From a virus: a stretch of 64,000 nt of DNA. The notes under the pieces are model-generated. The model ran no database searches. It saw only the letters and a list, made by a program, of their open reading frames with translations, and was not told the DNA's origin. Shown here in pieces: positions 1-64,000 of this stretch. Where the stretch lies: the IMG/VR virus record IMGVR_UViG_3300035701_009377, positions 1-64,000 of that record; one strand, 5' to 3'. Both the position numbers and the translations under genes were made by a program. How positions within the stretch are numbered: the stretch's first letter is position 1; the number at the start of each line of letters is the position of its first letter.

Positions 1-92
1 GTCTGGATCAACCCTCCGGCCGACCGGCCGGAACCCCGTGTGTTAGGGCTACCGCGCGACACTAATTCCGAAAAGCAGTTGTCTCAAACCGG

Positions 93-584
93 TTGACACG
101 CTCCGCTTTGGTTAATAGGGAGTTTCTGAAGCCTGATGAAAGGTTGTTTGTGACGCTGTGTGAGGAGGGGCGGTTGTATGAATACCTGATGGGACGGAGG
201 GAAATCCTGGTTCGAGACTGGATTAAGGAAGAGTTTTTCCAAATGATTTATGGGAAGAACAGCTTTCGGTCGCCGTTGAAGGATGATTTTAGGGAGTTGT
301 TCTCCGGTGTGGCGCAGGTCATGCAGGTTCATAAACGCCGAGATTATAGATTTCTGCCACGCCTGATGCAGAATATCGAGGCCAATTTCGTGATCAATGG
401 GCTTTGCCGCAGACTTATGAGGGAATTGCCTGAGGCCCCGGTATTTACGATCCACGACAGCTTGCTAACGACGGGGCAGTACGTGCAGGCATTTCAGGAG
501 GTGATCCTGGAGGAGTTTGCCCGTTTGGGTCTCCAGCCAACGCTGCATGTGAAGGACTATGGGGTCACAGGCGAAAGCTCGTGA
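93..584 (+). pseudogene. C-terminal fragment of a family A polymerase-like protein
   Basis: The frame is open from about position 66, and the first usable start is TTG at 93, giving about 163 residues. The C-terminal third carries FTIHDSLLTT, which resembles the motif C (HD) of family A DNA polymerases and related phage or plasmid proteins. It is preceded by MQNIEANFV, a helix typical of the stretch before motif C. A central KEEFFQMIYGK could be the end of the finger/O-helix region. There is no N-terminal polymerase part, exonuclease or motif A, so this is a truncated remnant. It lies in a region of broken genes left of the tRNA. It could instead be the end of a short protein I do not recognise. 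The polymerase resemblance is from memory of motifs only. Confidence 0.45.
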
Positions 585-1052
585 GAAAGGGCGGGCGTTC
601 TGTGGGAATGTGGCGGAGGGCTCTGTGGGGCTCGTGGCGGGGCTGCAATAAGAAGGGACGGCCGGGGAAGTCGTCTGAATTCAACAAGCCGCCAGATTGC
701 GTCCTGGGGGCTCACCGAGGCCGACTGGGTTGTCGGAACGCTTCTGTTCCAACTTTTGTACTGGTCCCAACGTCGTGATGCCGCCACGGAATAAGGCACT
801 GGTTAGGCCAGCCCCCTCTTGCAGGGACTGCGCCGTAACTGCGCTGGTGAAGAAATGCCCAGGTCAGCACCCCTGCAAGCCACTGAACTGTTCAGTCCCC
901 TTGGCGACAACCTTCCGTTTCTTCACGTCTGGACTGATTCCGATGCCGACTTCTGACGAGTGACACGTGACGGCGGCCAAACCAAGAGTTGTTCCCTTGG
1001 GCCAGCCGGTTGCTGATCCCGAATGGGGTGGCCGAGCAAAGTGCTACAACGC
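585..1052. other. No gene seen
   Basis: Neither strand has an open frame with a recognisable protein or a good ribosome binding site. It lies between two decayed genes and is probably degraded coding sequence. Confidence 0.5.
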
Positions 1053-2066
1053 CTACGCCTTTGCGATCCGCCGTTCCGCAATCTTCAGGTACTTCTTCTC
1101 CCGGTCGATGCCGATCGCCTTGCTGGCACCTTGATCCAGCCCGGCCAAGAGCATCGTGCCGCTGCCACAAAAAGGGTCGAGCAAAACTCCTTTCTTGGGC
1201 AAAATGTGGCGGCACCACCACGCCGCCAGATCATAAGGCGTCACGGCTGGATGGTCTTCGGTCTCAAGGGACTGGCCGCTGGCCGAAATTGGCAGGAGAT
1301 TGAAAGGCGTTGTTCCACCACGCTGGTCCGCTGCCTTCGTGATCGTGTCGTTGCGGCAGCATCGTCCGCTGGGGCCGATCCTCAACGCCATGTCCGAGCG
1401 GCGTTTTGCCGCCAACGAATCGGACGGAGACCAAAGCACCGCATCCTAGTTTCGGAAGCAATCGTGCGGGCCAAGCCAAACGCACATCTTCACGCTGGGG
1501 CGTAGCAGGCCGAACTCACGTTTTGCCCCTCGGGTCGGGGTGGCCGTGTAATTCCACCAATAGACATCTTCCACTAAGTTCCAGGTCTTTCCCGCCCAAA
1601 CCACGAACTCCCACAGCCAAAGCCGCATTTTTCCCATCCGCTCGGCGTTGGACTGAAGGACGAACACCGCCGATCCCTTTGGCTTCAGGATTCGACGGCA
1701 CTCGATGACGACATCCTTCATCAACGAGTGCCATTCCCTTTCGGAAATCCGTCCATATTCCCCCCTCGGCCGCACTTCGGCATACGGTGGGTCGCAGATG
1801 ATCGCATCAACGCTCTTGCTGGGCATCGTTTTCAGAACTTTGTGGCAGTCGCCGTGGATCAGTGTCGCCGCTTCAATCCTGTTTTTCTGCTCCACCGAAG
1901 GACCGGCGACGACCTTGGCGACTTCGTGGCCTTGTAGGTCTTGCCATCGATGCCAACCCGCCGACCCTGTTGGATAAAATATCCAACTGACTCCAGTTCG
2001 CCTCGGACGCTGGCAACGGTCGCATGGTGGACGCCGAGCATCTTGCCGATCCATCTGGATGTCCGA
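1053..2066 (-). pseudogene. Broken DNA methyltransferase with ParB/HTH-like N-terminal part
   Basis: Three pieces of one gene read right to left. The first (about 2066 to 1930) reads RWIGKMLGVHHATVASVR, like the helix-turn-helix part found ahead of some phage ParB-methyltransferase fusions. The reading then moves to another frame (about 1930 to 1446) with the target-binding motif CDPPYAE and a Rossmann region. At 1446 an in-frame TAG interrupts DCFRN-stop-DAVLW, and the same frame resumes to 1053 with the SAM-binding motif DPFCGSGTM. The DPPY-before-FCGSGT order is that of beta-class amino-methyltransferases. One frameshift plus one amber codon make it a pseudogene. TAG is an ordinary stop elsewhere in the window (for example 22746 and 23690), so recoding is unlikely. 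Confidence 0.75.
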
Positions 2067-2165
2067 GCCGAAATGGAAGCAACTGGTAAAATTTACCAGT
2101 TGGAAAAGACGGTCGGCGAGGACGGAGAATCTCGCCCTTCAGGGGGACGACCTCTGATATTGTAA
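2056..2165 (+). pseudogene. Inverted fragment of a ParB/HTH-like domain
   Basis: The + strand reads LDVRAEMEATGKIYQLEK followed by TVGEDGESRP and a TAA stop. This aligns without gaps to the minus-strand copy next to it (VRGELESVGYFIQQ... VGIDGK), sharing V-R-x-E-x-E, G, Q and V-G-x-D-G. The two related fragments lie head to head and meet at about 2053-2066, which points to an inversion or recombination between two homologous genes. No start or upstream domain is present. Confidence 0.55.
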
Positions 2166-2653
2166 TTCCTGGCGACGACCCTGCCGAGATTGGTAGGGGA
2201 TTGGGCCGCAGACGGTGCAGGGTCGCAGGGCTGCTCGTCCACAGGTGTTCTCGACTGCGGAGCTTCGCAGGCCGTCGGGATCGAGCGGATCGGGAAGTAT
2301 TCGAAGACGGCGAGGGAGAGGATTGGGCGGCGATGAAGGAATCAAAATCGCATTTGCGATGTTGATCTTCGACGGTCGCCGACGGCGACCACAGCAGGCT
2401 TCCACATTTCCATTTTTGGAAATCTGGAAACCTGAAATTCTGGACTGCCTCTCCCATTCGCTCGGGTGAAGCGGGCGAGTTTCCGATCTTCGCTGCAACG
2501 CTGTCCGTGTACTCCTTCCCGCACCAAGGCGGATCACCCCGTCGGGTTTAGGGCGACTATTGCGGCCCAAAGCGGCAACAGCCATCTGGCGGATCAACGG
2601 CGATGTTAAGGCGATCCTACGGTGGCGCTCGGCTGCCGTCCATTTTGCCGACC
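2166..2653. other. No intact gene seen; probably decayed coding sequence
   Basis: Several frames are open for 60-190 codons but none gives a recognisable protein or a start with a ribosome binding site. The minus strand at about 2530-2480 reads PPWCGKEYTDS for a short stretch, which could be leftover coding sequence. Confidence 0.4.
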
Positions 2654-2694
2654 AAATAGTTAGCAAAATAGTTAGCAGAAGCCAAAGTTAGCAG
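2654..2694. repeat. Short direct repeats beside the tRNA
   Basis: AAATAGTTAGCA occurs twice in tandem (2654-2665 and 2666-2677), and a third partial copy, AAAGTTAGCAG, follows at 2684-2694. They lie just beyond the tRNA terminator, about 290 bases from the integrase. Clusters of short direct repeats flanking an attachment site often bind integrase or excisionase, so these are candidate arm-type sites. That role is inference. Confidence 0.45.
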
Positions 2695-2703
2695 CCAGAC
2701 ACG

Positions 2704-2741
2704 AAAAAAGCCTTACGCAACTCGTTGCTGCGTAAGGCTTT
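2704..2741 (-). terminator. Rho-independent terminator of tRNA-Lys
   Basis: On the minus strand a 13-bp perfect stem (2741-2729 with 2719-2707) closes a 9-base loop and runs into six U residues (2709-2704). It starts a few bases after the tRNA 3' end, the classical position for a tRNA terminator. Confidence 0.88.
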
Positions 2742-2747
2742 AACTTA

Positions 2748-2820
2748 TGCCCCCTGAAGGACTTGAACCTTCGACCACCTGATTAAGAGTCAGATGCTCT
2801 ACCAACTGAGCTAAGGGGGC
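2748..2820 (-). tRNA. tRNA-Lys (anticodon CUU)
   Basis: The cloverleaf is complete on the minus strand. The acceptor stem GCCCCCT pairs with AGGGGGC. The anticodon stem CTGA/TCAG closes the 7-base loop CTCTTAA, giving anticodon CUU. The T arm is GAAGG-TTCAAGT-CCTTC and the discriminator base is A at 2748. CCA is not encoded. The 3' end points left, away from the integrase. The gene may be the host tRNA next to the integration site or a phage-carried tRNA. Confidence 0.95.
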
Positions 2821-2895
2821 GACGGAAGCTAAGTGCTTGTCAGTATTAGTCTTAACTGGCCTCGCAACTCGTACCTCCGTAGTGGCAATCTCCGG

Positions 2896-2919
2896 GACGA
2901 CAGTAGGTGACGACAGTAG
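2896..2919. repeat. 11-bp direct repeat upstream of the integrase
   Basis: GACGACAGTAG occurs at 2896-2906 and again at 2909-2919, about 60-80 bases before the integrase start. The position suits operators of the integrase promoter or integrase arm-type sites. The function is inference. Confidence 0.4.
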
Positions 2920-2975
2920 TTTACCCAAATTACCAGTCGTCGGGCCAATAGTCTATCCTTTAATGGAGAGGTGCC

Positions 2976-4250
2976 ATGCGTCATTCTACCAAAGCCCCAC
3001 GCCCTCACAAGCCCTACCCGGACTTCCCTCTTTTCCCCCACCGCAATGGACAATGGGCCAAGGTGATTCGGGGGGAAATGCACTACTTCGGCTCGTGGAA
3101 AACCGGTACTTGGCAAGACGCCCTTGCCGAGTTTCAGCGGCAGGCCCCGGCGTTGTACAATGGACAACAACCGGACCCCAAGCCGCAAGGCATGACCATC
3201 AAGGAAATGGTCAACCACTTCATGCATCACAGCAGCCTGAAGGTCAAGGCCGGGGAGTTGAAGCAGCGGACGTGGAACGAATATCAGACCTACGGCAACC
3301 GCATCATCGACGTGCTCGGGGCGGACTTCCCCTTGGAAGCCGTGGGACCACGAGCCGGGGAAAAGCTGTTTGAGGCCATGACGAAATGCCACCAATCGCC
3401 CCACTCGCTGGAAGGTGACAAGGCGAAGATCATGGTCTTCTTCAACTACGCCAACGACCAAGACTTCACCGAGCGGCCCATGAAACTGGGGTCACTGTTC
3501 CGGCGGGCCAGCCGCCGCGTGAAGCGCAAGCGCCGGCAAGAGACGCGCGGCCACAAGTTCTTCGAGGCCCAGGAAATTCGCCAGTTGCTAGCGGAGGCCC
3601 CGCCGCGACTGAAAGCGATGATCCTCTTGGCGGTCAATTGCGGTTTCGGCAACGAAGATTGCGCCACGCTTCGCTGTTCCGTCGTCGATCTGGAGAAGGG
3701 TTGGATCGACTTTAGCCGGGCGAAGACCGGCAAAGAACGCCGCTGCCCCCTTTGGCCCGAGACCGTGGCCGCGTTGCGGGAAGTCTATGCCCACCGCAAG
3801 GTGCCAAGCGACTCAGATCACTCCGACTTGGTGTTCGTGACGAAGTACGCGAACGCCTACAACGCGAAATCCAAAGACGGATCGGACAACCCGATCTCGC
3901 AGGTCTTTACGAAGCTGACGAAGAAGTTGCACCTGCATCGTAAAGGGCGTGGCTTCTATGCGCTGCGCCACGTCACCTACACCATCGGTCGGCGGCGGAG
4001 TGCCCTGGGAGCACAAATCATCATGGGCCACCTGGATGCTGAGCGGGTGGGCGAGTTCAGCAACCAGATTTCCGACGAGTGGTATGATGAAGCGGGCAAC
4101 ACCGCGATGGATCATCTGCTGCTGGCGGTGTCGAACTTCATTCACGATTGGCTGTTCCCGAGCAATACTCCGGCACCGGCGGTAGTGGTCGGCGACGCGG
4201 CGAACGCCGTCGCGGCGTCGGCGATTGTAGAGACGCCTGTATCGACGTGA
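2976..4250 (+). CDS. int: Tyrosine recombinase (phage integrase)
   Basis: Site-specific recombinase of 424 residues expected to integrate and excise the phage. An N-terminal SAM-like DNA-binding domain covers roughly residues 60-170 and the catalytic domain about 190-390. The box II region reads FYALRHVTYTIG, with Arg and His as in R-H, and IIMGHLD supplies the later Gly-His. A tyrosine near residue 370 (EWYDE) is the likely nucleophile. The usual box I arginine is not obvious: the stretch reads NCGFGNEDCATL. I associate this variant, with RCPLWPET downstream, with planctomycete integrases. A ribosome binding site (GGAGAGG) sits 5 bases before ATG 2976. The gene lies next to a tRNA-Lys and converges with the HTH gene, overlapping its 3' end by 113 bases. 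Confidence 0.93.
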   Translation: MRHSTKAPRPHKPYPDFPLFPHRNGQWAKVIRGEMHYFGSWKTGTWQDALAEFQRQAPALYNGQQPDPKPQGMTIKEMVNHFMHHSSLKVKAGELKQRTWNEYQTYGNRIIDVLGADFPLEAVGPRAGEKLFEAMTKCHQSPHSLEGDKAKIMVFFNYANDQDFTERPMKLGSLFRRASRRVKRKRRQETRGHKFFEAQEIRQLLAEAPPRLKAMILLAVNCGFGNEDCATLRCSVVDLEKGWIDFSRAKTGKERRCPLWPETVAALREVYAHRKVPSDSDHSDLVFVTKYANAYNAKSKDGSDNPISQVFTKLTKKLHLHRKGRGFYALRHVTYTIGRRRSALGAQIIMGHLDAERVGEFSNQISDEWYDEAGNTAMDHLLLAVSNFIHDWLFPSNTPAPAVVVGDAANAVAASAIVETPVST

Positions 4251-4578
4251 AGGCTTCCAAGTCATGCCGATAAATGCGGTAACGAGGGCGACCTTCGTCG
4301 GTAACGTTCAACGCCTTCAACTTGCCCTTGCGTATCCAGCCGAGAACTTTCGACCGCCTGACCCGTAGCGCCTGTGCCACTTCGGGGACGGTCAACGGTT
4401 GATCGTGTGAATGGGCTGCTTTCTCCGTCATGGCCAGCTTCTCGGCGGTGACCGGGGCCAGCATCATGGTGTGAACCTCCAGCATCACCGAGGCCAGCGT
4501 CAAGGTGGCCGCGGCAACCTTGTCACCCCCGGTCTGGTTCAGGTACTCGCCGTAAAGGGCGTTGACGGCAGCGTTCAC
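4138..4578 (-). CDS. HTH (MerR/AlpA-like, excisionase-type) DNA-binding protein
   Basis: About 146 residues. The C-terminal half contains LTVPEVAQALRVRRSKVLGW followed by IRKGKLKALN and a wing RPRYRIYRHDLEAF, the pattern of the HTH_17/excisionase DNA-binding domain. The start chosen is GTG 4578, which overlaps the stop of the upstream small gene as GTGA. A longer form from ATG 4638 would cut deep into that gene. The gene converges with the integrase and overlaps its end, a frequent arrangement for a directionality factor. It could be an excisionase or a regulator of the operon. The basic proline-rich tail is probably unstructured. Confidence 0.72.
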   Translation of the reverse strand: MNAAVNALYGEYLNQTGGDKVAAATLTLASVMLEVHTMMLAPVTAEKLAMTEKAAHSHDQPLTVPEVAQALRVRRSKVLGWIRKGKLKALNVTDEGRPRYRIYRHDLEAFTSIQASLQSPTPRRRSPRRRPLPPVPEYCSGTANRE

Positions 4579-4766
4579 GTTGCTCGATCTTCTTGATAAG
4601 GATGGTTTCTGCCCGGTTCCGGCGGCATCCGCATCCACCGCTTCTGCAACTCTTCAACCTGCCGGCGGCGCGGGTCGAACTCGGGGATGTTCGCCAACAA
4701 TTCCTGGATTGCCGGATTGACCGGCGGCTGGCTGCGGCGGATTTCGTCTTCGTTAGGCATCGGCAC
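4575..4766 (-). CDS. Small hypothetical protein
   Basis: 63 residues, acidic N-terminal half and basic C-terminal half, with NPAIQELLANIPEFDPRRRQ likely helical. No family recognised. It starts 6 bases after the stop of the 321-residue gene upstream and overlaps the HTH gene downstream by GTGA, so it is translated as part of the leftward operon. Confidence 0.6.
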   Translation of the reverse strand: MPMPNEDEIRRSQPPVNPAIQELLANIPEFDPRRRQVEELQKRWMRMPPEPGRNHPYQEDRAT

Positions 4767-4772
4767 CTCCCT

Positions 4773-5738
4773 TCATCGAACCCTGGTTCTGCGACGGGCC
4801 GGCAACGGGAAATCCTTGATCCAGCCCACCAATTCGGCGGCCTGATAGAGCGCCCCGTCCGCCCGTTGCAGAGCCATTCCGGCCCGCGAGGTGAGCGGCA
4901 CCATCTCCAGCGCGGTTTCCATTGCGTCGGCCAACTGGTCCTGCATCCGCGTGAGTAGGTCGGCGATGGCCGGCAGGTCGCAGCATTCGTCGAAACGCTT
5001 GGGTTCGGTCTCGACGCCTGGGTAGTAGACGTGGCTGTCGAAGTTGCGGTGAGACTGCGCGCACAGCGCGTCGTCCAAGGCAGAGCGGGCGGCGTTGAGG
5101 TTCTTTTCGACGCAGAAAAGCGCCTTGGCGACGGGGCGCGTCTTGCCCAGGTGACCGGCGACATCGCAGGCCAAGCGGCAGGCTTGATTGTTGAGGGCGT
5201 GAAGCGCCAGTCCCAGTTCGCGGTGCGTCGTCGGCCCAAGGGGACACTTCTCGCGTTGGTGCAGCACGATCCGCTGCGTGTGCCCCGGATACCAGTAGGA
5301 ATTGGGCAAAACGTGCCAGGTCAGATCGAGGGCCTTGGCCAGCGCGTCGAGCAGCTTGGCCGTGTCGCCGCAGAAGTGGTAAGGCTCGGAGACGAAGCAA
5401 ACGCCCGCCTTTGCGCAACAATCATAGCGGTTCTCTATGCAGGTGCCCCAGTGGTCCAGCCACCAGGGCATGTCCTTGACGGTAGCCTCCTCGGCGATTC
5501 GTCGAATCGTGTCGGAGAACGAGTCATCGCAGGAATACCGGGTGTCGGGCCACGTCCTGCGCCTGCGATAGGCCCGCAGCCGCACGTTTAGCCAAGCGGG
5601 GATTTGGCCCAGCTTGACCTTTCTCGGTTGCAGAATTTCGCGGGCGGCCTTGATCTGCCGGTCCCGCACCTCCGCTGCGGCGCGGTCGGCGGCACGCTTG
5701 GCCGCGCGTTGGGCATCGTCGGAAACAGTGGTCGGCAT
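4773..5738 (-). CDS. Hypothetical protein, cysteine-containing
   Basis: 321 residues starting MPTTVSDDAQRAAKRAADRA, a charged helical N-terminus. The middle part has several cysteines (CIENRYDCCAKAGVCF and FDECCDLP) that could bind metal. The C-terminal third looks helical (IADLLTRMQDQLADAMETAL). I do not recognise the family. It is the last large gene of the leftward early operon before the small HTH gene. Codon use is like its neighbours, with no sign of decay. Confidence 0.65.
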   Translation of the reverse strand: MPTTVSDDAQRAAKRAADRAAAEVRDRQIKAAREILQPRKVKLGQIPAWLNVRLRAYRRRRTWPDTRYSCDDSFSDTIRRIAEEATVKDMPWWLDHWGTCIENRYDCCAKAGVCFVSEPYHFCGDTAKLLDALAKALDLTWHVLPNSYWYPGHTQRIVLHQREKCPLGPTTHRELGLALHALNNQACRLACDVAGHLGKTRPVAKALFCVEKNLNAARSALDDALCAQSHRNFDSHVYYPGVETEPKRFDECCDLPAIADLLTRMQDQLADAMETALEMVPLTSRAGMALQRADGALYQAAELVGWIKDFPLPARRRTRVR

Positions 5739-5768
5739 TGGTTTCTCCGAACTGTTGGTTTTTGGGGA

Positions 5769-6044
5769 TTACAAGAGGCGGTTGTCGCGGTGCCTCTCGT
5801 GGATTTCATTCAGCACGTTCTTGACGTAGCGGCGGGCCACCTTGAAGCGCAGCACCAGGGCCGAGCCGAGGCAGCCGCCGACCGCCATCCCGACGCCTTG
5901 GAGGGCAGAGCTGCCCAGTTGGGTCAGCGTCTCCGTGCGGTGCGTCATGGCGTAGGTGACGGCTGACCCGGTTGCGGCGGCGACGACAATCAGGGCCAAG
6001 GCCCCCGTGCTGTAGGCAACCAGTTGTTGCAGTTTCACTTTCAT
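5769..6044 (-). CDS. Small membrane protein with two predicted membrane helices
   Basis: 91 residues from ATG 6044. Two hydrophobic segments are visible: GALALIVVAAATGSAVTYAM near residues 12-31, and a Gly/Ala-rich one (GVGMAVGGCLGSALVL) near 50-65. A basic C-terminus (RRYVKNVLNEIHERH) is likely cytoplasmic. The ATG overlaps the stop of the 33-residue gene upstream as ATGA. It could be a holin or an inner-membrane accessory protein, but sequence alone does not decide. Confidence 0.6.
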   Translation of the reverse strand: MKVKLQQLVAYSTGALALIVVAAATGSAVTYAMTHRTETLTQLGSSALQGVGMAVGGCLGSALVLRFKVARRYVKNVLNEIHERHRDNRLL

Positions 6045-6142
6045 GGGTTCTTTTCCAGCCTCCGAACGAAAAGTGACCACGCCGCCAAAGCGGCAACGGC
6101 CAGGGTGGCTTGGATCGTTGGCTCGATCAAATACCGGATCAT
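6041..6142 (-). CDS. 33-residue single-pass membrane peptide
   Basis: A very short gene: M-I-R-Y-L then a hydrophobic helix IQATLAVAALAAWSLFV and a basic tail RRLEKNP. Its ATG overlaps the upstream stop (ATGA at 6142-6139) and its TGA overlaps the next ATG (6044-6041), so both ends are translationally coupled. That tight fit and the clean N-in/C-out type hydrophobic segment argue it is a true gene. No function can be assigned. Confidence 0.6.
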   Translation of the reverse strand: MIRYLIEPTIQATLAVAALAAWSLFVRRLEKNP

Positions 6143-6396
6143 CGAAATATCCCACTGCCGGGACGAGTCGTGCGTTTTCCATAAGGGGGCTTTGCGGGAA
6201 CATGGAAGCTGACCTCCGTTTCCAAATCCCAGATGGCTTGTTCGAGGTCGTTTGGGATCGGGGTGCCTGCTTCACGGTACATCTGCATCATCGTCCGCAC
6301 CGCTCGCATTCGCTCGTGCAAGTTGCCAAGGGAATTAACGGAAGTTCCCAGGCGATACTGGCGGTGGCGTTCGATGTCGGCCTTCGTGAGCTTCAT
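6139..6396 (-). CDS. Small hypothetical protein
   Basis: 85 residues beginning MKLTKADIERHRQYRLGTSV, largely helical with NLHERMRAVRTMMQMYREAG. Start chosen at ATG 6396 because it overlaps the upstream stop as ATGA; the frame remains open further upstream but inside the previous gene. No family recognised. Confidence 0.6.
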   Translation of the reverse strand: MKLTKADIERHRQYRLGTSVNSLGNLHERMRAVRTMMQMYREAGTPIPNDLEQAIWDLETEVSFHVPAKPPYGKRTTRPGSGIFR

Positions 6397-6740
6397 GGTT
6401 GCGACACCTCCCTCGTACCGGCGCTGGCCTCCACAGCCGGCGTCCCGACAGCCTTGTGGTGCTTTTCGATCCGCGTCCACACGCGCTGGATGATCTTGTT
6501 GGCGGCGGCTTCCAGCTTCTCGATGTCCGCGGCGGCCTTCACGAGGACTTCGAGAGTCAGCACGTTCTCGTTGATCGTGCCGACGATTGCCGCGAAGTCG
6601 GGTGAGGCCGGGTCCAGTTCGTCCAGCGGCGGCAGCTTGGTGCCCACGTCCTGCCGCAGGGCGGCGATTGTCTCCGTCAATTCAGTGCGGACCTGGTGGA
6701 GGCTCGCCGGGGTGAGTTGTGTGAGTCGGTCGAGAGTCAT
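6393..6740 (-). CDS. Hypothetical helical protein
   Basis: 115 residues, mostly helical with a central heptad-like stretch (ENVLTLEVLVKAAADIEKLE) that could form a coiled coil. Coupled on both sides by ATGA overlaps (6740 and 6396). No known domain seen. Confidence 0.6.
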   Translation of the reverse strand: MTLDRLTQLTPASLHQVRTELTETIAALRQDVGTKLPPLDELDPASPDFAAIVGTINENVLTLEVLVKAAADIEKLEAAANKIIQRVWTRIEKHHKAVGTPAVEASAGTREVSQP

Positions 6741-7090
6741 TTGTCGTTCTCCAAAGGTTGCGGGGCAATGCCCAGACTGGCAATCAGGACGACGCGGTAT
6801 TCGTCGGGGTCACGGGTCTCTTCGATGCGGGTCTGCCAAGTGGCGACACGGCGGCGAAAATCTCTGCGGATTCGCCGGCAGAAGCGGCCTACAAGTTCGC
6901 TGGTCGCGTAGCGCAATTCCTCAAATCCCAATCCGGCCTTAACGATCCATCCGTCTTCCATGACATCGGGGACGATGGGATCGGCCATTGGCTCGATGGC
7001 CTTGATCTCGGACTCGTTGAGGACTTCGGCTACGAAGTTGTTGACGACGCGGCAATATCTGGCTCGTTCGCGGTTGACAGGCTTCTTCAT
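6737..7090 (-). CDS. Hypothetical protein
   Basis: 117 residues starting MKKPVNRERARYCRVVNNFV. The C-terminal half has a basic helical region (GRFCRRIRRDFRRRVATW) that might bind nucleic acid. ATGA overlaps join it to the exonuclease gene upstream and the next gene downstream. No family recognised. Confidence 0.6.
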   Translation of the reverse strand: MKKPVNRERARYCRVVNNFVAEVLNESEIKAIEPMADPIVPDVMEDGWIVKAGLGFEELRYATSELVGRFCRRIRRDFRRRVATWQTRIEETRDPDEYRVVLIASLGIAPQPLENDK

Positions 7091-7794
7091 GGCATCGACC
7101 TCAGACGGCTGACTCCCAGTCGAATCAGCCGCACGACCGCCAGCGCGTCTTCCACAGCGGTGTGGGCCACTTTGCCATCCAGCCCCGCCCGCTCGTAACA
7201 GGTCTTACTGTCCGGCAGCTTTTCATCATCTGGGCAGAGGAACAGAATGGCGGGGTCGATGGTGCGGTGGGACAGCCTTACGACCTGCTCGAAGCGTGGT
7301 AATCGCTTCAAGAATTGCCGGTCGAAGGAGGCGAAGTTCTTGCCGGCGGGGGTCAATGCCCTCTCCCCGTCCCAGCCGCAGGCGTCCCGCAGCCAGGCCG
7401 CGAAGTCGTCGGCAACCTGATCTGGGTCGCGCCACCACGGCTCTTGTTGGCCCGAAAGGTGCCGCAGCAAGTTGGCGTTCATCGCCAAGGCATAGGCGCT
7501 GCCGCGATATTCTTTGTGGTAGATCAGCCGGTGATAGACCGGCAGGTTATCAATGGGCTTCGTCCAGTTGTCGAACACGGCCCCAATTTCGAGTATCTGG
7601 CAGGTCTCGGGATCGAGGCCCGTGGTCTCGATGTCGATGCTGACGTAGGGCATCTTAGGCGTAACGGCCGGCAGCACTGGCTCCTTGGCGGCCCGCCAGT
7701 AGTGGCCGGTCCAGCCGCAGCCGGCGCAGCGCCCGACCTCGGGGCTCTCGGTCGGCTTCAATAGCTCTTCGCAGTTCGGGCAGAGTTTCTTCAC
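7087..7794 (-). CDS. DnaQ-like 3'-5' exonuclease with N-terminal zinc ribbon
   Basis: 235 residues. An N-terminal zinc ribbon is formed by CPNCEEL and CAGCGW (residues 4-30). The RNase H-like exonuclease domain follows, with SIDIETTGLDPE (Exo I, D-x-E near residues 52-64), KNFASFDRQFL (Exo II) and AHTAVEDALAVV (Exo III, H-x4-D), so it belongs to the DEDDh group. It would degrade DNA or RNA from the 3' end with two metal ions. The zinc ribbon is an uncommon addition and may help bind substrate. The GTG start overlaps the upstream stop as GTGA. A second DEDD-type exonuclease lies at 41486-42100. Confidence 0.85.
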   Translation of the reverse strand: MKKLCPNCEELLKPTESPEVGRCAGCGWTGHYWRAAKEPVLPAVTPKMPYVSIDIETTGLDPETCQILEIGAVFDNWTKPIDNLPVYHRLIYHKEYRGSAYALAMNANLLRHLSGQQEPWWRDPDQVADDFAAWLRDACGWDGERALTPAGKNFASFDRQFLKRLPRFEQVVRLSHRTIDPAILFLCPDDEKLPDSKTCYERAGLDGKVAHTAVEDALAVVRLIRLGVSRLRSMP

Positions 7795-8222
7795 GACTGG
7801 GCAGACTCCTTTAGGGCCGAGAGGATCGCTTCGAGGGCCGTCTGGCGCGATTTCAAGTGTTTTGCAAGAAGGCCGGCTCGGGCTGGGTCGTAGCCCCTGA
7901 GCGCGGCGGCGTTAGTGACGCTCAAGGCTTTCCTACTTCCCCATTCGACATAGCCTTCGGCATCCAGACTGAACTCTTGGGGCTGCGGAGAGGCAGCGAC
8001 CTCGCGCCACGGATTATTGCGTGCCCAATTGAGGTAGTTACTTGCGACAGGCCCATAACCCAGTTTGCGCAGGCGATAGCGCACCTGTCTGCGATTAACG
8101 CAGTGCCAGTCGTCGCCGTCCGACTCAAGCCATTGGCAATTGCCGTTGGCGAACGCCACGAAGCGGATGTGCTCGCCACATTCATTTAGAAGACGGGCGA
8201 GTTCGCGGTAACTGATCTTCAT
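7791..8222 (-). CDS. Hypothetical protein
   Basis: 143 residues from ATG 8222, which overlaps the upstream stop as ATGA. The N-terminus (MKISYRELARLLNECGEHI) and the basic region NRRQVRYRLRKLGYGPV suggest a helix-turn-helix-like or nucleic-acid-binding fold, but no defined family is recognised. The end overlaps the exonuclease start by GTGA. Confidence 0.58.
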   Translation of the reverse strand: MKISYRELARLLNECGEHIRFVAFANGNCQWLESDGDDWHCVNRRQVRYRLRKLGYGPVASNYLNWARNNPWREVAASPQPQEFSLDAEGYVEWGSRKALSVTNAAALRGYDPARAGLLAKHLKSRQTALEAILSALKESAQS

Positions 8223-8530
8223 AACTCTTGCTTTCCTACCCAAGCGGAATCGAAGGCCAGATACGCCAGATCAGGCGTCGGGCCGCGGGCCTGCAAGTCG
8301 CCGTAACTGGCGACCCACTCGTTGCCCTCGTAGGTGAGGACCGGCCTAAGCACAATTGCCGGCCGCAACTGCTGCTCGAACTGCCGCTTGGCCAGCCCGA
8401 GGTTTTCGAGGGCCTGCTTGGAGGTCAGCAGATCGTTCAAGGCCCGCGCCTCCTCGTACTCGGCGATGCGGTTGTACATCGCCACCTGATTCTGCGCCGC
8501 ATGGGCGAACACGCCGTCGATCATGCTCAT
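8219..8530 (-). CDS. Hypothetical helical protein
   Basis: 103 residues from ATG 8530 (ATGA overlap with the zinc-finger gene upstream). The first half is helical (YNRIAEYEEARALNDLLTSK, then LGLAKRQFEQQL). The second half is a possible small beta domain (VLTYEGNEWVASYGDL). No family recognised. Confidence 0.58.
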   Translation of the reverse strand: MSMIDGVFAHAAQNQVAMYNRIAEYEEARALNDLLTSKQALENLGLAKRQFEQQLRPAIVLRPVLTYEGNEWVASYGDLQARGPTPDLAYLAFDSAWVGKQEL

Positions 8531-8907
8531 AGACCTAGCTCCCGCAGGACGAAGATTTCTTCTTTCGTGAGCTTCTTGAGCGCTTGCCGGCGGAGCCGGG
8601 CGAACTCGTCGTAGACGGCTTTCTCCCGGCGGTACACATCGACGGTTTTCTGGTACGCTTGACGGCAGGCTTCTTTCGTCCCTTTGCCGCTGCCTCCGCA
8701 GGCGGCACAGCGGATGGGTTGCCGGTACTTGCTGCCTTCGACCGGGCACGGCGGGTCCGTGGGGTCGTAGACCGTTCCTTGCCCTCCGCAGACGAGGCAG
8801 GGATAGGGATTTCCGAGGCTGCTTCCGTGGGCGAGGCAGAAGAGTCCGAAGTTCTTGTAGGGCCGGTGGGGCTTGACGCGCCATCCGATGATGGAGTCTC
8901 GGGACAT
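8527..8907 (-). CDS. DnaJ-type zinc finger protein
   Basis: 126 residues. Two C-x2-C-G-G motifs are spaced as in a DnaJ cysteine-rich domain: CLVCGGQGTV at about 37-46 and CAACGGSGKG at about 67-76. A basic helical C-terminus follows (EFARLRRQALKKLTKEEIF). No J domain is present, so it is a stand-alone zinc-binding protein, perhaps a nucleic-acid-binding accessory. ATG 8907 has a good ribosome binding site (GAGGAAG). Nearly the whole gene is overlapped in another frame by the C-terminal part of the 266-codon frame upstream. Confidence 0.68.
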   Translation of the reverse strand: MSRDSIIGWRVKPHRPYKNFGLFCLAHGSSLGNPYPCLVCGGQGTVYDPTDPPCPVEGSKYRQPIRCAACGGSGKGTKEACRQAYQKTVDVYRREKAVYDEFARLRRQALKKLTKEEIFVLRELGL

Positions 8908-9335
8908 TCTTCTTCCTCTTGGTATTTGGCTTTTCGCGGCCGAGTCAGCAGTTCGTAGACCTTGTGATTGAGTTTCTTGCGGACCCAGGCCGGATAGCCG
9001 TTGGGCAGCTTGCCAAAGAGTTCCGTTAGTTGACGGATGCCCGTGGCCTCGCAGGCTTTGGTCCACAGTCGTTTGTGCCGCTCGCACGTCTCCTCGGCCT
9101 TGCCTCGTGTCTTGAAGAGGCGGTGGGCCGGATCGGTGAAGTCCCACATCTCGAACGACTGGCCTTCGATCCCGCCATAGTTCGGGACGATCGTGCGCAC
9201 GGTGGCCTGGAAGCGGACGGGCACACGGACGCCGCAAACCTCTTTGCGCCAGACGATCCTGTAGCCCTCCTCGCACAGCCAGGTGCGGCGGACTTTCTGG
9301 TTCTGGCCCGGGAGCCTCTTCCGCTTGAACTGCAT
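8535..9335 (-). CDS. Hypothetical protein with a long C-terminal overlap
   Basis: 266 codons. The first about 140 residues look like a normal folded protein (RIVWRKEVCGVRVPVRFQAT, then FEMWDFTDPAHRLFKTRGKA). From about residue 143 the sequence becomes Ser/Pro/Ala/Lys-rich and overlaps the zinc-finger gene 8527-8907 in a different frame. The tail may be translated as a disordered extension or may simply be a frame without a stop. ATG 9335 overlaps the previous stop as TGATG. No family recognised. Confidence 0.55.
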   Translation of the reverse strand: MQFKRKRLPGQNQKVRRTWLCEEGYRIVWRKEVCGVRVPVRFQATVRTIVPNYGGIEGQSFEMWDFTDPAHRLFKTRGKAEETCERHKRLWTKACEATGIRQLTELFGKLPNGYPAWVRKKLNHKVYELLTRPRKAKYQEEEECPETPSSDGASSPTGPTRTSDSSASPTEAASEIPIPASSAEGKERSTTPRTRRARSKAASTGNPSAVPPAEAAAKGRKKPAVKRTRKPSMCTAGRKPSTTSSPGSAGKRSRSSRKKKSSSCGS

Positions 9336-9658
9336 CAGGCGGCTCCTTGTGGCGCGGCCTCCGGCCCCTCAAAGTTGCGAGTCCAGGCATCGTAAATTTC
9401 GGCGTAGAGCACGCCCCACGGTCCCTCGTGTCGATAGGCTTGCTCGATGGCGCGGACGTGCGCCCATTCGTGGAGCAGTGTGTCCACCAGGCCGGCATCG
9501 GGCTGCTTGGAGTTGACGCGGATGCGGTAGATGCTGCCGTCGAAGGTTGTCAGGCCGCAGTCGCAGTTGACGGGATAGCGGATCACCTTGACGGTGCCCT
9601 GGACGGGGAAGTGCTTCCGCAGCTTGCGAATCAGGGCACGCCATTCGCTGGTCTTCAT
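9335..9658 (-). CDS. Zincin-like metallopeptidase domain protein (SprT-like)
   Basis: 107 residues from ATG 9658. The motif LLHEWAHVRAIEQAY contains H-E-x-x-H, the zinc-binding helix of zincins, followed by YAEIYDAWTR where a third ligand (Glu) could lie. The N-terminal part (KVIRYPVNCDCGLTTFDG) has two cysteines. This size and motif match small SprT-like or phage-encoded zincin proteins. Protease activity is inference; the domain may only bind DNA-protein complexes. Confidence 0.65.
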   Translation of the reverse strand: MKTSEWRALIRKLRKHFPVQGTVKVIRYPVNCDCGLTTFDGSIYRIRVNSKQPDAGLVDTLLHEWAHVRAIEQAYRHEGPWGVLYAEIYDAWTRNFEGPEAAPQGAA

Positions 9659-9659
9659 G

Positions 9660-9851
9660 TCAGCCTCGGCCACGTTTCTTGCGAGGGTGCATTGGACTGT
9701 ATTTGTTGTGGGCCGCCGGGGCATTGGTCAGGACGCGGCGGCCCTTCTTCTTTCCGCACTTCGGGCAGCGGTAAGGCGGCCGGGCGAGCATCGCCTGGAA
9801 CGCCTCGAACTGGTGCCCACACGCGCTGCACCCGATGTCATACAACGGCAT
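9660..9851 (-). CDS. FmdB-like zinc ribbon protein
   Basis: 63 residues starting MPLYDIGCSACGHQFEAF, with a second pair CPKCGKKKG: the FmdB/zf-FmdB zinc ribbon. In bacteria this family sits in small putative regulators. The C-terminus is basic (HPRKKRGRG), which suits nucleic-acid binding. It begins 2 bases after the upstream stop and ends 2 bases before the zincin gene. Confidence 0.78.
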   Translation of the reverse strand: MPLYDIGCSACGHQFEAFQAMLARPPYRCPKCGKKKGRRVLTNAPAAHNKYSPMHPRKKRGRG

Positions 9852-9852
9852 C

Positions 9853-9990
9853 TCAGCTTTCCGATTCGACGATGACCACGTTTGTTAGGAATTGGTGCCG
9901 ACCGTCGATCAACACGCTCCGGCACCGGGAGCCGATTCCAACCCAGGAAGGAGGCAAGGGTCTGGTTGCTTGACGGGCTACGGACGGCAC
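9853..9990 (-). CDS. Small protein or frameshifted tail of the neighbouring gene
   Basis: If it is a separate gene, the only in-frame start is GTG 9990, with no clear ribosome binding site, giving 45 residues ending VLIDGRHQFLTNVVIVESES. The frame is open upstream to about 10060, where it would join the end of the preceding gene after a one-base shift (DFYGPA then EIVEIEDFPSEAID). The sequence upstream of the GTG looks protein-like and acidic, so a frameshift in the upstream gene is the better explanation. Confidence 0.4.
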   Translation of the reverse strand: MPSVARQATRPLPPSWVGIGSRCRSVLIDGRHQFLTNVVIVESES

Positions 9991-9996
9991 ACCCGC
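9958..9996. repeat. 39-bp direct repeat, copy 1
   Basis: Matches 10655-10693 at about 34 of 39 positions. It is part of a tandem duplication that also multiplied the genes between and beside the two copies (9978-10634 and 10686-10976). Confidence 0.65.
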
Positions 9997-10634
9997 GTCG
10001 AGGTCGATGGCTTCCGAGGGGAAGTCTTCGATCTCGACGATTTCCGCCGCGCCGGCCCGTAGAAGTCGTACCCCTCGGGCACTTGGTAGTCGGCCGGCGG
10101 GAATTCGTGGTCGAGGCCCTTCGACAATTCCATCGCTATCTCGTTCCGGGCGGCCCGGAAGTTGGCCACACGGTTCATGCGGGTCCACAGTTCCTTGCTG
10201 GGCGTTTGGCGTAGCTCGACCATGGCGCGGAACTCGGGCCAGAATTCGGGGGGAATCTCGTGTCGCTTGAGGATGGCGTGCAGGCGTCGAGTGGTCATTG
10301 GTCGGTCGTGCGTTGGTCGTTGTTGGCTGCACGGCGCGGTCGCCGAACCCGCAAGAACTGAGCCTTCGGGCTCGATGTCTTCGGATCGCAACGATTCATA
10401 GGGCACCGGCGACCGGTAGTCGGCCGGCGGAAACTTGTGTCCTAGCGGCTTGGAGAGTTCGGTCAGAATCTCTTTCAGAGCCGCCTTGTAGTTGCGGACG
10501 CGGTTCAGGCGAGTCACCAGGGTGCGGCAGGGGCGCACCCCGTCTTCAACGAGCCCGTGCATCTCGGGCCAGAACTTCTCGGGGATCGCATGGCGCTTCA
10601 GGATGTCATCGAGGATGGGCAGTTTGACAATCAT
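9978..10634 (-). CDS. Two-copy protein of a repeated family (FWPE repeat)
   Basis: 218 residues made of two homologous units of about 90 residues. Unit 1 begins LDDILKRHAIPEKFWPEMHG and unit 2 LHAILKRHEIPPEFWPEFRA. Both continue with a TRLNRV/TRMNRV stretch, an ELSK segment and PPADY. A third unit is the separate gene 10686-10976. The units probably arose by tandem duplication; the second may once have been its own gene starting at about 10298 (MTTRRLHAIL). The C-terminal 25 residues are Arg/Ser/Lys-rich and look out of frame. Function unknown. A GGGA ribosome binding site precedes ATG 10634. Confidence 0.6.
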   Translation of the reverse strand: MIVKLPILDDILKRHAIPEKFWPEMHGLVEDGVRPCRTLVTRLNRVRNYKAALKEILTELSKPLGHKFPPADYRSPVPYESLRSEDIEPEGSVLAGSATAPCSQQRPTHDRPMTTRRLHAILKRHEIPPEFWPEFRAMVELRQTPSKELWTRMNRVANFRAARNEIAMELSKGLDHEFPPADYQVPEGYDFYGPARRKSSRSKTSPRKPSTSTRVCRP

Positions 10635-10654
10635 GGTTGGTCCCTTTCGGTTAG

Positions 10655-10693
10655 GGGTCTGGTTGTTTCACGGGCTGCGGCCGGCTCACCCGC
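10655..10693. repeat. 39-bp direct repeat, copy 2
   Basis: Partner of 9958-9996. It overlaps the 3' end of the single-unit FWPE gene. Confidence 0.65.
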
Positions 10694-10976
10694 CCGATGC
10701 CATAGTCATGGCATCTTCGGGACTCAGCGACTCGTATCTTTGCTGTTCCCACCGGCTGCGGAAATCGGCCGGCGGCCACTTGTGGTCCACCCGCGTGCAA
10801 AGCTCGGCCAAGATGTCGTTCAGGGCGGCCTTGTAGTTGGCCACGTAGACCAGCCGCGTCAGCAATTCCCGTCCCGGCCAGCGCCGCTCTTGGACGAACT
10901 GGCGAATCTCCGGCCAGAACTTGGGGTGGATTCCATGCTTCGCCAGGATGTCGTTCAGTGCGGGCAGTGCGATCAT
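10686..10976 (-). CDS. Single-copy protein of the FWPE repeat family
   Basis: 96 residues from ATG 10976, preceded by AAAGGGACC as ribosome binding site, as in the neighbouring copy. It reads LNDILAKHGIHPKFWPEIRQ and later KAALNDILAELCTRVDH and PPADF, aligning with both halves of the 218-residue gene downstream. The FWPE helix and the acidic end (SPEDAMTM) are conserved between copies. The family is unknown to me; three tandem units suggest selection for dosage or divergence. Confidence 0.62.
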   Translation of the reverse strand: MIALPALNDILAKHGIHPKFWPEIRQFVQERRWPGRELLTRLVYVANYKAALNDILAELCTRVDHKWPPADFRSRWEQQRYESLSPEDAMTMASGG

Positions 10977-11019
10977 GGTTGGTGGTCCCTTTCGTGTTGG
11001 CGTTCGCAATTGCACGTCC

Positions 11020-11060
11020 CTCTACCAGTTAAATCACCGAAAAGTGCTGGCCGGAACGGT
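11020..11060 (-). promoter_or_regulatory. Composite intergenic repeat, copy 1
   Basis: CTCTAYCAGTTAAATCACCG (11020-11039), 12 unlike bases, then CGGAACGGT (11052-11060). The same two blocks with identical spacing occur at 21490-21530. On the minus strand it precedes the gene starting at 10976. Candidate promoter or operator; the role is inference. Confidence 0.4.
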
Positions 11061-11124
11061 CGCCAATTCGTTTTCTCAAGGCCCGATACAGTAAGTCCCA
11101 GGCGAGGATTGTGACGATCAGCAT
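11029..11124 (-). CDS. 31-residue peptide with hydrophobic N-terminus
   Basis: Begins MLIVTILAWDLLYRALRKRI, a short hydrophobic helix turning basic, and stops within the composite repeat. ATG 11124 lies 2 bases after the stop of the PDZ gene. It could be a membrane-anchored micropeptide, or a chance frame; the tight coupling favours the former. Confidence 0.42.
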   Translation of the reverse strand: MLIVTILAWDLLYRALRKRIGDRSGQHFSVI

Positions 11125-11126
11125 GG

Positions 11127-11531
11127 TTAGAACTCGACGTAGTTCACGCAGTTGGGCTTCGGCGTCGGCCGCTTTTGAGAGGTATCGAGATCGACCTTGA
11201 TCGTTAGGGTCACTTCATCGCGGTGTACGGTGACGTGAACAGTTGTGCCGGGCGGATGCCGCTGGATGGCGGCAATCAAATCGTCAAACCTTGGCGTCGG
11301 GTAATTGTTCACGCAGATGATGGTGTCACGGATTTGCAGACCGGCGCGTTCGGCCGTACTGCGGGCGGACACCTGTTCAATCTCGTTGGTCTTGGCCCGA
11401 AAGGTGATGCCTAGAAGTTCCAAGGCGGCCAGCCGTGCTGCTACTTCGTTGTCAACCTCGCGTAGGGCCTCAAGCTCGTTTTGACCGCTGATGTCGTCGT
11501 CAGGCTGTTCGCGCCAGTCGTTGTCGATCAT
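11127..11531 (-). CDS. PDZ domain protein
   Basis: 134 residues. After an acidic N-terminus, residues about 40-118 form a PDZ domain: LGITFRAKTNEIEQV, then SARSTAERAGLQIRDTI (A-G-L-x-x-x-D-x-I), VNNYPTPRFDDLIAAI and a final TTVHVTVHRDEVTLTIKV. In bacteria such domains are usually part of HtrA-like proteases or site-2 proteases and bind peptide C-termini. Here it stands alone, with no signal peptide. PDZ domains are rare in phages. A trypsin-like protease is encoded at 30881-31849; whether they interact is unknown. Confidence 0.8.
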   Translation of the reverse strand: MIDNDWREQPDDDISGQNELEALREVDNEVAARLAALELLGITFRAKTNEIEQVSARSTAERAGLQIRDTIICVNNYPTPRFDDLIAAIQRHPPGTTVHVTVHRDEVTLTIKVDLDTSQKRPTPKPNCVNYVEF

Positions 11532-11761
11532 TCGGTCATCTCCTTTGGCCAGGGCCAGTCGATGATCTCAAGGTCTTCCTCGGTTTCCCATTCCATGAAG
11601 GCCACGCGGTCCCAAATGCAGGGGACTTTCTTCGGCCGCTGCTGCGAAGGGTCGGCGGCCTCCAAGGCCGCGAGTCGTTTGCGGATTTCCAATTCATCCG
11701 CTCTTACTGAGTCGAAGTCGCTGCACATCTCAAAGATCAGGTCGTCTACGTTGCGATTCAT
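11528..11761 (-). CDS. Small acidic hypothetical protein
   Basis: 77 residues from ATG 11761, overlapping the methyltransferase stop as TAATG, and overlapping the PDZ gene start by ATGA. Reads MNRNVDDLIFEMCSDFDSVR with an acidic, tryptophan-rich end (EIIDWPWPKEM). No family recognised. Confidence 0.58.
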   Translation of the reverse strand: MNRNVDDLIFEMCSDFDSVRADELEIRKRLAALEAADPSQQRPKKVPCIWDRVAFMEWETEEDLEIIDWPWPKEMTE

Positions 11762-13035
11762 TACTCCGTCTCCCAGATCGCGCGGTGGATATATTGGCTT
11801 CGTACCATGCCGTGTTCCTCCGCGATCTTGGCGCAATAGCCGGCGTCGAGTTCGATCAGCGTGCAAGGGTTGCCAGTGCGTTTACACACCCTGAGCGTCG
11901 TGCCCGTGCCGCCGAAGGGGTCCAAGACAGATTCGCCCTCCGGCGTAGTGAGCCTGACGCAACGCTCGATCAGGCCCTCGTTGAGTTGCGTCGGATGCCA
12001 GGGCCGTCGCTGCTTGGAGTTGCCAGTCACGCGAGGGAAGTTGAAGACATCGCTCATTGCCAACTCACCCGTGACATGCCGCCATGTCTTCCGATCCTTG
12101 ATGGCCCGGATGTTGGCTTCCGTGACACCGTATTGTCGAGCAAGGCAGGTCGGGGTATCGGGTGACTGGTAAATGCGAACGACATCTTCGGTGGTCAACT
12201 TTGCCAATCCATTGTTCTCACCGTTTGGATGGTTCCCTCTCCGCTTGCTTTCTTTATCGCGGTTGTTGTCGTCATCAGTTCCGATGAATAGATGGTTCGG
12301 GTTGCAGCAACCAGGGTTATCGCAGGCGTGCAACACGAGTTGACCGATGGGGTCAACTCCGTGCGTCAGCCGCCACATGAGGCGCGTGGCAACGTATAGT
12401 TGCTCACCGACGCGGAAACGGCCGTAACCTGCGCGCTTACCGGCTGTCCATTCCCAACAATCCGTTTCACTGCGGCGGTCGATCTTTGCCAAAAAGCGTT
12501 CAACGTCTTGCGTGGTCCAATTCGGCAGCGGCAACGTGTCACGCTCGCCATACTCGAAATGAGCCACGTCGCCGGGCACCCGGCCGCGAGGATCGGCTCG
12601 CTTATCGCCGTTCTCTTGCCGCCAACTTGGGATGCGAATGGCGTCGGGGCACAACGGGGCTTCGGACCAGCGCAGCCGGAGCAGCGGCCGATGGTTGTTT
12701 CCCAGGTCATGGTGGCAATGCTGCCCGAATGTGAAGGTCTGGACGCACGGCTTGGCTTCCAGTCCGCTGGTGCGCCGGACCATTTCGGTCACGATCCGGC
12801 CGACCTCGAAGGTCCAGCGGGCGTTGTAGCTGAACCAGACGGTTTTGGCTTTGTGGATGAATAGATGAAGCCAGGTTTCGAGCAGATCGACGTACTGATG
12901 GTCAGGCAACTTGTCCTTGTAGGTCTGGTAGCCCAGGCCGATGTTATCGGGCGGGTCCGAAAAAATCGTGCAGAACACCTGTGGGGTTCCGTTGAGATAG
13001 TCGAGACAATTGGCGTTAATCAGGATGTGCTTCAT
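11761..13035 (-). CDS. DNA methyltransferase with embedded HNH/NUMOD homing nuclease domain
   Basis: 424 residues. Residues 1-157 carry the methyltransferase target motif FSDPPDNIG; residues 328-424 carry HPTQLNEGLIERC and the SAM-binding motif LDPFGGTGTT. Between them, residues about 158-327 (12055-12564) are an HNH nuclease: TDCWEWTAG, GYGRF, VLHACDNPGCCNPNHLFIGT and DDDNNRDKES, followed by a small helix-turn-helix (LTTEDVVRIYQ to IRAIKDRKTW) like the NUMOD DNA-binding modules of homing endonucleases. The reading frame stays open throughout. The methyltransferase halves join logically at GRVPGDV / FNFPRVTG. No intein splice residues are evident. The start ATG 13035 overlaps the upstream stop by ATGA. 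Confidence 0.88.
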   Translation of the reverse strand: MKHILINANCLDYLNGTPQVFCTIFSDPPDNIGLGYQTYKDKLPDHQYVDLLETWLHLFIHKAKTVWFSYNARWTFEVGRIVTEMVRRTSGLEAKPCVQTFTFGQHCHHDLGNNHRPLLRLRWSEAPLCPDAIRIPSWRQENGDKRADPRGRVPGDVAHFEYGERDTLPLPNWTTQDVERFLAKIDRRSETDCWEWTAGKRAGYGRFRVGEQLYVATRLMWRLTHGVDPIGQLVLHACDNPGCCNPNHLFIGTDDDNNRDKESKRRGNHPNGENNGLAKLTTEDVVRIYQSPDTPTCLARQYGVTEANIRAIKDRKTWRHVTGELAMSDVFNFPRVTGNSKQRRPWHPTQLNEGLIERCVRLTTPEGESVLDPFGGTGTTLRVCKRTGNPCTLIELDAGYCAKIAEEHGMVRSQYIHRAIWETE

Positions 13036-13304
13036 TGCTGCCTCGGGTTGCTGCCGCTGTGGCCGCGCTTGGCGACCACGACGTAGGTGCCGATCCAGCC
13101 GCCGAGGATGTACGCGGCCACAGCCAAGAAGCACTTCTCGACGATCAGCACTGTGGAGACGATGGTGCAAAGGTAGAGGACGGCACTCAGGTTCGCGGCG
13201 GCCATTGGTCGCCGTTGCATCACGGCGTTGACACAGCACGTCCACACCCAGTCCATTGCGAACCCGCAGGCGAAGGCACCCAGGAGCACTGTTACACTTG
13301 TCAT
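13032..13304 (-). CDS. Membrane protein, about three helices
   Basis: 90 residues with hydrophobic stretches VTVLLGAFACGFAMDWVW, LSAVLYLCTIVSTVLIV and CFLAVAAYILGGWIGTYVVV and a short basic tail. It resembles small phage membrane proteins of unknown role. Coupled to neighbours by ATGA overlaps at both ends. Confidence 0.65.
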   Translation of the reverse strand: MTSVTVLLGAFACGFAMDWVWTCCVNAVMQRRPMAAANLSAVLYLCTIVSTVLIVEKCFLAVAAYILGGWIGTYVVVAKRGHSGSNPRQQ

Positions 13305-13534
13305 GCTTCTTTCTCTTTCCGAATGGCCGCGGGGCGCAAAGCGACGGTGATGATCGGCACCAGATCGTCGGGGCCGAGCTGGTCGGCTTCCGAGACGTAC
13401 ACCAGGTCGATAGCCGCCTGGGGAACGCCGAACTTGTTGACTACTTCTTCAAGCCGCTTGAAGGCTTCGACAAAATGCTCGGGATTGAGCGTCGATTGGC
13501 GCAATCGACGCAGGGATTCCTCGTAGACTTGCAT
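13301..13534 (-). CDS. Small hypothetical protein
   Basis: 77 residues from ATG 13534 (MQVYEESLRRLRQSTLNPEH). A GTG four codons earlier is possible. Helical first half and a short beta region (IDLVYVSEAD, LVPIITVAL). No family recognised. Confidence 0.55.
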   Translation of the reverse strand: MQVYEESLRRLRQSTLNPEHFVEAFKRLEEVVNKFGVPQAAIDLVYVSEADQLGPDDLVPIITVALRPAAIRKEKEA

Positions 13535-13559
13535 TTGTGGCACGTCTTGGACTGCTGAA

Positions 13560-14552
13560 TCAAAAGAACGCGGGACGAGTGACCTTGTTGAACCACTGGT
13601 CCAGTTCGGTGTTGCCATCCAGGCCCACGGCCGTCTCTTCCAGGACTTGGCAGCGGGCGTCGGATTCCTCGCGGGTCATGGCCATGAAGACGTGGCCGCT
13701 GGTGATGGCCTGCCAGCAGCGGGCGACCCGTTCCAGGAGCTTCATCTGGTAGTCGCCCTTGACCCGGCCGCGATGGTTAGCGACCCGCAGGAGCGGCCTG
13801 GCCTCGGCGGGCTTGGCGACGATTTCCTCAATCATGCAGACCACGTTCTCGTCGCCTGGCTTCTCGCCCAGCAGCCAGCCGTAGAGGCAAAGCTGGTCGG
13901 CGTACTCGTCGCTGCACGTTTCCAGGTAGCCAGCGTTGATCGTCAGCCCGCGATGGTCCATCGGCAGATAGGAAGCGTGCTCTTTGCCGTGACTGCGGCT
14001 GGGCTTGTCGCCGTTGTAGGCATCGCGGCAGAGCATGTAGCCCTTCGACGGGCTGGCCCCGTGCTTGGAGCAGTAGCCCCGGACCTTCCAATCAAGGATG
14101 CAATGGACCGGTCCCTGGCCGAAGTCGAGCACGAACCGGCAGTCCGGTTTGCCGGTGAAGGGAGCACCCGCGATGGTGCCGTCCAGCTTGAACTCGAAGC
14201 GGGGCCGCTCAACGGACGCCCGGAGCAGGGCGAGCAAGTCGTCGTAGGCGCCAGTCAGCTTGTAGCACTCGAAGACGTGCTGCCCGGCCTCCAAAGCGAA
14301 GTCCCGGCATTGTGGCTCCACTTGGGACTCGAAGATGGCGGCAAACTCGAATTGCGGATCGGTGCCAACGCCGAACAGGGCCTCGTGCAAGGCGGCCTTC
14401 ACGCGGGCGTCGAAGCTGGCACCCACGGCCATCGGCGGTTCCTGCGGCAGCCGAGGGGCCGGCCTTTCAGCCAGATAGCGGATGTAGAACTCTTCGGGGT
14501 TCTTCTCGAAGAGCGACAGCGACGAATAGCTGAGCGAGCGCGGGGTTCTCAT
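13560..14552 (-). CDS. PD-(D/E)XK (Cas4/RecB-like) nuclease
   Basis: 330 residues. The N-terminus SYSSLSLFEKNPEEFYIRYL is the usual first helix of the RecB/Cas4-type nuclease domain (S-x-S-x-L-x-x-F-x-x-x-P). The catalytic pair is GKPDCRFVLD and HCILDWKVRGY (D...DxK). A later helix DQLCLYGWLLG corresponds to the QxxxY motif region. Such phage proteins process DNA ends for recombination or degrade host DNA. Several cysteines around GYCSKHGASPSKGYMLC hint at a metal site but do not fit the four-cysteine Cas4 layout clearly. Confidence 0.82.
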   Translation of the reverse strand: MRTPRSLSYSSLSLFEKNPEEFYIRYLAERPAPRLPQEPPMAVGASFDARVKAALHEALFGVGTDPQFEFAAIFESQVEPQCRDFALEAGQHVFECYKLTGAYDDLLALLRASVERPRFEFKLDGTIAGAPFTGKPDCRFVLDFGQGPVHCILDWKVRGYCSKHGASPSKGYMLCRDAYNGDKPSRSHGKEHASYLPMDHRGLTINAGYLETCSDEYADQLCLYGWLLGEKPGDENVVCMIEEIVAKPAEARPLLRVANHRGRVKGDYQMKLLERVARCWQAITSGHVFMAMTREESDARCQVLEETAVGLDGNTELDQWFNKVTRPAFF

Positions 14553-14555
14553 GGT

Positions 14556-14846
14556 CTACCTTCGGCGGAAGAAGCGGCGATAGCAGGACTGATAGCAAGG
14601 CGAACACGATGGCATAGTGGCTGACGCCTCGGGCGTCGGCTTGGCCGCAGGTTTTGCCGGCTCGGTGGGGAGCGGTGCAACCGGGAGCCGTGCGACAGGC
14701 GGTGCTGACACCGCTTCGGCGGCCACTTCAAGGGCAACCGGCATGGTGACGACGACCGGCACGGGCGCGGCCTCGTCCACCTTGTTCGGCGGCGGCGTAT
14801 AGACACAGCCGCAGATCAGAACGACAAATATGATCAGGTAACGCAT
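14556..14846 (-). CDS. Proline-rich lipoprotein
   Basis: 96 residues from ATG 14846. The N-terminus MRYLIIFVVLICGC is a lipoprotein signal (I-C-G-C lipobox, Cys 14 as lipid site), followed by a Pro/Val/Ala-rich spacer (VARLPVAPLPTEPAKPAAKP) and an unusual Cys/Tyr/Arg end (PSCSPCYQSCYRRFFRRR). Small proline-rich lipoproteins in phages are often outer-membrane spanins (Rz1-like), but no inner-membrane partner is adjacent, so this is only a possibility. It overlaps the SEC-C gene by 13 bases. Confidence 0.65.
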   Translation of the reverse strand: MRYLIIFVVLICGCVYTPPPNKVDEAAPVPVVVTMPVALEVAAEAVSAPPVARLPVAPLPTEPAKPAAKPTPEASATMPSCSPCYQSCYRRFFRRR

Positions 14847-15040
14847 GGCTGTTCCCTCGGGTCCAGTGGATCGTGGCCGAGAATCTTGGCAACGACCACT
14901 TGCCGCCGTAGTTCCGGCGGCAGGGCGGCCAGGGTCTTGATCTTTCCCAGACAGCACTTCTTGGCTTTCTTGCCGCTGCCGCACGGGCACTTCTCGTTGC
15001 GCCGCGGCAGTTTCTCGCATCGGATCGGTTGCGGCTTCAT
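14834..15040 (-). CDS. SEC-C motif zinc-binding protein
   Basis: 68 residues. RRNEKCPCGSGKKAKKCC is the SEC-C motif, a CxC...CC/H zinc knuckle first described at the end of SecA. Small stand-alone versions occur widely; here it may mediate protein or nucleic-acid contacts. It starts a few bases before the membrane protein gene ends and overlaps the lipoprotein gene. Confidence 0.8.
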   Translation of the reverse strand: MKPQPIRCEKLPRRNEKCPCGSGKKAKKCCLGKIKTLAALPPELRRQVVVAKILGHDPLDPREQPCVT

Positions 15041-15044
15041 GGTT

Positions 15045-15260
15045 TCAGTTCGCCTTGCCGTAAGGAATCTGGTGCCAGATTCGTTCGTGGTAATAGAAGA
15101 GGACCAGCTTCACGACGAAGCAGATGGCCGTGAACACGGCGCAGCCTCCGACGTTGCCGAATGTGGCGTAAGCCAATACGAAGCAGACGAGGTTGCTGAA
15201 TGTCTCCCAACTGACGGCCTTCGCAAACGACCGCTTGGGAGTGCTCGGGTCCGGTCTCAT
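15045..15260 (-). CDS. DUF2061-like membrane protein
   Basis: 71 residues from ATG 15260 (ATGA overlap). KRSFAKAVSWETFSNLVCF leads into two membrane helices and ends with YYHERIWHQIPYGK, the signature end of DUF2061 proteins (predicted small membrane proteins of unknown function). The strong match of both ends to the family makes the assignment good; the role in a phage is unknown. Confidence 0.78.
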   Translation of the reverse strand: MRPDPSTPKRSFAKAVSWETFSNLVCFVLAYATFGNVGGCAVFTAICFVVKLVLFYYHERIWHQIPYGKAN

Positions 15261-15814
15261 CCCTGGTACTCCCCGGTGAAGTTGAAGAAGTACCAACGAT
15301 TGAGTCGGTCAATTACGGGATCATGCGCGATGTGCCGTAGGTAAGCGTGGACTTCCTTCCATGTCGAGAAGATCATCTCGAACGGCAGCGTGCCGAACAG
15401 CCAATCTGGACAGTGTTCCTTGCCCTGCGTAATCCGCACGAGGACCGGCTTCTTCATGCGGTTTGCCCAGAACAGTTCCTCGTAAGTGCCGGTCGCGTGG
15501 ACTTGCAGGTCGATGTTCACCACGAGGAAGTCGCAGATGTCCACCATCCGCAGATCGACCGGGCGAATCTGTTTCATCTGTTCGCGGACAAACTGAAAAT
15601 CACCGTGTTCCTTTGCCTTCTTGCGAAGCTGACGGTTCTCCAAGTCTTCAACGCCAATATCGATGGGCTTGCACGTCGGATCGAGCCAGATAATCTTGAG
15701 GTCTTTGAGGGCTGTCTTGATGTGCTCGCGCCAGCCGACCCCGCCATCCTTCACGCGGTCCATTGCACCACACAGATACCCTCGGTTCAGGGCCAGTCGG
15801 TTGAGTCTTGTCAT
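15257..15814 (-). CDS. Nucleoside 2-deoxyribosyltransferase-like protein
   Basis: 185 residues. YLCGAMDRVKDGGVGWREHI is the N-terminal strand-loop of this fold, VDICDFLVVNIDLQVHATGT the middle strand, and YEELFWANRMKKPVLV the region that in nucleoside deoxyribosyltransferases carries the catalytic glutamate (E in TYEELFWA). The family swaps bases on deoxyribonucleosides or hydrolyses them. It is coupled to deoC next door, which would take up released deoxyribose phosphate, suggesting a shared salvage role. Confidence 0.75.
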   Translation of the reverse strand: MTRLNRLALNRGYLCGAMDRVKDGGVGWREHIKTALKDLKIIWLDPTCKPIDIGVEDLENRQLRKKAKEHGDFQFVREQMKQIRPVDLRMVDICDFLVVNIDLQVHATGTYEELFWANRMKKPVLVRITQGKEHCPDWLFGTLPFEMIFSTWKEVHAYLRHIAHDPVIDRLNRWYFFNFTGEYQG

Positions 15815-16458
15815 GGCAGCAGCCCCCGGTAGGTGGACGCGCCGAGGCGGGTGCAGCCCAAGTCCAAATACAAGGCGGCGTCGGCGTAGGTCTTAATTCC
15901 TCCGCTGGCTTTCACCCCTGCCTTGCCATCGACGGCTTCCAAAATGGCCTTGACCGCTTCGAGCGTGGCCCCGCCGGGGCCGAAGCCGGTGGATGTCTTC
16001 ACGAAGTCCACGCCGCTTTCGACGCAGAGGCGGCACGCCTCGTGAATCTGCTCCGGCGTGTAGTGGGCCGTCTCTAAGATGGCTTTCACGAGCACGCCGC
16101 GAGGATGGGCAGCCTTGACGATGTTGGCGATGTCCCAGAAGGCGTCATGCCGGCCGCCATCGAGAAACCGGCCGTAGTTGACCACTACATCGAGTTCCTT
16201 CGCCCCGCAGTCCATCGCCACCACGGCCTCGGCGTACTTGGCCTCGGGCAGCGTGTTTCCGTGGGGAAAAGCAATCACCGCGCAGATGTTGCGGTACAGA
16301 CCGCTCGCCATCGGCACCCAGGCTGGCGCAACGCAAACCGCCTTGACCTTGCCGGCCACCGCCAAGGCGCAGGCGGCGCGCACGTCGGCGGCCGTGGCAG
16401 TCGGCTTGAGGACAGCCAAGTCCAGGGCGGCGGCAATCTGTTCCTTCGTGTAGCTCAT
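15811..16458 (-). CDS. deoC: Deoxyribose-phosphate aldolase
   Basis: 215 residues, the usual DeoC length. The enzyme cleaves 2-deoxyribose 5-phosphate to glyceraldehyde 3-phosphate and acetaldehyde through a Schiff base. FVKTSTGFGPGGAT contains the catalytic lysine (V-K-T-S-T-G), VKASGGIKTYADA the second conserved lysine stretch, and ELDVVVNYGRFLDG the TIM-barrel strand with the conserved Asp. Nothing is missing. It is coupled by ATGA overlap to the deoxyribosyltransferase-like gene, fitting breakdown of host deoxynucleosides. deoC is uncommon in phages. Confidence 0.93.
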   Translation of the reverse strand: MSYTKEQIAAALDLAVLKPTATAADVRAACALAVAGKVKAVCVAPAWVPMASGLYRNICAVIAFPHGNTLPEAKYAEAVVAMDCGAKELDVVVNYGRFLDGGRHDAFWDIANIVKAAHPRGVLVKAILETAHYTPEQIHEACRLCVESGVDFVKTSTGFGPGGATLEAVKAILEAVDGKAGVKASGGIKTYADAALYLDLGCTRLGASTYRGLLP

Positions 16459-17840
16459 AAGGTTCTCGATTCCAAGCGGGCGGCCGTGATGTCACAGTTG
16501 TGGGCATCCAGCTCGACGCCGATGCAGGGACGACCCAGTTTCTTTGCGGCGATGAGGGTTGTCCCACTGCCGGCGAAGGGGTCCAGAATGACGCCGCCGG
16601 TCGGCGTGGAGAGCAGCGTCAGCAGATAGCCCATCAAGTCGAGCGGCTTGACCGTGGGATGGTCGTTGCCCAGGCCGCGCTCCTTCTTTGTCGACTTGCC
16701 GCAGTAGAAGAACCGAGATGCCCCGCCGGAGTCGCCGAAGGTGCCGGTGGCCGAGGCCGTGTCCGGGAAACCTCCGTGATAGCCGCCCTCTCCCTTGCTG
16801 CGGTTGCGCTGCTGGCCGGCCTTCATCTTGCCGCTGGTGAGCGTGCCAGTCTGGGCGTCCAGCCTTCCCACCGGACAGTCGGGATGGCATTCGTAGACGG
16901 GCACGACCTCATTGCCGTAGACGCGAGCATTTGGCTCGCCATCGCCAGAGTCCGCGCCCACGTTGCCGAACCCGCCGGGCCGGCGGCCGGCGCAGTTGCC
17001 CCGCGGATCGCCGCGCAGGACCGTCGTACCGACTTGCCGGCACTCGGGATGGTGCTCCAAGAGCAGGTTCGCCGGCCAGCGGCCGAGGGGAAATACGCGT
17101 TCTGCGACGCTGCGGGTCTCTTCGTACTCGGTGGCGTGCCAGGGGCCGGCTTTTCCCTTCCCTGACGAAAGCCACTTCTCGCCGTACTCGGCGGCATAGT
17201 CGCATGGTATCCGGCAGGCGTCGATGTTCATGCCGGCGACGCCGTGGCGTTGAGCGTTCTGTGCAAAGGTGCCATCGAGCGGCTTCATCGCCAGGACGAT
17301 CGGTTCCCAGGCGGGCTTCAGGGAGGAGCCCCAGCCGTTCCAGCGATTGGCAACTTCGGTGGCCGGAATGGTGTCGAGGATTTCGACATTGCCGGCCTTG
17401 CCGTGTCGCTGCCGGTTCTGGTAGCTGTCGCCGCGGATGTCCGGCTGCGTGCGTCTGCCAACCACCTCCCGCTCTGCCCCTGCCGCCTTGTCGAGGGCCT
17501 TGGAGATGTCCAGCGATTTCGGGAATCCCTGGCCATAGAGCCACATCAAGCAGTCACGGATTTCCCAGCCGGCATCCTCGATGGCATCGACGAGCCGGTG
17601 CCAGGTCCGCGTGCCGCCAAAGGCCAGCAGCATTGCGCCGGGCTTGCACACGCCGGCAATCGCCTTCCAGTAAGGCGGGCCGGGAACATCGAAATCCCAG
17701 TCCTTTTCCATGAAGCCCAGGCCGTAGGGCGGATCGGTGACAACGAAGTCCACCGTGTTCGGCTGCATCGCTTGGGGCAGCACCTCCCGCAGGTCGCCGT
17801 GGTAAAGCGTGATGTCGTTTTTCTCGTAGTAAGGCTGCAT
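16455..17840 (-). CDS. DNA methyltransferase (DPPY type)
   Basis: 461 residues. The target motif VTDPPYGLGF lies near residue 35 and the SAM motif VILDPFAGSGTTLIAAK near residue 425, the beta-class order of N6-adenine or N4-cytosine methyltransferases. A long central region with GDSGGASRFFYCGKSTKKE and HPTVKPLDLMGYLLTLLST is shared with the paralogue at 34392-35579. ATG 17840 is preceded by a 120-base intergenic gap, so a promoter may lie there. It modifies DNA, probably to protect phage DNA from host restriction. Confidence 0.9.
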   Translation of the reverse strand: MQPYYEKNDITLYHGDLREVLPQAMQPNTVDFVVTDPPYGLGFMEKDWDFDVPGPPYWKAIAGVCKPGAMLLAFGGTRTWHRLVDAIEDAGWEIRDCLMWLYGQGFPKSLDISKALDKAAGAEREVVGRRTQPDIRGDSYQNRQRHGKAGNVEILDTIPATEVANRWNGWGSSLKPAWEPIVLAMKPLDGTFAQNAQRHGVAGMNIDACRIPCDYAAEYGEKWLSSGKGKAGPWHATEYEETRSVAERVFPLGRWPANLLLEHHPECRQVGTTVLRGDPRGNCAGRRPGGFGNVGADSGDGEPNARVYGNEVVPVYECHPDCPVGRLDAQTGTLTSGKMKAGQQRNRSKGEGGYHGGFPDTASATGTFGDSGGASRFFYCGKSTKKERGLGNDHPTVKPLDLMGYLLTLLSTPTGGVILDPFAGSGTTLIAAKKLGRPCIGVELDAHNCDITAARLESRTL

Positions 17841-17962
17841 GGGCGCGTAGCGCGAGACAGTTGTTGATAAGTGGGCCGTGACCGACTGGCGGAGCGGCCG
17901 GGCGGTCTTACGTGGATTCGCAGGCTTCCCCGAAGCGGGGGACGATCATCTCGGATGTGTCT

Positions 17963-18469
17963 TCATCGGTGCCTCGCGGTTGTTGTGCAGTACGCGCCTT
18001 TCAATGGGCACTGCAGCAGCAGTTGTGCGTTCTTCTCGCCGTAGGCCAGCAACACGGATGGCCCGCCGGAGTTGCCCTTGGCCCTGGTTCCGTCGAATTG
18101 GTAAAAGTGCAACCGACCTTCGAGAAACAGGGCTCCGGTGACCTTTCCCCACACATGCTCGAAGAACATCGCCGTCTCGGTCCGGGCGAAGACCAGAGCG
18201 ATGCCATTGCCGTGCTGACTGAGGCGTTCCAGCCACAGCCCCGTCTGCTGACCGTAGGGGGCGTTCAGCCATAAACGCCCAAACCACGGCAGTGCGAGAC
18301 CATCTTGCGGCGGGGAGTATTGATGCCTCGCCGTGGGCCACGGCTGGCCCGGTGCGGCACAAGGGTCAAGATCGAACGGCCCCAGCGCCTGGATGATCTC
18401 CGGCGGCGTCAGCCAGCAGTCGGTCTTTCCTCGGAAGGCACGGGTGTGGCTTCCGATGCCGGTCGTCAT
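17963..18469 (-). CDS. Phage-type Dam DNA N6-adenine methyltransferase
   Basis: 168 residues. CWLTPPEIIQALGPFDLDPCA is the hallmark N-terminus of the phage Dam (DNA_methylase Dam) family, and LWLNAPYGQQTG is its catalytic N-x-P-Y-type motif (here NAPY). The rest (ALVFARTETAMFFEHVW) matches the family fold. ATG 18469 overlaps the 24-codon gene upstream by ATGA. It methylates adenine in a short site; specificity cannot be read from sequence. Confidence 0.88.
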   Translation of the reverse strand: MTTGIGSHTRAFRGKTDCWLTPPEIIQALGPFDLDPCAAPGQPWPTARHQYSPPQDGLALPWFGRLWLNAPYGQQTGLWLERLSQHGNGIALVFARTETAMFFEHVWGKVTGALFLEGRLHFYQFDGTRAKGNSGGPSVLLAYGEKNAQLLLQCPLKGAYCTTTARHR

Positions 18470-18540
18470 TCCACGTTCCTCTGGATGCAGGGGTGTTCGG
18501 CCGGGAAAAGGTGATTGGCGAAGTCGGCGGTGTAGGCCAT
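18466..18540 (-). CDS. 24-residue peptide
   Basis: Reads MAYTADFANHLFPAEHPCIQ then RNVE. Its ATG overlaps the upstream stop as TAATG (18542-18538) and its stop overlaps the Dam start as ATGA. It fits exactly between two genes, so it is probably translated, perhaps only to couple them. Confidence 0.5.
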   Translation of the reverse strand: MAYTADFANHLFPAEHPCIQRNVE

Positions 18541-18686
18541 TACATGCCTTTCGATGCTTTCCAGCCGAAAAAGCAGACGGCGGCCAGTCCCAGGACCATG
18601 ACGACGGCGGCTATCGGCGGCGCGGTGATGGTGATGACGACTCCGGCCACGATGCCGGCGATGGTAATGGTGACGGCTTGGCTCAT
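18540..18686 (-). CDS. 48-residue membrane protein
   Basis: Two hydrophobic segments, TITIAGIVAGVVITITA and IAAVVMVLGLAAVCFFGW, with a short polar C-terminus. ATG 18686 overlaps the radical-SAM-like gene stop as TAATG. No family recognised. Confidence 0.6.
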   Translation of the reverse strand: MSQAVTITIAGIVAGVVITITAPPIAAVVMVLGLAAVCFFGWKASKGM

Positions 18687-19408
18687 TACTCTCCTTTCAT
18701 GCGTTTGATGGTTTGCAGGTAATACGTCTCGCAATTGCGGCAGAGCCGGCAGTACGATCCTTCCAGACTTCCGCAGTAGGAAACGAGCCGATTGCCCCTG
18801 AACAGGCCCATGACGTAGCGGATGAAGCCGGCGGTCGGACACCAGTACGAGTTGATGTGTCGCACCCGCCACTCGTAGCACGGGCCGCCCACGGACGTGG
18901 CGACTTCCTCGGGGACTTTCGGCTCGCGGTCGTAATAGGCCATGAACGTGAGCACCACGGGCACGAGCCAATCGGACCAGCGGGAAACCTGTTTGCGGAT
19001 CAGGTTGAGATTGGTAGCCGAGACCCGTAGGCGAGCGAACGTCAGATTGTCAGGTGGTTTGATTCCGTATGGGTCGGCCCCCATCTCCTCTTCCTGGGGA
19101 TTCGCTGTCAGCACAACGGGAGCCGGAAAAGCGAACGTCGGGATCGAGGTGTTGAAGAAGCGGCGCGGATACTTGGCCGTGGCCGCAATCACTTCGTCCC
19201 GGCCGATGTTGCTGTCGTGGCCGCAGTTGACCCGCACGATGCCATCGCCCACCTCCTCGGGATCGGGCATGTGCGGCTTGTGGATGTCCACGTAGAAAGC
19301 GCCTTCCCGATTGTAGAAGCACTGATTGCAGCCAATCGGACACGGCCCGGTTTGCGGCTTGCAGTCGAAGAGGTTGCTGCCCTCTTGCTTTGGGTTTCGT
19401 TTGGTCAT
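18686..19408 (-). CDS. Radical-SAM-like iron-sulfur protein
   Basis: 240 residues. GPCPIGCNQCFYNR near residues 22-35 is a C-x3-C-x2-C motif, the signature of radical SAM enzymes binding a 4Fe-4S cluster, with the typical aromatic residue after the last cysteine. VVLTANP, FARLRVSATNLNLIRKQV and LVPVVLTFMAYY look like beta strands of a partial TIM barrel. C-terminal cysteines (YCGSLEGSYCRLCRNCETYY) may bind a second cluster. The substrate is unknown; phage radical SAM proteins are often linked to base modification. It sits between two DNA methyltransferase genes. Confidence 0.7.
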   Translation of the reverse strand: MTKRNPKQEGSNLFDCKPQTGPCPIGCNQCFYNREGAFYVDIHKPHMPDPEEVGDGIVRVNCGHDSNIGRDEVIAATAKYPRRFFNTSIPTFAFPAPVVLTANPQEEEMGADPYGIKPPDNLTFARLRVSATNLNLIRKQVSRWSDWLVPVVLTFMAYYDREPKVPEEVATSVGGPCYEWRVRHINSYWCPTAGFIRYVMGLFRGNRLVSYCGSLEGSYCRLCRNCETYYLQTIKRMKGE

Positions 19409-19410
19409 GG

Positions 19411-20175
19411 TCAGAAGTTCGTGAATAGGACTTCGGTTTTCGTTTTGCCCCGGTAGTTGTGCCGTCCGGTTCCGGCGCGGCTGGCGGTCACGCGGTCGAT
19501 GCGGTTCCAGCCGCGGTAGAACTCTGCGGCGTCGGGGTACTCGGAGACAACCACCTTGGCTTTGGCCGAGTGCAGCAGTTCCACCATCGCCGGATAGTCG
19601 ATGCGGTAGCGGTACTCGTTTTCGTGTCCCAGATACGGTGGGTCCATGTACAAAAGGCAGGTGGGGTCGTGGTACACCCGCTCGATGGCAACCAAGGCAT
19701 CCTCGTGAAGCAACTGGACCCCTCGCAGCCGGTTAGCGGCAGGCAGTATCCGGCGGAACCAGTCGGCCCAAACCTCGGGCTTCGGCTTGTGCGGGGCCGG
19801 GCACTTGTCGAGCGACCAGGTGGACGAGTTGCCGTTCCCGCAATAGAACTGTGCTCCCTGGGCCATTAGCAGCACAGCCTGGTCGATGTCACCCACGGGC
19901 TGGTCCCGCCAGTTGGCGGCCGTGTATGGCGTTGCCCAAAGCAGAGCGGCCAGTTGCTCTGGCTGCGACTTGATCGCGCGCCACATACTCGCAATCGCCT
20001 CATCCAGATCGTTGATGATCTCGACGAATGAACGGGGCTTGGCGAGCAATACGGCGGCAGACCCAGCAGCCGGCTCCATGTAGACCCGGTGTGGCGGGAA
20101 GTGCGAGACGATCCATTTGGCGATGGACGCCTTGCCGCCGTACTGACGATAGATGATCTTGGGCATCGCGGTCAC
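19411..20175 (-). CDS. D12-class DNA adenine methyltransferase
   Basis: 254 residues. YGGKASIAKWIVSHFPPH is the N-terminal SAM-binding loop of the D12 (Dam/M.EcoRV-like) family, YMEPAAGSAAVLLAKP the F-x-G-x-G-equivalent strand and LLYMDPPYLG the catalytic DPPY. It transfers a methyl group to adenine N6. The start is GTG 20175, overlapping the ligase stop by GTGA with GGAGG upstream; ATG 20166 is an alternative. It is one of five intact methyltransferases in the window. Confidence 0.9.
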   Translation of the reverse strand: MTAMPKIIYRQYGGKASIAKWIVSHFPPHRVYMEPAAGSAAVLLAKPRSFVEIINDLDEAIASMWRAIKSQPEQLAALLWATPYTAANWRDQPVGDIDQAVLLMAQGAQFYCGNGNSSTWSLDKCPAPHKPKPEVWADWFRRILPAANRLRGVQLLHEDALVAIERVYHDPTCLLYMDPPYLGHENEYRYRIDYPAMVELLHSAKAKVVVSEYPDAAEFYRGWNRIDRVTASRAGTGRHNYRGKTKTEVLFTNF

Positions 20176-21293
20176 TCGGCGTCCCTCCGCCGCCAGAAGC
20201 GGGCCTCTTTCGGGATACCGTCATCGCTGAGTTCGCGGTATTTGAACGTGACCGTCTGACCCTTCTTGAACAGCTTGCCTTCGACCCAGTACGGCGCGTC
20301 CTGGCCGGGGTTGTTGACGGCCCAGTCGCGGGCCATCGGATCGGAGAACGCGCGCTCGGCATCGGTGAGGCCGGATAGTTCCAGCCGCCTGCCCCTGTAA
20401 TCCACGATCAACGCGCCGATCTTGCCGAGGAGTCGACTACCCTTGTTCGTCTCCCGGCCGCTGGTAAAGCCCGCAACGCGGCCCTCGGCATCGAGGAAGG
20501 GCTTGTACTTGAGGATGCCGCTGTGCCGCTTCGGTGTCCAAACGGCGCTGGGATTGCGAATCACCACGCCCTCGCCGCCCTGGTCGAGCACCCGCTGGAG
20601 GAAGATTTCCACCTGCGCGGCGGCCCCATCGGGGAAGTCAACTAGCTTCTCCTGCCGGTGCAGGCAGCATGGCGCATCTGGGTCGCACTTGCTCAGGACG
20701 ACTCGCATGAACTCCAACTCGTCTGCGAAAGCCGCACCCGGCGGCAGACAGCGGTAGCCACCGGGCCGCCTGTGGCTGCCGTCGAGGACTTTCAGTCGGC
20801 AACGGACCCAATCCTCGACGGAAGTGAAGTCGATAGCGGCAACCATGTTGGCATTCTTGATCTGGCCGGTGGCGAAGATCGCGCTCAGTGGTGGAGAGGA
20901 ATAGACGGCGAAGACAATCTTGTTGAATCGCAGGTCAGGCTCATCGCCGCCGCAAATCGAGCGGCAGAGTTGGAAGTTGCCGCGCCCCGCCCATAGCTCG
21001 CCATCCAGCGGACACGCCGGCAGTTTGTTCAGCCACCAGTCCGGGGCCATGATGGGGTTCCCGTAACGACTCCATAGGCCCGTCGCCACGGGCTTGATCT
21101 TGGATTTCTTCTGGCCGGTCTTCGGGTCGATGATCGACGCCCAGGGAACTTGCTCGGTGGGCAGCCCACGGGTGATTCCGCCGTCCCAGAAGCACCTCGT
21201 CCCGTCCAGCTTTTCCGATATGAACCAACCCGCGACATTATGTTTGTGCGGATCGTAGTGATCGGCCAGTTGCAGAAACTCGCGTTTTGCCAT
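20172..21293 (-). CDS. ATP-dependent DNA ligase
   Basis: 373 residues. WFISEKLDGTRCFWDGG carries the nucleotidyl-accepting lysine (K-L-D-G), CPLDGELWAGRG is motif III, GGEGVVIRNPSA motif IV and LKYKPF motif V, and a C-terminal OB-fold follows (PYWVEGKLFKKGQTVTFKY). It joins nicks in phage DNA. Its length matches small phage and bacterial ATP ligases. ATG 21293 overlaps the upstream small gene as TGATG. Confidence 0.9.
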   Translation of the reverse strand: MAKREFLQLADHYDPHKHNVAGWFISEKLDGTRCFWDGGITRGLPTEQVPWASIIDPKTGQKKSKIKPVATGLWSRYGNPIMAPDWWLNKLPACPLDGELWAGRGNFQLCRSICGGDEPDLRFNKIVFAVYSSPPLSAIFATGQIKNANMVAAIDFTSVEDWVRCRLKVLDGSHRRPGGYRCLPPGAAFADELEFMRVVLSKCDPDAPCCLHRQEKLVDFPDGAAAQVEIFLQRVLDQGGEGVVIRNPSAVWTPKRHSGILKYKPFLDAEGRVAGFTSGRETNKGSRLLGKIGALIVDYRGRRLELSGLTDAERAFSDPMARDWAVNNPGQDAPYWVEGKLFKKGQTVTFKYRELSDDGIPKEARFWRRRDAE

Positions 21294-21460
21294 CAGTGTG
21301 CCTGTGCCGGGAGCAAGGATCGGAGCAGCAGTTCCACGTCAGTGGCCCGCCGGGTATACAGCCGCCGCTCGATGGTGATGGGCCGGCTGTAGACCACCAA
21401 GCCCGGCCAGAACGCGGCCCGCTCCACCCACTCGGCCGGAATGAAATCGACGGTATACAT
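21293..21460 (-). CDS. 55-residue hypothetical protein
   Basis: Reads MYTVDFIPAEWVERAAFWPG and ends RRATDVELLLRSLLPAQAH. The frame is open upstream of ATG 21460 through the composite repeat, but no better start is seen. Its stop overlaps the ligase start as TGATG. No family recognised. Confidence 0.52.
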   Translation of the reverse strand: MYTVDFIPAEWVERAAFWPGLVVYSRPITIERRLYTRRATDVELLLRSLLPAQAH

Positions 21461-21489
21461 GGCTTTGACTTGGGGACAATAGTGAAGCT

Positions 21490-21530
21490 CTCTATCAGTT
21501 AAATCACCGTCGCTGTTGAGTCGGAACGGT
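21490..21530 (-). promoter_or_regulatory. Composite intergenic repeat, copy 2
   Basis: Same two blocks and spacing as 11020-11060 (one mismatch in the 20-base block). It overlaps the stop of the nucleotidase gene and lies upstream of the gene starting at 21460. Confidence 0.4.
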
Positions 21531-22079
21531 GCTGTGCAATCTTTCTTTGAGGTAGACCAGCGGCTTTCGTCCCCAGGCCGAGTTCCAAGGCCGCGGCACC
21601 AGTATGCCCACCCCGCCGTGGGCCTCGAATTGGCGGATGTTCTCTTCGTTGTCGTCGATTAGCACCGCGCCCGGCTGGGCCAGAAAGTGTTTGCGCGGCG
21701 TGAGGACGTACTGGCGGTGCATCCAGGCCGGGAAGTGGCGATGAATCCACTCCAATTTGCCGGCCACGCAGTCGGGGTCTTTTGTCGGGGCAGTGGCGAT
21801 GCAGACGTTTTCCCGGCCCACGAGACGTGCGGCCTCCTCCAACAGCCAGGGGAAGACCTCGGACTCGGGCACCGTGGCCCACACCTCGCGGCCGATGAAG
21901 TTCCAGAAATCCGGCACTGTGTATTGCCGGCCGCCGAGCCAATTGGTGGCAGCCACGATGTCGTAGCCGACAGGCGGATAATCAGCGTAGTCCGTGGCGC
22001 TCACCTTGCAGCCAAGTTGGTGCAGGGCATACATGGTGAACGTGTTGCACACATCATCCTGATCCAGGAAGATTCTCAT
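21504..22079 (-). CDS. 5'(3')-deoxyribonucleotidase (NT5C-type, HAD fold)
   Basis: 191 residues from ATG 22079. MRIFLDQDDVCNTFTM has the HAD nucleophile motif D-x-D-x-V, IATAPTKDPDCVAGK supplies the Thr/Ser and Lys motifs, and AVLIDDNEENIRQF the metal-binding acidic pair. The family (NT5C) removes the 5' or 3' phosphate from deoxynucleotides. In a phage it would act on nucleotide pools. It overlaps the sigma factor gene by 4 bases. Confidence 0.85.
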   Translation of the reverse strand: MRIFLDQDDVCNTFTMYALHQLGCKVSATDYADYPPVGYDIVAATNWLGGRQYTVPDFWNFIGREVWATVPESEVFPWLLEEAARLVGRENVCIATAPTKDPDCVAGKLEWIHRHFPAWMHRQYVLTPRKHFLAQPGAVLIDDNEENIRQFEAHGGVGILVPRPWNSAWGRKPLVYLKERLHSTVPTQQRR

Positions 22080-22753
22080 GCCTGTTCTTGGCGGCAGCGC
22101 AGGCCACGCTTTTGGCAGTAATCTGCTTCGATACGGTTCACGATGTTTCCGATCTGCGACTTCTTGTATGGCACCTGAGCGGTGATTTGCCGGTATGTGC
22201 AGCCTGATTCGGATAGCCGCAGGATTTTCCGTTCGGTGTCGTCCTTGCAACAAGAGCGGAGCAGGTCGCGGGCCTGAACCTTTTGTGCCTGCGGAGCTAT
22301 CGGCAGGCGGCAGTGGTCAGGCATTGTGTTCACTACGGAGGGCACCTCGATCTCTTCTCCCTTTGCCTTGGCTCGTTGACGGTCCCCGTGTGACACTTGA
22401 ATTGGCGATTCATCTTCCAGCAGATGTCCGACAGCGGCATTGATGGAGACGCCGATATAACCGTTTGCGTTGGTGCGAACCTTGCCTTCGGCGATCTTAT
22501 TGACAGCCTGGACCAGCGCAAGAAAGCCAGCGCTGGTCAGATCGTCGCGGAGATACGCTAGATGGGGAAACTGGGCCAGAAAACTGTCGACTTTGGCAAC
22601 GACTAGCGGCATGTTGCCCTCAATCATCTGCCGGCGGGCATCAGCGTCACCGGCGACGACAAGCGGATAGAGCCGCTCGTTTTCCTCGACGGAGGACGGT
22701 TCGCCGAGGCGGGCCATGTCGGCAGTCAAATCGCTGTTGTATTGGCTACTCAC
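22076..22753 (-). CDS. RNA polymerase sigma factor-like protein
   Basis: 225 residues from GTG 22753, which has GGAG 7 bases upstream; the frame upstream is inside another gene. Residues 22-110 resemble sigma region 2: ERLYPLVVAGDADARRQMIE, GNMPLVVAKV, LRDDLTSAGFLALVQAV and NGYIGVSINAAVGHLL. Residues about 170-215 resemble region 4: DDTERKILRLSESGCTYRQI then YKKSQIGNIVNRIE. It would redirect host RNA polymerase to phage promoters. It differs from housekeeping sigma factors by length and lacks region 1.1. A repressor-type HTH alone is a less likely alternative. Confidence 0.78.
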   Translation of the reverse strand: MSSQYNSDLTADMARLGEPSSVEENERLYPLVVAGDADARRQMIEGNMPLVVAKVDSFLAQFPHLAYLRDDLTSAGFLALVQAVNKIAEGKVRTNANGYIGVSINAAVGHLLEDESPIQVSHGDRQRAKAKGEEIEVPSVVNTMPDHCRLPIAPQAQKVQARDLLRSCCKDDTERKILRLSESGCTYRQITAQVPYKKSQIGNIVNRIEADYCQKRGLRCRQEQA

Positions 22754-23243
22754 AGGTGCGTTCTCCGATGGGGTCGATGCGCCAGGCACAGAAGGGAGCG
22801 AAGCTGCGGGCTTCGCAGGCAGCAGGCGAGTAGTCGTACTCGCCCGCGTCCGGGTCGTAGATGCGGCCGTGGTCGTAGGCGACCGCGTGAAATGAGCGCC
22901 GACTGACTCCTTCGATGACGCCTCGGCTGCCGTTGATCGCGCGCGCAAAGCGCCGCCAGCCGGCATCATCGGTGACGACTTCGCGCGGCTCGTACCTGGG
23001 GCCGGGAGAAAGGATCGGGCATAGTTCGACCGGCGTAACCGCCAGGCCGTGCCGTAGGCACACGTCAACCAATTCCTGAACGTGGAAGCCGGCTCGGCAT
23101 AGCGGCTCAGGCAACACGTGGTTGACGATCTTGCCGCCGTCGTGGCCGATCTCTGCCAGGATGGTGGCGACCGGCATGTCCAGCGCGATGGCGAAGGATG
23201 TCGGCAGACACATCCAGCGCTCGGGTTTGCGTTGTAGGCGCAT
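22746..23243 (-). CDS. Papain-like/C39-like cysteine peptidase-fold protein
   Basis: 165 residues. MCLPTSFAIALDMPV has a cysteine at the start of a helix, as in papain-like peptidases, and SFHAVAYDHGRIYDPDAGEY has a histidine strand followed by a D, the order of a C-H-D triad. FHVQELVDVCLRHGLAVTPV lies between, as in C39-like folds. Peptidase activity is inference; phages use such folds for proteolysis or lysis-related processing. The TAG stop overlaps the sigma factor start by 8 bases. Confidence 0.55.
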   Translation of the reverse strand: MRLQRKPERWMCLPTSFAIALDMPVATILAEIGHDGGKIVNHVLPEPLCRAGFHVQELVDVCLRHGLAVTPVELCPILSPGPRYEPREVVTDDAGWRRFARAINGSRGVIEGVSRRSFHAVAYDHGRIYDPDAGEYDYSPAACEARSFAPFCAWRIDPIGERTCE

Positions 23244-23288
23244 AGCGTCAGGCAGTTGGCGAAAGGCAACAGTTTCGGGAGCTGCGCG

Positions 23289-23690
23289 TCAGGCCGATAT
23301 GCCTTCGCGGACTAGCTCGGCTAACATGGCGTCGATGTCAGGAACCTGACCCCAAGACGCCTTCCAGTAGTCGCGCCAGTTGGGCGACTTGAACAGCTTG
23401 TCGTAGTTCTCCTGGTCGGCACCCGTGAGAATCCAGATGCCGACGCCGGCCGCCTCCCACAGCGGCCACTTGAGTCGCTGGGCCTTGGTGAACGTGTAGT
23501 TCTTGGTCTGCTTGCAGTCGATCCACCGCTGGCCCCACCTCGGGTGCGAGACGAAAAGGTCGGGGAAGCCGGTCTGAAAGAGGCTTCCGTGGGTGTGCTC
23601 GACCAGCCAGCCCCGCACCCGCAAGTACCGGATCAGGGCTTGCTGGATGTGCCATTCCGGGCCGTGTTTCGGGTGGCAGATGCGTCCCAC
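23289..23690 (-). CDS. VRR-NUC-type nuclease
   Basis: 133 residues from GTG 23690, which shares a base with the polymerase stop (TAGTG). HIQQALIRYLRVRGWLVEHT, GSLFQTGFPDLFV (the G-x-P-D-L-x motif) and RWIDCKQTKN (the D-x-K motif) follow the VRR-NUC/PD-(D/E)XK pattern, and AQRLKWPLWEAAGVGIWILT is the usual C-terminal Q-containing helix and strand. Such small nucleases in phages resolve DNA junctions or act in recombination. It lies directly after the DNA polymerase. Confidence 0.82.
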   Translation of the reverse strand: MGRICHPKHGPEWHIQQALIRYLRVRGWLVEHTHGSLFQTGFPDLFVSHPRWGQRWIDCKQTKNYTFTKAQRLKWPLWEAAGVGIWILTGADQENYDKLFKSPNWRDYWKASWGQVPDIDAMLAELVREGISA

Positions 23691-26161
23691 TACATCATCT
23701 CCGGCGCTATGATCTTGATGGTGCCGCTTTTCTTCTCGGCCCAATTCGCCATTTCCACATTCCAATTCATCCCGATCAGCGGCACCTTGGGCCGGTAGGA
23801 CTCGACCACCTCGCGGACAATCGGGGTGACGCGGGAAACCATATCCGCGCGGGTGACACACATGATCTCGTCATGGATGTTAATGGGCGCGATGTGCCAG
23901 TCGTTCACCCCGGCCGGCTGCAAGTCCCAAATCCTTCGTTGCAGGTGCTTTGTAATCTCTGCCCCGACGCTCTGGATTTCATGGTTCGCCGCCGCCCGCA
24001 TGTTGGCCCCCTGCATCGAGAAGGCGGCACCATAAAGAGCCGACGAAACGGCACCGCCGGCAGTCTGCACTCGATCGCGGCGGACGACCTTGACCTTGCA
24101 GTCCTTCCAGTGCTTGGGCGGCTTGCAGGCGAGATCGAAAATGGCGCGGGCGATGCGGTTTTCCAGCGTGAAGTAGCGACGGAAGCCCAGCATCGTCTCG
24201 GCGTAGTCGGCGGGCTCTTTCCACATCACCTTCGTGCCGATCCCGCCGGGCTGAGTCATGGAGCAGAAAGAGTCGGCGACCCGCTTCCGCCATTTCTTGA
24301 CGCCCGTAAACCGTTTACCGAAGGTTTCAATAGCCTCCTTGGCGACCCCCTCACTGACGCCCAGGCGCTTGACCAGGGTAGTGTGATCGCCGCCGTAGAG
24401 CATCGTGCCGAAAAACCCCTGCTTGCCCTTTGTGTACATATCGTTGGTCGTGCTGCCATCGCTGGCCTTGACCTCCTCGTAGGTCGAGCCAGGGAACAGC
24501 GCCATGCCGAACAGGGCATGAATCTTCCGGCCGGCGATCAACTCGGCGCGCAGAGCCTCGTCGTTGCACACGGCGTCGGCGATCGTCACCTCGAAGGAAC
24601 TGAAGTCGCCGCCGCACAGCAGATACCCGTTCCAAGCGAGGGGGAACATCTGCCGGACCTCCTTGGTGTGCTTGATGCCCTGGGCGTTGAGGCCATCCGC
24701 CCCGGCCATGCGGGACGAAAGCGCGCCAATCACGACAAACGAGGCGTGAAACTTTCCGGCCGAGATGAGCTTGTCGTAAAGCTCCATTTCCTTGGCCGCG
24801 AACTTCACCGCGAGGATTTCCCTGGCGCGTATGCCGGCTGGGTGCTGGCCGGCCTGCAAGACGCCCGTGCCGCCGCAGCGGGGGCATTGAGGATCGCCGC
24901 CCTCGCACCTGCCGCACGGCTCCGGCTCGCCGACGTAGCACAGACCTTTGCACTGCGGGCACATGTCCGCTTCCTTGCCCAGGTGGCCTTTCCCCTTGCA
25001 CTGGGGGCACAGCTCGCCGACGCCCCACTTGCTGATCGCTTCCAGGTTGGCCTTGTTTGTGGAGGCTTGGAGAAAGACATCCTCGGTGGCGTTCATCACG
25101 GCCGTGACATACTTGCGGACCTCGCCCGGCTTGTTGATGTTCACCGGGCTGGCCGCTACCACGGCCTGGGCCTTGGCCCGCAGTCGCTCGATCCCTTGTC
25201 GGTTGATCGTGAATCCGTGCCAGCGGACGGCCGCCACCATACAGGCCAGAATGGAGTCGTTGTCGCCCGGCGGCGGACAGCCGAAGTGCTTGTCGAGCGC
25301 CCGCGTATAAACGATGTCGTCGTTGGCGTACTCCCGCGCGTCGGCGCGGGTGGACCAGTGTTCGATGTGCTGGCGGATCACGCCCGGCCAGGCGTAGCGC
25401 ACCACCTTCTTGTTGTCTTCGCTGGTGTCGATGGCCCAGCCCCGTTCAGGACTGGATACGTGCAGGGCCGTGGGGGCGTAGCCCAGTTCATACGGCCGCC
25501 AAGCGGCCGGCGGCTCAACGTCCTTGAAGTGGAACTTGGGCGTCAGTTTCAGGGCGTGCTCGGCCAGGAATTTGAGGCCGCCGGCCGGATTGAACTTCAA
25601 CACGACATCCTTGAAGTCGGGGTCGATGTCGTCGAAGCGGTCCTTGCGGTCGAACACTTGCCACTTGGGGGCCTCCGGATCGGCGGATTTGGCGAAGTAG
25701 ATGCTGTCCAGTTGGATGCGGCCTTCCAGTTCGCGGGCCAGGGCGTAAGCCAGGGCCGTGGGCACCCGCTTGATGCGGATGTCTTCGCGGGCCATGAGCG
25801 CCTGGTAAGGCCCTTTGCGGCTGTGGAGCATCAAGTCCAGGGCGGACGCCGGCTTGACGCACGGGCCGTCCTGCCCCTTCGGTTCCAGCATCGCTATCTC
25901 GGCGATGTGCTCTTCGGGAATCCAATCCGGGTCGCAGAGCTGGAAGACGGTGTAGATTTTGCAGACGTGGAACCAATCGAAGGACAGGTTGAAGCCCACG
26001 ATGGCGTGGCCGCAAAGCCATTTGATGAGCGCTAGAGTCTCCCGGATCGGCCGCCGCCATACCTCGTGGAGGACGATGGGGCCGTCTTCTTCGGCGTACT
26101 GCAACAGCACCATCGTGCTGTGCAGTCCGCACGTCTCGGTGTCGAGATAAACTTTGCTCAT
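23690..26161 (-). CDS. Family A DNA polymerase with DnaJ-type zinc insert
   Basis: 823 residues. An N-terminal 3'-5' exonuclease is shown by VYLDTETCGLHS (Exo I, residues 4-15) and HAIVGFNLSFDWFH (Exo II). The polymerase part has GGDFSSFEVTIA (motif A, about residue 515), KGKQGFFGTMLYGG (motif B, about 577) and NIHDEIMCVTRA (motif C with HDE, about 762). Between exonuclease and palm, residues about 380-437 hold four CxxC pairs (CPQCKGKG, CPQCKGLC, CGRCEGG, CPRCGGTG), a DnaJ-like zinc-finger insert rarely seen in polymerases. It would replicate the phage genome. The start ATG lies just after the upstream stop. Confidence 0.95.
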   Translation of the reverse strand: MSKVYLDTETCGLHSTMVLLQYAEEDGPIVLHEVWRRPIRETLALIKWLCGHAIVGFNLSFDWFHVCKIYTVFQLCDPDWIPEEHIAEIAMLEPKGQDGPCVKPASALDLMLHSRKGPYQALMAREDIRIKRVPTALAYALARELEGRIQLDSIYFAKSADPEAPKWQVFDRKDRFDDIDPDFKDVVLKFNPAGGLKFLAEHALKLTPKFHFKDVEPPAAWRPYELGYAPTALHVSSPERGWAIDTSEDNKKVVRYAWPGVIRQHIEHWSTRADAREYANDDIVYTRALDKHFGCPPPGDNDSILACMVAAVRWHGFTINRQGIERLRAKAQAVVAASPVNINKPGEVRKYVTAVMNATEDVFLQASTNKANLEAISKWGVGELCPQCKGKGHLGKEADMCPQCKGLCYVGEPEPCGRCEGGDPQCPRCGGTGVLQAGQHPAGIRAREILAVKFAAKEMELYDKLISAGKFHASFVVIGALSSRMAGADGLNAQGIKHTKEVRQMFPLAWNGYLLCGGDFSSFEVTIADAVCNDEALRAELIAGRKIHALFGMALFPGSTYEEVKASDGSTTNDMYTKGKQGFFGTMLYGGDHTTLVKRLGVSEGVAKEAIETFGKRFTGVKKWRKRVADSFCSMTQPGGIGTKVMWKEPADYAETMLGFRRYFTLENRIARAIFDLACKPPKHWKDCKVKVVRRDRVQTAGGAVSSALYGAAFSMQGANMRAAANHEIQSVGAEITKHLQRRIWDLQPAGVNDWHIAPINIHDEIMCVTRADMVSRVTPIVREVVESYRPKVPLIGMNWNVEMANWAEKKSGTIKIIAPEMM

Positions 26162-26164
26162 TTT

Positions 26165-26479
26165 TCAGAACACGTCGTAATGCCAACCCTTGCCGACAAC
26201 CCGCGCCGATGCGACAGGACCGGAAGTGTAGACGCCATTGCGGAACCTGATTCGCATGGCCAACCCCTTGCCGATCCAACCGTTCCGGCCGCCGCTCGGC
26301 CCGATGCTGGAAAGGAGTTGTCCTACCGTGGTCTGATGCAGAGCAGGGTCCGTGGAACTGATTTCCGCCAGGCCCAATGCCGGAGTCATCACCTTTAGCT
26401 CGTAGAGGCGAGTGTCCGTTTCCAGCAGGACGCTGTTGCCCGGCGCGAGCCGCCGCAGGTCGATTCCAGTCTCAGCCAT
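26165..26479 (-). CDS. Hypothetical protein, SH3-like
   Basis: 104 residues starting MAETGIDLRRLAPGNSVLLE. The mix of short beta stretches (YELKVMTPALGLAEI, LAMRIRFRNGVYTSGPV) suggests a small beta barrel. I recall similar planctomycete proteins without known function. It overlaps the ParB-like gene by 8 bases and precedes the polymerase, to which it could be an accessory. Confidence 0.5.
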   Translation of the reverse strand: MAETGIDLRRLAPGNSVLLETDTRLYELKVMTPALGLAEISSTDPALHQTTVGQLLSSIGPSGGRNGWIGKGLAMRIRFRNGVYTSGPVASARVVGKGWHYDVF

Positions 26480-27272
26480 CAGTGCGTCCTTCCCGCTCGA
26501 TGTCGGCAATCAGTTCCTCGTCGTTCACGTCGCCGGCGCACCAAGCCGCGACCCGTGGAGCCAAGCCGGCTATGCCCGCGTCGAACATGCGGGCGATCAT
26601 CCTGGAAATCTGGGCCTTTGTCCGCCGATGCTGGAAGCGGCCTTTACACGCCCTGCTCAATCCGGGCAGGAACTTCCCCTTGCCCCGCTCGCGGGCCTCG
26701 GTAATCTCGCGGGCAATCCTGATCTGATCGTCCGGCCCTTCTTCTCCGGCGATCCGATCCAGGTTGACCGCCGAGAGCAGGCCGGCGGCAGCCTTCTGTT
26801 GCACTTCCTCCGGCATTTCCAAGAGCCGCAACCGGACATGGACCCAGCGGGTCGGCTGCTTCAACTCCTGGGCGGCGTGCCGCAGGCTGGCGCCGTTGGG
26901 ATAGAGGTTTCCGATCGCGCGGGCCTCTTCCAGGACATTGAGGCTCTTGCGTTGCAGGTTCTCCACGAAGTTCAACATGCGGGCTTCGTGGTCGCTCAGG
27001 CCCTCACAGACGTAGGCCGGTATCTCGGTCCATTTCAGAAATACGGTCACAGCCTTGAAGCGGCGGTGCCCCACGATCAAACGATATTGGAAACCGCCCT
27101 CGGTCCACGGCTGTACCGCGACTGGGCAGATCAGCCGGCCCGCTTCGGCGATGCTGTCGGCCAGTTCCTTGACGGATTGCAGCGTGAACTCGCCCCGGCA
27201 GTTGAAGTCGGCATCGTAGTAGATGGCCGCCACCGGGACCGAATACGCTTGGTATTTTTCCAGCGGCTTCAT
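26472..27272 (-). CDS. ParB-like protein 1
   Basis: 266 residues from ATG 27272 (ATGA overlap). The ParB/sulfiredoxin-type nucleotide domain shows IAEAGRLICPVAVQPWTEGG and YRLIVGHRRFKAV (the GxRR loop), then FVENLQRKSLNVLEEARAI and a helix-turn-helix with HAAQELKQPTRWVHVRLRLL. ParB proteins bind centromere sites and hydrolyse CTP; in phages they can also regulate transcription or act as nucleases. No ParA is seen. A second ParB-like gene lies at 37113-38012. Confidence 0.85.
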   Translation of the reverse strand: MKPLEKYQAYSVPVAAIYYDADFNCRGEFTLQSVKELADSIAEAGRLICPVAVQPWTEGGFQYRLIVGHRRFKAVTVFLKWTEIPAYVCEGLSDHEARMLNFVENLQRKSLNVLEEARAIGNLYPNGASLRHAAQELKQPTRWVHVRLRLLEMPEEVQQKAAAGLLSAVNLDRIAGEEGPDDQIRIAREITEARERGKGKFLPGLSRACKGRFQHRRTKAQISRMIARMFDAGIAGLAPRVAAWCAGDVNDEELIADIEREGRTDG

Positions 27273-28183
27273 CGCAAAAGGTGCTCGAAAGGAACGGCTT
27301 GCTTGCCGGGCAGCCACTCCCACAGGCTTGTCTGCCCGTTTTCGTCGATTCGAACGAAGGTGTCGTTCGTCCTGGCCCAGGTGCCCGTGTTGAAGTGGTA
27401 ATCGCCGATGCGGCCCGGCTCGTGGGTGTGGCCGTACACTACCACCTCCGCCCCGGCCTCTTTGCGCCACGCCTCCACGCCGTCGATCATTTCGTCCAGG
27501 CGGCCGTGCTGGAACGTCAGCTTCCGCCAGAGGGTCAAGGCGCTTTCCAGTGTGCCGACGAACTGGTCCTCCACGGCATGATGGTGTCCGTCGAACGGTC
27601 CCCGGTTGCGATCTTCCAGCAACCCGGAAATGATTGCCGTAATCTCCCCGCTGCCTGGGTTCAGATCGCGGCAGTAGGGGTCGGACTCATGGCCGTGAAG
27701 GAAGGCGAACCGCCGGCCGCCGATGGTCGCCTCGAAAGCCTTGGACATGGCAGGCAACTCAAGCCCGCGCAGTCCGACCGCGCTGCCCAGAAAGTCGGTC
27801 AGGGCATTGTCGTGGTTGCCGACGACCCACAAGGCCCCAAGCGGCCCCAGGTGTGTCAGGCGGGCTAACAAGTCCTGATAGGCGCGTATCGACTTGCTCA
27901 GATTGGCCTGCCACCAGTCGAATAAGTCGCCCAGGATGTAGAGTTGACCACCCTCGGCCTCCACGAAGTCCAGGAACTCGTGGAAGCGGGCCTCGCGGCC
28001 TTGCACCGCGAAGTTGTCGCGGTAGCCACGGTCGCACAGGTGCAGGTCGCTTACGCAGAAGATGGGCATTGCTTTCTCCGTGAATGAGGCTGTGGCGGCT
28101 GGGCTCGAACTAGCGACGCACGGCTCTTCGTCCCATTCCTCGGGATGCTCGACAGGCCGGGCGTGGATCGGAACGTGAATCAT
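27269..28183 (-). CDS. Calcineurin-like metallophosphoesterase
   Basis: 304 residues from ATG 28183, which overlaps the upstream stop by ATGA; a shorter form starts at ATG 28069 with a strong GGAGAA site and MPIFCVSDLHL, and may be the true start. Metal-binding motifs are in order: D-x-H (SDLHL), G-D (ILGDLFDWW), GNHD (VVGNHDNAL), H (FLHGHESD) and GHTH (VYGHTHEPG). The layout resembles LpxH/UDP-diacylglucosamine pyrophosphatase-type enzymes, but as a phage protein the substrate could be a nucleotide or nucleic acid. It is distinct from the second phosphoesterase at 29248. Confidence 0.85.
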   Translation of the reverse strand: MIHVPIHARPVEHPEEWDEEPCVASSSPAATASFTEKAMPIFCVSDLHLCDRGYRDNFAVQGREARFHEFLDFVEAEGGQLYILGDLFDWWQANLSKSIRAYQDLLARLTHLGPLGALWVVGNHDNALTDFLGSAVGLRGLELPAMSKAFEATIGGRRFAFLHGHESDPYCRDLNPGSGEITAIISGLLEDRNRGPFDGHHHAVEDQFVGTLESALTLWRKLTFQHGRLDEMIDGVEAWRKEAGAEVVVYGHTHEPGRIGDYHFNTGTWARTNDTFVRIDENGQTSLWEWLPGKQAVPFEHLLR

Positions 28184-28455
28184 CGTTGGTGCTTCTCCAA
28201 GTAGTGTTCGATGAGCCGATCCATGCCGGCCTCCACGCTGGGCGACAGCCCGTAGATCAGCGTGGGGCGGGCCTCGCCGTAGCCGAGCAAGAGCGTGTAA
28301 ACGTAGTGCCTGCCGTCCCGACGATCCGTGACCGTCACGCGGCGGTAGTCGCCGCTCGTCACCCGCTCTTGTCCATCCATCGGGCCATCGACGAAGATGG
28401 CGCGAAACGGGCGTGTTTCCTTACAGGTGCGGCTCGTTTGTGAAGTCGAAGACAA
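28180..28455 (-). CDS. Hypothetical protein
   Basis: 91 residues if it starts at TTG 28455, overlapping the previous gene by 35 bases; ATG 28380 is an alternative start but would cut off FRAIFVDGPMDGQE, which looks structured. Small mixed beta protein (RRVTVTDRRDGRHYVYTLLL). No family recognised. Confidence 0.5.
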   Translation of the reverse strand: MSSTSQTSRTCKETRPFRAIFVDGPMDGQERVTSGDYRRVTVTDRRDGRHYVYTLLLGYGEARPTLIYGLSPSVEAGMDRLIEHYLEKHQR

Positions 28456-28612
28456 GCGTGTCGCCTTTGGTGAGGGTCAAGTCCTCGGGAACAACGACTC
28501 GGGCCACCATGCCGCCTGCGGGTCTTTGCCCCACGACGTAATAGGTCTGCATCGCTTTCGGGGACTGGCCCCGGCTGATGCGAAAGATGTCCAGTCTCAG
28601 TCTTTCGGGCAC
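28421..28612 (-). CDS. 63-residue hypothetical protein
   Basis: From GTG 28612, which has GGAGATGAA as ribosome binding site; ATG 28552 would give a 43-residue form. It reads PERLRLDIFRISRGQSPKAM then YYVVGQRPAGGMVARVVVPE, likely a small beta protein. No family recognised. Confidence 0.48.
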   Translation of the reverse strand: MPERLRLDIFRISRGQSPKAMQTYYVVGQRPAGGMVARVVVPEDLTLTKGDTLVFDFTNEPHL

Positions 28613-28821
28613 GACTTCATCTCCTGCAAGCGCTCGATCAAGCCGTCTGCGTCGAAGCGAAGTTCGTCGCCCGTCGCCAGCACGATGCAGCCGGGTGGAA
28701 AGACCACGCGGCAGGTGCCGTCGTCGCACCGCTGGACCATTTTGTCGGTGACGGCCAGCCGCTCGACGCACTCGCCGTCGCGCCAGTGCTCGATCGTCCA
28801 GCGTCCAGGTCGGTGAGGCAT
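28597..28821 (-). CDS. Hypothetical protein
   Basis: 74 residues from ATG 28821 (TGATG overlap with the basic peptide gene; a GTG one codon upstream is also possible). Reads MPHRPGRWTIEHWRDGECVE with later beta-strand-like VVFPPGCIVLATGDELRF. Two cysteines close together (RCDDGTC) could bind metal or form a disulfide. No family recognised. Confidence 0.55.
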   Translation of the reverse strand: MPHRPGRWTIEHWRDGECVERLAVTDKMVQRCDDGTCRVVFPPGCIVLATGDELRFDADGLIERLQEMKSCPKD

Positions 28822-28955
28822 CACTTCTTCCGTTTCTTCGGCTTCGCGCGCGCGGGGAGCTTCTTGCCCTTTGGCGTGTGACCCTCAAACTCCTTTGCCA
28901 ACTTGGGATTGGTCGCCCAGAGGTAGCGCCGCTGGGCCTGACTTTGCATAGGCAT
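28821..28955 (-). CDS. 44-residue basic phage protein
   Basis: MPMQSQAQRRYLWATNPKLA followed by KEFEGHTPKGKKLP and a lysine/arginine-rich end. This matches a family of very small basic proteins common in tailed phages (S-x-A-Q-x-R-x-x, then P-x-x-A-x-E-x). Function unknown; the basic tail suggests nucleic-acid binding. Couples to the next gene by TGATG. Confidence 0.65.
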   Translation of the reverse strand: MPMQSQAQRRYLWATNPKLAKEFEGHTPKGKKLPARAKPKKRKK

Positions 28956-28964
28956 TGCGGACTC

Positions 28965-29246
28965 CTACATGAGCAGGTGAATCACCCAGCCGACGCCGAG
29001 GGCGAACAACGGGGCGACGAACACGTCGGCCACCGTCTGTTCCTCTTTCTTGTGGTTGAGCAGAAAGTTGAGAAACACGGTTAGACCGATGGCCGGGGCC
29101 ACGCCCAAGGCGGGCACTCCGAATACCGGAGCGATCAGCCAGCCCCACAGAATCGAGAGGCAGAGGCCGCGCACGAGGACGGCCACGATACAAAGCAAAA
29201 GCACGCCCACGGTGGCGAACCCCAACAGAGCAACCAATTTCTTCAC
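28965..29246 (-). CDS. Membrane protein, three to four helices
   Basis: 93 residues from GTG 29246. Hydrophobic segments ALLGFATVGVLLLCIVAVLV, LSILWGWLIAPVFGVPA, APAIGLTVFLNFLL and VFVAPLFALGVGWVIHLL. A short loop NHKKEEQ lies between helices. Similar small membrane proteins occur in phages without known role. Confidence 0.62.
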   Translation of the reverse strand: MKKLVALLGFATVGVLLLCIVAVLVRGLCLSILWGWLIAPVFGVPALGVAPAIGLTVFLNFLLNHKKEEQTVADVFVAPLFALGVGWVIHLLM

Positions 29247-29247
29247 G

Positions 29248-30573
29248 TCATTTCTCCAAGTCCATCGGGCCGATCTCTCGGCCGCCGTCGATCCGGTAGC
29301 GCCGTGGGCCGTCCTTCTCGGCCGGCGTCCGTAGCTTGACGTTCATCCGCCAGGTGATTCCGTGCTTGGGGTTGACCCCGTGGAACCATTGGCACGGCTC
29401 GCGGTAGCCGCTGAGGCTGTTGTAGGCAAAGGCGTCGGTGCCCACCCACGAGCCGTTGACCAACAACTCGCCATCCACGTCCGAAAGGATGCTGGCGGCA
29501 TGGTGATGGCCGACACAGAAGTACCGGACCCGTGCTGCCCCTGCCGCCGCCCCCAGGGCGATCAGGCCCTTCTGTCGGCGCGTCATGCCGTACCAGGGGA
29601 TGCCCAGGTTCGAGCGGACATCATCGCCGTGGCTGATGTTGAACCCCACACCATTGATCTCGATGTTCGCACTCCAGGAGTCGGGAATCTGGAAGTGGAC
29701 GTTGCGCAGTTCCTTGCAGTAGAGGCGGGTCACTTCGGCGATCAGGTAGTCCCAATTGTCCTTGGCCCCGCCGTAGTCCTTCTTCGGTGTCCGCCGGCCG
29801 TGATTGCCGGCCAGGTAGAGGACATTCACCTGCTCGAAGTGGGGAGCCAGGTCGCGGTACATCAGGGCGTGAAGCTGCCCGATCGCCAAGCAGTTCTTGA
29901 ACTGGTTGCGGTAGTAGGACCGCTCCGCCGCCTTGTGGATTTCGCCGCTGGTGAAGTCGCCGTAGGCGAGCACGCTCAAAACGGGGAACGCGAACTTCGG
30001 AGCCAGCGTGTCCTGCGTCCACTCAATCACCGTGTCCACGTAGCGTTCGGCCCGACAGCACGACACCAGGAAGTCGTGCTTTTCCAGGTTGCCGACTTCC
30101 TCGGGCCGCACCACTTGATCGTGGTGGCCGTCCGAAAGGTGCATGACGACGTGCTCAGTAATCTGGGCCTTGCGCGGACAGGTGGCGGCCGGCGGCAGGG
30201 CCTCGAAGGGCTTGATCCGCTGGTCCATCTCGGCGACGACGGCCTTGAACAGGCCGGCGATCTTGGCGCTGGCCTTGACCCTTGCCCGCTCCCGGTTTCG
30301 TTCCTCGGTCAGGTGGACGATTTCCGATTCCAACTCCATGATCTTGGCATTGGTCGGGTCGTAGTTCTCAATCGGCTTCCGCTGCCCACCCCCGCGCTTC
30401 GGCACGGGCGGCCCGCCTTCGGGCCAGGGGACGCCGGCATAGATGCGCCCCGTGGCGATGTCCGAGACGGTTGACCGGCTGACGCCGAAGAGTCCCGCCA
30501 CCTTGGGCTGCGTCATGCCTTCGGCCAGCTTTGCCTTGAGTTCCTTCACCCGCTCTTCGCTGAGTTTTCTCAT
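29248..30573 (-). CDS. Calcineurin-like phosphoesterase with N-terminal HTH
   Basis: 441 residues. Residues 1-45 hold a helix-turn-helix (LAEGMTQPKVAGLFGVSRST then VSDIATGR), residues 70-110 are helical, and the phosphoesterase domain follows: HLSDGHHDQVV (D-x-H-H), AYGDFTSGEIH (G-D), LAGNHGRRTPK (GNH), NISHGDDVRS and CVGHHHAAS. This order fits SbcD-like or other DNA phosphoesterases. The attached DNA-binding domain is uncommon and suggests the enzyme acts on DNA or is targeted to it. It precedes the ParB-like and polymerase genes in the operon. Confidence 0.82.
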   Translation of the reverse strand: MRKLSEERVKELKAKLAEGMTQPKVAGLFGVSRSTVSDIATGRIYAGVPWPEGGPPVPKRGGGQRKPIENYDPTNAKIMELESEIVHLTEERNRERARVKASAKIAGLFKAVVAEMDQRIKPFEALPPAATCPRKAQITEHVVMHLSDGHHDQVVRPEEVGNLEKHDFLVSCCRAERYVDTVIEWTQDTLAPKFAFPVLSVLAYGDFTSGEIHKAAERSYYRNQFKNCLAIGQLHALMYRDLAPHFEQVNVLYLAGNHGRRTPKKDYGGAKDNWDYLIAEVTRLYCKELRNVHFQIPDSWSANIEINGVGFNISHGDDVRSNLGIPWYGMTRRQKGLIALGAAAGAARVRYFCVGHHHAASILSDVDGELLVNGSWVGTDAFAYNSLSGYREPCQWFHGVNPKHGITWRMNVKLRTPAEKDGPRRYRIDGGREIGPMDLEK

Positions 30574-30592
30574 CCTGTTGCCACCTCTGATG

Positions 30593-30751
30593 TTAGTCGA
30601 ACGCCCAGCCGTCGAGTTTCTTGTCCATCACTTCGGGATTGATGCGTGCCTTCCGCCGGTTCTTTCGATGAAGCGCCTTCTTGAAGTCGCGTTTCGCCTT
30701 CGGGGCATCGCAGGCCCGCGTTGTGCGCTTCCAGCTATTCGGTCGGCCCAT
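30593..30751 (-). CDS. 52-residue basic protein
   Basis: From ATG 30751, with GAGGTG 5 bases upstream. Reads MGRPNSWKRTTRACDAPKAK followed by RDFKKALHRKNRRKARI and an acidic, tryptophan-containing end. Small basic phage protein of unknown function, perhaps DNA- or RNA-binding. Confidence 0.6.
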   Translation of the reverse strand: MGRPNSWKRTTRACDAPKAKRDFKKALHRKNRRKARINPEVMDKKLDGWAFD

Positions 30752-30880
30752 CGGGCACCTCGTTAAACCCCCAGAGCAGCCCACAGCGAGCTGATTCAAG
30801 AGAGGCCGGGCGGCGCTGCCCGCCGCCGCCCAGTCGAAATCGTCGGTCAGGCCAAGATCGGGCAGACGAGAGGGGTGGCC

Positions 30881-31849
30881 TCAGAGCGACCGACTGCTCG
30901 CGCGAGTAAGGAATCGCTCGACCCACTTGATCCCGTCGTTGAAGTCGAATGGCGGTTTACAGGCAGCAGGCGGCTCCTCGGGACCGTCAATTGCTGGATT
31001 GCGTTGTGGATACCCGCCCGGCGACTGGCCGGCATCTTCCACGGGAATCGCCTCGATCTCCTTCATGGTTGGCATGGGCACATCGGCATTGATGGCCCAC
31101 TCGATCTTCGACGCCTTGGCCCAAGCGTGGATGCGCCGCACGGGAACGATGAAATTGAAGCCCTGCAACTGCATCACGCCCTGGGTCAACATGCCGATGT
31201 ACAGGCCGCTGTCCTTCAGGTACATGCCGCCACCGGACGAACCGGGGAACGAGACGGTCGTGACCTGATCAAAGACCTTGACATTGGCACCCTTCATCGG
31301 CAGGGTTCGGCCTACTTGCGACAGAACGCCGGTGGTATAACTATTGGCCCCGAACTGCCCCAGCAGGCTGCCGCAATGGCTCAGATCGACCCCGATTGCC
31401 GGGATGTAGTTCGGGTCTTTATGGAACCGGGCGCACACGTTGAGTGGATACGCCCCTTTGCAGCGGACCATCAGCACCGCCAGGTCTTCGCCGTAGTCGG
31501 CGTCGCTGGCCTTGATGACCTTGCAGTCGTACTTGACCTCGCCCACCCGGCGGCCGTCCTGCTGCCGTTCCTGGACGATCTCGGCGTCCTTGTATTCGAC
31601 CAGAATCCGGGGCGTGCCCTGGGACGTGACCACGGTGCGCGTGGTGCGGAGGCCATCGACAACATGGGCCGCCGTCCAGATGAAGGTCACGGTATCGTCG
31701 CCCACCTGCCGGGTGACGAGGGTGCCGGAGCCCTGGGCGCGGCCCGCCTTGATGGTGACGCTCACTTTCTGCAAATCATCGGGAACACTGGCGATTGCCG
31801 GGACCGCGGCCAGAGCGATCAGGGTCAGGACCACAAGCACGTATTTCAT
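30881..31849 (-). CDS. Secreted trypsin-like serine protease
   Basis: 322 residues from ATG 31849 with GGAG upstream; a GTG at 31882 is also possible but would disrupt the signal peptide. Residues 1-21 form a signal peptide (KYVLVVLTLIALAAVPAIAS). The S1/HtrA-type catalytic triad is visible: WTAAHVVDG (His), DYGEDLAVLMV (Asp) and FPGSSGGGMY (Ser, GSSGG). It would be exported and cut proteins in the periplasm. Secreted proteases of this kind are frequent in Planctomycetes but unusual in phages. It could assist superinfection exclusion or processing of host envelope proteins. Confidence 0.85.
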   Translation of the reverse strand: MKYVLVVLTLIALAAVPAIASVPDDLQKVSVTIKAGRAQGSGTLVTRQVGDDTVTFIWTAAHVVDGLRTTRTVVTSQGTPRILVEYKDAEIVQERQQDGRRVGEVKYDCKVIKASDADYGEDLAVLMVRCKGAYPLNVCARFHKDPNYIPAIGVDLSHCGSLLGQFGANSYTTGVLSQVGRTLPMKGANVKVFDQVTTVSFPGSSGGGMYLKDSGLYIGMLTQGVMQLQGFNFIVPVRRIHAWAKASKIEWAINADVPMPTMKEIEAIPVEDAGQSPGGYPQRNPAIDGPEEPPAACKPPFDFNDGIKWVERFLTRASSRSL

Positions 31850-31878
31850 CGTTGCAACTCCAGGGGTGAAAAGGATGT

Positions 31879-32190
31879 TCACTCAATCACTTCAACTTCG
31901 ACCATCGACTCGTACTCGGGCTGGAAGGAGGCGAGCAAGGCTTCAACGATGTCGTCACGAACGGTCTCGCAGTGCCAGTGGCGAGGCCGCACCGTGGCCT
32001 CAGCCACCAGAATCGCGTCCTCTCCCGGCTCCTCGAACTTCAGACGAGTGAGCATGGCGAGCGACGGCGGCAGGTCTTCGTCCGCAGGTGGCGGGAAGAT
32101 CGACCGCAGCAGTTCTCGTAGACCGTGCTTGGACGGCTGGGTTTCCCATGTGCCTTCGGAAAGCGCCACTCTGCAAACAACATGGCTCAC
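31879..32190 (-). CDS. Hypothetical protein
   Basis: 103 residues from GTG 32190, overlapping the helicase stop by GTGA. Reads VSHVVCRVALSEGTWETQPS and ends ESMVEVEVIE. The first half may be a small beta domain. No family recognised. Confidence 0.55.
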   Translation of the reverse strand: MSHVVCRVALSEGTWETQPSKHGLRELLRSIFPPPADEDLPPSLAMLTRLKFEEPGEDAILVAEATVRPRHWHCETVRDDIVEALLASFQPEYESMVEVEVIE

Positions 32191-34154
32191 GTTACCGCTT
32201 CCTCCACCTGTAACTCTCCGTTGCCGGTATCGTTCCAATCGACGCCCTCCAAGACCTCTCCCAAGGTCATCAGTTCTAAGCGGCGATTCGCACGAATGAC
32301 CTCAAGGACGCGCTCGTCGCTTGGCAGGTGAATCAGGTCCACGATCGTGCATCCCAGGTTCTCGTCCATGCCTTTGCGGTGGATGCGGTCTTCGCTCTGC
32401 ACGCGGTACTCGGGCTTCCAGGAGTTGGACCAGTAAACCGCCATGCGGGCCTCGACCAGGGTCAGCGACATGCCGCCGGACTCCGGGTTGGCGACGAAGG
32501 CCACCTTGGGATGCTCCAGGTTGGCCCAATAGTCCAGCGGCTCCTCGCTGATGTCGCTCTTCCCATCTCCTTCATCGTTGGAGAACACTTGGAACTCACC
32601 CTGATCGCACCGCACCACGTCCCAGCCTTGCGTGAGGCACAGCCTGACGATGCGGTCCACCGAGCCGGTGAAACCGGCAAACACCACCAGCCGGCCGACT
32701 TCCTCGTTCTCCTCCAAGAGCATCTTGAGGGCGGCGTCTTTCGGACAGGGAATCTCCTGGGCGATGCGCGTGATCTTGGCGACTTCCCGCGTGCCGCCGC
32801 AGGCCGGGCAAGGCGCGGTCTGTCTTACGAGCGTGGCAACAAACTCCGGGTCCATCAGGTCCACCGTGCGGTAGACCCGCTCGGGATCGCTCGGATCGAC
32901 CCACTCGTCCACTGTTCCGTCAGTACAGTGCGTGCATCGCGTCACGCCGTCCTTGATCTCGCGGTACTGGAAGCCGTCGCTCAATTCGCGCAAGAGCGTC
33001 ATGCCCGTGACCGCGTTCACAGCCGAATCGACGAGCGCCTGGGCGACCCGCAAGGTGCTGGGAGTCGGCTTGCAGACGATCTTGCGGTATCGCTTTTCGG
33101 GCAGGTTCAGGCAGTCCTTCTTGTGCTTGACGATCGCCAGCCCCTTGAGCCGTTCGTAGAGCAAGGCAACCTCGTTCTTGCTCGGCTCATAGGAGTGGTA
33201 GCCATCGTCGAAGTCGTCGGGATCGTGCGGACCTTCTTCCCGTAGCTTGCCGCACTTGATGCACTTCCGTTGGTCGTCCTTCCAGCCAATGCGCTTCTTG
33301 AAGGTGCCCACGGACTCGTAGGTCTGATCGACCATGAAGCCGAGGCGCTGTTCCATCGCCTTCGGGCTGCCCTCTTTGAGAAAGCCTGGCCACGCAATCT
33401 CGCACTGACTCCACCAGTCCACGGGCGTCTTGGGTGAAGGCGTGCCCGACATCTCGATGACGTAGCCCTCGTGGTCGTACCTCTCGCGGATCATGTCGGC
33501 GAGCTTCTGGCACGCCTCCGAACGCTGCGCCGCGGCGTTCTTACACCGGCTCGACTCGTCGCAAATGAATCCTTGCGGCAAGACTTGCGATCCGTCCCAA
33601 TGATCCACGACGGTCTTCAAGCCCTCGTAGGTAAAGAACTCGACCTGAATCTTGTCAAACGGGAAATGCCACTTACGCAGTTCCCGCTTGATGTTCGGCA
33701 GGCTCGTCTTGGGGCCGACCCACCACCACAAATTGATGCCAGAGCGCTCCATGACTTCCTGGGCAGCCAGGGTCTTGCCCGTGCCCATTTCGGCCGCGAA
33801 TATCTGGAAGTGGTAGGTCAGGCCGGCGTCGGCCAGGTCGCGCTGGTGCGGCATCAGCGGACGGGCGTAGTCGTGGCGCACGAGCGGCTGGTCGAACCAC
33901 ACAAACACGTTCTCGCCCATCAGGAAGGCAAGCTGGAAGCGGTTGCGTTGGCAGTCCTCCACGGACCACATCTTCTGTGGCTTCTCGTCGTCGTAGCCGT
34001 GCCACCGCGAGCCGCGCATCGCCTTGATCTCATCCTTGAGCGAGTAGGGCGACTCGACGAACCAGATGCGGCCGTCCTTGCGCTCGATCTTGGCGGCGAC
34101 CCGGATCAGGCTGCCGGAGTCGGTGCGGGTCGTCAGCTTGATGTTCTCGATCAT
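32187..34154 (-). CDS. SNF2-family DNA helicase/ATPase
   Basis: 655 residues. Helicase motif I is AAEMGTGKTLAA (residues about 120-131), motif II ICDESSRCK, motif III region VIEMSGTPSPKTP (S-G-T-P), and C-terminal motifs V/VI include NPESGGMSLTLVEA and QSEDRIHRKGM. This is the SF2 SNF2 order, with translocation on double-stranded DNA. Two zinc-binding pairs are inserted (CIKCGKL near residue 300; CTHCTDG and CPACGGT near 410-460). Phage SNF2 helicases remodel replication or recombination intermediates. It ends at the start of the GTG gene by 4 bases. Confidence 0.9.
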   Translation of the reverse strand: MIENIKLTTRTDSGSLIRVAAKIERKDGRIWFVESPYSLKDEIKAMRGSRWHGYDDEKPQKMWSVEDCQRNRFQLAFLMGENVFVWFDQPLVRHDYARPLMPHQRDLADAGLTYHFQIFAAEMGTGKTLAAQEVMERSGINLWWWVGPKTSLPNIKRELRKWHFPFDKIQVEFFTYEGLKTVVDHWDGSQVLPQGFICDESSRCKNAAAQRSEACQKLADMIRERYDHEGYVIEMSGTPSPKTPVDWWSQCEIAWPGFLKEGSPKAMEQRLGFMVDQTYESVGTFKKRIGWKDDQRKCIKCGKLREEGPHDPDDFDDGYHSYEPSKNEVALLYERLKGLAIVKHKKDCLNLPEKRYRKIVCKPTPSTLRVAQALVDSAVNAVTGMTLLRELSDGFQYREIKDGVTRCTHCTDGTVDEWVDPSDPERVYRTVDLMDPEFVATLVRQTAPCPACGGTREVAKITRIAQEIPCPKDAALKMLLEENEEVGRLVVFAGFTGSVDRIVRLCLTQGWDVVRCDQGEFQVFSNDEGDGKSDISEEPLDYWANLEHPKVAFVANPESGGMSLTLVEARMAVYWSNSWKPEYRVQSEDRIHRKGMDENLGCTIVDLIHLPSDERVLEVIRANRRLELMTLGEVLEGVDWNDTGNGELQVEEAVT

Positions 34155-34345
34155 CAGATGACTCCCTGCTCGATCTGGTCGGCGATCTCGCGGAGCACCT
34201 GGGCCTCGTGCGACTTGGCAATGACGTGCCGAGGGCGGTCAAAGATGTAGGCGAGGCGAGAGACCTCATTGGAAGTCGCCGAGGCCCGCTGCCGAAGGGA
34301 AGCGGCGATTCGTTTACGGTCGTTTACACGTACTTGTTCGCTCAT
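34154..34345 (-). CDS. 63-residue hypothetical protein
   Basis: From ATG 34345 with AAGGA upstream. Helical (NDRKRIAASLRQRASATSNE, HVIAKSHEAQVLREIADQIE). Overlaps the helicase start by 1 base. No family recognised. Confidence 0.55.
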   Translation of the reverse strand: MSEQVRVNDRKRIAASLRQRASATSNEVSRLAYIFDRPRHVIAKSHEAQVLREIADQIEQGVI

Positions 34346-34391
34346 GTATTCCTTCTCTCGTTCACTGAAGTCGCAAAACACTTGAAAGCGC

Positions 34392-35579
34392 CTACAAGGA
34401 TTCCAGTCGGCTCGTCGCGATCTCGCAGTAGTGCTCGTCGAGTTCAACGCCGATGCAACGACGACCGATTTGTCGGGCGGCCAGGAGCGTCGTGCCGCTG
34501 CCGGCGAACGGGTCGAGGATCACGCCGCCCTCTGGGGTCGAAAGGAGGGTCAGTAGATATTCCATCAGCGCGAGAGGTTTGACCGTGGCGTGATCGTTGC
34601 CCGGCCCGCGCTCCTTCTTCGTGGCCTTCGAGCAATAGAAGAATCGGCTTGCCCCGCCAGAGTCGCCGTAGCTCACCTGCACGTCGCCCGCTTTACCGAT
34701 GCGCCCGTGATAGCCATCACCGGGCTTGCTGCGGACACAGTTCGTGCCGCTGGTGAGAGTGCCGGTCTGGGCGTCGAGAAGGCGGGCTGCTTCCTCGTCC
34801 AAGAGCAGGTTCGCCGGCCAACGACCACACTCTGAACCGCCCACGGGCGAACGATTAGTGCTGGCCCAGCCCGCGTCAGTCAGGCTATCGCCGCGCGTGC
34901 GAACGGTGCTCTCGGTGCCGATGCGGGAGGCGTCGATGTTCATGCCGGCCACGCCCCACGTCAGGGCATTGTGGGCAATCGTGCCGTCCAACGGCTTCAT
35001 CGCGAGGACGAGCGGCTCGAAGGCCGGCTTCAGGGCCATCGCCCAGCCGGTCCATTTCGTCGCTTCGGGAGTAGCCGGGGCTGTGATGGCGCACTCCGCC
35101 TCGGGATTGTGCAGGTCGCCGTAGACCTCGTTCGTGCGGCCATTGTTCGCCAAGGAGTAGCCGGGCCGCCCCAGCTTCGTGCCGATGACTTCGCGCTTGA
35201 TCCCCTTGGCCTTGTCGATGAGCTTGCCGATGTCGCCGCACTTGGGCATCCCCTGCCCATAGAGCCACATCAGGCAGTCCCGGATTTCCCAGCCGGCCTC
35301 TTCGATGGCGCAGGTCAGGCGGTGGTAGGTCCGCGTGCCACCGAAGGCCAGCAGCAGCGCACCCGGCTTGCACACGCGGGCAATGGCCTGCCAATAGAGC
35401 GGGCCGGGGACGCCGTGGTCCCAGCCCTTGCCCATGAAGGAAAGGCCGTAGGGCGGGTCTGTGAGCGCGAAGTCAACCGACGCCTCGGGCAGCGCCGGCA
35501 GCACGTCGAGCAAGTCGCCGTGGTAGATCGTGATGTCGTTCTTGTCGTAGTACGGTTGCAAAGGATCACCAAGCCACAA
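34392..35579 (-). CDS. DNA methyltransferase (DPPY type), paralogue
   Basis: About 395 residues if TTG 35579 is used; TTG 35561 (QPYYDKNDITIYHGDLLDVL) aligns with the start of the paralogue at 17840 and may be the true start. It has ALTDPPYGLSFMGKG as target motif and ILDPFAGSGTTLLAAR as SAM motif, and shares YGDSGGASRFFYCSKATKKE and a VKPLALMEYLLTLLST segment with the 16455-17840 gene. The two arose by duplication or separate capture. One could provide a second specificity. Confidence 0.88.
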   Translation of the reverse strand: MWLGDPLQPYYDKNDITIYHGDLLDVLPALPEASVDFALTDPPYGLSFMGKGWDHGVPGPLYWQAIARVCKPGALLLAFGGTRTYHRLTCAIEEAGWEIRDCLMWLYGQGMPKCGDIGKLIDKAKGIKREVIGTKLGRPGYSLANNGRTNEVYGDLHNPEAECAITAPATPEATKWTGWAMALKPAFEPLVLAMKPLDGTIAHNALTWGVAGMNIDASRIGTESTVRTRGDSLTDAGWASTNRSPVGGSECGRWPANLLLDEEAARLLDAQTGTLTSGTNCVRSKPGDGYHGRIGKAGDVQVSYGDSGGASRFFYCSKATKKERGPGNDHATVKPLALMEYLLTLLSTPEGGVILDPFAGSGTTLLAARQIGRRCIGVELDEHYCEIATSRLESL

Positions 35580-35627
35580 CAGGCATGTATCTATCAGTTG
35601 GTATGCAGAACGCTGCCCAAATGGCGG

Positions 35628-36287
35628 CTACTGGCGGCATTTGTTTTCCAGGAAGAAGGTTTGGTCCGGGGCTTCGCGCGAGCGGAAGTCGCCCCAGACG
35701 TTCAGGCCCGCGGCGTTGAACAGGCCGTAGATTTTGTTGAAGCAGCAGCGAACCGACGGTTCGGCCGTAGGGCTTGAACCGGATTTGACGGCATCGCGCC
35801 ATTGGCCGAGCGTGCCGGTTATGACGGCCGCTAACACCCCGCGAGCCAGGCTTTCTGCCGTCACAAACGGCATACTCGCTGCAAACTGCAAGATGTCGAG
35901 CATGTCCCGCTCGTCGGCGGCCAGAAACACGCTGAACGAGACGTGGGCCAACAGATTTGGCAGCAGGCCGACCGGGGCCTGTGGATCGCGCAGCGCCGCC
36001 AGGCAGCTTAGGAACCGCTCGGCGTCCGACAATTCCCGGCGACAGGCGTCTGTTTGCTGCGCCGGGCTGTAGCCCAAGACCTTGTGGCTGACGCCCAGGA
36101 AGGTGCGGAAATCGACGTTGGGCTGCGTAATCAGGATCGCGTCTGGCTGCATTGCCTGCTTCTCTGACGAGGGAAAGAACGCCGCCGGGATTCGCACCCG
36201 GACCTCCGAACCGGCCCCAGTCGGGATGCCGGTCGGCGTGCTGCTTGACACCACGGTGTCGAGAACCCCGCCGGGGCCTTGCGGCAA
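35628..36287 (-). CDS. Hypothetical protein of phage operon
   Basis: Up to 219 codons open; ATG 36152 gives 174 residues, while the open frame upstream (GGVLDTVVSSSTPTGIPTGA) has a Gly/Ser/Thr character and could be translated from an unusual start. The body reads ILITQPNVDFRTFLGVSHKV, QAPVGLLPNLLAHVSFSVFL and a helical end, with a few cysteines. No family recognised. It sits between the methyltransferase and the conserved phage protein. Confidence 0.5.
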   Translation of the reverse strand: MPQGPGGVLDTVVSSSTPTGIPTGAGSEVRVRIPAAFFPSSEKQAMQPDAILITQPNVDFRTFLGVSHKVLGYSPAQQTDACRRELSDAERFLSCLAALRDPQAPVGLLPNLLAHVSFSVFLAADERDMLDILQFAASMPFVTAESLARGVLAAVITGTLGQWRDAVKSGSSPTAEPSVRCCFNKIYGLFNAAGLNVWGDFRSREAPDQTFFLENKCRQ

Positions 36288-36308
36288 GTCCGGCAGGGAG
36301 AAAATGGA

Positions 36309-37052
36309 CTAGCGGACGCGGCCGGACCCGGCTTCCTCTTCGACCCGCTCGACGCCGTTGTCCTTGACGCTCAGGAAGGCGACGATCTGCTTGCAGATTG
36401 CCTCCTCGGACGGGACCTTGGGAAACGGGGTCGAGCACTTCGTCACCAGCGGGGCGTGCCACGCGCCGTAACGGTTCTCCACCAGCTTGGTCCGCAGGGT
36501 GACGGGGACTGGACCATGCGCTTCGAGGCTGCTGACAGCCTCGCCGGCCTCACGCTTGCGCTGGATGTCGCCCTCGGTCAGCGGCAGGTAGGGGAAGATG
36601 CGCTTGGCCTCCCGCAAAGCGCTGGTGTTGCCGCAGAAGAACTCCAAGAACCGGGCCGTCGAGCGCTCGTAGACCAGGAAGGAGATGCCGGCTTGGCAGT
36701 GGGAATTGGGCGTCTTGGTCCGCTCTTCGATGTCCTGGAAGGTCTTGGAAGCGCGGTCGTAGCTGACGACGATGGCCTGCATGTCGCGCATGTCGATGGC
36801 CTTCGGCCGCCGCGCCAGCGGCAGGATGTCCACGGAGGTGCCGAGGTCGATGATCTCGTCCTCCGACTCCTTGATGCCGTAGTGGCCCTGGGGAATGAGG
36901 CCCTGCTGGTTGACCTTGCTCTTGGTAAAGAGTTGCAGCCGGCCGATGAAATCGCTTCCCTTGGCGAGATCGGCGAACTGGTCGTCGGTGCCAATCTGGG
37001 TGGAGGGAAGCTGGTTGAGGTTGACGGGAACCAAAGCAGTGGTGTCGGACAT
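36309..37052 (-). CDS. Conserved phage protein of unknown function
   Basis: 247 residues. Motifs such as FIGRLQLFTKSKVNQQGLIP, ILPLARRPKAID and SISFLVYERSTARFLEFF-like segments (here AGISFLVYERSTARFLEFFC) recur in a protein found in many tailed phages with this early-region position. C-terminal acidic stretch VERVEEEAGSG. The family is, as far as I know, not characterised; a single-stranded DNA-binding or recombination role has been guessed for such proteins because of context. Confidence 0.6.
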   Translation of the reverse strand: MSDTTALVPVNLNQLPSTQIGTDDQFADLAKGSDFIGRLQLFTKSKVNQQGLIPQGHYGIKESEDEIIDLGTSVDILPLARRPKAIDMRDMQAIVVSYDRASKTFQDIEERTKTPNSHCQAGISFLVYERSTARFLEFFCGNTSALREAKRIFPYLPLTEGDIQRKREAGEAVSSLEAHGPVPVTLRTKLVENRYGAWHAPLVTKCSTPFPKVPSEEAICKQIVAFLSVKDNGVERVEEEAGSGRVR

Positions 37053-37112
37053 GGTTGTACCTGGGGTTTCGGGATTCGGGACTCGACGGGCGGATTCGGT
37101 GCAGGACTCAGT

Positions 37113-38012
37113 TCACGATTCGTCGTCGCTACATAGGCCCTCCTCGGTCTGCATTTTCAGCCTCATTTGGATTCTGCGGTGCTGTTCTTCGACGCTCGTG
37201 GCGTCCAGGTGGAGCGCCCATTGCAAAGCGAGCCGCCAGCCATCCAGCGGCGATTGGCAGTTCCCTGCCGCGAGCAAGAGCGGCGCGGCGCACGGCTGCT
37301 GGTATTCAGAGACAAGTTCCTTGACGTTGCGCAGGTGCGGCACTGGCGCGGCGTCTGGATCATAGAACACGTCCATCTTTCCGTGCCGCACCGCCTCCTG
37401 GTACTTCTTGAGAAAAGCGCCAACCGTCACGCGGAACTCCGAGACAGGGGCGGCTTTCGCCAGAGGGACAAACTGGGGCTGGTGGACTCGCGGGATTCGC
37501 GCCAGCCTGTAGGCCGATTCCAGCGGAATCTCCCCCCGGTCCACGCACTTCTGGATGTCAGCGCGAAGCGCCAACAGGTGCAGTTTGTCCCGCACCCAGC
37601 CGGGACTCTTGTGGACCATCGTCGCCACCCGCGCGATGGTTGCGCCGGGCTTGCTCGACAATATCTTCTTCAACTGCCGGGCGAACTCCGTGGGCGTCGT
37701 GTCCAGCCGCACCGCATTTGCCTGAATCTGGATCGCCAGCACGTCTTCGTCCGTCAAGTTGTGCTTGACAGTGCATGGCACCACGGGCAGGCACAATTCG
37801 CGGGCGGCGGTGAAACGCCGAAGGCCGTCCACTACTTCATACTTGCCGGAGTGTCGCGGCGACGGCCGCACGCAGATGGAATTCAGGAATCCCTTGTCGG
37901 CCAGCGAGTCCCGCAGTTCCAGGTACTCGACCGACTCCTTGTTCACCAGGCGCAGGACCAGCCACGGTTCCACAAGCTGGTCGGTCGGGATGTCTCGGTT
38001 TTCGTCGGGCAC
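37113..38012 (-). CDS. ParB-like protein 2
   Basis: 299 residues from GTG 38012 with AAAGGA upstream. The ParB N-terminal domain shows ELRDSLADKGFLNSICVRPS and YEVVDGLRRFTAAREL (GxRR-type loop), followed by NAVRLDTTPTEFARQLKKIL and a helix-turn-helix (ATIARVATMVHKSPGWVRDK). It is the first gene of the leftward operon and starts at the nested palindrome, so it may bind nearby sites for partition, replication or regulation. It is divergent from the primase. Confidence 0.85.
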   Translation of the reverse strand: MPDENRDIPTDQLVEPWLVLRLVNKESVEYLELRDSLADKGFLNSICVRPSPRHSGKYEVVDGLRRFTAARELCLPVVPCTVKHNLTDEDVLAIQIQANAVRLDTTPTEFARQLKKILSSKPGATIARVATMVHKSPGWVRDKLHLLALRADIQKCVDRGEIPLESAYRLARIPRVHQPQFVPLAKAAPVSEFRVTVGAFLKKYQEAVRHGKMDVFYDPDAAPVPHLRNVKELVSEYQQPCAAPLLLAAGNCQSPLDGWRLALQWALHLDATSVEEQHRRIQMRLKMQTEEGLCSDDES

Positions 38013-38036
38013 TGGCGTCCTTTCGCGTCAACTGGA

Positions 38037-38117
38037 CACCTACACATGAGGCCCAAACACGAAGAATTTCCAAAGAAACTTTGGAAAATCGGAGGTTTTG
38101 GGCCTCATGTGTAGGTG
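38037..38117. promoter_or_regulatory. Nested palindrome between divergent operons; candidate origin or operator
   Basis: A 21-bp perfect inverted repeat (38037-38057 and 38097-38117) encloses a second 9-bp inverted repeat, TTTCCAAAG-AAA-CTTTGGAAA (38067-38087). The central 39 bases are A+T-richer than the surroundings. It lies in the only divergent intergenic region, 25 bases from the ParB-like gene start and 73 bases from the primase-helicase start. Such structures act as replication origins, operators for divergent promoters, or partition sites. Which of these applies is inference. Confidence 0.7.
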
Positions 38118-38189
38118 ACACTGTTCGCGGCAATCGCACGAGCAAGAGCGCGTTGGATAGAGCGTTTATACGCACCTTGAGGACGAGCC

Positions 38190-40847
38190 TTGAAAGTCAC
38201 CGAAGCCTTCCGCAATTTCCTCCAAGCCCGAAAGACGGCGGCCAATGCCGATCTTGCGGACGCCTGGACGCCAGCAATGGAGACGCAGTTGAACGTGGCT
38301 CCAGGGAAAGGCGAGCCGGTCGCCGGGAAACGGTCAACCTGGTCGGACGGGATCAACAGTTGGTTCAACATCCGCATCCCCAAGAACGCCGCCACCGACC
38401 CCTCCTTTGACGATTACACGCTCACCTTCCCGCTCGAAGAGCACGCCGAGGGGATCGGCTGTACGGGTTGGGATTGGCAGAACCGCTCGTCGCGGTGGGT
38501 CGGCTTCGACTTCGATGCCATTACCGGCCATGCCAAGGGAGTCGGCATTTCGGACGAAGCCTTGCAGCAGGTCAAGGAAGCCGCCTGCGCGCTGCCATAC
38601 GTCGAAGTCCGCAAGAGCACCGGCGGGGGCGGCATCCACCTGTACGTGCGCTTCGATGGCATCCCCACGGCGAATCACACCGAGCACGCTGCCTTGGCCC
38701 GATGCGTGTTGGGCATGATGGCGAGTGAAACCGGCTTCGACTTCGCCAGTCAGATCGACGCCTGCGGTGGAGTGATGTGGATTTGGCACCGCAAGATGAC
38801 GGCCGCCAACCAGGGGCTTTCCATCATCAAGCCGGCGACCAAGGTGCTCACCGCTGCCGACCTGCCGGCTAACTGGCGGGACCACATCGAGGTCGTGACC
38901 CGACGCCGCACGAAGGTCCGCATCAACGAGATCGCGGAGGAGTACCTAGACCCCTTCGAGGCGTTGGCCTCGTCCCGGAGGATCGTCCCGTTGGACAAGA
39001 GCCACAAGGCCCAGATCGAGGCCCTGATGCGATCCAACTTCACTACGCTCTGGATCGCCGACCACCATCTGCTACAGACCCATACCTGCGCCCTGAAAGC
39101 CTTGATGGAAGGAGAAGAGGCCAAGGAACTCAAGCTGACGGGCCTTTTCAGGACAAACAGCGAGGGGCGCGACCCCGGCTCTCCCAACTGTTTCCTCTTT
39201 CCGCTCCCCAATGGCGCGTGGAAGGTCTACCGCTTTTCGCAAGGCGTGGGCGAGGCAGAGACCTGGACGCAGGATGGTCAGGGGTGGACTACCTGCTACT
39301 TCAACCGGGCACCCGATTTGGGAACCGTCTGCAAGGCGTTCGGCGGGGTCGAAGACCCGGACCAAGGCGGCTACGTCTTCGCGACCGCCGACAAGGCCGT
39401 CGAAGCCGCCCGCGTCCTGGGTCAGGAGATCGAGCTTTCCGACAAACGGATGCAGGCCCGCCGCGCGACGCTCAAGGCCCACAAGGACGGCCGCCTGGTG
39501 GCCCAGATCGAGAGTGCTAAAGACGACAGGCAATTGCCCAACTGGCTCGACAAAAAGGGCAAGTGGGTGCGCGTCTTCGACGTGAAGATCGACGCCGAGA
39601 AAAAGGACGATCTGGGCTCCACGGAATACGACAGCCTCGTCCGCGCCATCAAGACTACCGGCAAGCACTTCACCGGCTGGGCCGTCAGGGACAACGAGGA
39701 GTGGGTCTGGCAGCCGAGCGGCAACGTCAAGACCTATTTGCAGGACATGGGCCTTCCCAGGAACGAAGCGGAAGCGATCATGGGCGGAGCCGTCAAGCGG
39801 TCTTGGAAGCTCGTGAACATCCCCTTTCACCCGGAGTATCCCGGCGGGCGGCAATGGAACATGGACGCTGCGCAGTTCCGCTTCAAGCCGGTCGAGCTGG
39901 CCGAAGACGAAGCCCCGCTCCATCCGCACTGGGACTTGATCTTCAATCACTTTGGGACCGACTTGACCCCGGCCCTCCAAGAATTGGCCTGGGCACGAGA
40001 GGCCGGGATCAAGACGGGAGGCGACTACATGAAGATGTGGCTGGCCTGCTCCTTCCGCGACCCGTTCGAGCCAGCGCCCTACATCTTCGCCTACGGGCCG
40101 GAGGACTGCGGCAAGTCGATCATCCACGAAGCGATCAAGCTGCTTGTGACCAAGGGCGTCGTCGAAGCCGACGGCGCTCTGGGCAGCAATAACGACTTCA
40201 ACGGCGAGCTGGCCAACGCGGTTCTGTGCGTGGTCGAAGAAGTTGACCTCACCAAGGCCAAGGGCGCGCACGCCAAGATCAAGAAGTGGGTGACGAGCCT
40301 TGTCCTCTCCATCCGCCAGATGCGAACCGACCGCTATGAACAGCCCAACACCACGCACTGGATTCAGTGCGCCAACGACCCGAAAAATTGCCCCGTCTTT
40401 CCCGGCGACACGCGCATCACGGTCATCTACGTCAACGACCTGCCGCCCAAGGCGAAGATTCCCAAGAAGGAACTTCTGCTGAAACTCGAAGCGGAAGCGC
40501 CGCACTTCATGCGAACGCTCTTGGACCTGCAACTACCGACCGTCCAGGACCGCTTGCGGCTGCCGGTCGTCGCCACGGCCCGCAAGCTTCAAGCGGAAGA
40601 AAGCAACCGCACGCTTCTGGAACAGTTCATCGCGGAGTGCTGCATCGAGAGAATGGGCGAGCGCACCCTGTACAAAGACTTCTTCGACCGATTCGAGGCG
40701 TGGATGGACCCCGCCGAGCGGCACCACTGGTCGCGGATAGCGACCATCAGGGAGCTTCCCATCCGCTTCCCCGCCGTCAACGGCCACGCCAACAAGAAGT
40801 ACGTCAGCAACCTCGTGCTGCGACCGGAGACCGGCGAGCCGTGTTAA
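38190..40847 (+). CDS. Primase-helicase (prim-pol-like with SF3 helicase)
   Basis: 885 residues from TTG 38190, with GAGGA 6 bases upstream. The N-terminal part has VGFDFDAITGH (D-x-D, residues 105-114) and VRKSTGGGGIHLYVRF, resembling archaeo-eukaryotic primase-polymerase motifs. The C-terminal half has the SF3 helicase Walker A GPEDCGKSIIHE (about residue 635), Walker B VLCVVEEVDLTKAK, and the sensor region HWIQCANDPKNCPVF. Such proteins unwind DNA and make primers at the phage origin. It is the first gene of the rightward operon, next to the nested palindrome. Confidence 0.88.
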   Translation: MKVTEAFRNFLQARKTAANADLADAWTPAMETQLNVAPGKGEPVAGKRSTWSDGINSWFNIRIPKNAATDPSFDDYTLTFPLEEHAEGIGCTGWDWQNRSSRWVGFDFDAITGHAKGVGISDEALQQVKEAACALPYVEVRKSTGGGGIHLYVRFDGIPTANHTEHAALARCVLGMMASETGFDFASQIDACGGVMWIWHRKMTAANQGLSIIKPATKVLTAADLPANWRDHIEVVTRRRTKVRINEIAEEYLDPFEALASSRRIVPLDKSHKAQIEALMRSNFTTLWIADHHLLQTHTCALKALMEGEEAKELKLTGLFRTNSEGRDPGSPNCFLFPLPNGAWKVYRFSQGVGEAETWTQDGQGWTTCYFNRAPDLGTVCKAFGGVEDPDQGGYVFATADKAVEAARVLGQEIELSDKRMQARRATLKAHKDGRLVAQIESAKDDRQLPNWLDKKGKWVRVFDVKIDAEKKDDLGSTEYDSLVRAIKTTGKHFTGWAVRDNEEWVWQPSGNVKTYLQDMGLPRNEAEAIMGGAVKRSWKLVNIPFHPEYPGGRQWNMDAAQFRFKPVELAEDEAPLHPHWDLIFNHFGTDLTPALQELAWAREAGIKTGGDYMKMWLACSFRDPFEPAPYIFAYGPEDCGKSIIHEAIKLLVTKGVVEADGALGSNNDFNGELANAVLCVVEEVDLTKAKGAHAKIKKWVTSLVLSIRQMRTDRYEQPNTTHWIQCANDPKNCPVFPGDTRITVIYVNDLPPKAKIPKKELLLKLEAEAPHFMRTLLDLQLPTVQDRLRLPVVATARKLQAEESNRTLLEQFIAECCIERMGERTLYKDFFDRFEAWMDPAERHHWSRIATIRELPIRFPAVNGHANKKYVSNLVLRPETGEPC

Positions 40848-41014
40848 TCCGCGTCTACCGAACCGAGCCTTGTACCCCGTCCGTGCTCCGAGCGTCCATG
40901 CTCGCCGAAGTGGAAGTAGGCAGACCGCCCGAAGACCCAGACCTTTTCGCCGACAACTATGGCGGCGATTTCATTGAGATTGAACCCCTTGACCCCGAGG
41001 ACAAGACACCATGA
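40841..41014 (+). CDS. 57-residue acidic protein
   Basis: From GTG 40841, inside the last codons of the primase gene, ending with an ATGA overlap at 41011. Reads VLIRVYRTEPCTPSVLRASM and a strongly acidic end (GGDFIEIEPLDPEDKTP). No family recognised; the coupling at both ends supports it. Confidence 0.55.
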   Translation: MLIRVYRTEPCTPSVLRASMLAEVEVGRPPEDPDLFADNYGGDFIEIEPLDPEDKTP

Positions 41015-41493
41015 CGCAGATCAAGGATTCCGGCACCCGTTCCAACTTCACGACCGGCGCAGTCCGGGACGGACAAGACGGCAAAGGCCGCATGGACCTC
41101 TTGCCCGTTCGGGCGCTGATCGAGGTCGCCAAGATATTCGAGGCCGGAGCGAAGAAGTACGCCGCAAGGAATTGGGAGAAGGGAATCCCGCTCTCCCGCT
41201 ACATGGACAGCGGCTTGCGCCACGCCATGAAATGGCTGCGGGGCGACCGGGACGAGCCGCACCTGGCGATGGCCTGCTGGAACTTCCTCTGCCTGCAAGA
41301 CACGCAGCTTCGCATCACCGAAGGGCTGCTGCCGATGGAACTCAACGATCTGCCCTGCAATCCCATCCCACGGACGCCGGAAGCCAGGGCTACGCTGATC
41401 GACACGTCGCGACTGACTATCCGCCGACAGCGTAAAGGCACCCGAGAGGCCAAGAACCCCGTCTACCAGAAGACGAGGAAGAGCCGTGGTTAA
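41011..41493 (+). CDS. dATP/dGTP diphosphohydrolase-like protein (DUF5664)
   Basis: 160 residues. SGTRSNFTTGAVRDGQDGKG, GRMDLLPVRALIEVAKIF, FEAGAKKYAARNWEKGIPLS and HLAMACWNFLCLQDTQL match the DUF5664 family, described as dATP/dGTP diphosphohydrolases (MazG-like all-helical NTP pyrophosphatase fold). The family hydrolyses deoxypurine triphosphates and in some phages accompanies modified-base synthesis. ATG overlaps the small acidic gene by 4 bases. Confidence 0.8.
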   Translation: MTQIKDSGTRSNFTTGAVRDGQDGKGRMDLLPVRALIEVAKIFEAGAKKYAARNWEKGIPLSRYMDSGLRHAMKWLRGDRDEPHLAMACWNFLCLQDTQLRITEGLLPMELNDLPCNPIPRTPEARATLIDTSRLTIRRQRKGTREAKNPVYQKTRKSRG

Positions 41494-42100
41494 AGTCTAC
41501 TCGGGCCTGGTCCACCTCAACGGCAACCTCATGGCGGCCGTCGATCTGGAAACGACTGGCACGCAGCCGGGCTACCACGAGATCATCCAGATTGCCGTCG
41601 TGCCCTTGGACTCGGACTTTAAGTTGCCGGAAGGCGTGCGGCCATTCTACACCTACATCAGGCCCAACTACCCGGAGCGGGAGACGCCGGCCGCCACGCA
41701 GAAGCACAAGATTCCGATGACGGAACTTCTGCTCCACGCGCCGAGTTCCGAGCGTGTGCAAGATTGGCTGGTTGAGTGGTGGGAGGCATTGGACCTGCCG
41801 TTCCAGAAAAGCCTGGTGCCGCTGGCTCACAACTGGGCCTTCGAGTCCAGCTTCTTGAAGGCGTGGCTGGGCGTGCCACTGGTGGACAAGCTCTTTCACA
41901 GCCATGCCAGGGACTCGATGCTCTATGCCATCTCGCTCAATGACCGCTACGCCTGCGCCGGCGAGCCGGTCCCCTTCAATCGCGTCAGCCTCGGCTCGCT
42001 CTGCAACAAGCTCGACATCGTGAACACCAATCCCCACGACGCTTTGGCCGACTGCTTGGCCGAGGCCGAGGTCTACCGCACGCTGCTGCGGATGTACTGA
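41486..42100 (+). CDS. 3'-5' exonuclease (DnaQ-like)
   Basis: 204 residues from GTG 41486, overlapping the previous gene by 8 bases. AAVDLETTGTQPGYHEIIQI is Exo I (D-x-E), LAHNWAFESSFLKAW Exo II and NTNPHDALADCLAEAE Exo III with a H-D-x-x-x-D pattern (DEDDh). It would proofread or degrade DNA. The polymerase has its own exonuclease domain, so this one may act on RNA primers or in recombination. Confidence 0.83.
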   Translation: MVKVYSGLVHLNGNLMAAVDLETTGTQPGYHEIIQIAVVPLDSDFKLPEGVRPFYTYIRPNYPERETPAATQKHKIPMTELLLHAPSSERVQDWLVEWWEALDLPFQKSLVPLAHNWAFESSFLKAWLGVPLVDKLFHSHARDSMLYAISLNDRYACAGEPVPFNRVSLGSLCNKLDIVNTNPHDALADCLAEAEVYRTLLRMY

Positions 42101-42111
42101 GAAAGGCCGCG

Positions 42112-42573
42112 ATGGGCGATACGAAGACCGCATACCCGCCATGCGCAAAACGGCTCGAAGGCAAGGTCAATAGGGTCGTGACGCACGCCAAGTGCAATGA
42201 CCGCTCCAAGGACCGTTGCGGGCAACTCGTCAGGTCAGCGGACTGCCAGCGCTGCATCGCCGGCCCGGAAGCTGAACAGCCCGAATCCTCCAACAAAGAA
42301 GCCGACGGCGCGCCGGTCCCTGAGCCGCCGGGCCTGGTGCGCCGGGCGCTTTCCTACGCGGAGGCCCTTGCCCAATGGACGGCCGCCGGCCGACCCGAAC
42401 GGTCGGACAAGGATGTCGAGCACATCTTCACCGCCTTCTGCAAGCCCTGCCGCTGGTTCCATCGCCACCGGCAAATCTGCCGGGGCTGTGGCTGCCGCGT
42501 GGCCGACAAGGGATTCGCTATCACCAACAAGATCAAGATGGCCACCGAACACTGCCCACGAAACCTGTGGTGA
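42112..42573 (+). CDS. Cysteine-rich phage protein
   Basis: 153 residues with two cysteine clusters: CNDRSKDRCGQLV/ADCQRC in the first half and FCKPCRWFHRHRQICRGCGC near the C-terminus, ending in CPRNLW. The last block (C-x2-C...C-x2-C-G-C...CP) resembles small zinc-binding proteins found in planctomycete phages. Function unknown; a metal-binding fold is likely. Confidence 0.6.
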   Translation: MGDTKTAYPPCAKRLEGKVNRVVTHAKCNDRSKDRCGQLVRSADCQRCIAGPEAEQPESSNKEADGAPVPEPPGLVRRALSYAEALAQWTAAGRPERSDKDVEHIFTAFCKPCRWFHRHRQICRGCGCRVADKGFAITNKIKMATEHCPRNLW

Positions 42574-42578
42574 GAGCC

Positions 42579-42965
42579 ATGCCCTGCGATTGCCCGGAAG
42601 AACAACCTAGACCGACGCCGACCGGCGGCTGCAACTATCTCGTCTATTCTGGCGGCCCGCTGTCGAGCTTCTATCGCCTCGTGGAACAGGCCATCCCCGA
42701 CGTGGAACTCGCGCACAGCCGCCCCACCGTCCACGCAGACGGATCATTAGAATTTCCCGGCTCCCCGCCCGAACTGGCCGGCTATCGCCGCGACGGCCAG
42801 CGCCTCCATCCTATCTGGCCGCCATGCACGCTACGGATGCTCAAGGTCCAGGTCATCGACGCCACGTTGAAGATCGAGGGCGTCTGCGGCAATCCCCAGG
42901 CAGAGCATTTCGGCCACATGGCTGCCGTAGACCAGTGCCGCGATTGTCCGACACGGCGGTCCTGA
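42579..42965 (+). CDS. Hypothetical cysteine-containing protein
   Basis: 128 residues from ATG 42579 (MPCDCPEEQPRPTPTGGCNY), six bases after the previous stop. Cysteines at both ends (PPCTLRML, GVCGNPQA, CRDCPTRRS) may bind metal or form disulfides. Last gene of the rightward operon. No family recognised. Confidence 0.55.
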   Translation: MPCDCPEEQPRPTPTGGCNYLVYSGGPLSSFYRLVEQAIPDVELAHSRPTVHADGSLEFPGSPPELAGYRRDGQRLHPIWPPCTLRMLKVQVIDATLKIEGVCGNPQAEHFGHMAAVDQCRDCPTRRS

Positions 42966-42987
42966 TCTCATCCCCGGAATACAAGAC

Positions 42988-43011
42988 GCCCAGGCGGAAA
43001 TCCACCTGGGC
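42988..43011. terminator. Stem-loop in the convergent intergenic region
   Basis: GCCCAGG (42988-42994) pairs with CCTGGGC (43005-43011). It lies between the ends of the rightward and leftward operons, a place where a bidirectional terminator is expected. There is no U tract, so it is a weak candidate. Confidence 0.4.
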
Positions 43012-43082
43012 ATCTCATTCAACCGCGCCTTCGCCCACCAGCCGCACCAACACGCCCGGCCGCCCCGTCTCGTAGACCTTTG

Positions 43083-43262
43083 CTACTTCCCGCGCCGCAG
43101 ACGCCCCAGCGTCTTGGCCAGATTGACCTGGCGCTTCGTCGTGGGTGAAATGGTCTTTGGTGGGTGCGTTATGTAGGCTCCCAGCGACATTCCGGCGGCC
43201 TTCGCTTTGCGCGTCAGCGCGCCGGGGTGCTGGATCGCACCCTGAATCCACTTCTTCGCCAT
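43083..43262 (-). CDS. 59-residue conserved phage protein
   Basis: MAKKWIQGAIQHPGALTRKA, KAAGMSLGAYITHPPKTISP and TTKRQVNLAKTLGRL are typical of a small basic protein found near phage structural genes (W-I-x-x-A-I-x-x-P-G-A-L). Function unknown. AGGGAG precedes the ATG. Last gene of the leftward late operon. Confidence 0.65.
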   Translation of the reverse strand: MAKKWIQGAIQHPGALTRKAKAAGMSLGAYITHPPKTISPTTKRQVNLAKTLGRLRRGK

Positions 43263-43287
43263 TTTCTGGCTCCCTTCTGATTGAGGT

Positions 43288-44067
43288 TCACGGACAAACG
43301 TAAGAAACATACAGATCGTAGACATAGCGATCCACGTCAAACGCCCCGATCCAGAGCGTTTCATACCATCGAGCGGCAGCATAGTCATAGTGGTAGCCCA
43401 TGCTGATCGGCTGGTCGTAGTAGACGTGACTTCCGGCCGACTCGCTGCTCTGGTAGCTTGGAGTAAGAGCTGGCACCCATCCCGAACCAACGACCGTCGA
43501 GTCCATATTGCTGCACTGATACCAATACTCGTCTTGGCCGCCAACCTGCCGGATTTGTCCAGTATCAACCCAGCGGTCCTGGTAGATGCAATTGAGCCAG
43601 TGCAGGTGCCGCAGCGTGTAGTGAATGATCTGGCCCCCAGGCCCGCCGATGCACTCCACCAGATGCGCCATCGCATCCGTTCCGATGATGGCGGCAGCCG
43701 CCTCGTAGGTGATGTTCCCGTAGAGGTACTGCGTCACCGCGTTGGCCCCTTGCGAGCCGCCGGGTACGCAACACGGCTCATGGGGTTGGCAGTCGCACCA
43801 GCCGTCGTCAATGGCAGCGTCAAGCTCGTCGATGATCGCCTTGAGCCACTTGCCGGTAGAAGGGACGTTGAAGACGTTGTTGGAACAAATCTCCACGAGC
43901 TTGCCGCGTGCCGCCGCGATGTCCGCCGCACTCCATCGGTGCGGCGCGGTCACCAGCGGCAACCCATCCAGGGCATCGCAGCCCTCGGGTGGATTGGCGG
44001 CCAGCACATTGATCCGCTCAATCAGGCCGTTCCATGCTTCCAGCGTCAGTGGACAGGTGGCAGCCAT
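43288..44067 (-). CDS. Phage structural protein, unknown
   Basis: 259 residues. Several cysteines (EICSNN, CDCQPHEPCCVPGG) and a glycine/tyrosine-rich C-terminal half (YDQPISMGYHYDYAAARWYE) suggest a surface-exposed tail or baseplate protein. Directly downstream of the 970-residue tail protein. No family recognised. Confidence 0.55.
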   Translation of the reverse strand: MAATCPLTLEAWNGLIERINVLAANPPEGCDALDGLPLVTAPHRWSAADIAAARGKLVEICSNNVFNVPSTGKWLKAIIDELDAAIDDGWCDCQPHEPCCVPGGSQGANAVTQYLYGNITYEAAAAIIGTDAMAHLVECIGGPGGQIIHYTLRHLHWLNCIYQDRWVDTGQIRQVGGQDEYWYQCSNMDSTVVGSGWVPALTPSYQSSESAGSHVYYDQPISMGYHYDYAAARWYETLWIGAFDVDRYVYDLYVSYVCP

Positions 44068-44076
44068 GCTTGCACC

Positions 44077-46989
44077 TCAATCTTGCAGGAACGCCGTTCC
44101 TGCGCCGAACACTTCGCCTTCCGAGTCGAACTGGAAGTCGAACTCGTGCTCACCGCTCTCCTGGTCCCAAAAGGCAACGTCCGTGCGGATGCACAGGTAC
44201 TCGTCGCCGAACTTGAAGACATCCGTGAGCGGGCGGGGGCTGTCCAGGTGCTCCGAGTCCGCCACCATCGCCTCGCGGCTCAGGGCCAATTTCTGGTTCT
44301 CGCCATCCTTGACGATCCCCGCGAGGATCGACGACAGGTAGGCTGTCTTCGTCTCATTCGGGTCCGACGTATCGAGCACCTTAGTCTTGTTCAGGTCCAG
44401 GGTGATCTCCGTGGCCGTCGTGGCGTGCGGCGTGATGGCCGGCAGGCCGCGGCGAGGGTACGTCCGTAAGTTCAAGCGCGGGCGCGAGCCGGGCGAGAGG
44501 TTCACGTAAGTGGACGAGTCCACCACCGGCTGGGCCGTAAAGCCGGCGTCCGTAGGCGTCTTGTCGCCGCGGTCGCTCTGCGACGTGAAGACGACGTTCG
44601 GACCACCCACGAAAATGATGTCCCCTTCGGGGATCGTGGACGTATCACCCACGGGCAAGCTCCCCGTTGCGCCCGAACCTATCCCGTCGCCGCCTGCACA
44701 GCCGGCGGCAATCTCGTCGGCTGGCGGCCAAGTCTCATTCTGCGAAAGGGCCGCCGGCCAGAAGAAATGGTATTGCTCCATTGCGCCGGACACGACGGGG
44801 ACCAGACACTCGAAATCGACGCAGTTGTCCGCTGAGTTGTAGTTGGCCTTCTCGACCATCGCCAACACGGGACCATTAGCCACGTAGGGGGTGGCGAAGT
44901 CCAGCGTCACGGCGTCGAAGGTTTCCAGGTTCAGCTTGTTCAGGAACGTCTTCAGCTTGAGCCGCTTCCAAGTGTTCGACTTACGGATCAGCCAGAACGT
45001 CGCGCACTTATATATAATGTCAGGCTGGTTGTAGATGTAGAAGTCGTACTCCTGCTCCTGGGTGCCGTATTTGGCGACATTGTGCCGCAGGATGATGGTC
45101 TTCTCCGCCTTGTCCTTCGCCTGGTCCGAAAGGTCGGCCCAACTCTGCCGCCACTTCACCTTCATCTTGGTCACGATCTCTTCGGTGGCGGTAAGTTCTA
45201 CCTCGATGCCGCCCTCGGCGTCGATGTCGCTCACGGTAATCGGGCCGGCCGGCGTCGGCTCCTCGGGCAGGTATTTCAAGTAGAACAGCCCATTGCTAAT
45301 CCACAGGGCGCAGCGGGCCTGGAAGGCAATCTCTTGCAAGACCTGGATGGTGTTCTTCCGCTCCAAAAGCGGAAAGTTCGCAGGGAACGGCTGGAGCTTC
45401 TCCTGGAGGTGATCGAAGGATGCCTCGTCCCAATCCAGATCGGTGTAGTGGAGAATCAGGTATCTGAGGATTTCCACGATGTCCGGGCCGACGCTCGACT
45501 CGAAGGTGACGTAAAGATCGTCGCTCCAGCCCTGGTCCGTGATGGAAGAAAGTGGCTTGGCGACGACAATCTGCACCGCCGTCACTGAGCCGTAGGTCTG
45601 GGTCGTGACCGTGTACAGGTCGGTCGGCACGTCTACCAGCCGCCGCTCGCCGGTGAGTTGCTTGTAGGCTTTGACCGCCAAGACGGTGCCCGGCACGATG
45701 GAAGCGATGTAGGTAATCGGCTCGTCGCTGGCAACCTTCACCGATGCGCCGGGATCGGCCCAGAAGTGCTGGGCCACCGGCTCGGTGTCCATCTGGTGCG
45801 TGGTGGCCTGGGTGTTCGTCATCACCGCCCCCTCGTCGATGATCTTATTTCCCTTCGGGAACCCATCGCCATAGCCATTGGGGACTTCCGACTCGTAGCG
45901 ATAGTAGCTCCGCTGTGTCGGCTCCAGACAGACCGCCGGCTCCTCGGTCTTCTCCGTATACGCGGAGGCTGCGGTGGCATCGTTTGCCGGATGCTCTCGG
46001 CTTTGGACGTGGAACACGTCGCCCTCGAAGTACCCGGTGAACAGGCCGCCGTTGACGTTGATGGTGATGGTCCGAGCCTGCGGAAAATCCTCGCCGCCGA
46101 GGATGCGGATGGGATTCTCGCCCAGACCCTTGGCGTTGGCCTCGTCGATTTGCTGTTGCCGGCGGGCCAGGGCGCAGGCCCGTTGGCGGTCGCGCCGCGC
46201 CACGGCTTGCAGGATTTGCTGGTTGAGTGAGTCGATCTGCTTTTGGATGTCGGCCGCCTTTTGGGCATCAACCGGCGGATGGGCAAAGGGTGCCCAACAG
46301 TCCTTCACCCTCTTGAGGTGATTGATCTGAACGAGCATCTGCAAAAGGCTGAGCGTGAATTGCGAGTCGTCGGCACCATCCGGCAGCGAGGCCCATAGGT
46401 CCATGCCGCTCAAGACGCCTACGCCGGTAAGCGTCGTGCCCATGACCGCCTTGTTGACTTGCAGCGTGGGACAATTGACCACCGTGCCGAAGATCATCGG
46501 CCATGCCTTTCCCACCATGTCCGCCGGCAGGTAGGGAAACTGCCCTTCCTCGGCCGAAAAGCCGATTTCCTTGTCTTCCAGTTGCGACAGGATCGTGAAC
46601 TTGACAGTGCGGTCCCGCTCGCTCCAAGTGATGGGCGAACTCAGCTTGCCGCTAAAGAGCAGGAACTTGTCGGAAAGTTCGAGGCCGGTGAAATACTGGA
46701 AGACCCGACAGGTCCGCTTGTGAACGTCGTGGCTATCGAGGATGTCCTTGATGCTGCCGTCCGTGTCGTCCAGCGTGACGGCAAGTTCCTGCGAGCCGCT
46801 GTTGCTACTGACGCCCACGACGTTATCCAAGTCGCCGACCTCGACGATCCGTCCTGGAATGTCGCCTACGGTGCGGTCGGCATAGACGGCCGTGCTGCCG
46901 TCCACCCAATCCACCTCGATGATGGTGATGGGTTCATTGCCGTATCGGTTTGCCAGCTTGGCTAGTCCGGCTGCGGATATGCTTCTCAC
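44077..46989 (-). CDS. Large tail-tip/hub protein
   Basis: 970 residues from GTG 46989, which overlaps the upstream stop by GTGA. Beta-rich N-terminal part (ITIIEVDWVDGSTAVYADRT, GSQELAVTLDDTDGSIKDIL) and a stretch WSERDRTVKFTILSQLEDKE like siphovirus tail-tip hub proteins. A helical segment with basic residues (IQKQIDSLNQQILQAVARRD) lies near residue 270. Position after the distal-tail-like gene and before the unknown structural gene fits a tail-tip or central fibre component. The exact homologue is not recognised. Confidence 0.7.
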   Translation of the reverse strand: MRSISAAGLAKLANRYGNEPITIIEVDWVDGSTAVYADRTVGDIPGRIVEVGDLDNVVGVSSNSGSQELAVTLDDTDGSIKDILDSHDVHKRTCRVFQYFTGLELSDKFLLFSGKLSSPITWSERDRTVKFTILSQLEDKEIGFSAEEGQFPYLPADMVGKAWPMIFGTVVNCPTLQVNKAVMGTTLTGVGVLSGMDLWASLPDGADDSQFTLSLLQMLVQINHLKRVKDCWAPFAHPPVDAQKAADIQKQIDSLNQQILQAVARRDRQRACALARRQQQIDEANAKGLGENPIRILGGEDFPQARTITINVNGGLFTGYFEGDVFHVQSREHPANDATAASAYTEKTEEPAVCLEPTQRSYYRYESEVPNGYGDGFPKGNKIIDEGAVMTNTQATTHQMDTEPVAQHFWADPGASVKVASDEPITYIASIVPGTVLAVKAYKQLTGERRLVDVPTDLYTVTTQTYGSVTAVQIVVAKPLSSITDQGWSDDLYVTFESSVGPDIVEILRYLILHYTDLDWDEASFDHLQEKLQPFPANFPLLERKNTIQVLQEIAFQARCALWISNGLFYLKYLPEEPTPAGPITVSDIDAEGGIEVELTATEEIVTKMKVKWRQSWADLSDQAKDKAEKTIILRHNVAKYGTQEQEYDFYIYNQPDIIYKCATFWLIRKSNTWKRLKLKTFLNKLNLETFDAVTLDFATPYVANGPVLAMVEKANYNSADNCVDFECLVPVVSGAMEQYHFFWPAALSQNETWPPADEIAAGCAGGDGIGSGATGSLPVGDTSTIPEGDIIFVGGPNVVFTSQSDRGDKTPTDAGFTAQPVVDSSTYVNLSPGSRPRLNLRTYPRRGLPAITPHATTATEITLDLNKTKVLDTSDPNETKTAYLSSILAGIVKDGENQKLALSREAMVADSEHLDSPRPLTDVFKFGDEYLCIRTDVAFWDQESGEHEFDFQFDSEGEVFGAGTAFLQD

Positions 46990-47384
46990 TGCTCGACTCC
47001 CTCGAACTCCAAGTCGATCATCTGCGCCTCGCCGACCGGCCACGGGGCAATTGCCGGCCCGGCCTTGTCGGGCGTGTCGAACTCGAACGGGTTATTCGTG
47101 AAATTGCCCACCCACGTCCGGCCGTTGTGGTCGGTGACCTTCACCGGCGAGGCGAAGTAGGCGAAAAGAAAAGCCCGCAATTCAAGGCCCTTGTTGCGCA
47201 TCAGCCGGAAGGTCCACTTCAGCTTCCGGCGATCGCCCTTCCGCTTGACGTAGGTGTAGCGAGTACCATCCATCGCCGTCTTGCGCGCCACGGTCGCCGT
47301 TAGACCCTCCTGGTCGCTAAACTGCGGGTTGGGCAGCAGCGTCGTGGTCTGCAACATCGGGTAGGGGGCTTGCAGCGTGAACAT
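46986..47384 (-). CDS. Tail protein (distal-tail-like)
   Basis: 132 residues, beta-rich (YVKRKGDRRKLKWTFRLMRN, GLELRAFLFAYFASPVKVTD). The short beta-sandwich layout and position just before the tail-tip protein suggest a distal tail or baseplate component. No clear family. Confidence 0.58.
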   Translation of the reverse strand: MFTLQAPYPMLQTTTLLPNPQFSDQEGLTATVARKTAMDGTRYTYVKRKGDRRKLKWTFRLMRNKGLELRAFLFAYFASPVKVTDHNGRTWVGNFTNNPFEFDTPDKAGPAIAPWPVGEAQMIDLEFEGVEQ

Positions 47385-47414
47385 GGTCTCTCCTTGCCAA
47401 GCATTAAGTCGGCA

Positions 47415-48851
47415 CTATGCTGGAACCAACTCGCCCTCGAACTCCATGCTTGCCGAGAAACTGTCGCGGGCATCCTGGACGACCGGATCGGTCGGCGTCA
47501 TAATCACGCCCTTCCAGTGCCGCCCTTCCCAGTCCAGCAGTCCGATTTCCTGACCAAGGTGAGCGTCTAGGAAGGCGAGCAACTGCTGCTTCTGGGCGTT
47601 ATGCAGACCAGAGAACGTAAGCACGAGGGTCTGAACCTTCGGCCAGATCGGATCAGCAAAGACGATTAGCGTGCCGCCCCGCGTCTCTCGCACGATCCGG
47701 TTGAAGCTGAGCCGATCCTTGTTGCCGAGGTTCGGCGCGCGCAACGTCACCGAATCGCTGACAAGCCCTTCCGCCGGATAGTAAAGCTGGAAGGGGATGT
47801 CCGTCTGCTCCGGCAGCCCGACCGTCACTGAGGGAGGCGTCGGCGATCCCGCTGCCCCTTCCCCGACGAACGGATGGTACTGCTGCAAGACGCCGCCGAA
47901 GACGATGCTGAAGGTGGCCGACTGGCCCAGGCTCAAAGCCGAGGCCGCGCCGCGCGGCCTGGTCTTCACCGCCGATGCCTGATCCGCCAACGCCAAGACC
48001 GACTTAACGAGCTTGCACGTATCAACAGCGGCAGCCTGACCCAACACCAGCCAGTTCCCGGCTGCCCCGGTCTGGTTCGTGCGAACCTCGCTCAGTAGCT
48101 CCAACACGCTTTCGGCAGACAGCTCGATGGCACCCGGCCTGACGCGCACGGCCGAGGCCGACTGCTCCAGGGCAATGACCTGGCTGGCCAACGCTTCCAG
48201 CGGCCGGGCCACGTCCGCCGCATCCCGCAGGCCCTCGTACACCGGGTAGAAGGTATCCGTCGCCTGATCGTACTCTTCCCTGGCGGTCTGGATCACGGAC
48301 TCGGCCGAGACGTACCAGGGCCGGGCAACCGGGGCCGCCTGCGACAAGGCCAGGACGTTCTCGGCCGCAAGCGACCGCACGACCACCACGCCGGCCGTAT
48401 CGGACAAGGTAAGGAAGTCTGCGGCGATAGCCGACTTGACGCAACCAGCCGCCACGGCCAGATCGAGCGCGCTGCTGGCAGCCACCAGCCGCACCATTGA
48501 ACAACTTGCCGTCGTAGCCAAGTCAAGCGACGATTCAGCCTCGAAACCTTCCGAACTCCGGGCTGTTTGAGACAACTCAAGGATGCTCTCGGCCGCCACA
48601 TTCAGTACGGTTGTGACGGCAGCCGTCGCATCCGGGTTGATCGCGGACTCAGCCGCCAACCCAAGCGCCTTCGCAACGCCGGCCGTCGCCGCCAGGTCGA
48701 GCGTGGTCAAAGCGGAGAATGCGCGGGTTCCCACGAAGGTTGCCGCATCCGACAGCGATAGAGTGCTGTCTGCACTGACCGTGTACACCACAGACAGCGG
48801 CGTAGTCGAGACGAGCGCCTCTAGGAACTGTCGAGTCGTGCGCAGCGCCAT
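47415..48851 (-). CDS. Repeat-rich tail/surface protein
   Basis: 478 residues from ATG 48851. Residues about 25-300 are built from degenerate repeats of about 20 residues with the pattern A/L-x-S-x-L-D/S-L-S/A-x-x-A-x-V, for example ADSTLSLSDAATFV, AESILELSQTAR, AAENVLALSQAAPV and AASALSLGQSATF. The C-terminal third is different (PSVTVGLPEQTDIPFQLYYP and SFSASMEFEGELVPA). The repeats may form a beta or helical solenoid. Such repeats occur in other phage tail proteins of unknown role. Followed by the lectin-like gene. Confidence 0.65.
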   Translation of the reverse strand: MALRTTRQFLEALVSTTPLSVVYTVSADSTLSLSDAATFVGTRAFSALTTLDLAATAGVAKALGLAAESAINPDATAAVTTVLNVAAESILELSQTARSSEGFEAESSLDLATTASCSMVRLVAASSALDLAVAAGCVKSAIAADFLTLSDTAGVVVVRSLAAENVLALSQAAPVARPWYVSAESVIQTAREEYDQATDTFYPVYEGLRDAADVARPLEALASQVIALEQSASAVRVRPGAIELSAESVLELLSEVRTNQTGAAGNWLVLGQAAAVDTCKLVKSVLALADQASAVKTRPRGAASALSLGQSATFSIVFGGVLQQYHPFVGEGAAGSPTPPSVTVGLPEQTDIPFQLYYPAEGLVSDSVTLRAPNLGNKDRLSFNRIVRETRGGTLIVFADPIWPKVQTLVLTFSGLHNAQKQQLLAFLDAHLGQEIGLLDWEGRHWKGVIMTPTDPVVQDARDSFSASMEFEGELVPA

Positions 48852-48853
48852 CG

Positions 48854-49909
48854 CTAGCCCACCTTTATTCCGAACTGTGCGGCGTTCAGGTTCGCCAGGG
48901 TCCAACCCGCGCCCGTATGCGGGTCTGTTTCCAGGACGCGCGTGAAGGTCACGAAACTTGTCGAAGTGACCGTCTGGGCGGTATCATCGGTCTCTGTGGC
49001 ACCCGACTTGCAGGGCATTTTCAGCGAGGAACTACCGGAAGTCATCCGCGCGTCGGTGTTGACCATCACGCCGAAGATTGCACCCGTAGCGGACAGAGCA
49101 CCGTGGCCCCACAACTCCTTCTGTGCGCTGGTCGTGCTCTCCAGATGGTCGGTGTCATCGTTAGCTGGATTCTCGTCCACCAGGGCGTAGTGGTTGCTGC
49201 CCGCGCTGACCGTCCAATCATTTGGGCTGGCATCCGATGTCGGAAACGCCGCGATTACCTTGCAATCACCCAGGAAATTGTTGTGAAGCGAGCCTGAGTT
49301 ATCACACACGTACAGGTCGTCGAAGAAAGGCGGATATTCGCCCGTTGCGGAGAAGGACCAACCAACCTGGTTGTTGTAGGAACCGGCCCCTCCGATCCTG
49401 GTGTCCACGCCGGTCAGGCTGAGGACCGTAGTGCCACCCACGCGAACTTCGATCGTCCCCGCCGAGGCGTACTTTACTTTCAGTTCGATGTAGGACCAGG
49501 CCGCACTGGTGACGTTCGCTCCCGTGCTGGTTCCCAGTAACGAACCTGCCGCGCTGTAGGCCGTGATTTCGTTCGAGGAGGGCAGGTGATTGATGTAGAC
49601 TCCCGCCCCGCTCGGACCAGACAACCGTAGGAGCCTGATTTCAGCGGAGTTGCTGGCGTGCGGCTTGAAGCCGACACCGACAATCAGCGTGTCGGCTGTC
49701 GTGGGCAACACAGGCGTGCGTAAGGCGGAAGCGGTATTGTAGGTGCCCTGCACCGAATAGCCTGAGAGCCGACCGGCCCGTAGGTAGAGGGCAGAGAAGC
49801 CGCCGAAGAGATTGGCGTATTTTCGTGCCAGCACGTCTCCCGAACTAGCCAGGAGGCTGTCCACTGACGTGCCGAAGCCCTCAAAGCCTTCGATCCATAG
49901 CAGTGCCAT
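48854..49909 (-). CDS. Lectin-like (LamG-type) phage structural protein
   Basis: 351 residues from ATG 49909. MALLWIEGFEGFGTSVDSLL, then SYIELKVKYASAGTIEVRVG and GTTVLSLTGVDTRIGG match the concanavalin A/LamG-like fold used in phage fibres and decoration proteins for sugar binding. The C-terminus (WTLANLNAAQFGIKVG) is typical of phage proteins of this kind. It may bind host surface glycans. A hairpin (49936-49960) lies upstream. Confidence 0.68.
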   Translation of the reverse strand: MALLWIEGFEGFGTSVDSLLASSGDVLARKYANLFGGFSALYLRAGRLSGYSVQGTYNTASALRTPVLPTTADTLIVGVGFKPHASNSAEIRLLRLSGPSGAGVYINHLPSSNEITAYSAAGSLLGTSTGANVTSAAWSYIELKVKYASAGTIEVRVGGTTVLSLTGVDTRIGGAGSYNNQVGWSFSATGEYPPFFDDLYVCDNSGSLHNNFLGDCKVIAAFPTSDASPNDWTVSAGSNHYALVDENPANDDTDHLESTTSAQKELWGHGALSATGAIFGVMVNTDARMTSGSSSLKMPCKSGATETDDTAQTVTSTSFVTFTRVLETDPHTGAGWTLANLNAAQFGIKVG

Positions 49910-49935
49910 TGTCGCCACCCCAAAAAGCAGGCCGA

Positions 49936-49960
49936 GCGGGGCTTCTTGCGAAGGCCCCGC
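49936..49960 (-). terminator. Stem-loop after the tail/head protein gene
   Basis: On the minus strand, a 7-bp GC stem (49960-49954 with 49942-49936) plus three more pairs closes a GCAA loop; a U5 run follows about 10 bases later (49926-49922). A partial terminator or attenuator behind the gene 49984-50589. Confidence 0.5.
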
Positions 49961-49983
49961 CCGACCCACGGCGAGGGAGTCCG

Positions 49984-50589
49984 TTACGCGCTGACGCTGT
50001 ACGTGACCTTCAACTGGTCCAGGTTGTTCACGGGCACGTCGCCGGTGCCGAAAAAGGCAGTGGCCCAGAGGATGCCGCTGGCCTCATGGTTGCCCTTGTT
50101 CTGGGCGTTGGCGATGCCCCCGACCAGGAACAGGCCCTTGACCGTCGCACTGCCGGTGATGTTGAAGACCACCGGGCTGGCATTGCTGATGGACTGGCTG
50201 GCCGCCGCGCCCTCCGTCCACTCGGGGCGGGTGCTGGCGCTGTCGCCGTTGGCGGCGTCGGTGTAGTTGGTGAACTCGGCCCACTGGTTACCGGCCTGAC
50301 CGATATTCTGGTAGGTGTCGGTGGCCGCCAACGCGGTGTAGCCCGCGTTGTCGATCATCCCTAGCCACCAGGTCGTGATGGCCGAGACGCCGTGGAACAT
50401 CACGTCCAGCAGTTTGTTCTTGCCCTGGTTGGTAATGCCGTTGGGGAACTCGTACTGGCCGATCTTCACGCCGTTGCGGAAGTGCTCGACCACGAATTTC
50501 CCCCGCAGTCCCAACTGGTCTTCAGCCTTGCGGGCGCGGACTACGCTGCAACCCGCGTTCTGGGCCATTTTCATCTGGCTGACACTCAT
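49984..50589 (-). CDS. Phage tail or head decoration protein
   Basis: 201 residues beginning MSVSQMKMAQNAGCSVVRAR. Later MIDNAGYTALAATDTYQNIG, then NGDSASTRPEWTEGAAASQS and a beta-rich end (VKGLFLVGGIANAQN). Similar proteins lie between tape measure and tail-tip genes in many phages and are probably virion components. Function not known. Confidence 0.65.
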   Translation of the reverse strand: MSVSQMKMAQNAGCSVVRARKAEDQLGLRGKFVVEHFRNGVKIGQYEFPNGITNQGKNKLLDVMFHGVSAITTWWLGMIDNAGYTALAATDTYQNIGQAGNQWAEFTNYTDAANGDSASTRPEWTEGAAASQSISNASPVVFNITGSATVKGLFLVGGIANAQNKGNHEASGILWATAFFGTGDVPVNNLDQLKVTYSVSA

Positions 50590-50616
50590 GGTTGTTCCTC
50601 TCTTGACAAAAAGGGG

Positions 50617-53600
50617 TTACAGGGTTGCCGTGCCACGCCGCAGTTCGCGCCGTAACTCGGCGGCGATGGACCTAGCCGTCTGGCGGCTGCTTCCGCCGCC
50701 GCTTACTGTCACGTTGATGTCACCGATGTTGGTGACGCTCCCGCCTTCGCTGCGGTAAACCGGCTGCACGCCGGCATTGATGGCGGTCAGTTGCGCGGCG
50801 AACCGCCGCGCCGAAGCGGCGTTGATGACCACCTCGCCCGGCGAGAGCATCGCCGGGATCACGTCCGTGCCCTGCGGCCTGCCGCCGGCCGCCAGGAAGT
50901 TCCATGCCTTGCCGCCGTGCGCAGCCGTCATTTCGCCCGCCGGCGCTTGGATGTTCCATGAGGCCGTGGCCGCACTCCACATGGCGTCGGCGATGGCCTG
51001 GGTCTGGCGGACCAGGTTGCTCATGTCAATCTGCGAGACTTTCCCCAGGGCATCGTTTGCACCTTTGGCCTCTTCTTTCGCCTCGCCAACACTCTCCTTC
51101 GCCTTCTTGGCCGCCTCTTCGGCCGCCTTCAAGGCGTTCTCGGCGTCGGGGCGGAGCCACATTGCCTTTTCGACCGGCTCCCGCATGGCTTCCATGCCTT
51201 TCACTTGACGCTCCACGTCCTGGGCCTGGTTGACGACCGCAGAGGCGGCGGCAATGAACTGGTAGATGGCCTCCGTGCTCTTGGCGCTCGGCTTGAGGAT
51301 GCTCTTGTAAAGCTCGTAGGCTTCCTCAAGTTTCTTCAAGCTCTCTGCCGAGACCGGCGTATTGGCCTCGGTGAAGGGGGCCATCGCGCGCACGAGTTCG
51401 GTGCGGGCCTGCTTCACCAGCGGGCTGTTCTCGACATGCCCCGTGAACCGCTCCCATATCCCGCCCAGGCTACGAACGTCGGCGATCCAGCCCACACTCA
51501 CCCAGCGGTCGGCCGCCGCAAGGGCCGCCACACGCTGCTGTTCCAGGACGCCTTGGGCCTTCTTGATCGAATCGCCCAGTTCCTCGTACTTGTTGATGGC
51601 TCGGGTCGCCTCCTGCGACCGCTGCTCGATGTGGGCCATTGCCTCGCTGGCGGTCATCCCCTCCGTCTCCTTCCAGAGTTGGAGGTTGGCCGTCCGCGCG
51701 AACTCGATCATCAGGCGCACGGGACCGACGCCCTTTTCGATGTCCGCGCGGAACTTGGCGAAGGTCTCGGGGGCCGAGAAGAGCTGTTTGACCTCCGCCT
51801 GCGAGACGCCGCCCTCCAAGGCCAGCGTGACGCGGCGCTGAAGCTGGTCGAAGGCCAAAAGGTCGGCCACATCGACCTTCTTGCCACCCATCCACAAGTC
51901 CTTGAACTTGGCGATGTTCTCATTGAGCCGCGCCTGCTGTTCCTCCAACGCCTTGGGCGACTTCTCCCCATTCTTGTCGAAGGCTTGCAGGTCGGTGAGG
52001 ATGGCCTTCATCAGGGCCTTCATCTCGTCGAGCCGCTTCTGCTCCTTGGCGGCCTCGTCCGCCAGGCGTTGCGCGCGGGCGGTTTGCAATTCCTCCAACT
52101 TCTTCTCGGCGTTGATCCGCGCTTCCAAGTTGGCGCGAATGCTGCGGTGTGCCTGCTCTTGCAGCCAGGTCTCGCCGGTCTCCTTGGCCAGCGCCGTTCC
52201 CTCGTCAAGGAACGTCTTGGCCCGCTGCTGGACCGCCTGCGCCCGGCGTATGTCGTCTTCGGTCTGCGCCTTGGCGATCATCTGGTTCGCCTGGGCCTCC
52301 AAGCCCCAACTCCGTTCAAGGATGAGCCTCGCCTTGTAGCTGTCCGAGAACTTCACGTCCTCGTCGGTCCACTTCTTGAACATCAGGTCGGAATACTCCG
52401 CCTCCAAGCCGACCCGTCGAGTTTGGGACTCCTGTACGATCCGCATGGCGGCGTTGGCGGCATTGCGATATGCCGCCACGACGCGCTCCTGCGAAGTGAC
52501 CATCGACTGCATGGCCTGCCGGTCGCTCTCGATGATCTCCTTGTTCTTGTCCCTGAGGTCGTCCAGGGCCTTGAAGTATTCCTTACGAATCTTCGAGGCG
52601 CGATCCGCCCAACTGCGGTCCTCTTCCGCCCGCTTCTTTTCCTCTACCTCGCGGAGCACGCGCAGTTCCTCCTCCTTGTTCTTGGCGTACTCGATGACCG
52701 CCTGGCGCTGCTCTTGGGCAAGCTGGCGGGTCTCATTGATCGACTTGGCCGTGAGAAAGCTGCTGGTGCCGAAATAGCCGGAGACTAGCGCCGTGAGGCC
52801 GAGCAGAGTCCAGCCAATCGGGCCAAGGGAGACCTGCGCCGCCATTGCAGCGACACCAAGGACGCCCAAGGCACCGGCGGCCGGAAGGGCAGCCATAGCA
52901 ATCGCCTGGATGCCAGCCGAAAGATCGTTGGCACCGCCAACCATCTGCATCATCGACGCCAGTACATGGGTGAGGGCACCGCCAAAGTCCTGCGTCAAGT
53001 TGATCTTGAGCGCGTTGATCTGGGTGGTCAGTTTCTCCGCGTCCGTGGACTTGAACTGCTCGTAGACCTTGCCGAGCGCCTCGGGGGTCGAAGCCTGCAT
53101 CGCCTTCATGGCCTCTTCGACCTGCTTGGCCCCTTCGCCGGTCAAGCGCAATTCGGCCGTCAAGGCGCGGACGTTGCGGAACGACTTGGCGATCTCCGAG
53201 GCCATGTGGTCCGAGGCACCCGCGACCGCTTCCAGGGCACCCTGGAATCCCTTGGCCTGGATCAGTTGTTCCGCCGAGGTGAAGCCCAACTCACGGAGAA
53301 CCTTCTGCATGTCCTCGGAAGGCTTCAAGAAGGCGGTCATGGCCCCGCGCAGGGCCGTCACCGACTTGTGGGCGTCCATGCCGCCGATGGTCATGGCGAC
53401 CATCGCGGAGTTGACTTCATCCAAGCTGATGCCCAATTCAGCGGCGATGGGAAGCACCTGCCCCAAGGTGTCCGCCAATTCCTTGCCGCGGACGCGGCCC
53501 AGCCGGATTGTGGTGAAGAACTTCGAGGCGATGGAGTCGGTCTGATCGCTCGTCGTTCCGTAGGCGTTCAAGGTGCCGGTAATCAGCATGATGGCCTGGT

Positions 53601-54363
53601 CGAAGTCCATCACGCCGACCTTCGCCAGCTTCATTGCGCCTTGCATCACGTTGGCGCGATCGGACATCCCCGTGAACTGATTGGAGATCGTCTGGTACAG
53701 GCCCTCGGTGGCCTGCGCCAAAGGAATGTTGAATTGTCTGGCAAAATCCGCCGCCTCGTTGGTTAGCTGCCCGAAGCTGCCGCCAAGCTTCGGCGCGATG
53801 GTCTGGACCTCGGCGATCCGCCGCTGGAACTCGATGGACTCCGTGACCGCATCGCTCAAGGCATTGCGAATCTGACTTAGGGCACGGACGATGGCCTGCG
53901 TCATCACGATGCGGCCCAAGGTCTGCCAACTCACCACCCACGACTGGTGGGAGTCGTGCGCGCTCTTGGTAGCCTTGTCCGCCTTGTCCACGGCGTCGGC
54001 AACTTGATTCGCCCCGTTCACCGCCTGGGAATAGTCGGGCGGAAGCCACAGCTTCGGCGTGCCTTGCAGGGAAGAGGCCGGCAGGGAGCCGTTCGGGCCG
54101 GCAACCGTGGAAGGTGGCGGAGAAAGGGCCTTGGCGTATTGCTCGTTCAGGCGGCGCATCGCCGAGGCCGCCTTGCTGGCGTTGTCGGCAATCGTGCTCA
54201 GCACGCTCACCGGCCCCTTGGCGTTGGCGTTCCACGAACCCAGCGAGGCCGCGAACTGCTGGAACGCATCTTGCGTCCCGGCCAGCGCGGTATCAAGCCG
54301 ACGAAGCGCATTGAGCGCGTCATCGACGTTGAAACCGAGTTTGCTGAGAACTTCGTCCGCCAT
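50617..54363 (-). CDS. Tail tape measure protein
   Basis: 1248 residues, the longest gene. It is largely helical with long coiled-coil stretches (NKEEELRVLREVEEKKRAEE, RRAQAVQQRAKTFLDEGTAL), a hydrophobic Gly/Ala patch (AALPAAGALGVLGVAAMAAQ) and a TP901-type core with ALTAELRLTGEGAKQVEEAM and TALRGAMTAFLKPSEDM. Tape measure proteins set tail length and take part in DNA entry. Position after the gp10-like gene and before the decoration gene is usual. Confidence 0.9.
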   Translation of the reverse strand: MADEVLSKLGFNVDDALNALRRLDTALAGTQDAFQQFAASLGSWNANAKGPVSVLSTIADNASKAASAMRRLNEQYAKALSPPPSTVAGPNGSLPASSLQGTPKLWLPPDYSQAVNGANQVADAVDKADKATKSAHDSHQSWVVSWQTLGRIVMTQAIVRALSQIRNALSDAVTESIEFQRRIAEVQTIAPKLGGSFGQLTNEAADFARQFNIPLAQATEGLYQTISNQFTGMSDRANVMQGAMKLAKVGVMDFDQAIMLITGTLNAYGTTSDQTDSIASKFFTTIRLGRVRGKELADTLGQVLPIAAELGISLDEVNSAMVAMTIGGMDAHKSVTALRGAMTAFLKPSEDMQKVLRELGFTSAEQLIQAKGFQGALEAVAGASDHMASEIAKSFRNVRALTAELRLTGEGAKQVEEAMKAMQASTPEALGKVYEQFKSTDAEKLTTQINALKINLTQDFGGALTHVLASMMQMVGGANDLSAGIQAIAMAALPAAGALGVLGVAAMAAQVSLGPIGWTLLGLTALVSGYFGTSSFLTAKSINETRQLAQEQRQAVIEYAKNKEEELRVLREVEEKKRAEEDRSWADRASKIRKEYFKALDDLRDKNKEIIESDRQAMQSMVTSQERVVAAYRNAANAAMRIVQESQTRRVGLEAEYSDLMFKKWTDEDVKFSDSYKARLILERSWGLEAQANQMIAKAQTEDDIRRAQAVQQRAKTFLDEGTALAKETGETWLQEQAHRSIRANLEARINAEKKLEELQTARAQRLADEAAKEQKRLDEMKALMKAILTDLQAFDKNGEKSPKALEEQQARLNENIAKFKDLWMGGKKVDVADLLAFDQLQRRVTLALEGGVSQAEVKQLFSAPETFAKFRADIEKGVGPVRLMIEFARTANLQLWKETEGMTASEAMAHIEQRSQEATRAINKYEELGDSIKKAQGVLEQQRVAALAAADRWVSVGWIADVRSLGGIWERFTGHVENSPLVKQARTELVRAMAPFTEANTPVSAESLKKLEEAYELYKSILKPSAKSTEAIYQFIAAASAVVNQAQDVERQVKGMEAMREPVEKAMWLRPDAENALKAAEEAAKKAKESVGEAKEEAKGANDALGKVSQIDMSNLVRQTQAIADAMWSAATASWNIQAPAGEMTAAHGGKAWNFLAAGGRPQGTDVIPAMLSPGEVVINAASARRFAAQLTAINAGVQPVYRSEGGSVTNIGDINVTVSGGGSSRQTARSIAAELRRELRRGTATL

Positions 54364-54366
54364 CGC

Positions 54367-54867
54367 TTACACCTTGATTCGCGTAGACGTAACGTAGGGG
54401 GCCACGGCCGGCGGCTCGACCGTCTGCGCGAAACGCTTGAATGCCTCGTAACCCTTCACCTGGAAGTTGTAGGGACCGGGCTTGAGAAGTTTGCCAAGAA
54501 GTCCTGGGTCGGGATCGACATTCGCATTGTGGTACTCGTTCCACACCAGCCACGGGAGCCAAGTGCGGTACTCGAAGGCATAGCGGCCCTTCTCCTCGTC
54601 GATCTCCAAAGGGCCGGCGGCGGACGCGATCCCAACACCCCGCCGGTCAATCACCTTGGGTGAAATGGGAATGTTGAATGCGATGCGGCTGGCCAGCGGG
54701 ATGAACGTCGCCCGTGACGCGCCGCTCCACACCGGAATCTCCTCAAGCACCGCCGCCAGCCACGTCACGATGGCCTGCGCCAACGCCTCCTGCATGTGCG
54801 CGTGCAAGGCTTTGCGGTATCCCGCAAGGTCCAACGTCGGCGCGGCCAACGATGCGGTGAACTTCAT
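54367..54867 (-). CDS. Head-tail connector or tail completion protein
   Basis: 166 residues. YRKALHAHMQEALAQAIVTW, IPVWSGASRATFIPLASR and a helical-to-beta layout resemble HK97 gp10-type connectors. It precedes the tape measure gene. ATG overlaps the HNH gene stop by ATGA. Confidence 0.5.
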   Translation of the reverse strand: MKFTASLAAPTLDLAGYRKALHAHMQEALAQAIVTWLAAVLEEIPVWSGASRATFIPLASRIAFNIPISPKVIDRRGVGIASAAGPLEIDEEKGRYAFEYRTWLPWLVWNEYHNANVDPDPGLLGKLLKPGPYNFQVKGYEAFKRFAQTVEPPAVAPYVTSTRIKV

Positions 54868-55271
54868 GGTCCGGTACTTTCCAGATAAGCAATCGCTCGC
54901 CGCAACAGTGTCGGGCTATCGAAGAAAGCCCCTAAGCCCATGTTGCACCAGTTGCAGAGGAGGCCGCGAACCTCTCCGGTCGTGTGATTGTCGTCCACAC
55001 AGAATTGACCCTTCGCATTGGTGCCCGCGTCCGTCCGCCCGCAAATCTTGCAGCGGCCGTCCTGGGCTTGCAGCAAGGTTCTATACTCCGCCTTCGTGAT
55101 GCCAAACTTGTGAAGAAGTTGATACTCACGCAGACAGTCCTTGCACCGCGGCTTCCGTTTGGCGTTGCCCAATTGATTGGGTTGAAACTCGTGTTTCGGC
55201 TTTTGCGCGCCACAAACAACGCAGCGATACAGTGACCCTTGTTCGGTCAAGCTCGTGTCACTGCTTACCAT
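54864..55271 (-). CDS. HNH endonuclease (endonuclease VII-like)
   Basis: 135 residues from ATG 55271. Two zinc pairs (YRCVVCGAQK, RCKDCLREYQ) lead into KAEYRTLLQAQDGRCKICGR, then FCVDDNHTTGEVRGLLCNWC and GLGAFFDSPTLLRRAIAYLE: the endonuclease VII core with its D-D-N-H and C-x2-C pattern. Such genes are often free-standing homing endonucleases between structural genes. Here it sits between the tail chaperones and the connector gene and could be mobile. Confidence 0.85.
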   Translation of the reverse strand: MVSSDTSLTEQGSLYRCVVCGAQKPKHEFQPNQLGNAKRKPRCKDCLREYQLLHKFGITKAEYRTLLQAQDGRCKICGRTDAGTNAKGQFCVDDNHTTGEVRGLLCNWCNMGLGAFFDSPTLLRRAIAYLESTGP

Positions 55272-55530
55272 TCGCCCTTCTCTCAGAACAGCCTGTGGGC
55301 ATCCTTGCCCCAAGCAGTTGAGCCTCCCGTTCTTGCTCGTCGTAACTGGCGATCTGATCGAAGGCGACGATAAGAGCCTGAGTCTCAAGGCCGCACTCGT
55401 CCCACGACTGCTTCATTCCCGGCGGCCGGATGCCTAGCCGACGACAGGCCCGCCAGACGGCGTATTCGCCACTTCGGAAAGGGGCGAAGAGAACTCGGGC
55501 GGCATTGGAGCTTGACCAGCAAGAAAAACC
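55258..55530 (-). CDS. Tail assembly chaperone, frameshifted C-terminal extension (T-type)
   Basis: In the -1 frame relative to 55434-55961 the sequence continues without a stop: GEYAVWRACRRLGIRPPGMK followed by WDECGLETQALIVAFDQIAS. This W-R-x-x-R-x-L-x-I-x-P pattern is common in the C-terminal part of phage tail chaperones. It runs to a stop at 55258, overlapping the HNH gene by 14 bases. ATG 55385 could start a short independent product, but the conserved part lies upstream of it. Possible slip sites on the minus strand are GGTTTTTC (55523-55530) and CCCCTTT (about 55480). Confidence 0.65.
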   Translation of the reverse strand, partial: GFSCWSSSNAARVLFAPFRSGEYAVWRACRRLGIRPPGMKQSWDECGLETQALIVAFDQIASYDEQEREAQLLGARMPTGCSERRANGKQ

Positions 55531-55961
55531 TCGCGGGCCTTTTGCAGCTTGGATTCGTCCAGCGCGTTGGCCTCCATGACCAAGGCCAGCACGCGGTTGG
55601 CCTCGATCTGCGTCAGCCCGCCGCTTTTCAAGTCGGTCTCCCAGTTCGGCCAGGTGCGAGGGTCTTCCCGCTTCACCATGTCCCACTCGATCTCGCTCGG
55701 TTCCAGCGAGCGGGTCACGATGTAGCCCAGCCGCTTCTTGCCGTACTCGGCCGTCACTTGCTGGTAGGTCGGATCGTTCAGTTGCGGCACCCAGCCGTCT
55801 TTGGTGAGCTTGCCCGGCGGCTTGGGCACCGGGCAGATGGCATCGAACTCGTCCATGTCGGTCAGGCCGCGGGCACGGAACACGATCTTCTCGTCGCCGC
55901 GCGGCAGGACCAACACGACTTCGTTGCACAGGGTCTTGGGGTCGATTCCGCCAATCTTCAT
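55434..55961 (-). CDS. Tail assembly chaperone (G-type)
   Basis: 175 residues from ATG 55961. MKIGGIDPKTLCNEVVLVLP, FRARGLTDMDEFDAICPVPK and GLTQIEANRVLALVMEANAL fit the usual small tail assembly chaperone before the tape measure gene. In many phages a -1 frameshift near its end adds a second domain; here the -1 frame stays open and carries a plausible extension (see 55258-55530). Helps assemble tail tube around the tape measure protein. Confidence 0.75.
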   Translation of the reverse strand: MKIGGIDPKTLCNEVVLVLPRGDEKIVFRARGLTDMDEFDAICPVPKPPGKLTKDGWVPQLNDPTYQQVTAEYGKKRLGYIVTRSLEPSEIEWDMVKREDPRTWPNWETDLKSGGLTQIEANRVLALVMEANALDESKLQKAREVFLAGQAPMPPEFSSPLSEVANTPSGGPVVG

Positions 55962-55989
55962 GGTTCTCCCTCGCGTTAGAGTTGAGAGT

Positions 55990-56019
55990 GGTGGGGCCGG
56001 CTCTGGTGCCGGCCCCACC
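55990..56019 (-). terminator. Strong hairpin after the tail tube gene
   Basis: 12 perfect base pairs (55990-56001 with 56008-56019), loop of six bases. No U tract follows. It lies between the tail tube gene and the chaperone gene, where it could reduce downstream transcription or stabilise the upstream mRNA. Confidence 0.6.
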
Positions 56020-56095
56020 TATTGATTGGTCTTCTTGGTGAAGAGGCCAATCCAACCGGCTAGAGGCCCGCAAGGCGTTCGCCGGGGAGTCGTCG

Positions 56096-57175
56096 CTACG
56101 CGACAGCGCGCTCGACAATCGGCTCGGTGGCGTTGCACTTGCCGCTAATGGAGATCGTGGCGTCCTTGAAGTTGACCTCCTTCGAGTCGGCCCGGAAGTC
56201 CGGGAAGGTCGTCTTCTCATTCTCAGCCGTGCCGCAGGGCGGCGTGTAGAGCACGATCAGATCAATGGCATAGGGTTCACACGGATCGTCCGAGGAGCTA
56301 ACCCACTCGGCCGCTCCGCCCGTCTGCTTCAGCGCGTCCATCGGGCTGACCGGCTCGCTGGTGCCCTGGGTGATGTGCTCGTAGACGGCCTCCAACTTCA
56401 CGTCCATCGGGGCTTCCTTGCTCTCCCGCACGGTGTCCAGGTTGCCCCGGTCCAGCAGGTACTCGTACTCCTTGTGCTCGGTGTACGTGATGTTGCCGTC
56501 GCCGATCTTGATGCTGAGGTTCTGCGGATAGAACGTGACCACAGCATTGTCAAGGTAGGTGCCGCTTCCGAGGGCCGGCGAAAACTCGATGTTGGTCGTG
56601 GTCGAGCCACCTGCCGCCACGCCCACCACCGTGGTTGCCACGGCCACATCCGTGCCGCCGCCGGTGAGGCTGGTGCCATCGCCGACGAGCAAGGGTTGCG
56701 GGGCCGCACCCAGAGCCCCCTTGAACTCGACCACCCAAGGCGTGGCCGGGCCGGGGCCGCCGGTCACGCCCCAATCGCTGGTCGTGTAGCCGTCGTCCAT
56801 CGCCACCAGGGCGGCCTTGACGGCTGCGGCGTCGGCGTTGTAGGCGATACCCGCCGTCTCGTGGCCGCCGAACGACAGGGTGAAAGTGCCGCCCGACGAG
56901 TCGCTGTCGATTGTGACCGACTGTTTGGCGTTGGTGCCGGACTCGTTTTGCGTGCGAGCCGTGACGGTGTGGAACACCGGCGAGGTCTCTCCGACCACCT
57001 TGAAGCGCGCCCCGAGGGGCACCTGGGTGGCAATGGCGGTGTTCAAGGATACGTTGTCGATGTCAAACTGGGTCGCGCCGACCTGGGGCGGGCTGGACGG
57101 CTCGTTCACCGCCGTCGTGCCGCTGAGGCCGTCTTGGAGAATGACATCGCAGTCTCGCAGTTCGATGCGTGCCAT
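56096..57175 (-). CDS. Major tail tube protein with extra Ig-like domain
   Basis: 359 residues starting MARIELRDCDVILQDGLSGT. A middle domain (GGTFTLSFGGHETAGIAYNA, then DAAAVKAALVAMDDGY) is a beta domain often added to phage virion proteins and repeated in the gene 61585-62181. The C-terminal part (KLEAVYEHITQGTSEPVSPM; CNATEPIVERAVA) fits a tail tube fold. Position before the chaperones fits the major tail tube protein. A strong hairpin follows it. Confidence 0.75.
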   Translation of the reverse strand: MARIELRDCDVILQDGLSGTTAVNEPSSPPQVGATQFDIDNVSLNTAIATQVPLGARFKVVGETSPVFHTVTARTQNESGTNAKQSVTIDSDSSGGTFTLSFGGHETAGIAYNADAAAVKAALVAMDDGYTTSDWGVTGGPGPATPWVVEFKGALGAAPQPLLVGDGTSLTGGGTDVAVATTVVGVAAGGSTTTNIEFSPALGSGTYLDNAVVTFYPQNLSIKIGDGNITYTEHKEYEYLLDRGNLDTVRESKEAPMDVKLEAVYEHITQGTSEPVSPMDALKQTGGAAEWVSSSDDPCEPYAIDLIVLYTPPCGTAENEKTTFPDFRADSKEVNFKDATISISGKCNATEPIVERAVA

Positions 57176-57194
57176 GTTGGTTTTCTCCTAAAGG

Positions 57195-57692
57195 TTAGCT
57201 GTCTTGAAGTTCCATAACGTAGCGAGCGTCAACCATCGACTGCTTCAACCGATCCGTGGGATCAATCTGGCCGAAGTGCAGCACGCGGATGCTGTCGTTG
57301 CGCCCGCTACGCGGGGCCAGACAGCCGATGCTCGCCGATTCATCATCGCCCGGTTCGTCGCCGTACTTGTAGACCGGGATGTTGCAGTCCATCGCCTCCT
57401 GGAAGTCTCCGATGATCTTGAGTATTCCGTAACGGTTCTTGCTCTCTTCCAGGCGGGTGTAGAACAAGACGTTCACGTCCACTTCCAGGCGGAAGTAGTT
57501 GTGGCTCAGTTCCCGGCTAAACGGGCCGCTGATGCGGACCTCGCACCGATCCGTGGCCTTCATCAAAGCGTCCGTGCGCTCGTCCAGCCCTTCCACCAGC
57601 ACGGGAATGCCCGCCTGCTTGGCGACCTCTTTCATGTAGGTCGCCACCGAGGCGAACACCCATCGCGCCCAATTCGGATTCGCGGCCGGCAT
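57195..57692 (-). CDS. Tail completion-like protein
   Basis: 165 residues from ATG 57692. NWARWVFASVATYMKEVAKQ, YFRLEVDVNVLFYTRLEESK and DSIRVLHFGQIDPTDRLKQS give a mixed alpha/beta protein typical in size and position for a tail terminator or completion protein between connector and tail tube. No specific family recognised. Confidence 0.55.
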   Translation of the reverse strand: MPAANPNWARWVFASVATYMKEVAKQAGIPVLVEGLDERTDALMKATDRCEVRISGPFSRELSHNYFRLEVDVNVLFYTRLEESKNRYGILKIIGDFQEAMDCNIPVYKYGDEPGDDESASIGCLAPRSGRNDSIRVLHFGQIDPTDRLKQSMVDARYVMELQDS

Positions 57693-57694
57693 GG

Positions 57695-58210
57695 CTACAC
57701 CTCGCCTTCGCTCGCGCTGGTCAAGGCAACACTGGTTGCCGCCGACTCCTCCATGATGGAGCCGCCGATTCCCAGTTCCTCCCCGATCAGCGTCTTGCCG
57801 ACCACGATCCATGCGGAGCTGAACTCGTACTCCTCAAAACTCTCGACGGCGTACCGCCGGCCGTCGTAGCCGATCCAGTCGCTCGCGGTGAGCGTGAGGC
57901 TCGGGGCGTCCCGGCGGTCGATGATGAAGAGGCGTTTGCCCGTCTCGAAGCCGCTCCCGCCGGACACCGCCATCTTGTTGGCGGAGATCACGGAGATCGC
58001 CTGCTTCACTTCCCGCGACACGGTGACGGGCAAGACAACGGCACGCTGGATGCGCACGGCCGTTTTCGTCCTGGTGACTTCACCAGTCTTGGGGTCAGTC
58101 GCTACGCTCTGATTCTGGTAAACAACGATCGCGCCGCCGTACTGCCGCTTCAAGGCGTACAGCACCCGCTGAATCTGGCGGTTCAGGCTGTAGCTCGCAG
58201 GGTAAGTCAT
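57695..58210 (-). CDS. Head-tail connector/head closure protein
   Basis: 171 residues. SVATDPKTGEVTRTKTAVRI, VSREVKQAISVISANKMAVS and LTASDWIGYDGRRYAVESFE resemble head-closure or neck proteins of siphoviruses (short beta barrel binding the tail end). The gene lies between the holin-like gene and the tail completion gene. Confidence 0.58.
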   Translation of the reverse strand: MTYPASYSLNRQIQRVLYALKRQYGGAIVVYQNQSVATDPKTGEVTRTKTAVRIQRAVVLPVTVSREVKQAISVISANKMAVSGGSGFETGKRLFIIDRRDAPSLTLTASDWIGYDGRRYAVESFEEYEFSSAWIVVGKTLIGEELGIGGSIMEESAATSVALTSASEGEV

Positions 58211-58223
58211 GGCGGCACGTTGA

Positions 58224-58478
58224 TTAACGACGGTGGGAACGACCGTCCTGGTCCAAGGTCTTTTCCAGACGCTCCATCATCATGGTGTTCTGGGCGATGA
58301 CATCCGAGCAACGCTCCACCAAGGGCAGCAAGACCGTGCGTTGCTCGTCTTCCAGCTTGTCAACGCGATTGCACAAGCGGTTTTCGCGGACCCAGCCCTG
58401 CCAAAGGAAGAAGGCCGTGACCACGATCAAAGGCCCATACTGCTTGAGCAGCGTCACTACATCGGTGAACAAGTCCAT
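58224..58478 (-). CDS. Holin-like membrane protein
   Basis: 84 residues from ATG 58478. One N-terminal membrane helix (GPLIVVTAFFLWQGW, about residues 15-30) followed by a charged helix that looks coiled-coil (NRVDKLEDEQRTVLLPLVER, IAQNTMMMERLEKTL). This layout resembles BhlA/holin-like phage proteins. Being encoded right after the coat gene is unusual for a holin; it could be another membrane-associated factor. Confidence 0.55.
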   Translation of the reverse strand: MDLFTDVVTLLKQYGPLIVVTAFFLWQGWVRENRLCNRVDKLEDEQRTVLLPLVERCSDVIAQNTMMMERLEKTLDQDGRSHRR

Positions 58479-58514
58479 TGCAGGGCCTCCGCAGGAAAAG
58501 GGTGACACGAGAAA

Positions 58515-58550
58515 GGCTGCCCGGCCGGGATCGCGCCCGGCCGGGCAAGC
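58515..58550 (-). terminator. Hairpin directly after the major capsid gene
   Basis: 12-bp perfect stem (58518-58529 with 58536-58547) with a six-base loop ATCGCG, followed on the minus strand by a pyrimidine-rich TTTCTC. Rho-independent terminator or attenuator likely limiting read-through from the highly expressed coat gene. Confidence 0.7.
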
Positions 58551-58564
58551 CTGTCAGCACACGG

Positions 58565-59962
58565 TTAGCCGAGCATCGGGACGCAGAGGGCCGAGTCGAG
58601 CACCGCCACACCCGCGAGCACGTCGCAGTTGACGATGGTGCCGCCCGCGTTGATGTCGTACTGCATCAGCACGCGCATCCCGATCCCGTTGAAGTCCTGG
58701 ACCGCAGCGGCGACCCCGGCCGTCGGATGGGGCAGGGCCAGGGGCCGAGTCACCAGGGCGATGGCATTCCGATGGAAGGCCAGGTTCATCGTGCCGTAGG
58801 GGCCGGGGAAGGCGGGGTCGTCGTTGGCGACGGCGACCTCCAACGGCCGATCCAGGTACACGGTGCAGCTCGCGCCGGCGTCTTCCGACTCGATCACCGT
58901 GTAGGTCCGGCGGCTACCACCGGTGCCGAAGGCAAGCAACTGGCCGACCTGCGGGGCATGGGCGGCGGTGTAGCCGTCCAGCACGATTCCCTCGCTATAG
59001 CCGGCCGCGTAGCTGGCCGCTGCGGCGCATGCCTTGTAGGCGGTAGCCACGGCGTTGTCCTCGGTGGCGTACTTCAGCGCCTCGTTCAGCTTGAACCAGG
59101 CGGCGTTGGTCGCCGTGCAATAGGTCGGCTGATCGTTGCCGGCGATGACGACGAACTCACCCACGGTGGGAGCCAGGACGGAAGCAAGCTCCGTCCCCGC
59201 GGCGGTGCCCGCGGCATACGGCTCGGTCACAGGATCGGTGTCGCTGTCGGCACCCGAGAGGACGCAGTTGACGTTCTGGTCCATGTAGGTCTCGAAGCCG
59301 AGGATGCGGCCCAGGGTGGCGTTCTGAAGCGCCGTGCCGCCGTCGCCACGCTCGTTGGCCTTGAGGAACAGGTCGGTCTTGAGCATGGCCGTCTCGCTGG
59401 TGGGGGCCATGACCAGGTTCCGGCCGTCCACGGGGCACTTGTTGACGTTCAGTCGCTCGCGGGCCTCAAGCACGTAGTCCTTGGCGTTGCTGGCCGACAG
59501 GCCGCCCAGTTGGCCGACGCGGTTGCTCGGGCCGCCAAGGTAGGCATGGACCCGGCCCAATAGGGCGCGGTCGATGCCCAGGGCAATGCTCTGCATCGCC
59601 GGGCGGAGGTAGATGGTCGTCAACTCCTCGAAGGACTTGCTGCCTTCCCCGTCGCGGATGACGAAGGACTCGTAGAACCACTGGTCCAACGGCACAGGCA
59701 CGTTGGTCGCCGTGGCGTCTTGCTGCACCAGGGTGGTGCCGTCCTTCTTCCGGCGAATCTTGAACTCGCCGGGCTTGCGAGTGTTCACCACGTCGCCAAA
59801 CTTGGCGATGGTGTTCTCGAACTCGCGGTTGACGAGGCCCGCCATGACCGTGTTCTGCGAGAGCATGGCCACGCCTGCGGCAGCCCACAACTCGGGGATG
59901 AAGGCGTCCAGGTCGTTCTCGTAGCAGGCGTAACGGACCTGCGCATGATACTTACGAAGCAT
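58565..59962 (-). CDS. Major capsid protein (P22 coat-like)
   Basis: 465 residues from ATG 59962, with GGAG 8 bases upstream. AAGVAMLSQNTVMAGLVNRE, FENTIAKFGDVVNTRKPGEF and VPVPLDQWFYESFVIRDGEG match the P22 gene 5-type coat protein (HK97 fold with inserted domain). It forms the capsid shell. The N-terminus MLRKYHAQVRYACYE nearly repeats the scaffold N-terminus next door. A hairpin follows the stop. Confidence 0.88.
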   Translation of the reverse strand: MLRKYHAQVRYACYENDLDAFIPELWAAAGVAMLSQNTVMAGLVNREFENTIAKFGDVVNTRKPGEFKIRRKKDGTTLVQQDATATNVPVPLDQWFYESFVIRDGEGSKSFEELTTIYLRPAMQSIALGIDRALLGRVHAYLGGPSNRVGQLGGLSASNAKDYVLEARERLNVNKCPVDGRNLVMAPTSETAMLKTDLFLKANERGDGGTALQNATLGRILGFETYMDQNVNCVLSGADSDTDPVTEPYAAGTAAGTELASVLAPTVGEFVVIAGNDQPTYCTATNAAWFKLNEALKYATEDNAVATAYKACAAAASYAAGYSEGIVLDGYTAAHAPQVGQLLAFGTGGSRRTYTVIESEDAGASCTVYLDRPLEVAVANDDPAFPGPYGTMNLAFHRNAIALVTRPLALPHPTAGVAAAVQDFNGIGMRVLMQYDINAGGTIVNCDVLAGVAVLDSALCVPMLG

Positions 59963-60042
59963 CGTTGTTCTCCACTTCACAGGTGTTTCAGTTTGAGTCA
60001 GCACGCAACAGCGCATGCCTCACGATCCGATCCCCTGGAAGA

Positions 60043-60915
60043 TTAACGGCGGCCAGTGGGCCGAGTCCTCAGAAGCTCAGGGTTCTCCTTTTGGATTTTC
60101 AGATATTGCTGCGGAGTGATCTTCCGCAGGTCAATCTGGCCGTTGCCCGACGTAAGGCCGCCGGTAGCCGAACTCGATCCGATGCCCGACCTGACGCCGG
60201 AGCGGAACATATTGCCCCAGGTGTCGGGATCGTCTTTCATCTTCTTCACGGCATCCTCGGGCGTGTACGCCTTGGTCTCCATTTCGCCCGTCGTTTGGTT
60301 GACGGCCTGCATCTCGACCATCGGCTTGTACTTGCCGGTAGGCTTGCCGGTCTTCGGGTCCACCTCGGGGACCAACTTGGTCAGTGGGCGGAGTTGGTTG
60401 GCAAGCTGGAAGGGCTGAAACGCCTCATGCTTCGTGGCGGCATCGGTCAGTGCCCGCTCGACCGTCGAATCGCGGTACAGGTTCTCGAAGAAGGAAGCCT
60501 TCTCGTTGGCCTCTTTGAGTTGCACGGCATACTGCTCCTGCAACTGTTTCTTCTCCACGGTAAGCTGTTCTTCCTTGCTGCGCAATTGGCCTTGCACGGT
60601 TTCCAAGTTCTCTTGCAGGGCCTTGCGGTCCTTCTCGGTCAAGGTGTTGCTGTCCAGGGCGGCCTTGAGTTTCGTTTCCATCTCCTGCAACTTGGTCTGA
60701 TGCTTGCGGCGGTCCTCAGCCAAGTGTTTGTTCAGGTCGTCCTGCGTGAACATCTTGGCCGCACCGCCGCCGCTGCCGCCACCACCGTCATTGACGCTGC
60801 CAGCCGCGCCGCCACTGGCCGCGCCACCGACTGCTCCACCCGCGCCTCCCACGCCGTCTCCGCCTTCGCCCTCGTAGCAAGCGAACCGCACACCAGCCCA
60901 GTACCGCTTCAACAT
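60043..60915 (-). CDS. Scaffolding protein
   Basis: 290 residues from ATG 60915. After the N-terminal peptide MLKRYWAGVRFACYE and a Gly/Ala-rich linker, long coiled-coil stretches follow (KLQEMETKLKAALDSNTLTE, QGQLRSKEEQLTVEKKQLQE), then a mixed C-terminal part (DLRKITPQQYLKIQKENPEL). Coiled-coil proteins between the adaptor and coat genes are typical scaffolds guiding capsid assembly. The Gly-rich linker is unusual. Confidence 0.8.
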   Translation of the reverse strand: MLKRYWAGVRFACYEGEGGDGVGGAGGAVGGAASGGAAGSVNDGGGGSGGGAAKMFTQDDLNKHLAEDRRKHQTKLQEMETKLKAALDSNTLTEKDRKALQENLETVQGQLRSKEEQLTVEKKQLQEQYAVQLKEANEKASFFENLYRDSTVERALTDAATKHEAFQPFQLANQLRPLTKLVPEVDPKTGKPTGKYKPMVEMQAVNQTTGEMETKAYTPEDAVKKMKDDPDTWGNMFRSGVRSGIGSSSATGGLTSGNGQIDLRKITPQQYLKIQKENPELLRTRPTGRR

Positions 60916-61025
60916 TGCTCGTACCTTTCGCCTCTCAAGGTTCAACAGGTTGCTCCCGCCGTTGTGAGTGCCGGCGGGCCTGGCCCGGCTCAAAGGCCGG
61001 TCGTGAAAAGCCAGAGCGACATGCC

Positions 61026-61574
61026 CTAGCTGACTCTTGACAACTTCACGGCATCCCCGTCCCGCAGGAACGGCCGCAACAGCCGCCACGCCACGGAACT
61101 GGGGACCATGTTGATGATGTGCTCGATGGGGACTTGGTTCCGCGAATAGCCGGTTCGCACTTGCCCGTAGCCCATCGACTCCACAGACAGGTTCTCCAAT
61201 TCCAGTTCCGGGTCTTTGCCGTCCAGCAAGGCGTAGGCGATCTCGTAGCACGCCCGGCGGATCGCCTCGGGTATTTCGGTGTCCGCGCCCCGTGGGAACT
61301 CCAGCGATTGGCTGGCCTCGGCCGCTTGGATGTCGCTCGGGTCCGCCGCCGAGTTGGCGTCCAAGAGCGTGTAAACGCCGTGCTTGTAGCCCTTGAAGTT
61401 CAGGCCGTCGATGATCTGCGTGGCGGCAACGAGCGCCTTCTCCCGGTCGGCATCGCGGGCAGCGGACCAAGCAGTCTCGTGGAGCCGCTGGGCGAAGTAG
61501 GCCGTTGGCTCGGCAGTCCGTTCTGCCGCGGTATCGCCGTCCTGCTTGCCGTAGTAGTCGAAGTTGATCGCCAC
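61026..61574 (-). CDS. Head-tail adaptor protein (DnaT-like family)
   Basis: 182 residues from GTG 61574, with GGGGGCGAG upstream. YFAQRLHETAWSAARDADRE, KALVAATQIIDGLNFKG and FPRGADTEIPEAIRRACYEI match a head completion protein family described as DnaT-like in phage genomes. It probably joins the portal to the tail. It lies between a minor structural gene and the scaffold. Confidence 0.7.
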   Translation of the reverse strand: MAINFDYYGKQDGDTAAERTAEPTAYFAQRLHETAWSAARDADREKALVAATQIIDGLNFKGYKHGVYTLLDANSAADPSDIQAAEASQSLEFPRGADTEIPEAIRRACYEIAYALLDGKDPELELENLSVESMGYGQVRTGYSRNQVPIEHIINMVPSSVAWRLLRPFLRDGDAVKLSRVS

Positions 61575-61584
61575 TGCTCGCCCC

Positions 61585-62181
61585 CTAACAAGCGATCCAC
61601 GAGTACCCTTGGTCCGCCGCGCCACCGACGATGTAAACCTTCGCTAGATCGTCCACGTAGATGGGCGGCGACTGCTGGCCGGCGGACAGGATGAAGCCGT
61701 CCTCGGCGTTGTCGGCACGATTACCGACCATGATGACGTTGCCGTTGGCCCCGTTGGCGCGAAGCATGACGTACTTCTTTACCGGCCAGCCAACTGCGTG
61801 GCCGTGCTCGTTGACCGTCACCGCAACATCATGTCCCTCGCCTTCCAGGTCCACGTCTACCGCCATCATGGCCTCGATCAATTGCCAGCGCAGCGCCCCG
61901 GCGAAATCCACGGGCCACGGGCCGCCGGCATCGCCGGAGACGGCGACGTTGCCCGCACCGACGACCGCTTCCAGAGCCGCTTGCACGGCTGCCGCCGCAG
62001 CGTCGAAGGCGATGTCTGCCGTCTCGACGCCATCGACGGCCAACTTGAAGTGGCCCGCCGTTGCCGTCACCGTGACCGTTTGCCGGGCACTGGCTGCACC
62101 AAGACGCACCACCTCCGTGCCCACGGTGCCGCTGCCCGTGCGAAACTCGGCCTGCGATTCACGATCAATGTCAACCAGCAT
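61585..62181 (-). CDS. Minor structural protein with Ig-like domain
   Basis: 198 residues. Residues about 35-75 (TVTVTATAGHFKLAVDGVET, then AAAVQAALEAVVGAG) repeat the beta domain of the tail tube protein. The end (NGNVIMVGNRADNAEDGFIL, DLAKVYIVGGAADQGY) resembles phage decoration or head proteins. It follows the portal gene. Confidence 0.6.
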   Translation of the reverse strand: MLVDIDRESQAEFRTGSGTVGTEVVRLGAASARQTVTVTATAGHFKLAVDGVETADIAFDAAAAAVQAALEAVVGAGNVAVSGDAGGPWPVDFAGALRWQLIEAMMAVDVDLEGEGHDVAVTVNEHGHAVGWPVKKYVMLRANGANGNVIMVGNRADNAEDGFILSAGQQSPPIYVDDLAKVYIVGGAADQGYSWIAC

Positions 62182-62184
62182 GGC

Positions 62185-63987
62185 CTATTCTCCGGTGAAC
62201 TGGCCCTTGCCGCGCACGCGCCGGGCCGTGGTGTCTCGTAGGTCGGTATTACGGCTGGCGGCCTTCTCGTCCGTGCCGGCATTAGGATCAGCGGAAAGGT
62301 CCGCTACGCCGCGGGCCGCCGGGTCGCTGCCTTTCGCCAAGCCGCCGAGGCCCTGCGACTGCGCCATGGCAATCCGCTCGATGCGGGCCAGATGGTCCGC
62401 ACGGGCCTTCTGGTACTCGTCGTCATCGAACCCCAGAGCGATGGAGGCGGTCTGCTCGCCTACCAACCCGGCTTCGGCCGCTTGAACAATTGTCAGCGGA
62501 TCGCTGGTGGTGAAATGAGCGTTGTCGATTTCCTGGTTGATCTGCTCGATGTTCCCGACACTGATCTTGCCGCCTAGAAGGGCCAGCACGACGCACTTGG
62601 CAAGCTCTCGCTTGATCTTCCGCCCCGGCACCGCCGACATCAGCTTCACCAGGTCTTCGGCCTCCTTCACCCGGTCGGAGTCCGTCTTGAGGCTGTAGCG
62701 ATCCGGGTACTTGATCGTCGCCACCTCGCGGCGGGCCTCGCTCCGTTCCTCATAGGCCGCCCAGTGCTCGGCGATCTGCCGCTCGGCGTTTTCCAACACC
62801 AATCCGATGTAGGACAACCCGGCTTCGAGCCCCTGGTTGTCCATCTGCTTCGACTCTGCCGACACTCGCACCGCCAAGCTCGACACGGCCAGGTTGACCA
62901 ACTCGCGGATGTCCCGCTTGATCCGGTCCTGCAATTCCAGGCTCGCCCGCAGCGGCTCGGCCGAGGGATTGATAAAGGCGGGCGCGTTCATCCCTTTGTC
63001 GTAGGTCCGGCCGTGGGTCGCGCCCACTTTGATGTCGGTGTCGGCCGCGCCTTGGCCGCCGGTTGTCGCCGTCCCATCCGCATTGGCCGCTGGCTTCAAA
63101 TGGGCACCGACCGCCCGCAGGTCCTTCTGCTCGATGTAGAACGGGAAGTTGCTCCGCAAGGCGTAATTCACATCGCTCGAACCGAGGTTGAGTAGTGCGA
63201 CTTGCTGGGCGCAAACGTCCTTAATCATGCTGTCGCCCAGATCAAGCATGACGAAGGGGATGCGCGTCAATTCCAATTGGTAGGCACCGCTCGGAAGGCC
63301 CTCGCGGTTCACCGGCTTTCCGTCCACGTCGTAGAATTGCAGGCTGACCAGGCCGGTCTTCGGGTCGATCCACAACCGGCGGTAGCGGCTCACGGATCGC
63401 GTCGGCAGCAGGTACTCCTCGTCGTACTGCATCACCGTGTCGCGCAGGAGCACCGATTGGAACTCGCTCGGCTCTTCGGCGTTGCCGCACGACCAGCTCA
63501 AAATGTCCTCGATGTCGTACTTGTAGAGGTACGGCCGCACGTCGCCCGCCTCGGCCAGCGTCAGCGGGGCAGGAACCGCCGGAGCGTCCACGTACACGCC
63601 CACGCGGCCCATGACCAACAGTTCCGTCAGCACCTTGACGCCGAAAAAGGCGTTCATCGTCGAGCCGCGGCGGTCCACGCCCAGGTCCAGCCCGGCCACG
63701 GCGTTCTGGTAGGCTTGGCTCCCCCCACGCCGCGTGATGTCCCGCATCCGCTGGAAGATCGCGTTGCGGATGTCGTTGATGGCCGCCTTGGCGAAGGCCG
63801 GGACCGGGGTGATGTTCTTGCGGGTGATGAAATCCGTGTTGTCTTCCCTGGTGGTGAACCGCTCCAAGTAGGAATCGCGGAACTCCTCACCGCCGGAATA
63901 GGTCAGCCGCCACTTGCCCCAGTCAGTCTGATCGCCCAGGTACGAGGGATGGCGACTGTCGATGATGCGAGGTTTCTGGTCGGCCAT
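62185..63987 (-). CDS. Portal protein (DUF4055-like)
   Basis: 600 residues. RHPSYLGDQTDWGKWRLTYS, YLERFTTREDNTDFITRKNI and PYLYKYDIEDILSWSCGNAE are typical of the DUF4055 phage portal group, and a long helical stem region follows (RDIRELVNLAVSSLAVRVSA, QIAEHWAAYEERSEARRE). The dodecameric portal packages and ejects DNA. It is the first complete structural gene in the window; a terminase gene is expected just beyond. Confidence 0.85.
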   Translation of the reverse strand: MADQKPRIIDSRHPSYLGDQTDWGKWRLTYSGGEEFRDSYLERFTTREDNTDFITRKNITPVPAFAKAAINDIRNAIFQRMRDITRRGGSQAYQNAVAGLDLGVDRRGSTMNAFFGVKVLTELLVMGRVGVYVDAPAVPAPLTLAEAGDVRPYLYKYDIEDILSWSCGNAEEPSEFQSVLLRDTVMQYDEEYLLPTRSVSRYRRLWIDPKTGLVSLQFYDVDGKPVNREGLPSGAYQLELTRIPFVMLDLGDSMIKDVCAQQVALLNLGSSDVNYALRSNFPFYIEQKDLRAVGAHLKPAANADGTATTGGQGAADTDIKVGATHGRTYDKGMNAPAFINPSAEPLRASLELQDRIKRDIRELVNLAVSSLAVRVSAESKQMDNQGLEAGLSYIGLVLENAERQIAEHWAAYEERSEARREVATIKYPDRYSLKTDSDRVKEAEDLVKLMSAVPGRKIKRELAKCVVLALLGGKISVGNIEQINQEIDNAHFTTSDPLTIVQAAEAGLVGEQTASIALGFDDDEYQKARADHLARIERIAMAQSQGLGGLAKGSDPAARGVADLSADPNAGTDEKAASRNTDLRDTTARRVRGKGQFTGE

Positions 63988-64000
63988 CTCTAAATCACCT

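Follow-up and report, generated by a model that had tools for sequence, protein, structure and literature searches.

Homing endonucleases normally spare the genes that they invade, being placed in introns, in inteins or between genes. An HNH nuclease forming a single chain with an intact host enzyme, which an initial reading of the DNA discussed here (the sequence-only reading) called unusual, is indeed rarely described, but precedents have been published (PMC11855218; PMC9957025). The closest is the ShiLan domain in the gp65 methylase of Mycobacterium phage ShiLan, an HNH insertion with no intron or intein features, in which the HNH occupies a frame other than that of the methylase, running from a GTG start to a TAA stop of its own, and the methylase itself thus carries a non-HNH peptide (PMC11855218). 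In the Taj gp79 family, reported by the same authors' group and belonging to the same methylase family as ShiLan gp65, a lone in-frame LAGLIDADG endonuclease occurs without a splicing domain and is predicted to form its own domain, and the authors saw no strong evidence of its movement between lineages (PMC9957025). In-frame fusions of LAGLIDADG coding sequence to fungal mitochondrial rps3 are credited to Gibb and Hausner 2005 in a further source (PMC7902536). Finally, mobE lies within nrdA of phage Aeh1 and mobA within gene 60 of phage T4, and the Aeh1 reductase reportedly keeps its function (PMC2988022).

The gene considered here lies in a window of 64,000 nucleotides (the whole stretch of DNA analysed, positions 1 to 64,000 of the 75,407-bp IMG/VR virus record IMGVR_UViG_3300035701_009377). 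The source virus is probably a tailed phage, judging from its genes for a major head protein, a minor tail protein, a DNA polymerase and a helicase. On the minus strand, an open reading frame extends from an ATG at 13035 to a TAA at 11761-11763 and encodes 424 amino acids with no internal stop. Its features are as follows.

11761 to 13035, minus strand: whole interrupted gene, a putative DNA methyltransferase with an embedded HNH-helix-turn-helix nuclease, 424 amino acids plus stop
13032 to 13035, minus strand: ATGA, in which the stop of the upstream open reading frame overlaps the methyltransferase start
12565 to 13035, minus strand: N-terminal half of the methyltransferase, residues 1-157
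12946 to 12957, minus strand: motif IV, DPPD, residues 27-30
12055 to 12564, minus strand: in-frame insert, a predicted complete HNH-helix-turn-helix nuclease of 170 codons, residues 158-327
12259 to 12384, minus strand: HNH_3 core, residues 218-259, placed by Pfam and by alignment to I-PpoI
12055 to 12213, minus strand: C-terminal helix-turn-helix region of the insert, from an AlphaFold2 model and conserved in freestanding relatives
12046 to 12054, minus strand: SDV, the right-edge copy of the insertion-site xDV, included in the net gain of 173 codons
11764 to 12045, minus strand: C-terminal half of the methyltransferase, beginning FNFPRVTGN
11986 to 11997, minus strand: HPTQ, residues 347-350
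11896 to 11919, minus strand: PFGGTGTT, residues 373-380
11759 to 11763, minus strand: TAATG, in which the methyltransferase stop overlaps the start of the next open reading frame

Along the chain, DPPD is followed by GRVPGDV (ending at residue 157), the insert (residues 158-327), SDVFNFPRVTGN, HPTQ and PFGGTGTT. Both the placement of an HNH nuclease in frame within a methyltransferase at 12055-12564, limits that prove to be the exact edges of the insert, and the proposed order of DPPD, HNH, helix-turn-helix, HPTQ and FGGTGTT in one stop-free frame are borne out by the open reading frame, the Pfam matches and, for the helix-turn-helix, an AlphaFold model. The overlaps with the neighbouring open reading frames at ATGA and TAATG suggest that translation proceeds through the entire gene. 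Elsewhere in the neighbourhood, a small protein encoded at 11127-11531 (minus strand) is unusual for a phage in bearing a PDZ domain (PF13180, E=2e-11), and two adjacent small open reading frames (9978-10634 and 10686-11015, minus strand) encode a duplicated domain without known role, with repeats of the form HxIPxxFWPE...TRLNRVxNYKAA...HxFPPADY within and between them.

Like the ShiLan domain, the insert places an HNH within the methylase of a phage while leaving the host frame free of stops, is patchily distributed and does not define a single clade of host genes, but the HNH is out of the methylase frame there and in frame here. In a BLASTP comparison, ShiLan gp65 gives no significant match to the interrupted gene and instead matches two other methyltransferases of the window, and thus the two insertions arose in different methylase families. 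These two further methyltransferases (16455-17840 and 34392-35579, minus strand) are homologous to ShiLan gp65 and about 50-68% identical to each other, with no HNH match seen in either. The likeness to Taj gp79 lies in an in-frame homing endonuclease domain within a phage methylase that lacks a splicing domain; there, however, the nuclease is of the LAGLIDADG rather than the HNH type, whereas the insert of the window conflicts with its host tree and has empty and relic counterparts. The rps3 fusions likewise join the coding sequence of a homing endonuclease in frame to a host gene, but they are fungal, involve LAGLIDADG enzymes and have a group I intron setting. MobE of Aeh1 and MobA of T4 are phage HNH homing endonucleases within a coding gene, as here, yet their host genes are split into separate coding regions and that of the window forms one frame. 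Set against these precedents, the present case unites a nuclease read in frame with signs that it has moved and decayed.

The two ends of the interrupted gene match the Pfam N6_N4_Mtase family (E=8.6e-22), and the host gene is predicted, from this match and from its fit to the fold of M.BceJIV, to encode a beta-class N6/N4 DNA methyltransferase with DPPD as motif IV. This motif is unusual but strongly conserved, with DPPD rather than DPPY/F/W present in 66 of the 70 family loci scanned, and renders methyltransferase activity uncertain with or without the insert. In an AlphaFold model of the full chain, both halves form one confident domain despite the intervening insert, and this domain superposes on M.BceJIV (PDB 8urk) with a Z score of 22.8 over 229 residues (rmsd 4.0, 21% identity). 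The beta-class N6-adenine methyltransferase fold of M.BceJIV spans both halves in the model; M.BceJIV differs in having no insert and a DPPY motif. Confidence is low within the insert itself, as only three alignment rows cover it, and the prediction, leaning on uninterrupted homologues, is no proof that the methyltransferase folds around its insert.

Within the insert, residues 218-259 match Pfam HNH_3 (E=1.6e-6; 28.1 bits against a cutoff of 24.8), and HNH/endonuclease families of the PHROG collection match the insert with values down to 1e-29. For a profile built from the insert and its freestanding relatives, the match to I-PpoI is weak (E=0.01) yet free of gaps across the active site, such that H98, C100, C105, H110 and N119 of I-PpoI align with H236, C238, C243, H248 and N257 of the insert. 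The catalytic residues of I-PpoI, H98 and N119, and its zinc ligands, C100, C105 and H110, are accordingly all conserved in the insert. When folded alone together with its freestanding relatives, the insert is modelled with a pLDDT of 81.5 and finds its best structural matches, at a middling level, in the His-Me/HNH folds of I-HmuI (1u3e; Z 7.4) and I-PpoI (1a74, 1evw; Z 7.0), enzymes that are intron-encoded and freestanding, whereas the present nuclease is embedded. The C-terminal part of this model, with helices at insert residues 125-169, is matched by helix-turn-helix proteins. Of the original designation as an HNH/NUMOD nuclease with a helix-turn-helix, the latter element is therefore supported, but the NUMOD label is not, as no Pfam NUMOD match was found at E<=1. 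The insert would thus comprise a complete, putatively catalytic nuclease of the HNH_3/I-PpoI-like type and a helix-turn-helix. All 79 relatives of the HNH-HTH gene found on viral contigs reach a stop no more than 149 codons from the catalytic-site His, as expected of freestanding genes, making embedding unusual for this nuclease family. One other HNH-HTH gene (L101, 2001-2988) runs on in frame for about 150 codons, apparently into another protein that by eye resembles a secreted lytic-type protein; HNH_3 is its only Pfam match, and it is a possible in-frame fusion. An alignment that mixed freestanding HNH nucleases with methyltransferases was misaligned and was discarded.

Alignment to uninterrupted homologues, the check put forward with the sequence-only reading, defines the insertion edges at 12564 and 12055. 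The site is empty and reads RVPGDVFDFTRVVGN in most homologues (about 60 IMG/VR loci), and the possibility raised earlier that homologues always contain the segment, as part of a methyltransferase-specific domain, is thereby ruled out. The nine distinct uninterrupted homologues aligned first (L002-L005 and L007-L011), each of about 250 amino acids, all read RGRVPGDVFDFTRVVGNSKQRRPWHPTQ, where the methyltransferase of the window has RGRVPGDV, followed by 170 codons with GCT and ATG at their edges and then by SDVFNFPRVTGNSKQRRPWHPTQ. An xDV triplet found at each edge brings the net gain to 173 codons instead of 170. The same 173-codon insert is found in frame and at the same codon boundary in two phage contigs, L001 (77% identical) and L017 (70%); the three filled copies come from separate samples, are 69-73% identical in amino acid sequence and contain no indels relative to one another, and an assembly artefact is ruled out by this recurrence at the same site in contigs from other metagenomes. 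In a fourth gene, L030, the site holds an in-frame relic of 55 codons, from which the HNH core is missing while part of the helix-turn-helix (RIEDVIRIVQSKDTNAALTKRYGVSDAAIDCIRNG) is retained, and the methyltransferase frame is intact. The known copies are thus few, amounting to three intact inserts and one relic.

Widening the scan brought in 71 loci, almost all from this methyltransferase family; in those that were inspected, the site proved empty apart from L001, L017, L030 and a few loci with short in-frame peptides. The latter (L134, L147, which is identical to L044, L150, L153 and L168) carry about 11-70 amino acids at the insertion site, bordered by copies of the site motif such as PGDVLDF...PGDVLDF in L150, and are possibly scars of earlier insertions, or else an expandable loop. 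What looked like a second insertion in L010 is an empty gene of the ordinary kind that tblastn had merged with a gene upstream of it. Two freestanding HNH-HTH genes (L027, 3190-3860; L044, 3228-3779) overlap the 3' end of methyltransferases of the same family, and in L027 a displaced C-terminal methyltransferase fragment (CTLIELDKDYYNNIAKEHGLNP) follows the HNH, which suggests a second insertion point. From genome_contigs, a scan recovered just four methyltransferases, all more distant, of which three lie in Planctomycetota MAGs, and among annotated phage records none reached 80% coverage of the query. A search of IMG/VR with the pattern G(R/S)VPGDV-Ala gave 27 matches, in which the only methyltransferases were the three known family members.

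The open frame through the insert is not attributable to chance: when the 519 nt were shuffled with their composition kept, 0.04% of the shuffles had no in-frame stop, and in each of the three filled copies the remaining five frames contain 1-12 stops. With the HNH in the methylase frame and the other frames closed, an arrangement of the ShiLan type is ruled out. A group I or II intron is likewise discounted, Rfam having given no match even at E<=1 on either strand of 11600-13200, which covers the gene and its flanks. A recognizable intein is ruled out in turn: Pfam finds no intein match in the gene, and the HNH and helix-turn-helix fill the 170 amino acids, leaving no space for a splicing domain of some 130 residues. 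The earlier remark that intein splice residues are not visible holds as well, as the insert ends in Met or Leu and not in His-Asn. An intein or small self-splicing intron of an unrecognised kind, removed from the protein or the RNA, would account for an insertion that falls among conserved residues in a gene that is itself conserved, a location typical of inteins, and for the Ala that begins the insert and the Ser that follows it in all four copies; set against the Rfam, size and terminal-residue evidence, this reading is very improbable.

Somewhat less remote, though still unlikely, is a split gene, in which the HNH or the C-terminal half would be started internally or released by a protease and the pieces would assemble as in Aeh1 NrdA. 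The window does contain an ATG at codon 327 with GGTGA 7 nt upstream and a GTG at codon 157, but the former and its Shine-Dalgarno sequence are missing from L001 and L017, and the latter has a weak GGTG only in the window and L001, with none in L017. An internal start with a Shine-Dalgarno sequence common to all copies was not found, and an internal translation start was rejected as it is not conserved among them. Moreover, the frame is open in every copy, including the relic, a constraint for which a split gene would have no need. The simplest reading, judged computationally to be free of splicing, is that the gene product is most likely one 424-aa fusion chain.

In methyltransferase trees built without the insert, the filled and relic genes are scattered, requiring four changes, and the AU test rejects a single clade of the three filled genes (p 1.2e-44 for protein, 1.3e-61 for DNA). 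L017 is the sister of the empty L035 (support 100/93), and the window nests with the empty L002-L007. The inserts, by comparison, form one clade (99/96) within which L001 pairs with L017 (98/88), in conflict with the host tree, which pairs the window with L001; codon bootstraps concur (97% and >99%). Recombination with empty alleles that repeatedly removed the insert could also have contributed to this patchiness. In all three filled copies the GC3 of the insert (0.63-0.66) differs from that of the flanks (0.78-0.87). Nucleotide identity of the window to L002, L003, L004 and L007 is 73-76% in the right flank and 82-84% in the left, and the weaker right-flank identity is as co-conversion would give, although the sequences compared are few. 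The inserts (66-72% nucleotide identity) have diverged as much as their hosts (67-79%), indicating that the transfers are old rather than recent. Comparisons among the filled copies give a pN/pS of 0.20-0.49 for the two parts of the methyltransferase and of 0.25-0.27 for the insert, synonymous sites being close to saturated, and purifying selection on all parts implies that both the interrupted enzyme and the nuclease are kept as proteins.

Such selection would also be expected if the HNH-HTH had been exapted as a working part of the enzyme, either as a one-chain restriction-modification system or as a retargeted methyltransferase, and comparison with M.BceJIV does place the insertion close to the target-recognition region. 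Most homologues, however, have no insert, the distribution is patchy and the trees conflict, the nuclease is I-PpoI-like and distinct in composition, and the relic allele keeps its methyltransferase after losing the HNH core, all of which make exaptation improbable. The insert is instead probably a patchily distributed, homing cassette whose host gene stays one open reading frame, and it is likely that an HNH-HTH homing-type gene was inserted in frame, is expressed as one fusion chain and spreads by cutting empty alleles. In the mechanism proposed, an I-PpoI-like HNH_3 and helix-turn-helix gene would enter a conserved methyltransferase site without start and stop codons of its own and be read in the methyltransferase frame, with its domain protruding from the loop that connects the target-recognition region with motif X. 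The HNH-HTH of the fusion would cut or nick uninterrupted methyltransferase genes of co-infecting phages near the junction of CCCGGCGACGTG and TTCGA(T/C)TTC, and recombinational repair would copy the insert into the cut allele. The stop-free, in-frame state would let the host gene survive without splicing, and the nuclease may later decay through in-frame deletion to leave a relic. The exact in-frame insertion, the three kinds of allele, their patchy distribution, the tree conflict and the purifying selection are observed, whereas we infer that the nuclease cleaves and homes, that the fusion still methylates and that it escapes both splicing and proteolysis.

If true, a nuclease moving between alleles while fused in frame would represent a third route, one that the host protein tolerates. 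A bolder and rather doubtful extension is that these elements act as 'splice-free inteins', nucleases that would persist in frame in a tolerated loop of a host protein, at a single hot spot of one family of methyltransferases, passing among an empty site, an intact insert, an in-frame relic and short site-duplicating scars, with a fusion that both methylates and cuts. In-frame fusion of this kind may be an early step toward an intein or a new multidomain enzyme, and with one gene known in empty, filled and relic form, the idea is open to a direct test.

Follow-up and report, generated by a model that had tools for sequence, protein, structure and literature searches.

Promoters read by phage-encoded sigma factors are typically well conserved and of low copy number, and the region between divergent gene clusters is often occupied by divergent promoters, according to the part of PMC4331800 concerned with them. 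In the account given in PMC8948821, the mapped late promoters of the phage 7-11 sigma factor SaPh711_gp47 are bipartite, GTAAtg-(16)-aCTA. The phiEco32 gp36 sigma promoters consist of a single element, tAATGTAtA, and have no upstream box (PMC8948821, PMC4331800). Here we describe a comparable arrangement in the window, a stretch of viral DNA of 64,000 nucleotides belonging to a record of 75,407 bases. Judging by sequence comparison, a nested palindrome in the window probably consists of head-to-head, phage-specific promoters, with a third such promoter at the late operon, all of them putatively read by the phage's own sigma factor.

The palindrome (38037-38117, without strand) has perfect 21-bp arms, CACCTACACATGAGGCCCAAA at 38037-38057 and TTTGGGCCTCATGTGTAGGTG at 38097-38117 (21 of 21 bp paired), which enclose a loop of 39 nt, and inside this loop lies a 9-bp inverted repeat, TTTCCAAAG/CTTTGGAAA, at 38067-38075 and 38079-38087. 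With loops of up to about 100 nt considered, no other perfect inverted repeat of the window is as long (the runner-up has 13 bp). The predicted single-strand DNA fold of the palindrome has an energy of -33.2 kcal/mol, compared with -9.5 +/- 2.6 kcal/mol for 200 dinucleotide shuffles (z = -9.2). The nested perfect palindrome reported in a first-pass annotation of this DNA is thus borne out, and gene calling together with Pfam and PHROG matches confirmed its reported position between divergent ParB-like and primase-helicase units. On one side is a ParB-like gene (37113-38012, minus strand; Pfam ParB_N and HTH_ParB), the first gene of a leftward unit that includes a sigma factor gene, and on the other a primase-helicase-like gene (38190-40847, plus strand; DUF5906, PHROG DNA primase, weak Prim-Pol), the first gene of a rightward unit. 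An Rfam search of the window returned a single tRNA and nothing else.

A directional bipartite element, CTTTGGAAA-N9-TTTGGGCCTCATGTGTAG, with its two parts at a fixed spacing, is common to three exact copies in the record, where the next-best site has 10 mismatches. Promoter-type element A (38079-38116, plus strand), recognized by the exact bipartite match and by the column profile described below, is directed toward the primase gene. It is composed of the upstream box CTTTGGAAA (38079-38087), an unconserved spacer and a core (38097-38116), and its predicted transcription start is at about 38114-38115. Promoter-type element B (38038-38075, minus strand), recognized by the same two means, is directed toward the ParB-like gene, with its upstream box at 38067-38075, its core at 38038-38057 and a predicted transcription start at about 38040. 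The third copy is unpaired and is situated at 69756-69791 of the record (minus strand), about 32 kb from the palindrome; it precedes the gene that opens the late operon by 19 nt. Because all three copies share one bipartite element, the palindrome can be described as A and B placed head to head, and its inner 9-bp repeat as the upstream boxes of A and B, with 3 bp between them; the likeliest reading is that a single virus-specific element is present twice, its copies directed away from each other. According to gene calling, transcription units run leftward from 38012, rightward from 38190 and, for the late genes (terminase, portal and head genes), leftward from 69737, and every copy is directed into the gene that opens one of these three units. 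We also observed an identical 13-mer, AGCGTTTATACGC, at 38161-38173 of the window and at 69888-69900 of the record, each less than about 110 nt from a copy of the element, which may be a chance match in a record of 75 kb.

The arrangement corresponds to a regulon of the phiEco32 or 7-11 kind in comprising a sigma-70-family protein and a few conserved directional repeats upstream of gene blocks. Likenesses to phage 7-11 are a phage-encoded sigma factor, a 16-nt spacer (here GGAAA-(16)-box), few copies upstream of gene blocks and a start, mapped there and predicted here, a few bases beyond the second box; unlike in the 7-11 promoters described, the boxes have other sequences and there are three copies rather than eight (PMC8948821, in its treatment of these promoters). 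As further differences from what is described for phage 7-11, the head-to-head pair here forms a perfect palindrome, the sigma gene lies within a unit headed by one of the copies, and the present phage, unlike that Salmonella phage, is related to prophages of mostly Planctomycetota. With phiEco32, as described in the same two sources, it has in common well-conserved repeats of low copy number at operon starts, here putatively read by a sigma factor (PMC8948821, PMC4331800), and it differs in having an upstream box (PMC8948821). What sets the present system apart from both is the palindrome formed by head-to-head copies, the layout of three sites in which one unit contains the sigma gene, and the rapid divergence of the promoters across a wide group of phages.

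Relatives were gathered through the primase, giving 61 loci, 56 of them with upstream sequence, and a paired element is present upstream of the primase in 50 of the 56. Within 700 nt, 52 of the 56 loci had a longest inverted repeat that exceeded the best of 20 dinucleotide shuffles, the other four being L021 and L025 (imperfect pair), L041 and L064. No pair was found at L041 and L064, although the corresponding records G023 and G060 have a sigma match, and at L030, L035, L047 and L049 the best repeat was a short local hairpin or an AT-rich repeat, and these four loci were not scored as paired. Leaving out the six loci without a convincing pair, the 50 loci and the window yielded 37 distinct pairs. 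The arms diverge strongly between phages and match within each phage, so the palindrome did recur in related phages with compensating changes in its arms, a check proposed in the first-pass annotation, for a reason other than hairpin formation. The two halves are separated by 31 to 587 nt among the 37 distinct pairs, so that conservation does not extend to the geometry of a hairpin.

A column profile of 33 pairs (4 of the 37 were dropped at sequence edges) has two conserved blocks, an upstream box (approximately GGAAA or TGAAA) and a core of 20 nt that has approximately T-A/G-TAGGT at its end, with a random-looking spacer between them; the layout is GGAAA, 16 nt and a second box, which is preceded by a T-rich stretch. 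Within pairs, identity is 0.85-0.94 in the upstream box, 0.24-0.52 in the spacer and 0.85-1.00 in the core, the core values being partly a product of construction and those of the upstream box mostly not, because the box lies mostly outside the arms used for finding the pairs. Between phages, many core columns have an identity of just 0.32-0.6. A search of viral_contigs with the exact 18-base core returned 0 matches, a result later attributed to the divergence of the core among phages. Downstream of the ParB-side element and before the ParB-like gene, a leader stretch around GACGCGGATGC is common to L007, L010, L006, L013 and others, and is possibly a translation or RNA signal.

The third copy, in the phage's own version, precedes the first late gene in all seven records in which this gene was found, among the subset of records in which it was looked for. 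Six of these belong to the 16 records read in stretches, namely the window record and, of its 15 relatives, the five in which the first late gene is present; four others (G012, G013, G014 and G020) contain the terminase and end before the first late gene, and the remaining six are without terminase. In the seventh record, G024 (locus L024), the halves of the pair are 312 nt apart and a third copy immediately precedes the counterpart of the late gene. The third copy best matched the version of its own phage in 7 of 7 records, with ties in 3, and the third copies end near the ribosome-binding region.

ECF sigma factors, which act at GGAAC-type promoters, are two-domain proteins with region 2 and region 4 and without region 3. 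The present element and its candidate reader resemble this group in the GGAA-rich upstream box, the 16-nt spacer, the T-rich stretch before the second box and a putative two-domain protein, and they differ from it in that core specificity varies phage by phage. The candidate is a phage-encoded sigma factor of 225 aa with a GTG start (22076-22753, minus strand), identified by PHROG match, profile and predicted structure, and we infer that this protein reads the elements. It and its counterparts in 15 relatives all match the PHROG sigma-factor family (16 of 16), and their profile matched solved sigma factors with a best E value of 6.6e-14. Region 2 is clear, region 4 has Pfam matches in 8 of the 16 members, and a short linker joins the regions in the model. 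The AlphaFold2 model (pLDDT 79.5, pTM 0.49) aligned to sigma-factor structures with Z scores of about 11-13, at about 3-4 A over region 2 and with a large rmsd over the whole chain.

The sigma factor was found in 15 of 15 relatives read in stretches and matched in 17 of 46 other records, several of these matches being weak (E ~1e-6). Because about 15 kb of the leftward unit precedes the sigma gene, short fragments would miss it; it was matched in 11 of 11 of these records that hold 18 kb or more upstream of the primase, versus 6 of 35 with less. In a held-out set of nine records selected by the sigma factor alone, five contained the primase and all five had the pair, three of these loci having been judged against a mononucleotide rather than a dinucleotide shuffle.

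The sigma factor evolves fast across phages, and its gene is conserved in all long relatives. Both sigma factor and pair were available for 21 phages (L041 and L053 had fallen out earlier), and the omission of L057, which had no ParB match, left 20 for Mantel tests. Promoter distance correlated with sigma distance (r = 0.77, n = 20), and for the whole element the partial correlation with sigma distance was 0.56 given the primase and also survived control for ParB; primase (-0.16) and ParB (-0.13) distances added nothing given sigma. Across 13 of the 16 records, with genes present in at least 10 of them, the sigma factor ranked just 4th of 33 genes in its correlation with promoter distance, and shared ancestry can therefore explain much of the correlation. 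These comparisons are no more than suggestive of sigma-promoter co-evolution.

A master repressor acting on all three promoters would leave an identical sequence pattern, and this is a point against the sigma factor as reader. The element would then be an operator of such a repressor or of another regulator, possibly the ParB-like protein, over host-type promoters, and would co-evolve with that regulator. Consistent with this are the alike copies at all three units, the integrase adjoining a tRNA gene, which suggests a temperate phage, the helix-turn-helix of the ParB-like protein, whose gene is present in 15 of 15 relatives, and a small helix-turn-helix protein encoded at 4138-4638. We nevertheless consider it unlikely, because the element is asymmetric, is always directed into a gene and has a promoter-like two-box spacing, because third copies finish so close to the ribosome-binding region, and because ParB distance is uninformative once sigma distance is known. 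In addition, a simple sigma-70 scan of 37900-38300 with the Escherichia-type consensus found no promoter, and hence none overlapping the element. Of the three functions proposed in the first-pass annotation, the central operator came closest, in that the palindrome is a divergent control region, one better described as two asymmetric, directional promoter-type elements.

T7-type promoters resemble the ...TATAGG end of the element, and this core end (T[A/G]TAGGT) and the specificity of the element for each phage could also fit a promoter of a phage single-subunit RNA polymerase. Such a polymerase was not among the PHROG-scanned proteins, the record had no match to PF00940 (a weak argument, as the control also matched nowhere), and a conserved sigma factor is present instead, which makes this explanation very improbable. 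It is equally hard to maintain that the palindrome is the proposed replication origin, in the form of a hairpin or cruciform, or a primase loading site. The adjacent primase and the strong predicted hairpin speak for it, but hairpin and cruciform were rejected because the halves drift apart among relatives and a lone copy exists at the late operon, which L024 retains despite its widely separated halves. The sign of the GC skew flips near 38 kb, where the coding strand also switches, and the flip is not diagnostic. Least credible is the proposed parS-like centromere of the adjoining ParB-like protein, since the repeat unit is asymmetric and also occurs singly at the late operon, and no conserved symmetric short site was seen.

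If the elements are promoters of the phage sigma factor, A would drive the rightward primase operon, B the leftward ParB-like/replication operon, including the sigma gene, and the third, single copy the late operon. The sigma factor together with host RNA polymerase would recognize the upstream box (GGAAA/TGAAA type) and then the second box 16 nt on, with transcription starting at the end of the element. Both copies of the pair would have to match one sigma factor, which would account for the perfect symmetry, and the rapid divergence of the sigma factor between phages would give each phage its own promoter word. Since the sigma factor would drive its own operon, initial transcription would need another promoter, of which the sigma-70 scan gave no sign in 37900-38300: some first promoter would yield a little sigma factor, the holoenzyme would then fire all three elements, and B would feed back on sigma production. 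Judging from distance alone, polymerase at A probably excludes polymerase at B.

Bacterial genome contigs carrying this primase, all of them metagenome-assembled, are mostly from Planctomycetota, including Pirellulales, and single contigs are labelled Anaerolinea, Bacteroidetes, Thioalkalivibrio, Patescibacteria and Rhodospirillales. Among the 12 of 13 such loci that were examined, L166, L167, L169 and L171 have a clear pair whose upstream boxes match, L168, L172, L174, L176 and L177 gave only local or self-palindromic repeats, and L170, L175 and L178 are ambiguous. In the window, a tRNA-Lys gene (2748-2820) and a 13-bp inverted repeat adjoin the integrase gene (2976-4250), and the region 2707-4250 suggests a prophage attachment site; a search for the tRNA-side repeat at the other end found no 14-mer in common. 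A serine recombinase/resolvase-like gene at 71142-71930 of the record is a second recombinase besides the integrase. Beyond the window, direct and inverted repeats are densely clustered at positions 72500-73530 of the record, and one of them (73155-73230) is another perfect inverted repeat of 21 bp. The window also holds many DNA methyltransferase genes (1053-2054, 11761-13245, 16455-17840, 19411-20175 and 34392-35579), and one ORF also matches HNH endonucleases.

In searches limited to one open library of papers, we found no description of the present system, nor of a sigma factor or a promoter pair of this type in any phage of Planctomycetota. It is conceivable, as a tentative extension, that the lytic programme of a large phage group, mostly from Planctomycetota, is run from exactly three promoters by a single sigma factor of the phage's own making. 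Within this extension, A and B could not both hold polymerase, their upstream boxes being 3 bp apart, and would act as a switch by which either replication operon excludes the other, while the fast-changing promoter word would bar cross-activation of co-resident phages, a sigma-based counterpart of immunity groups. On the promoter reading, the palindrome becomes a readable promoter code, with dozens of natural sigma/promoter pairs of differing specificity and a candidate reader and its sites in each genome, which makes the joint change in specificity of sigma factors and promoters directly testable and could supply orthogonal promoter sets. It would also provide a first regulatory map for the phages of a poorly studied bacterial phylum.
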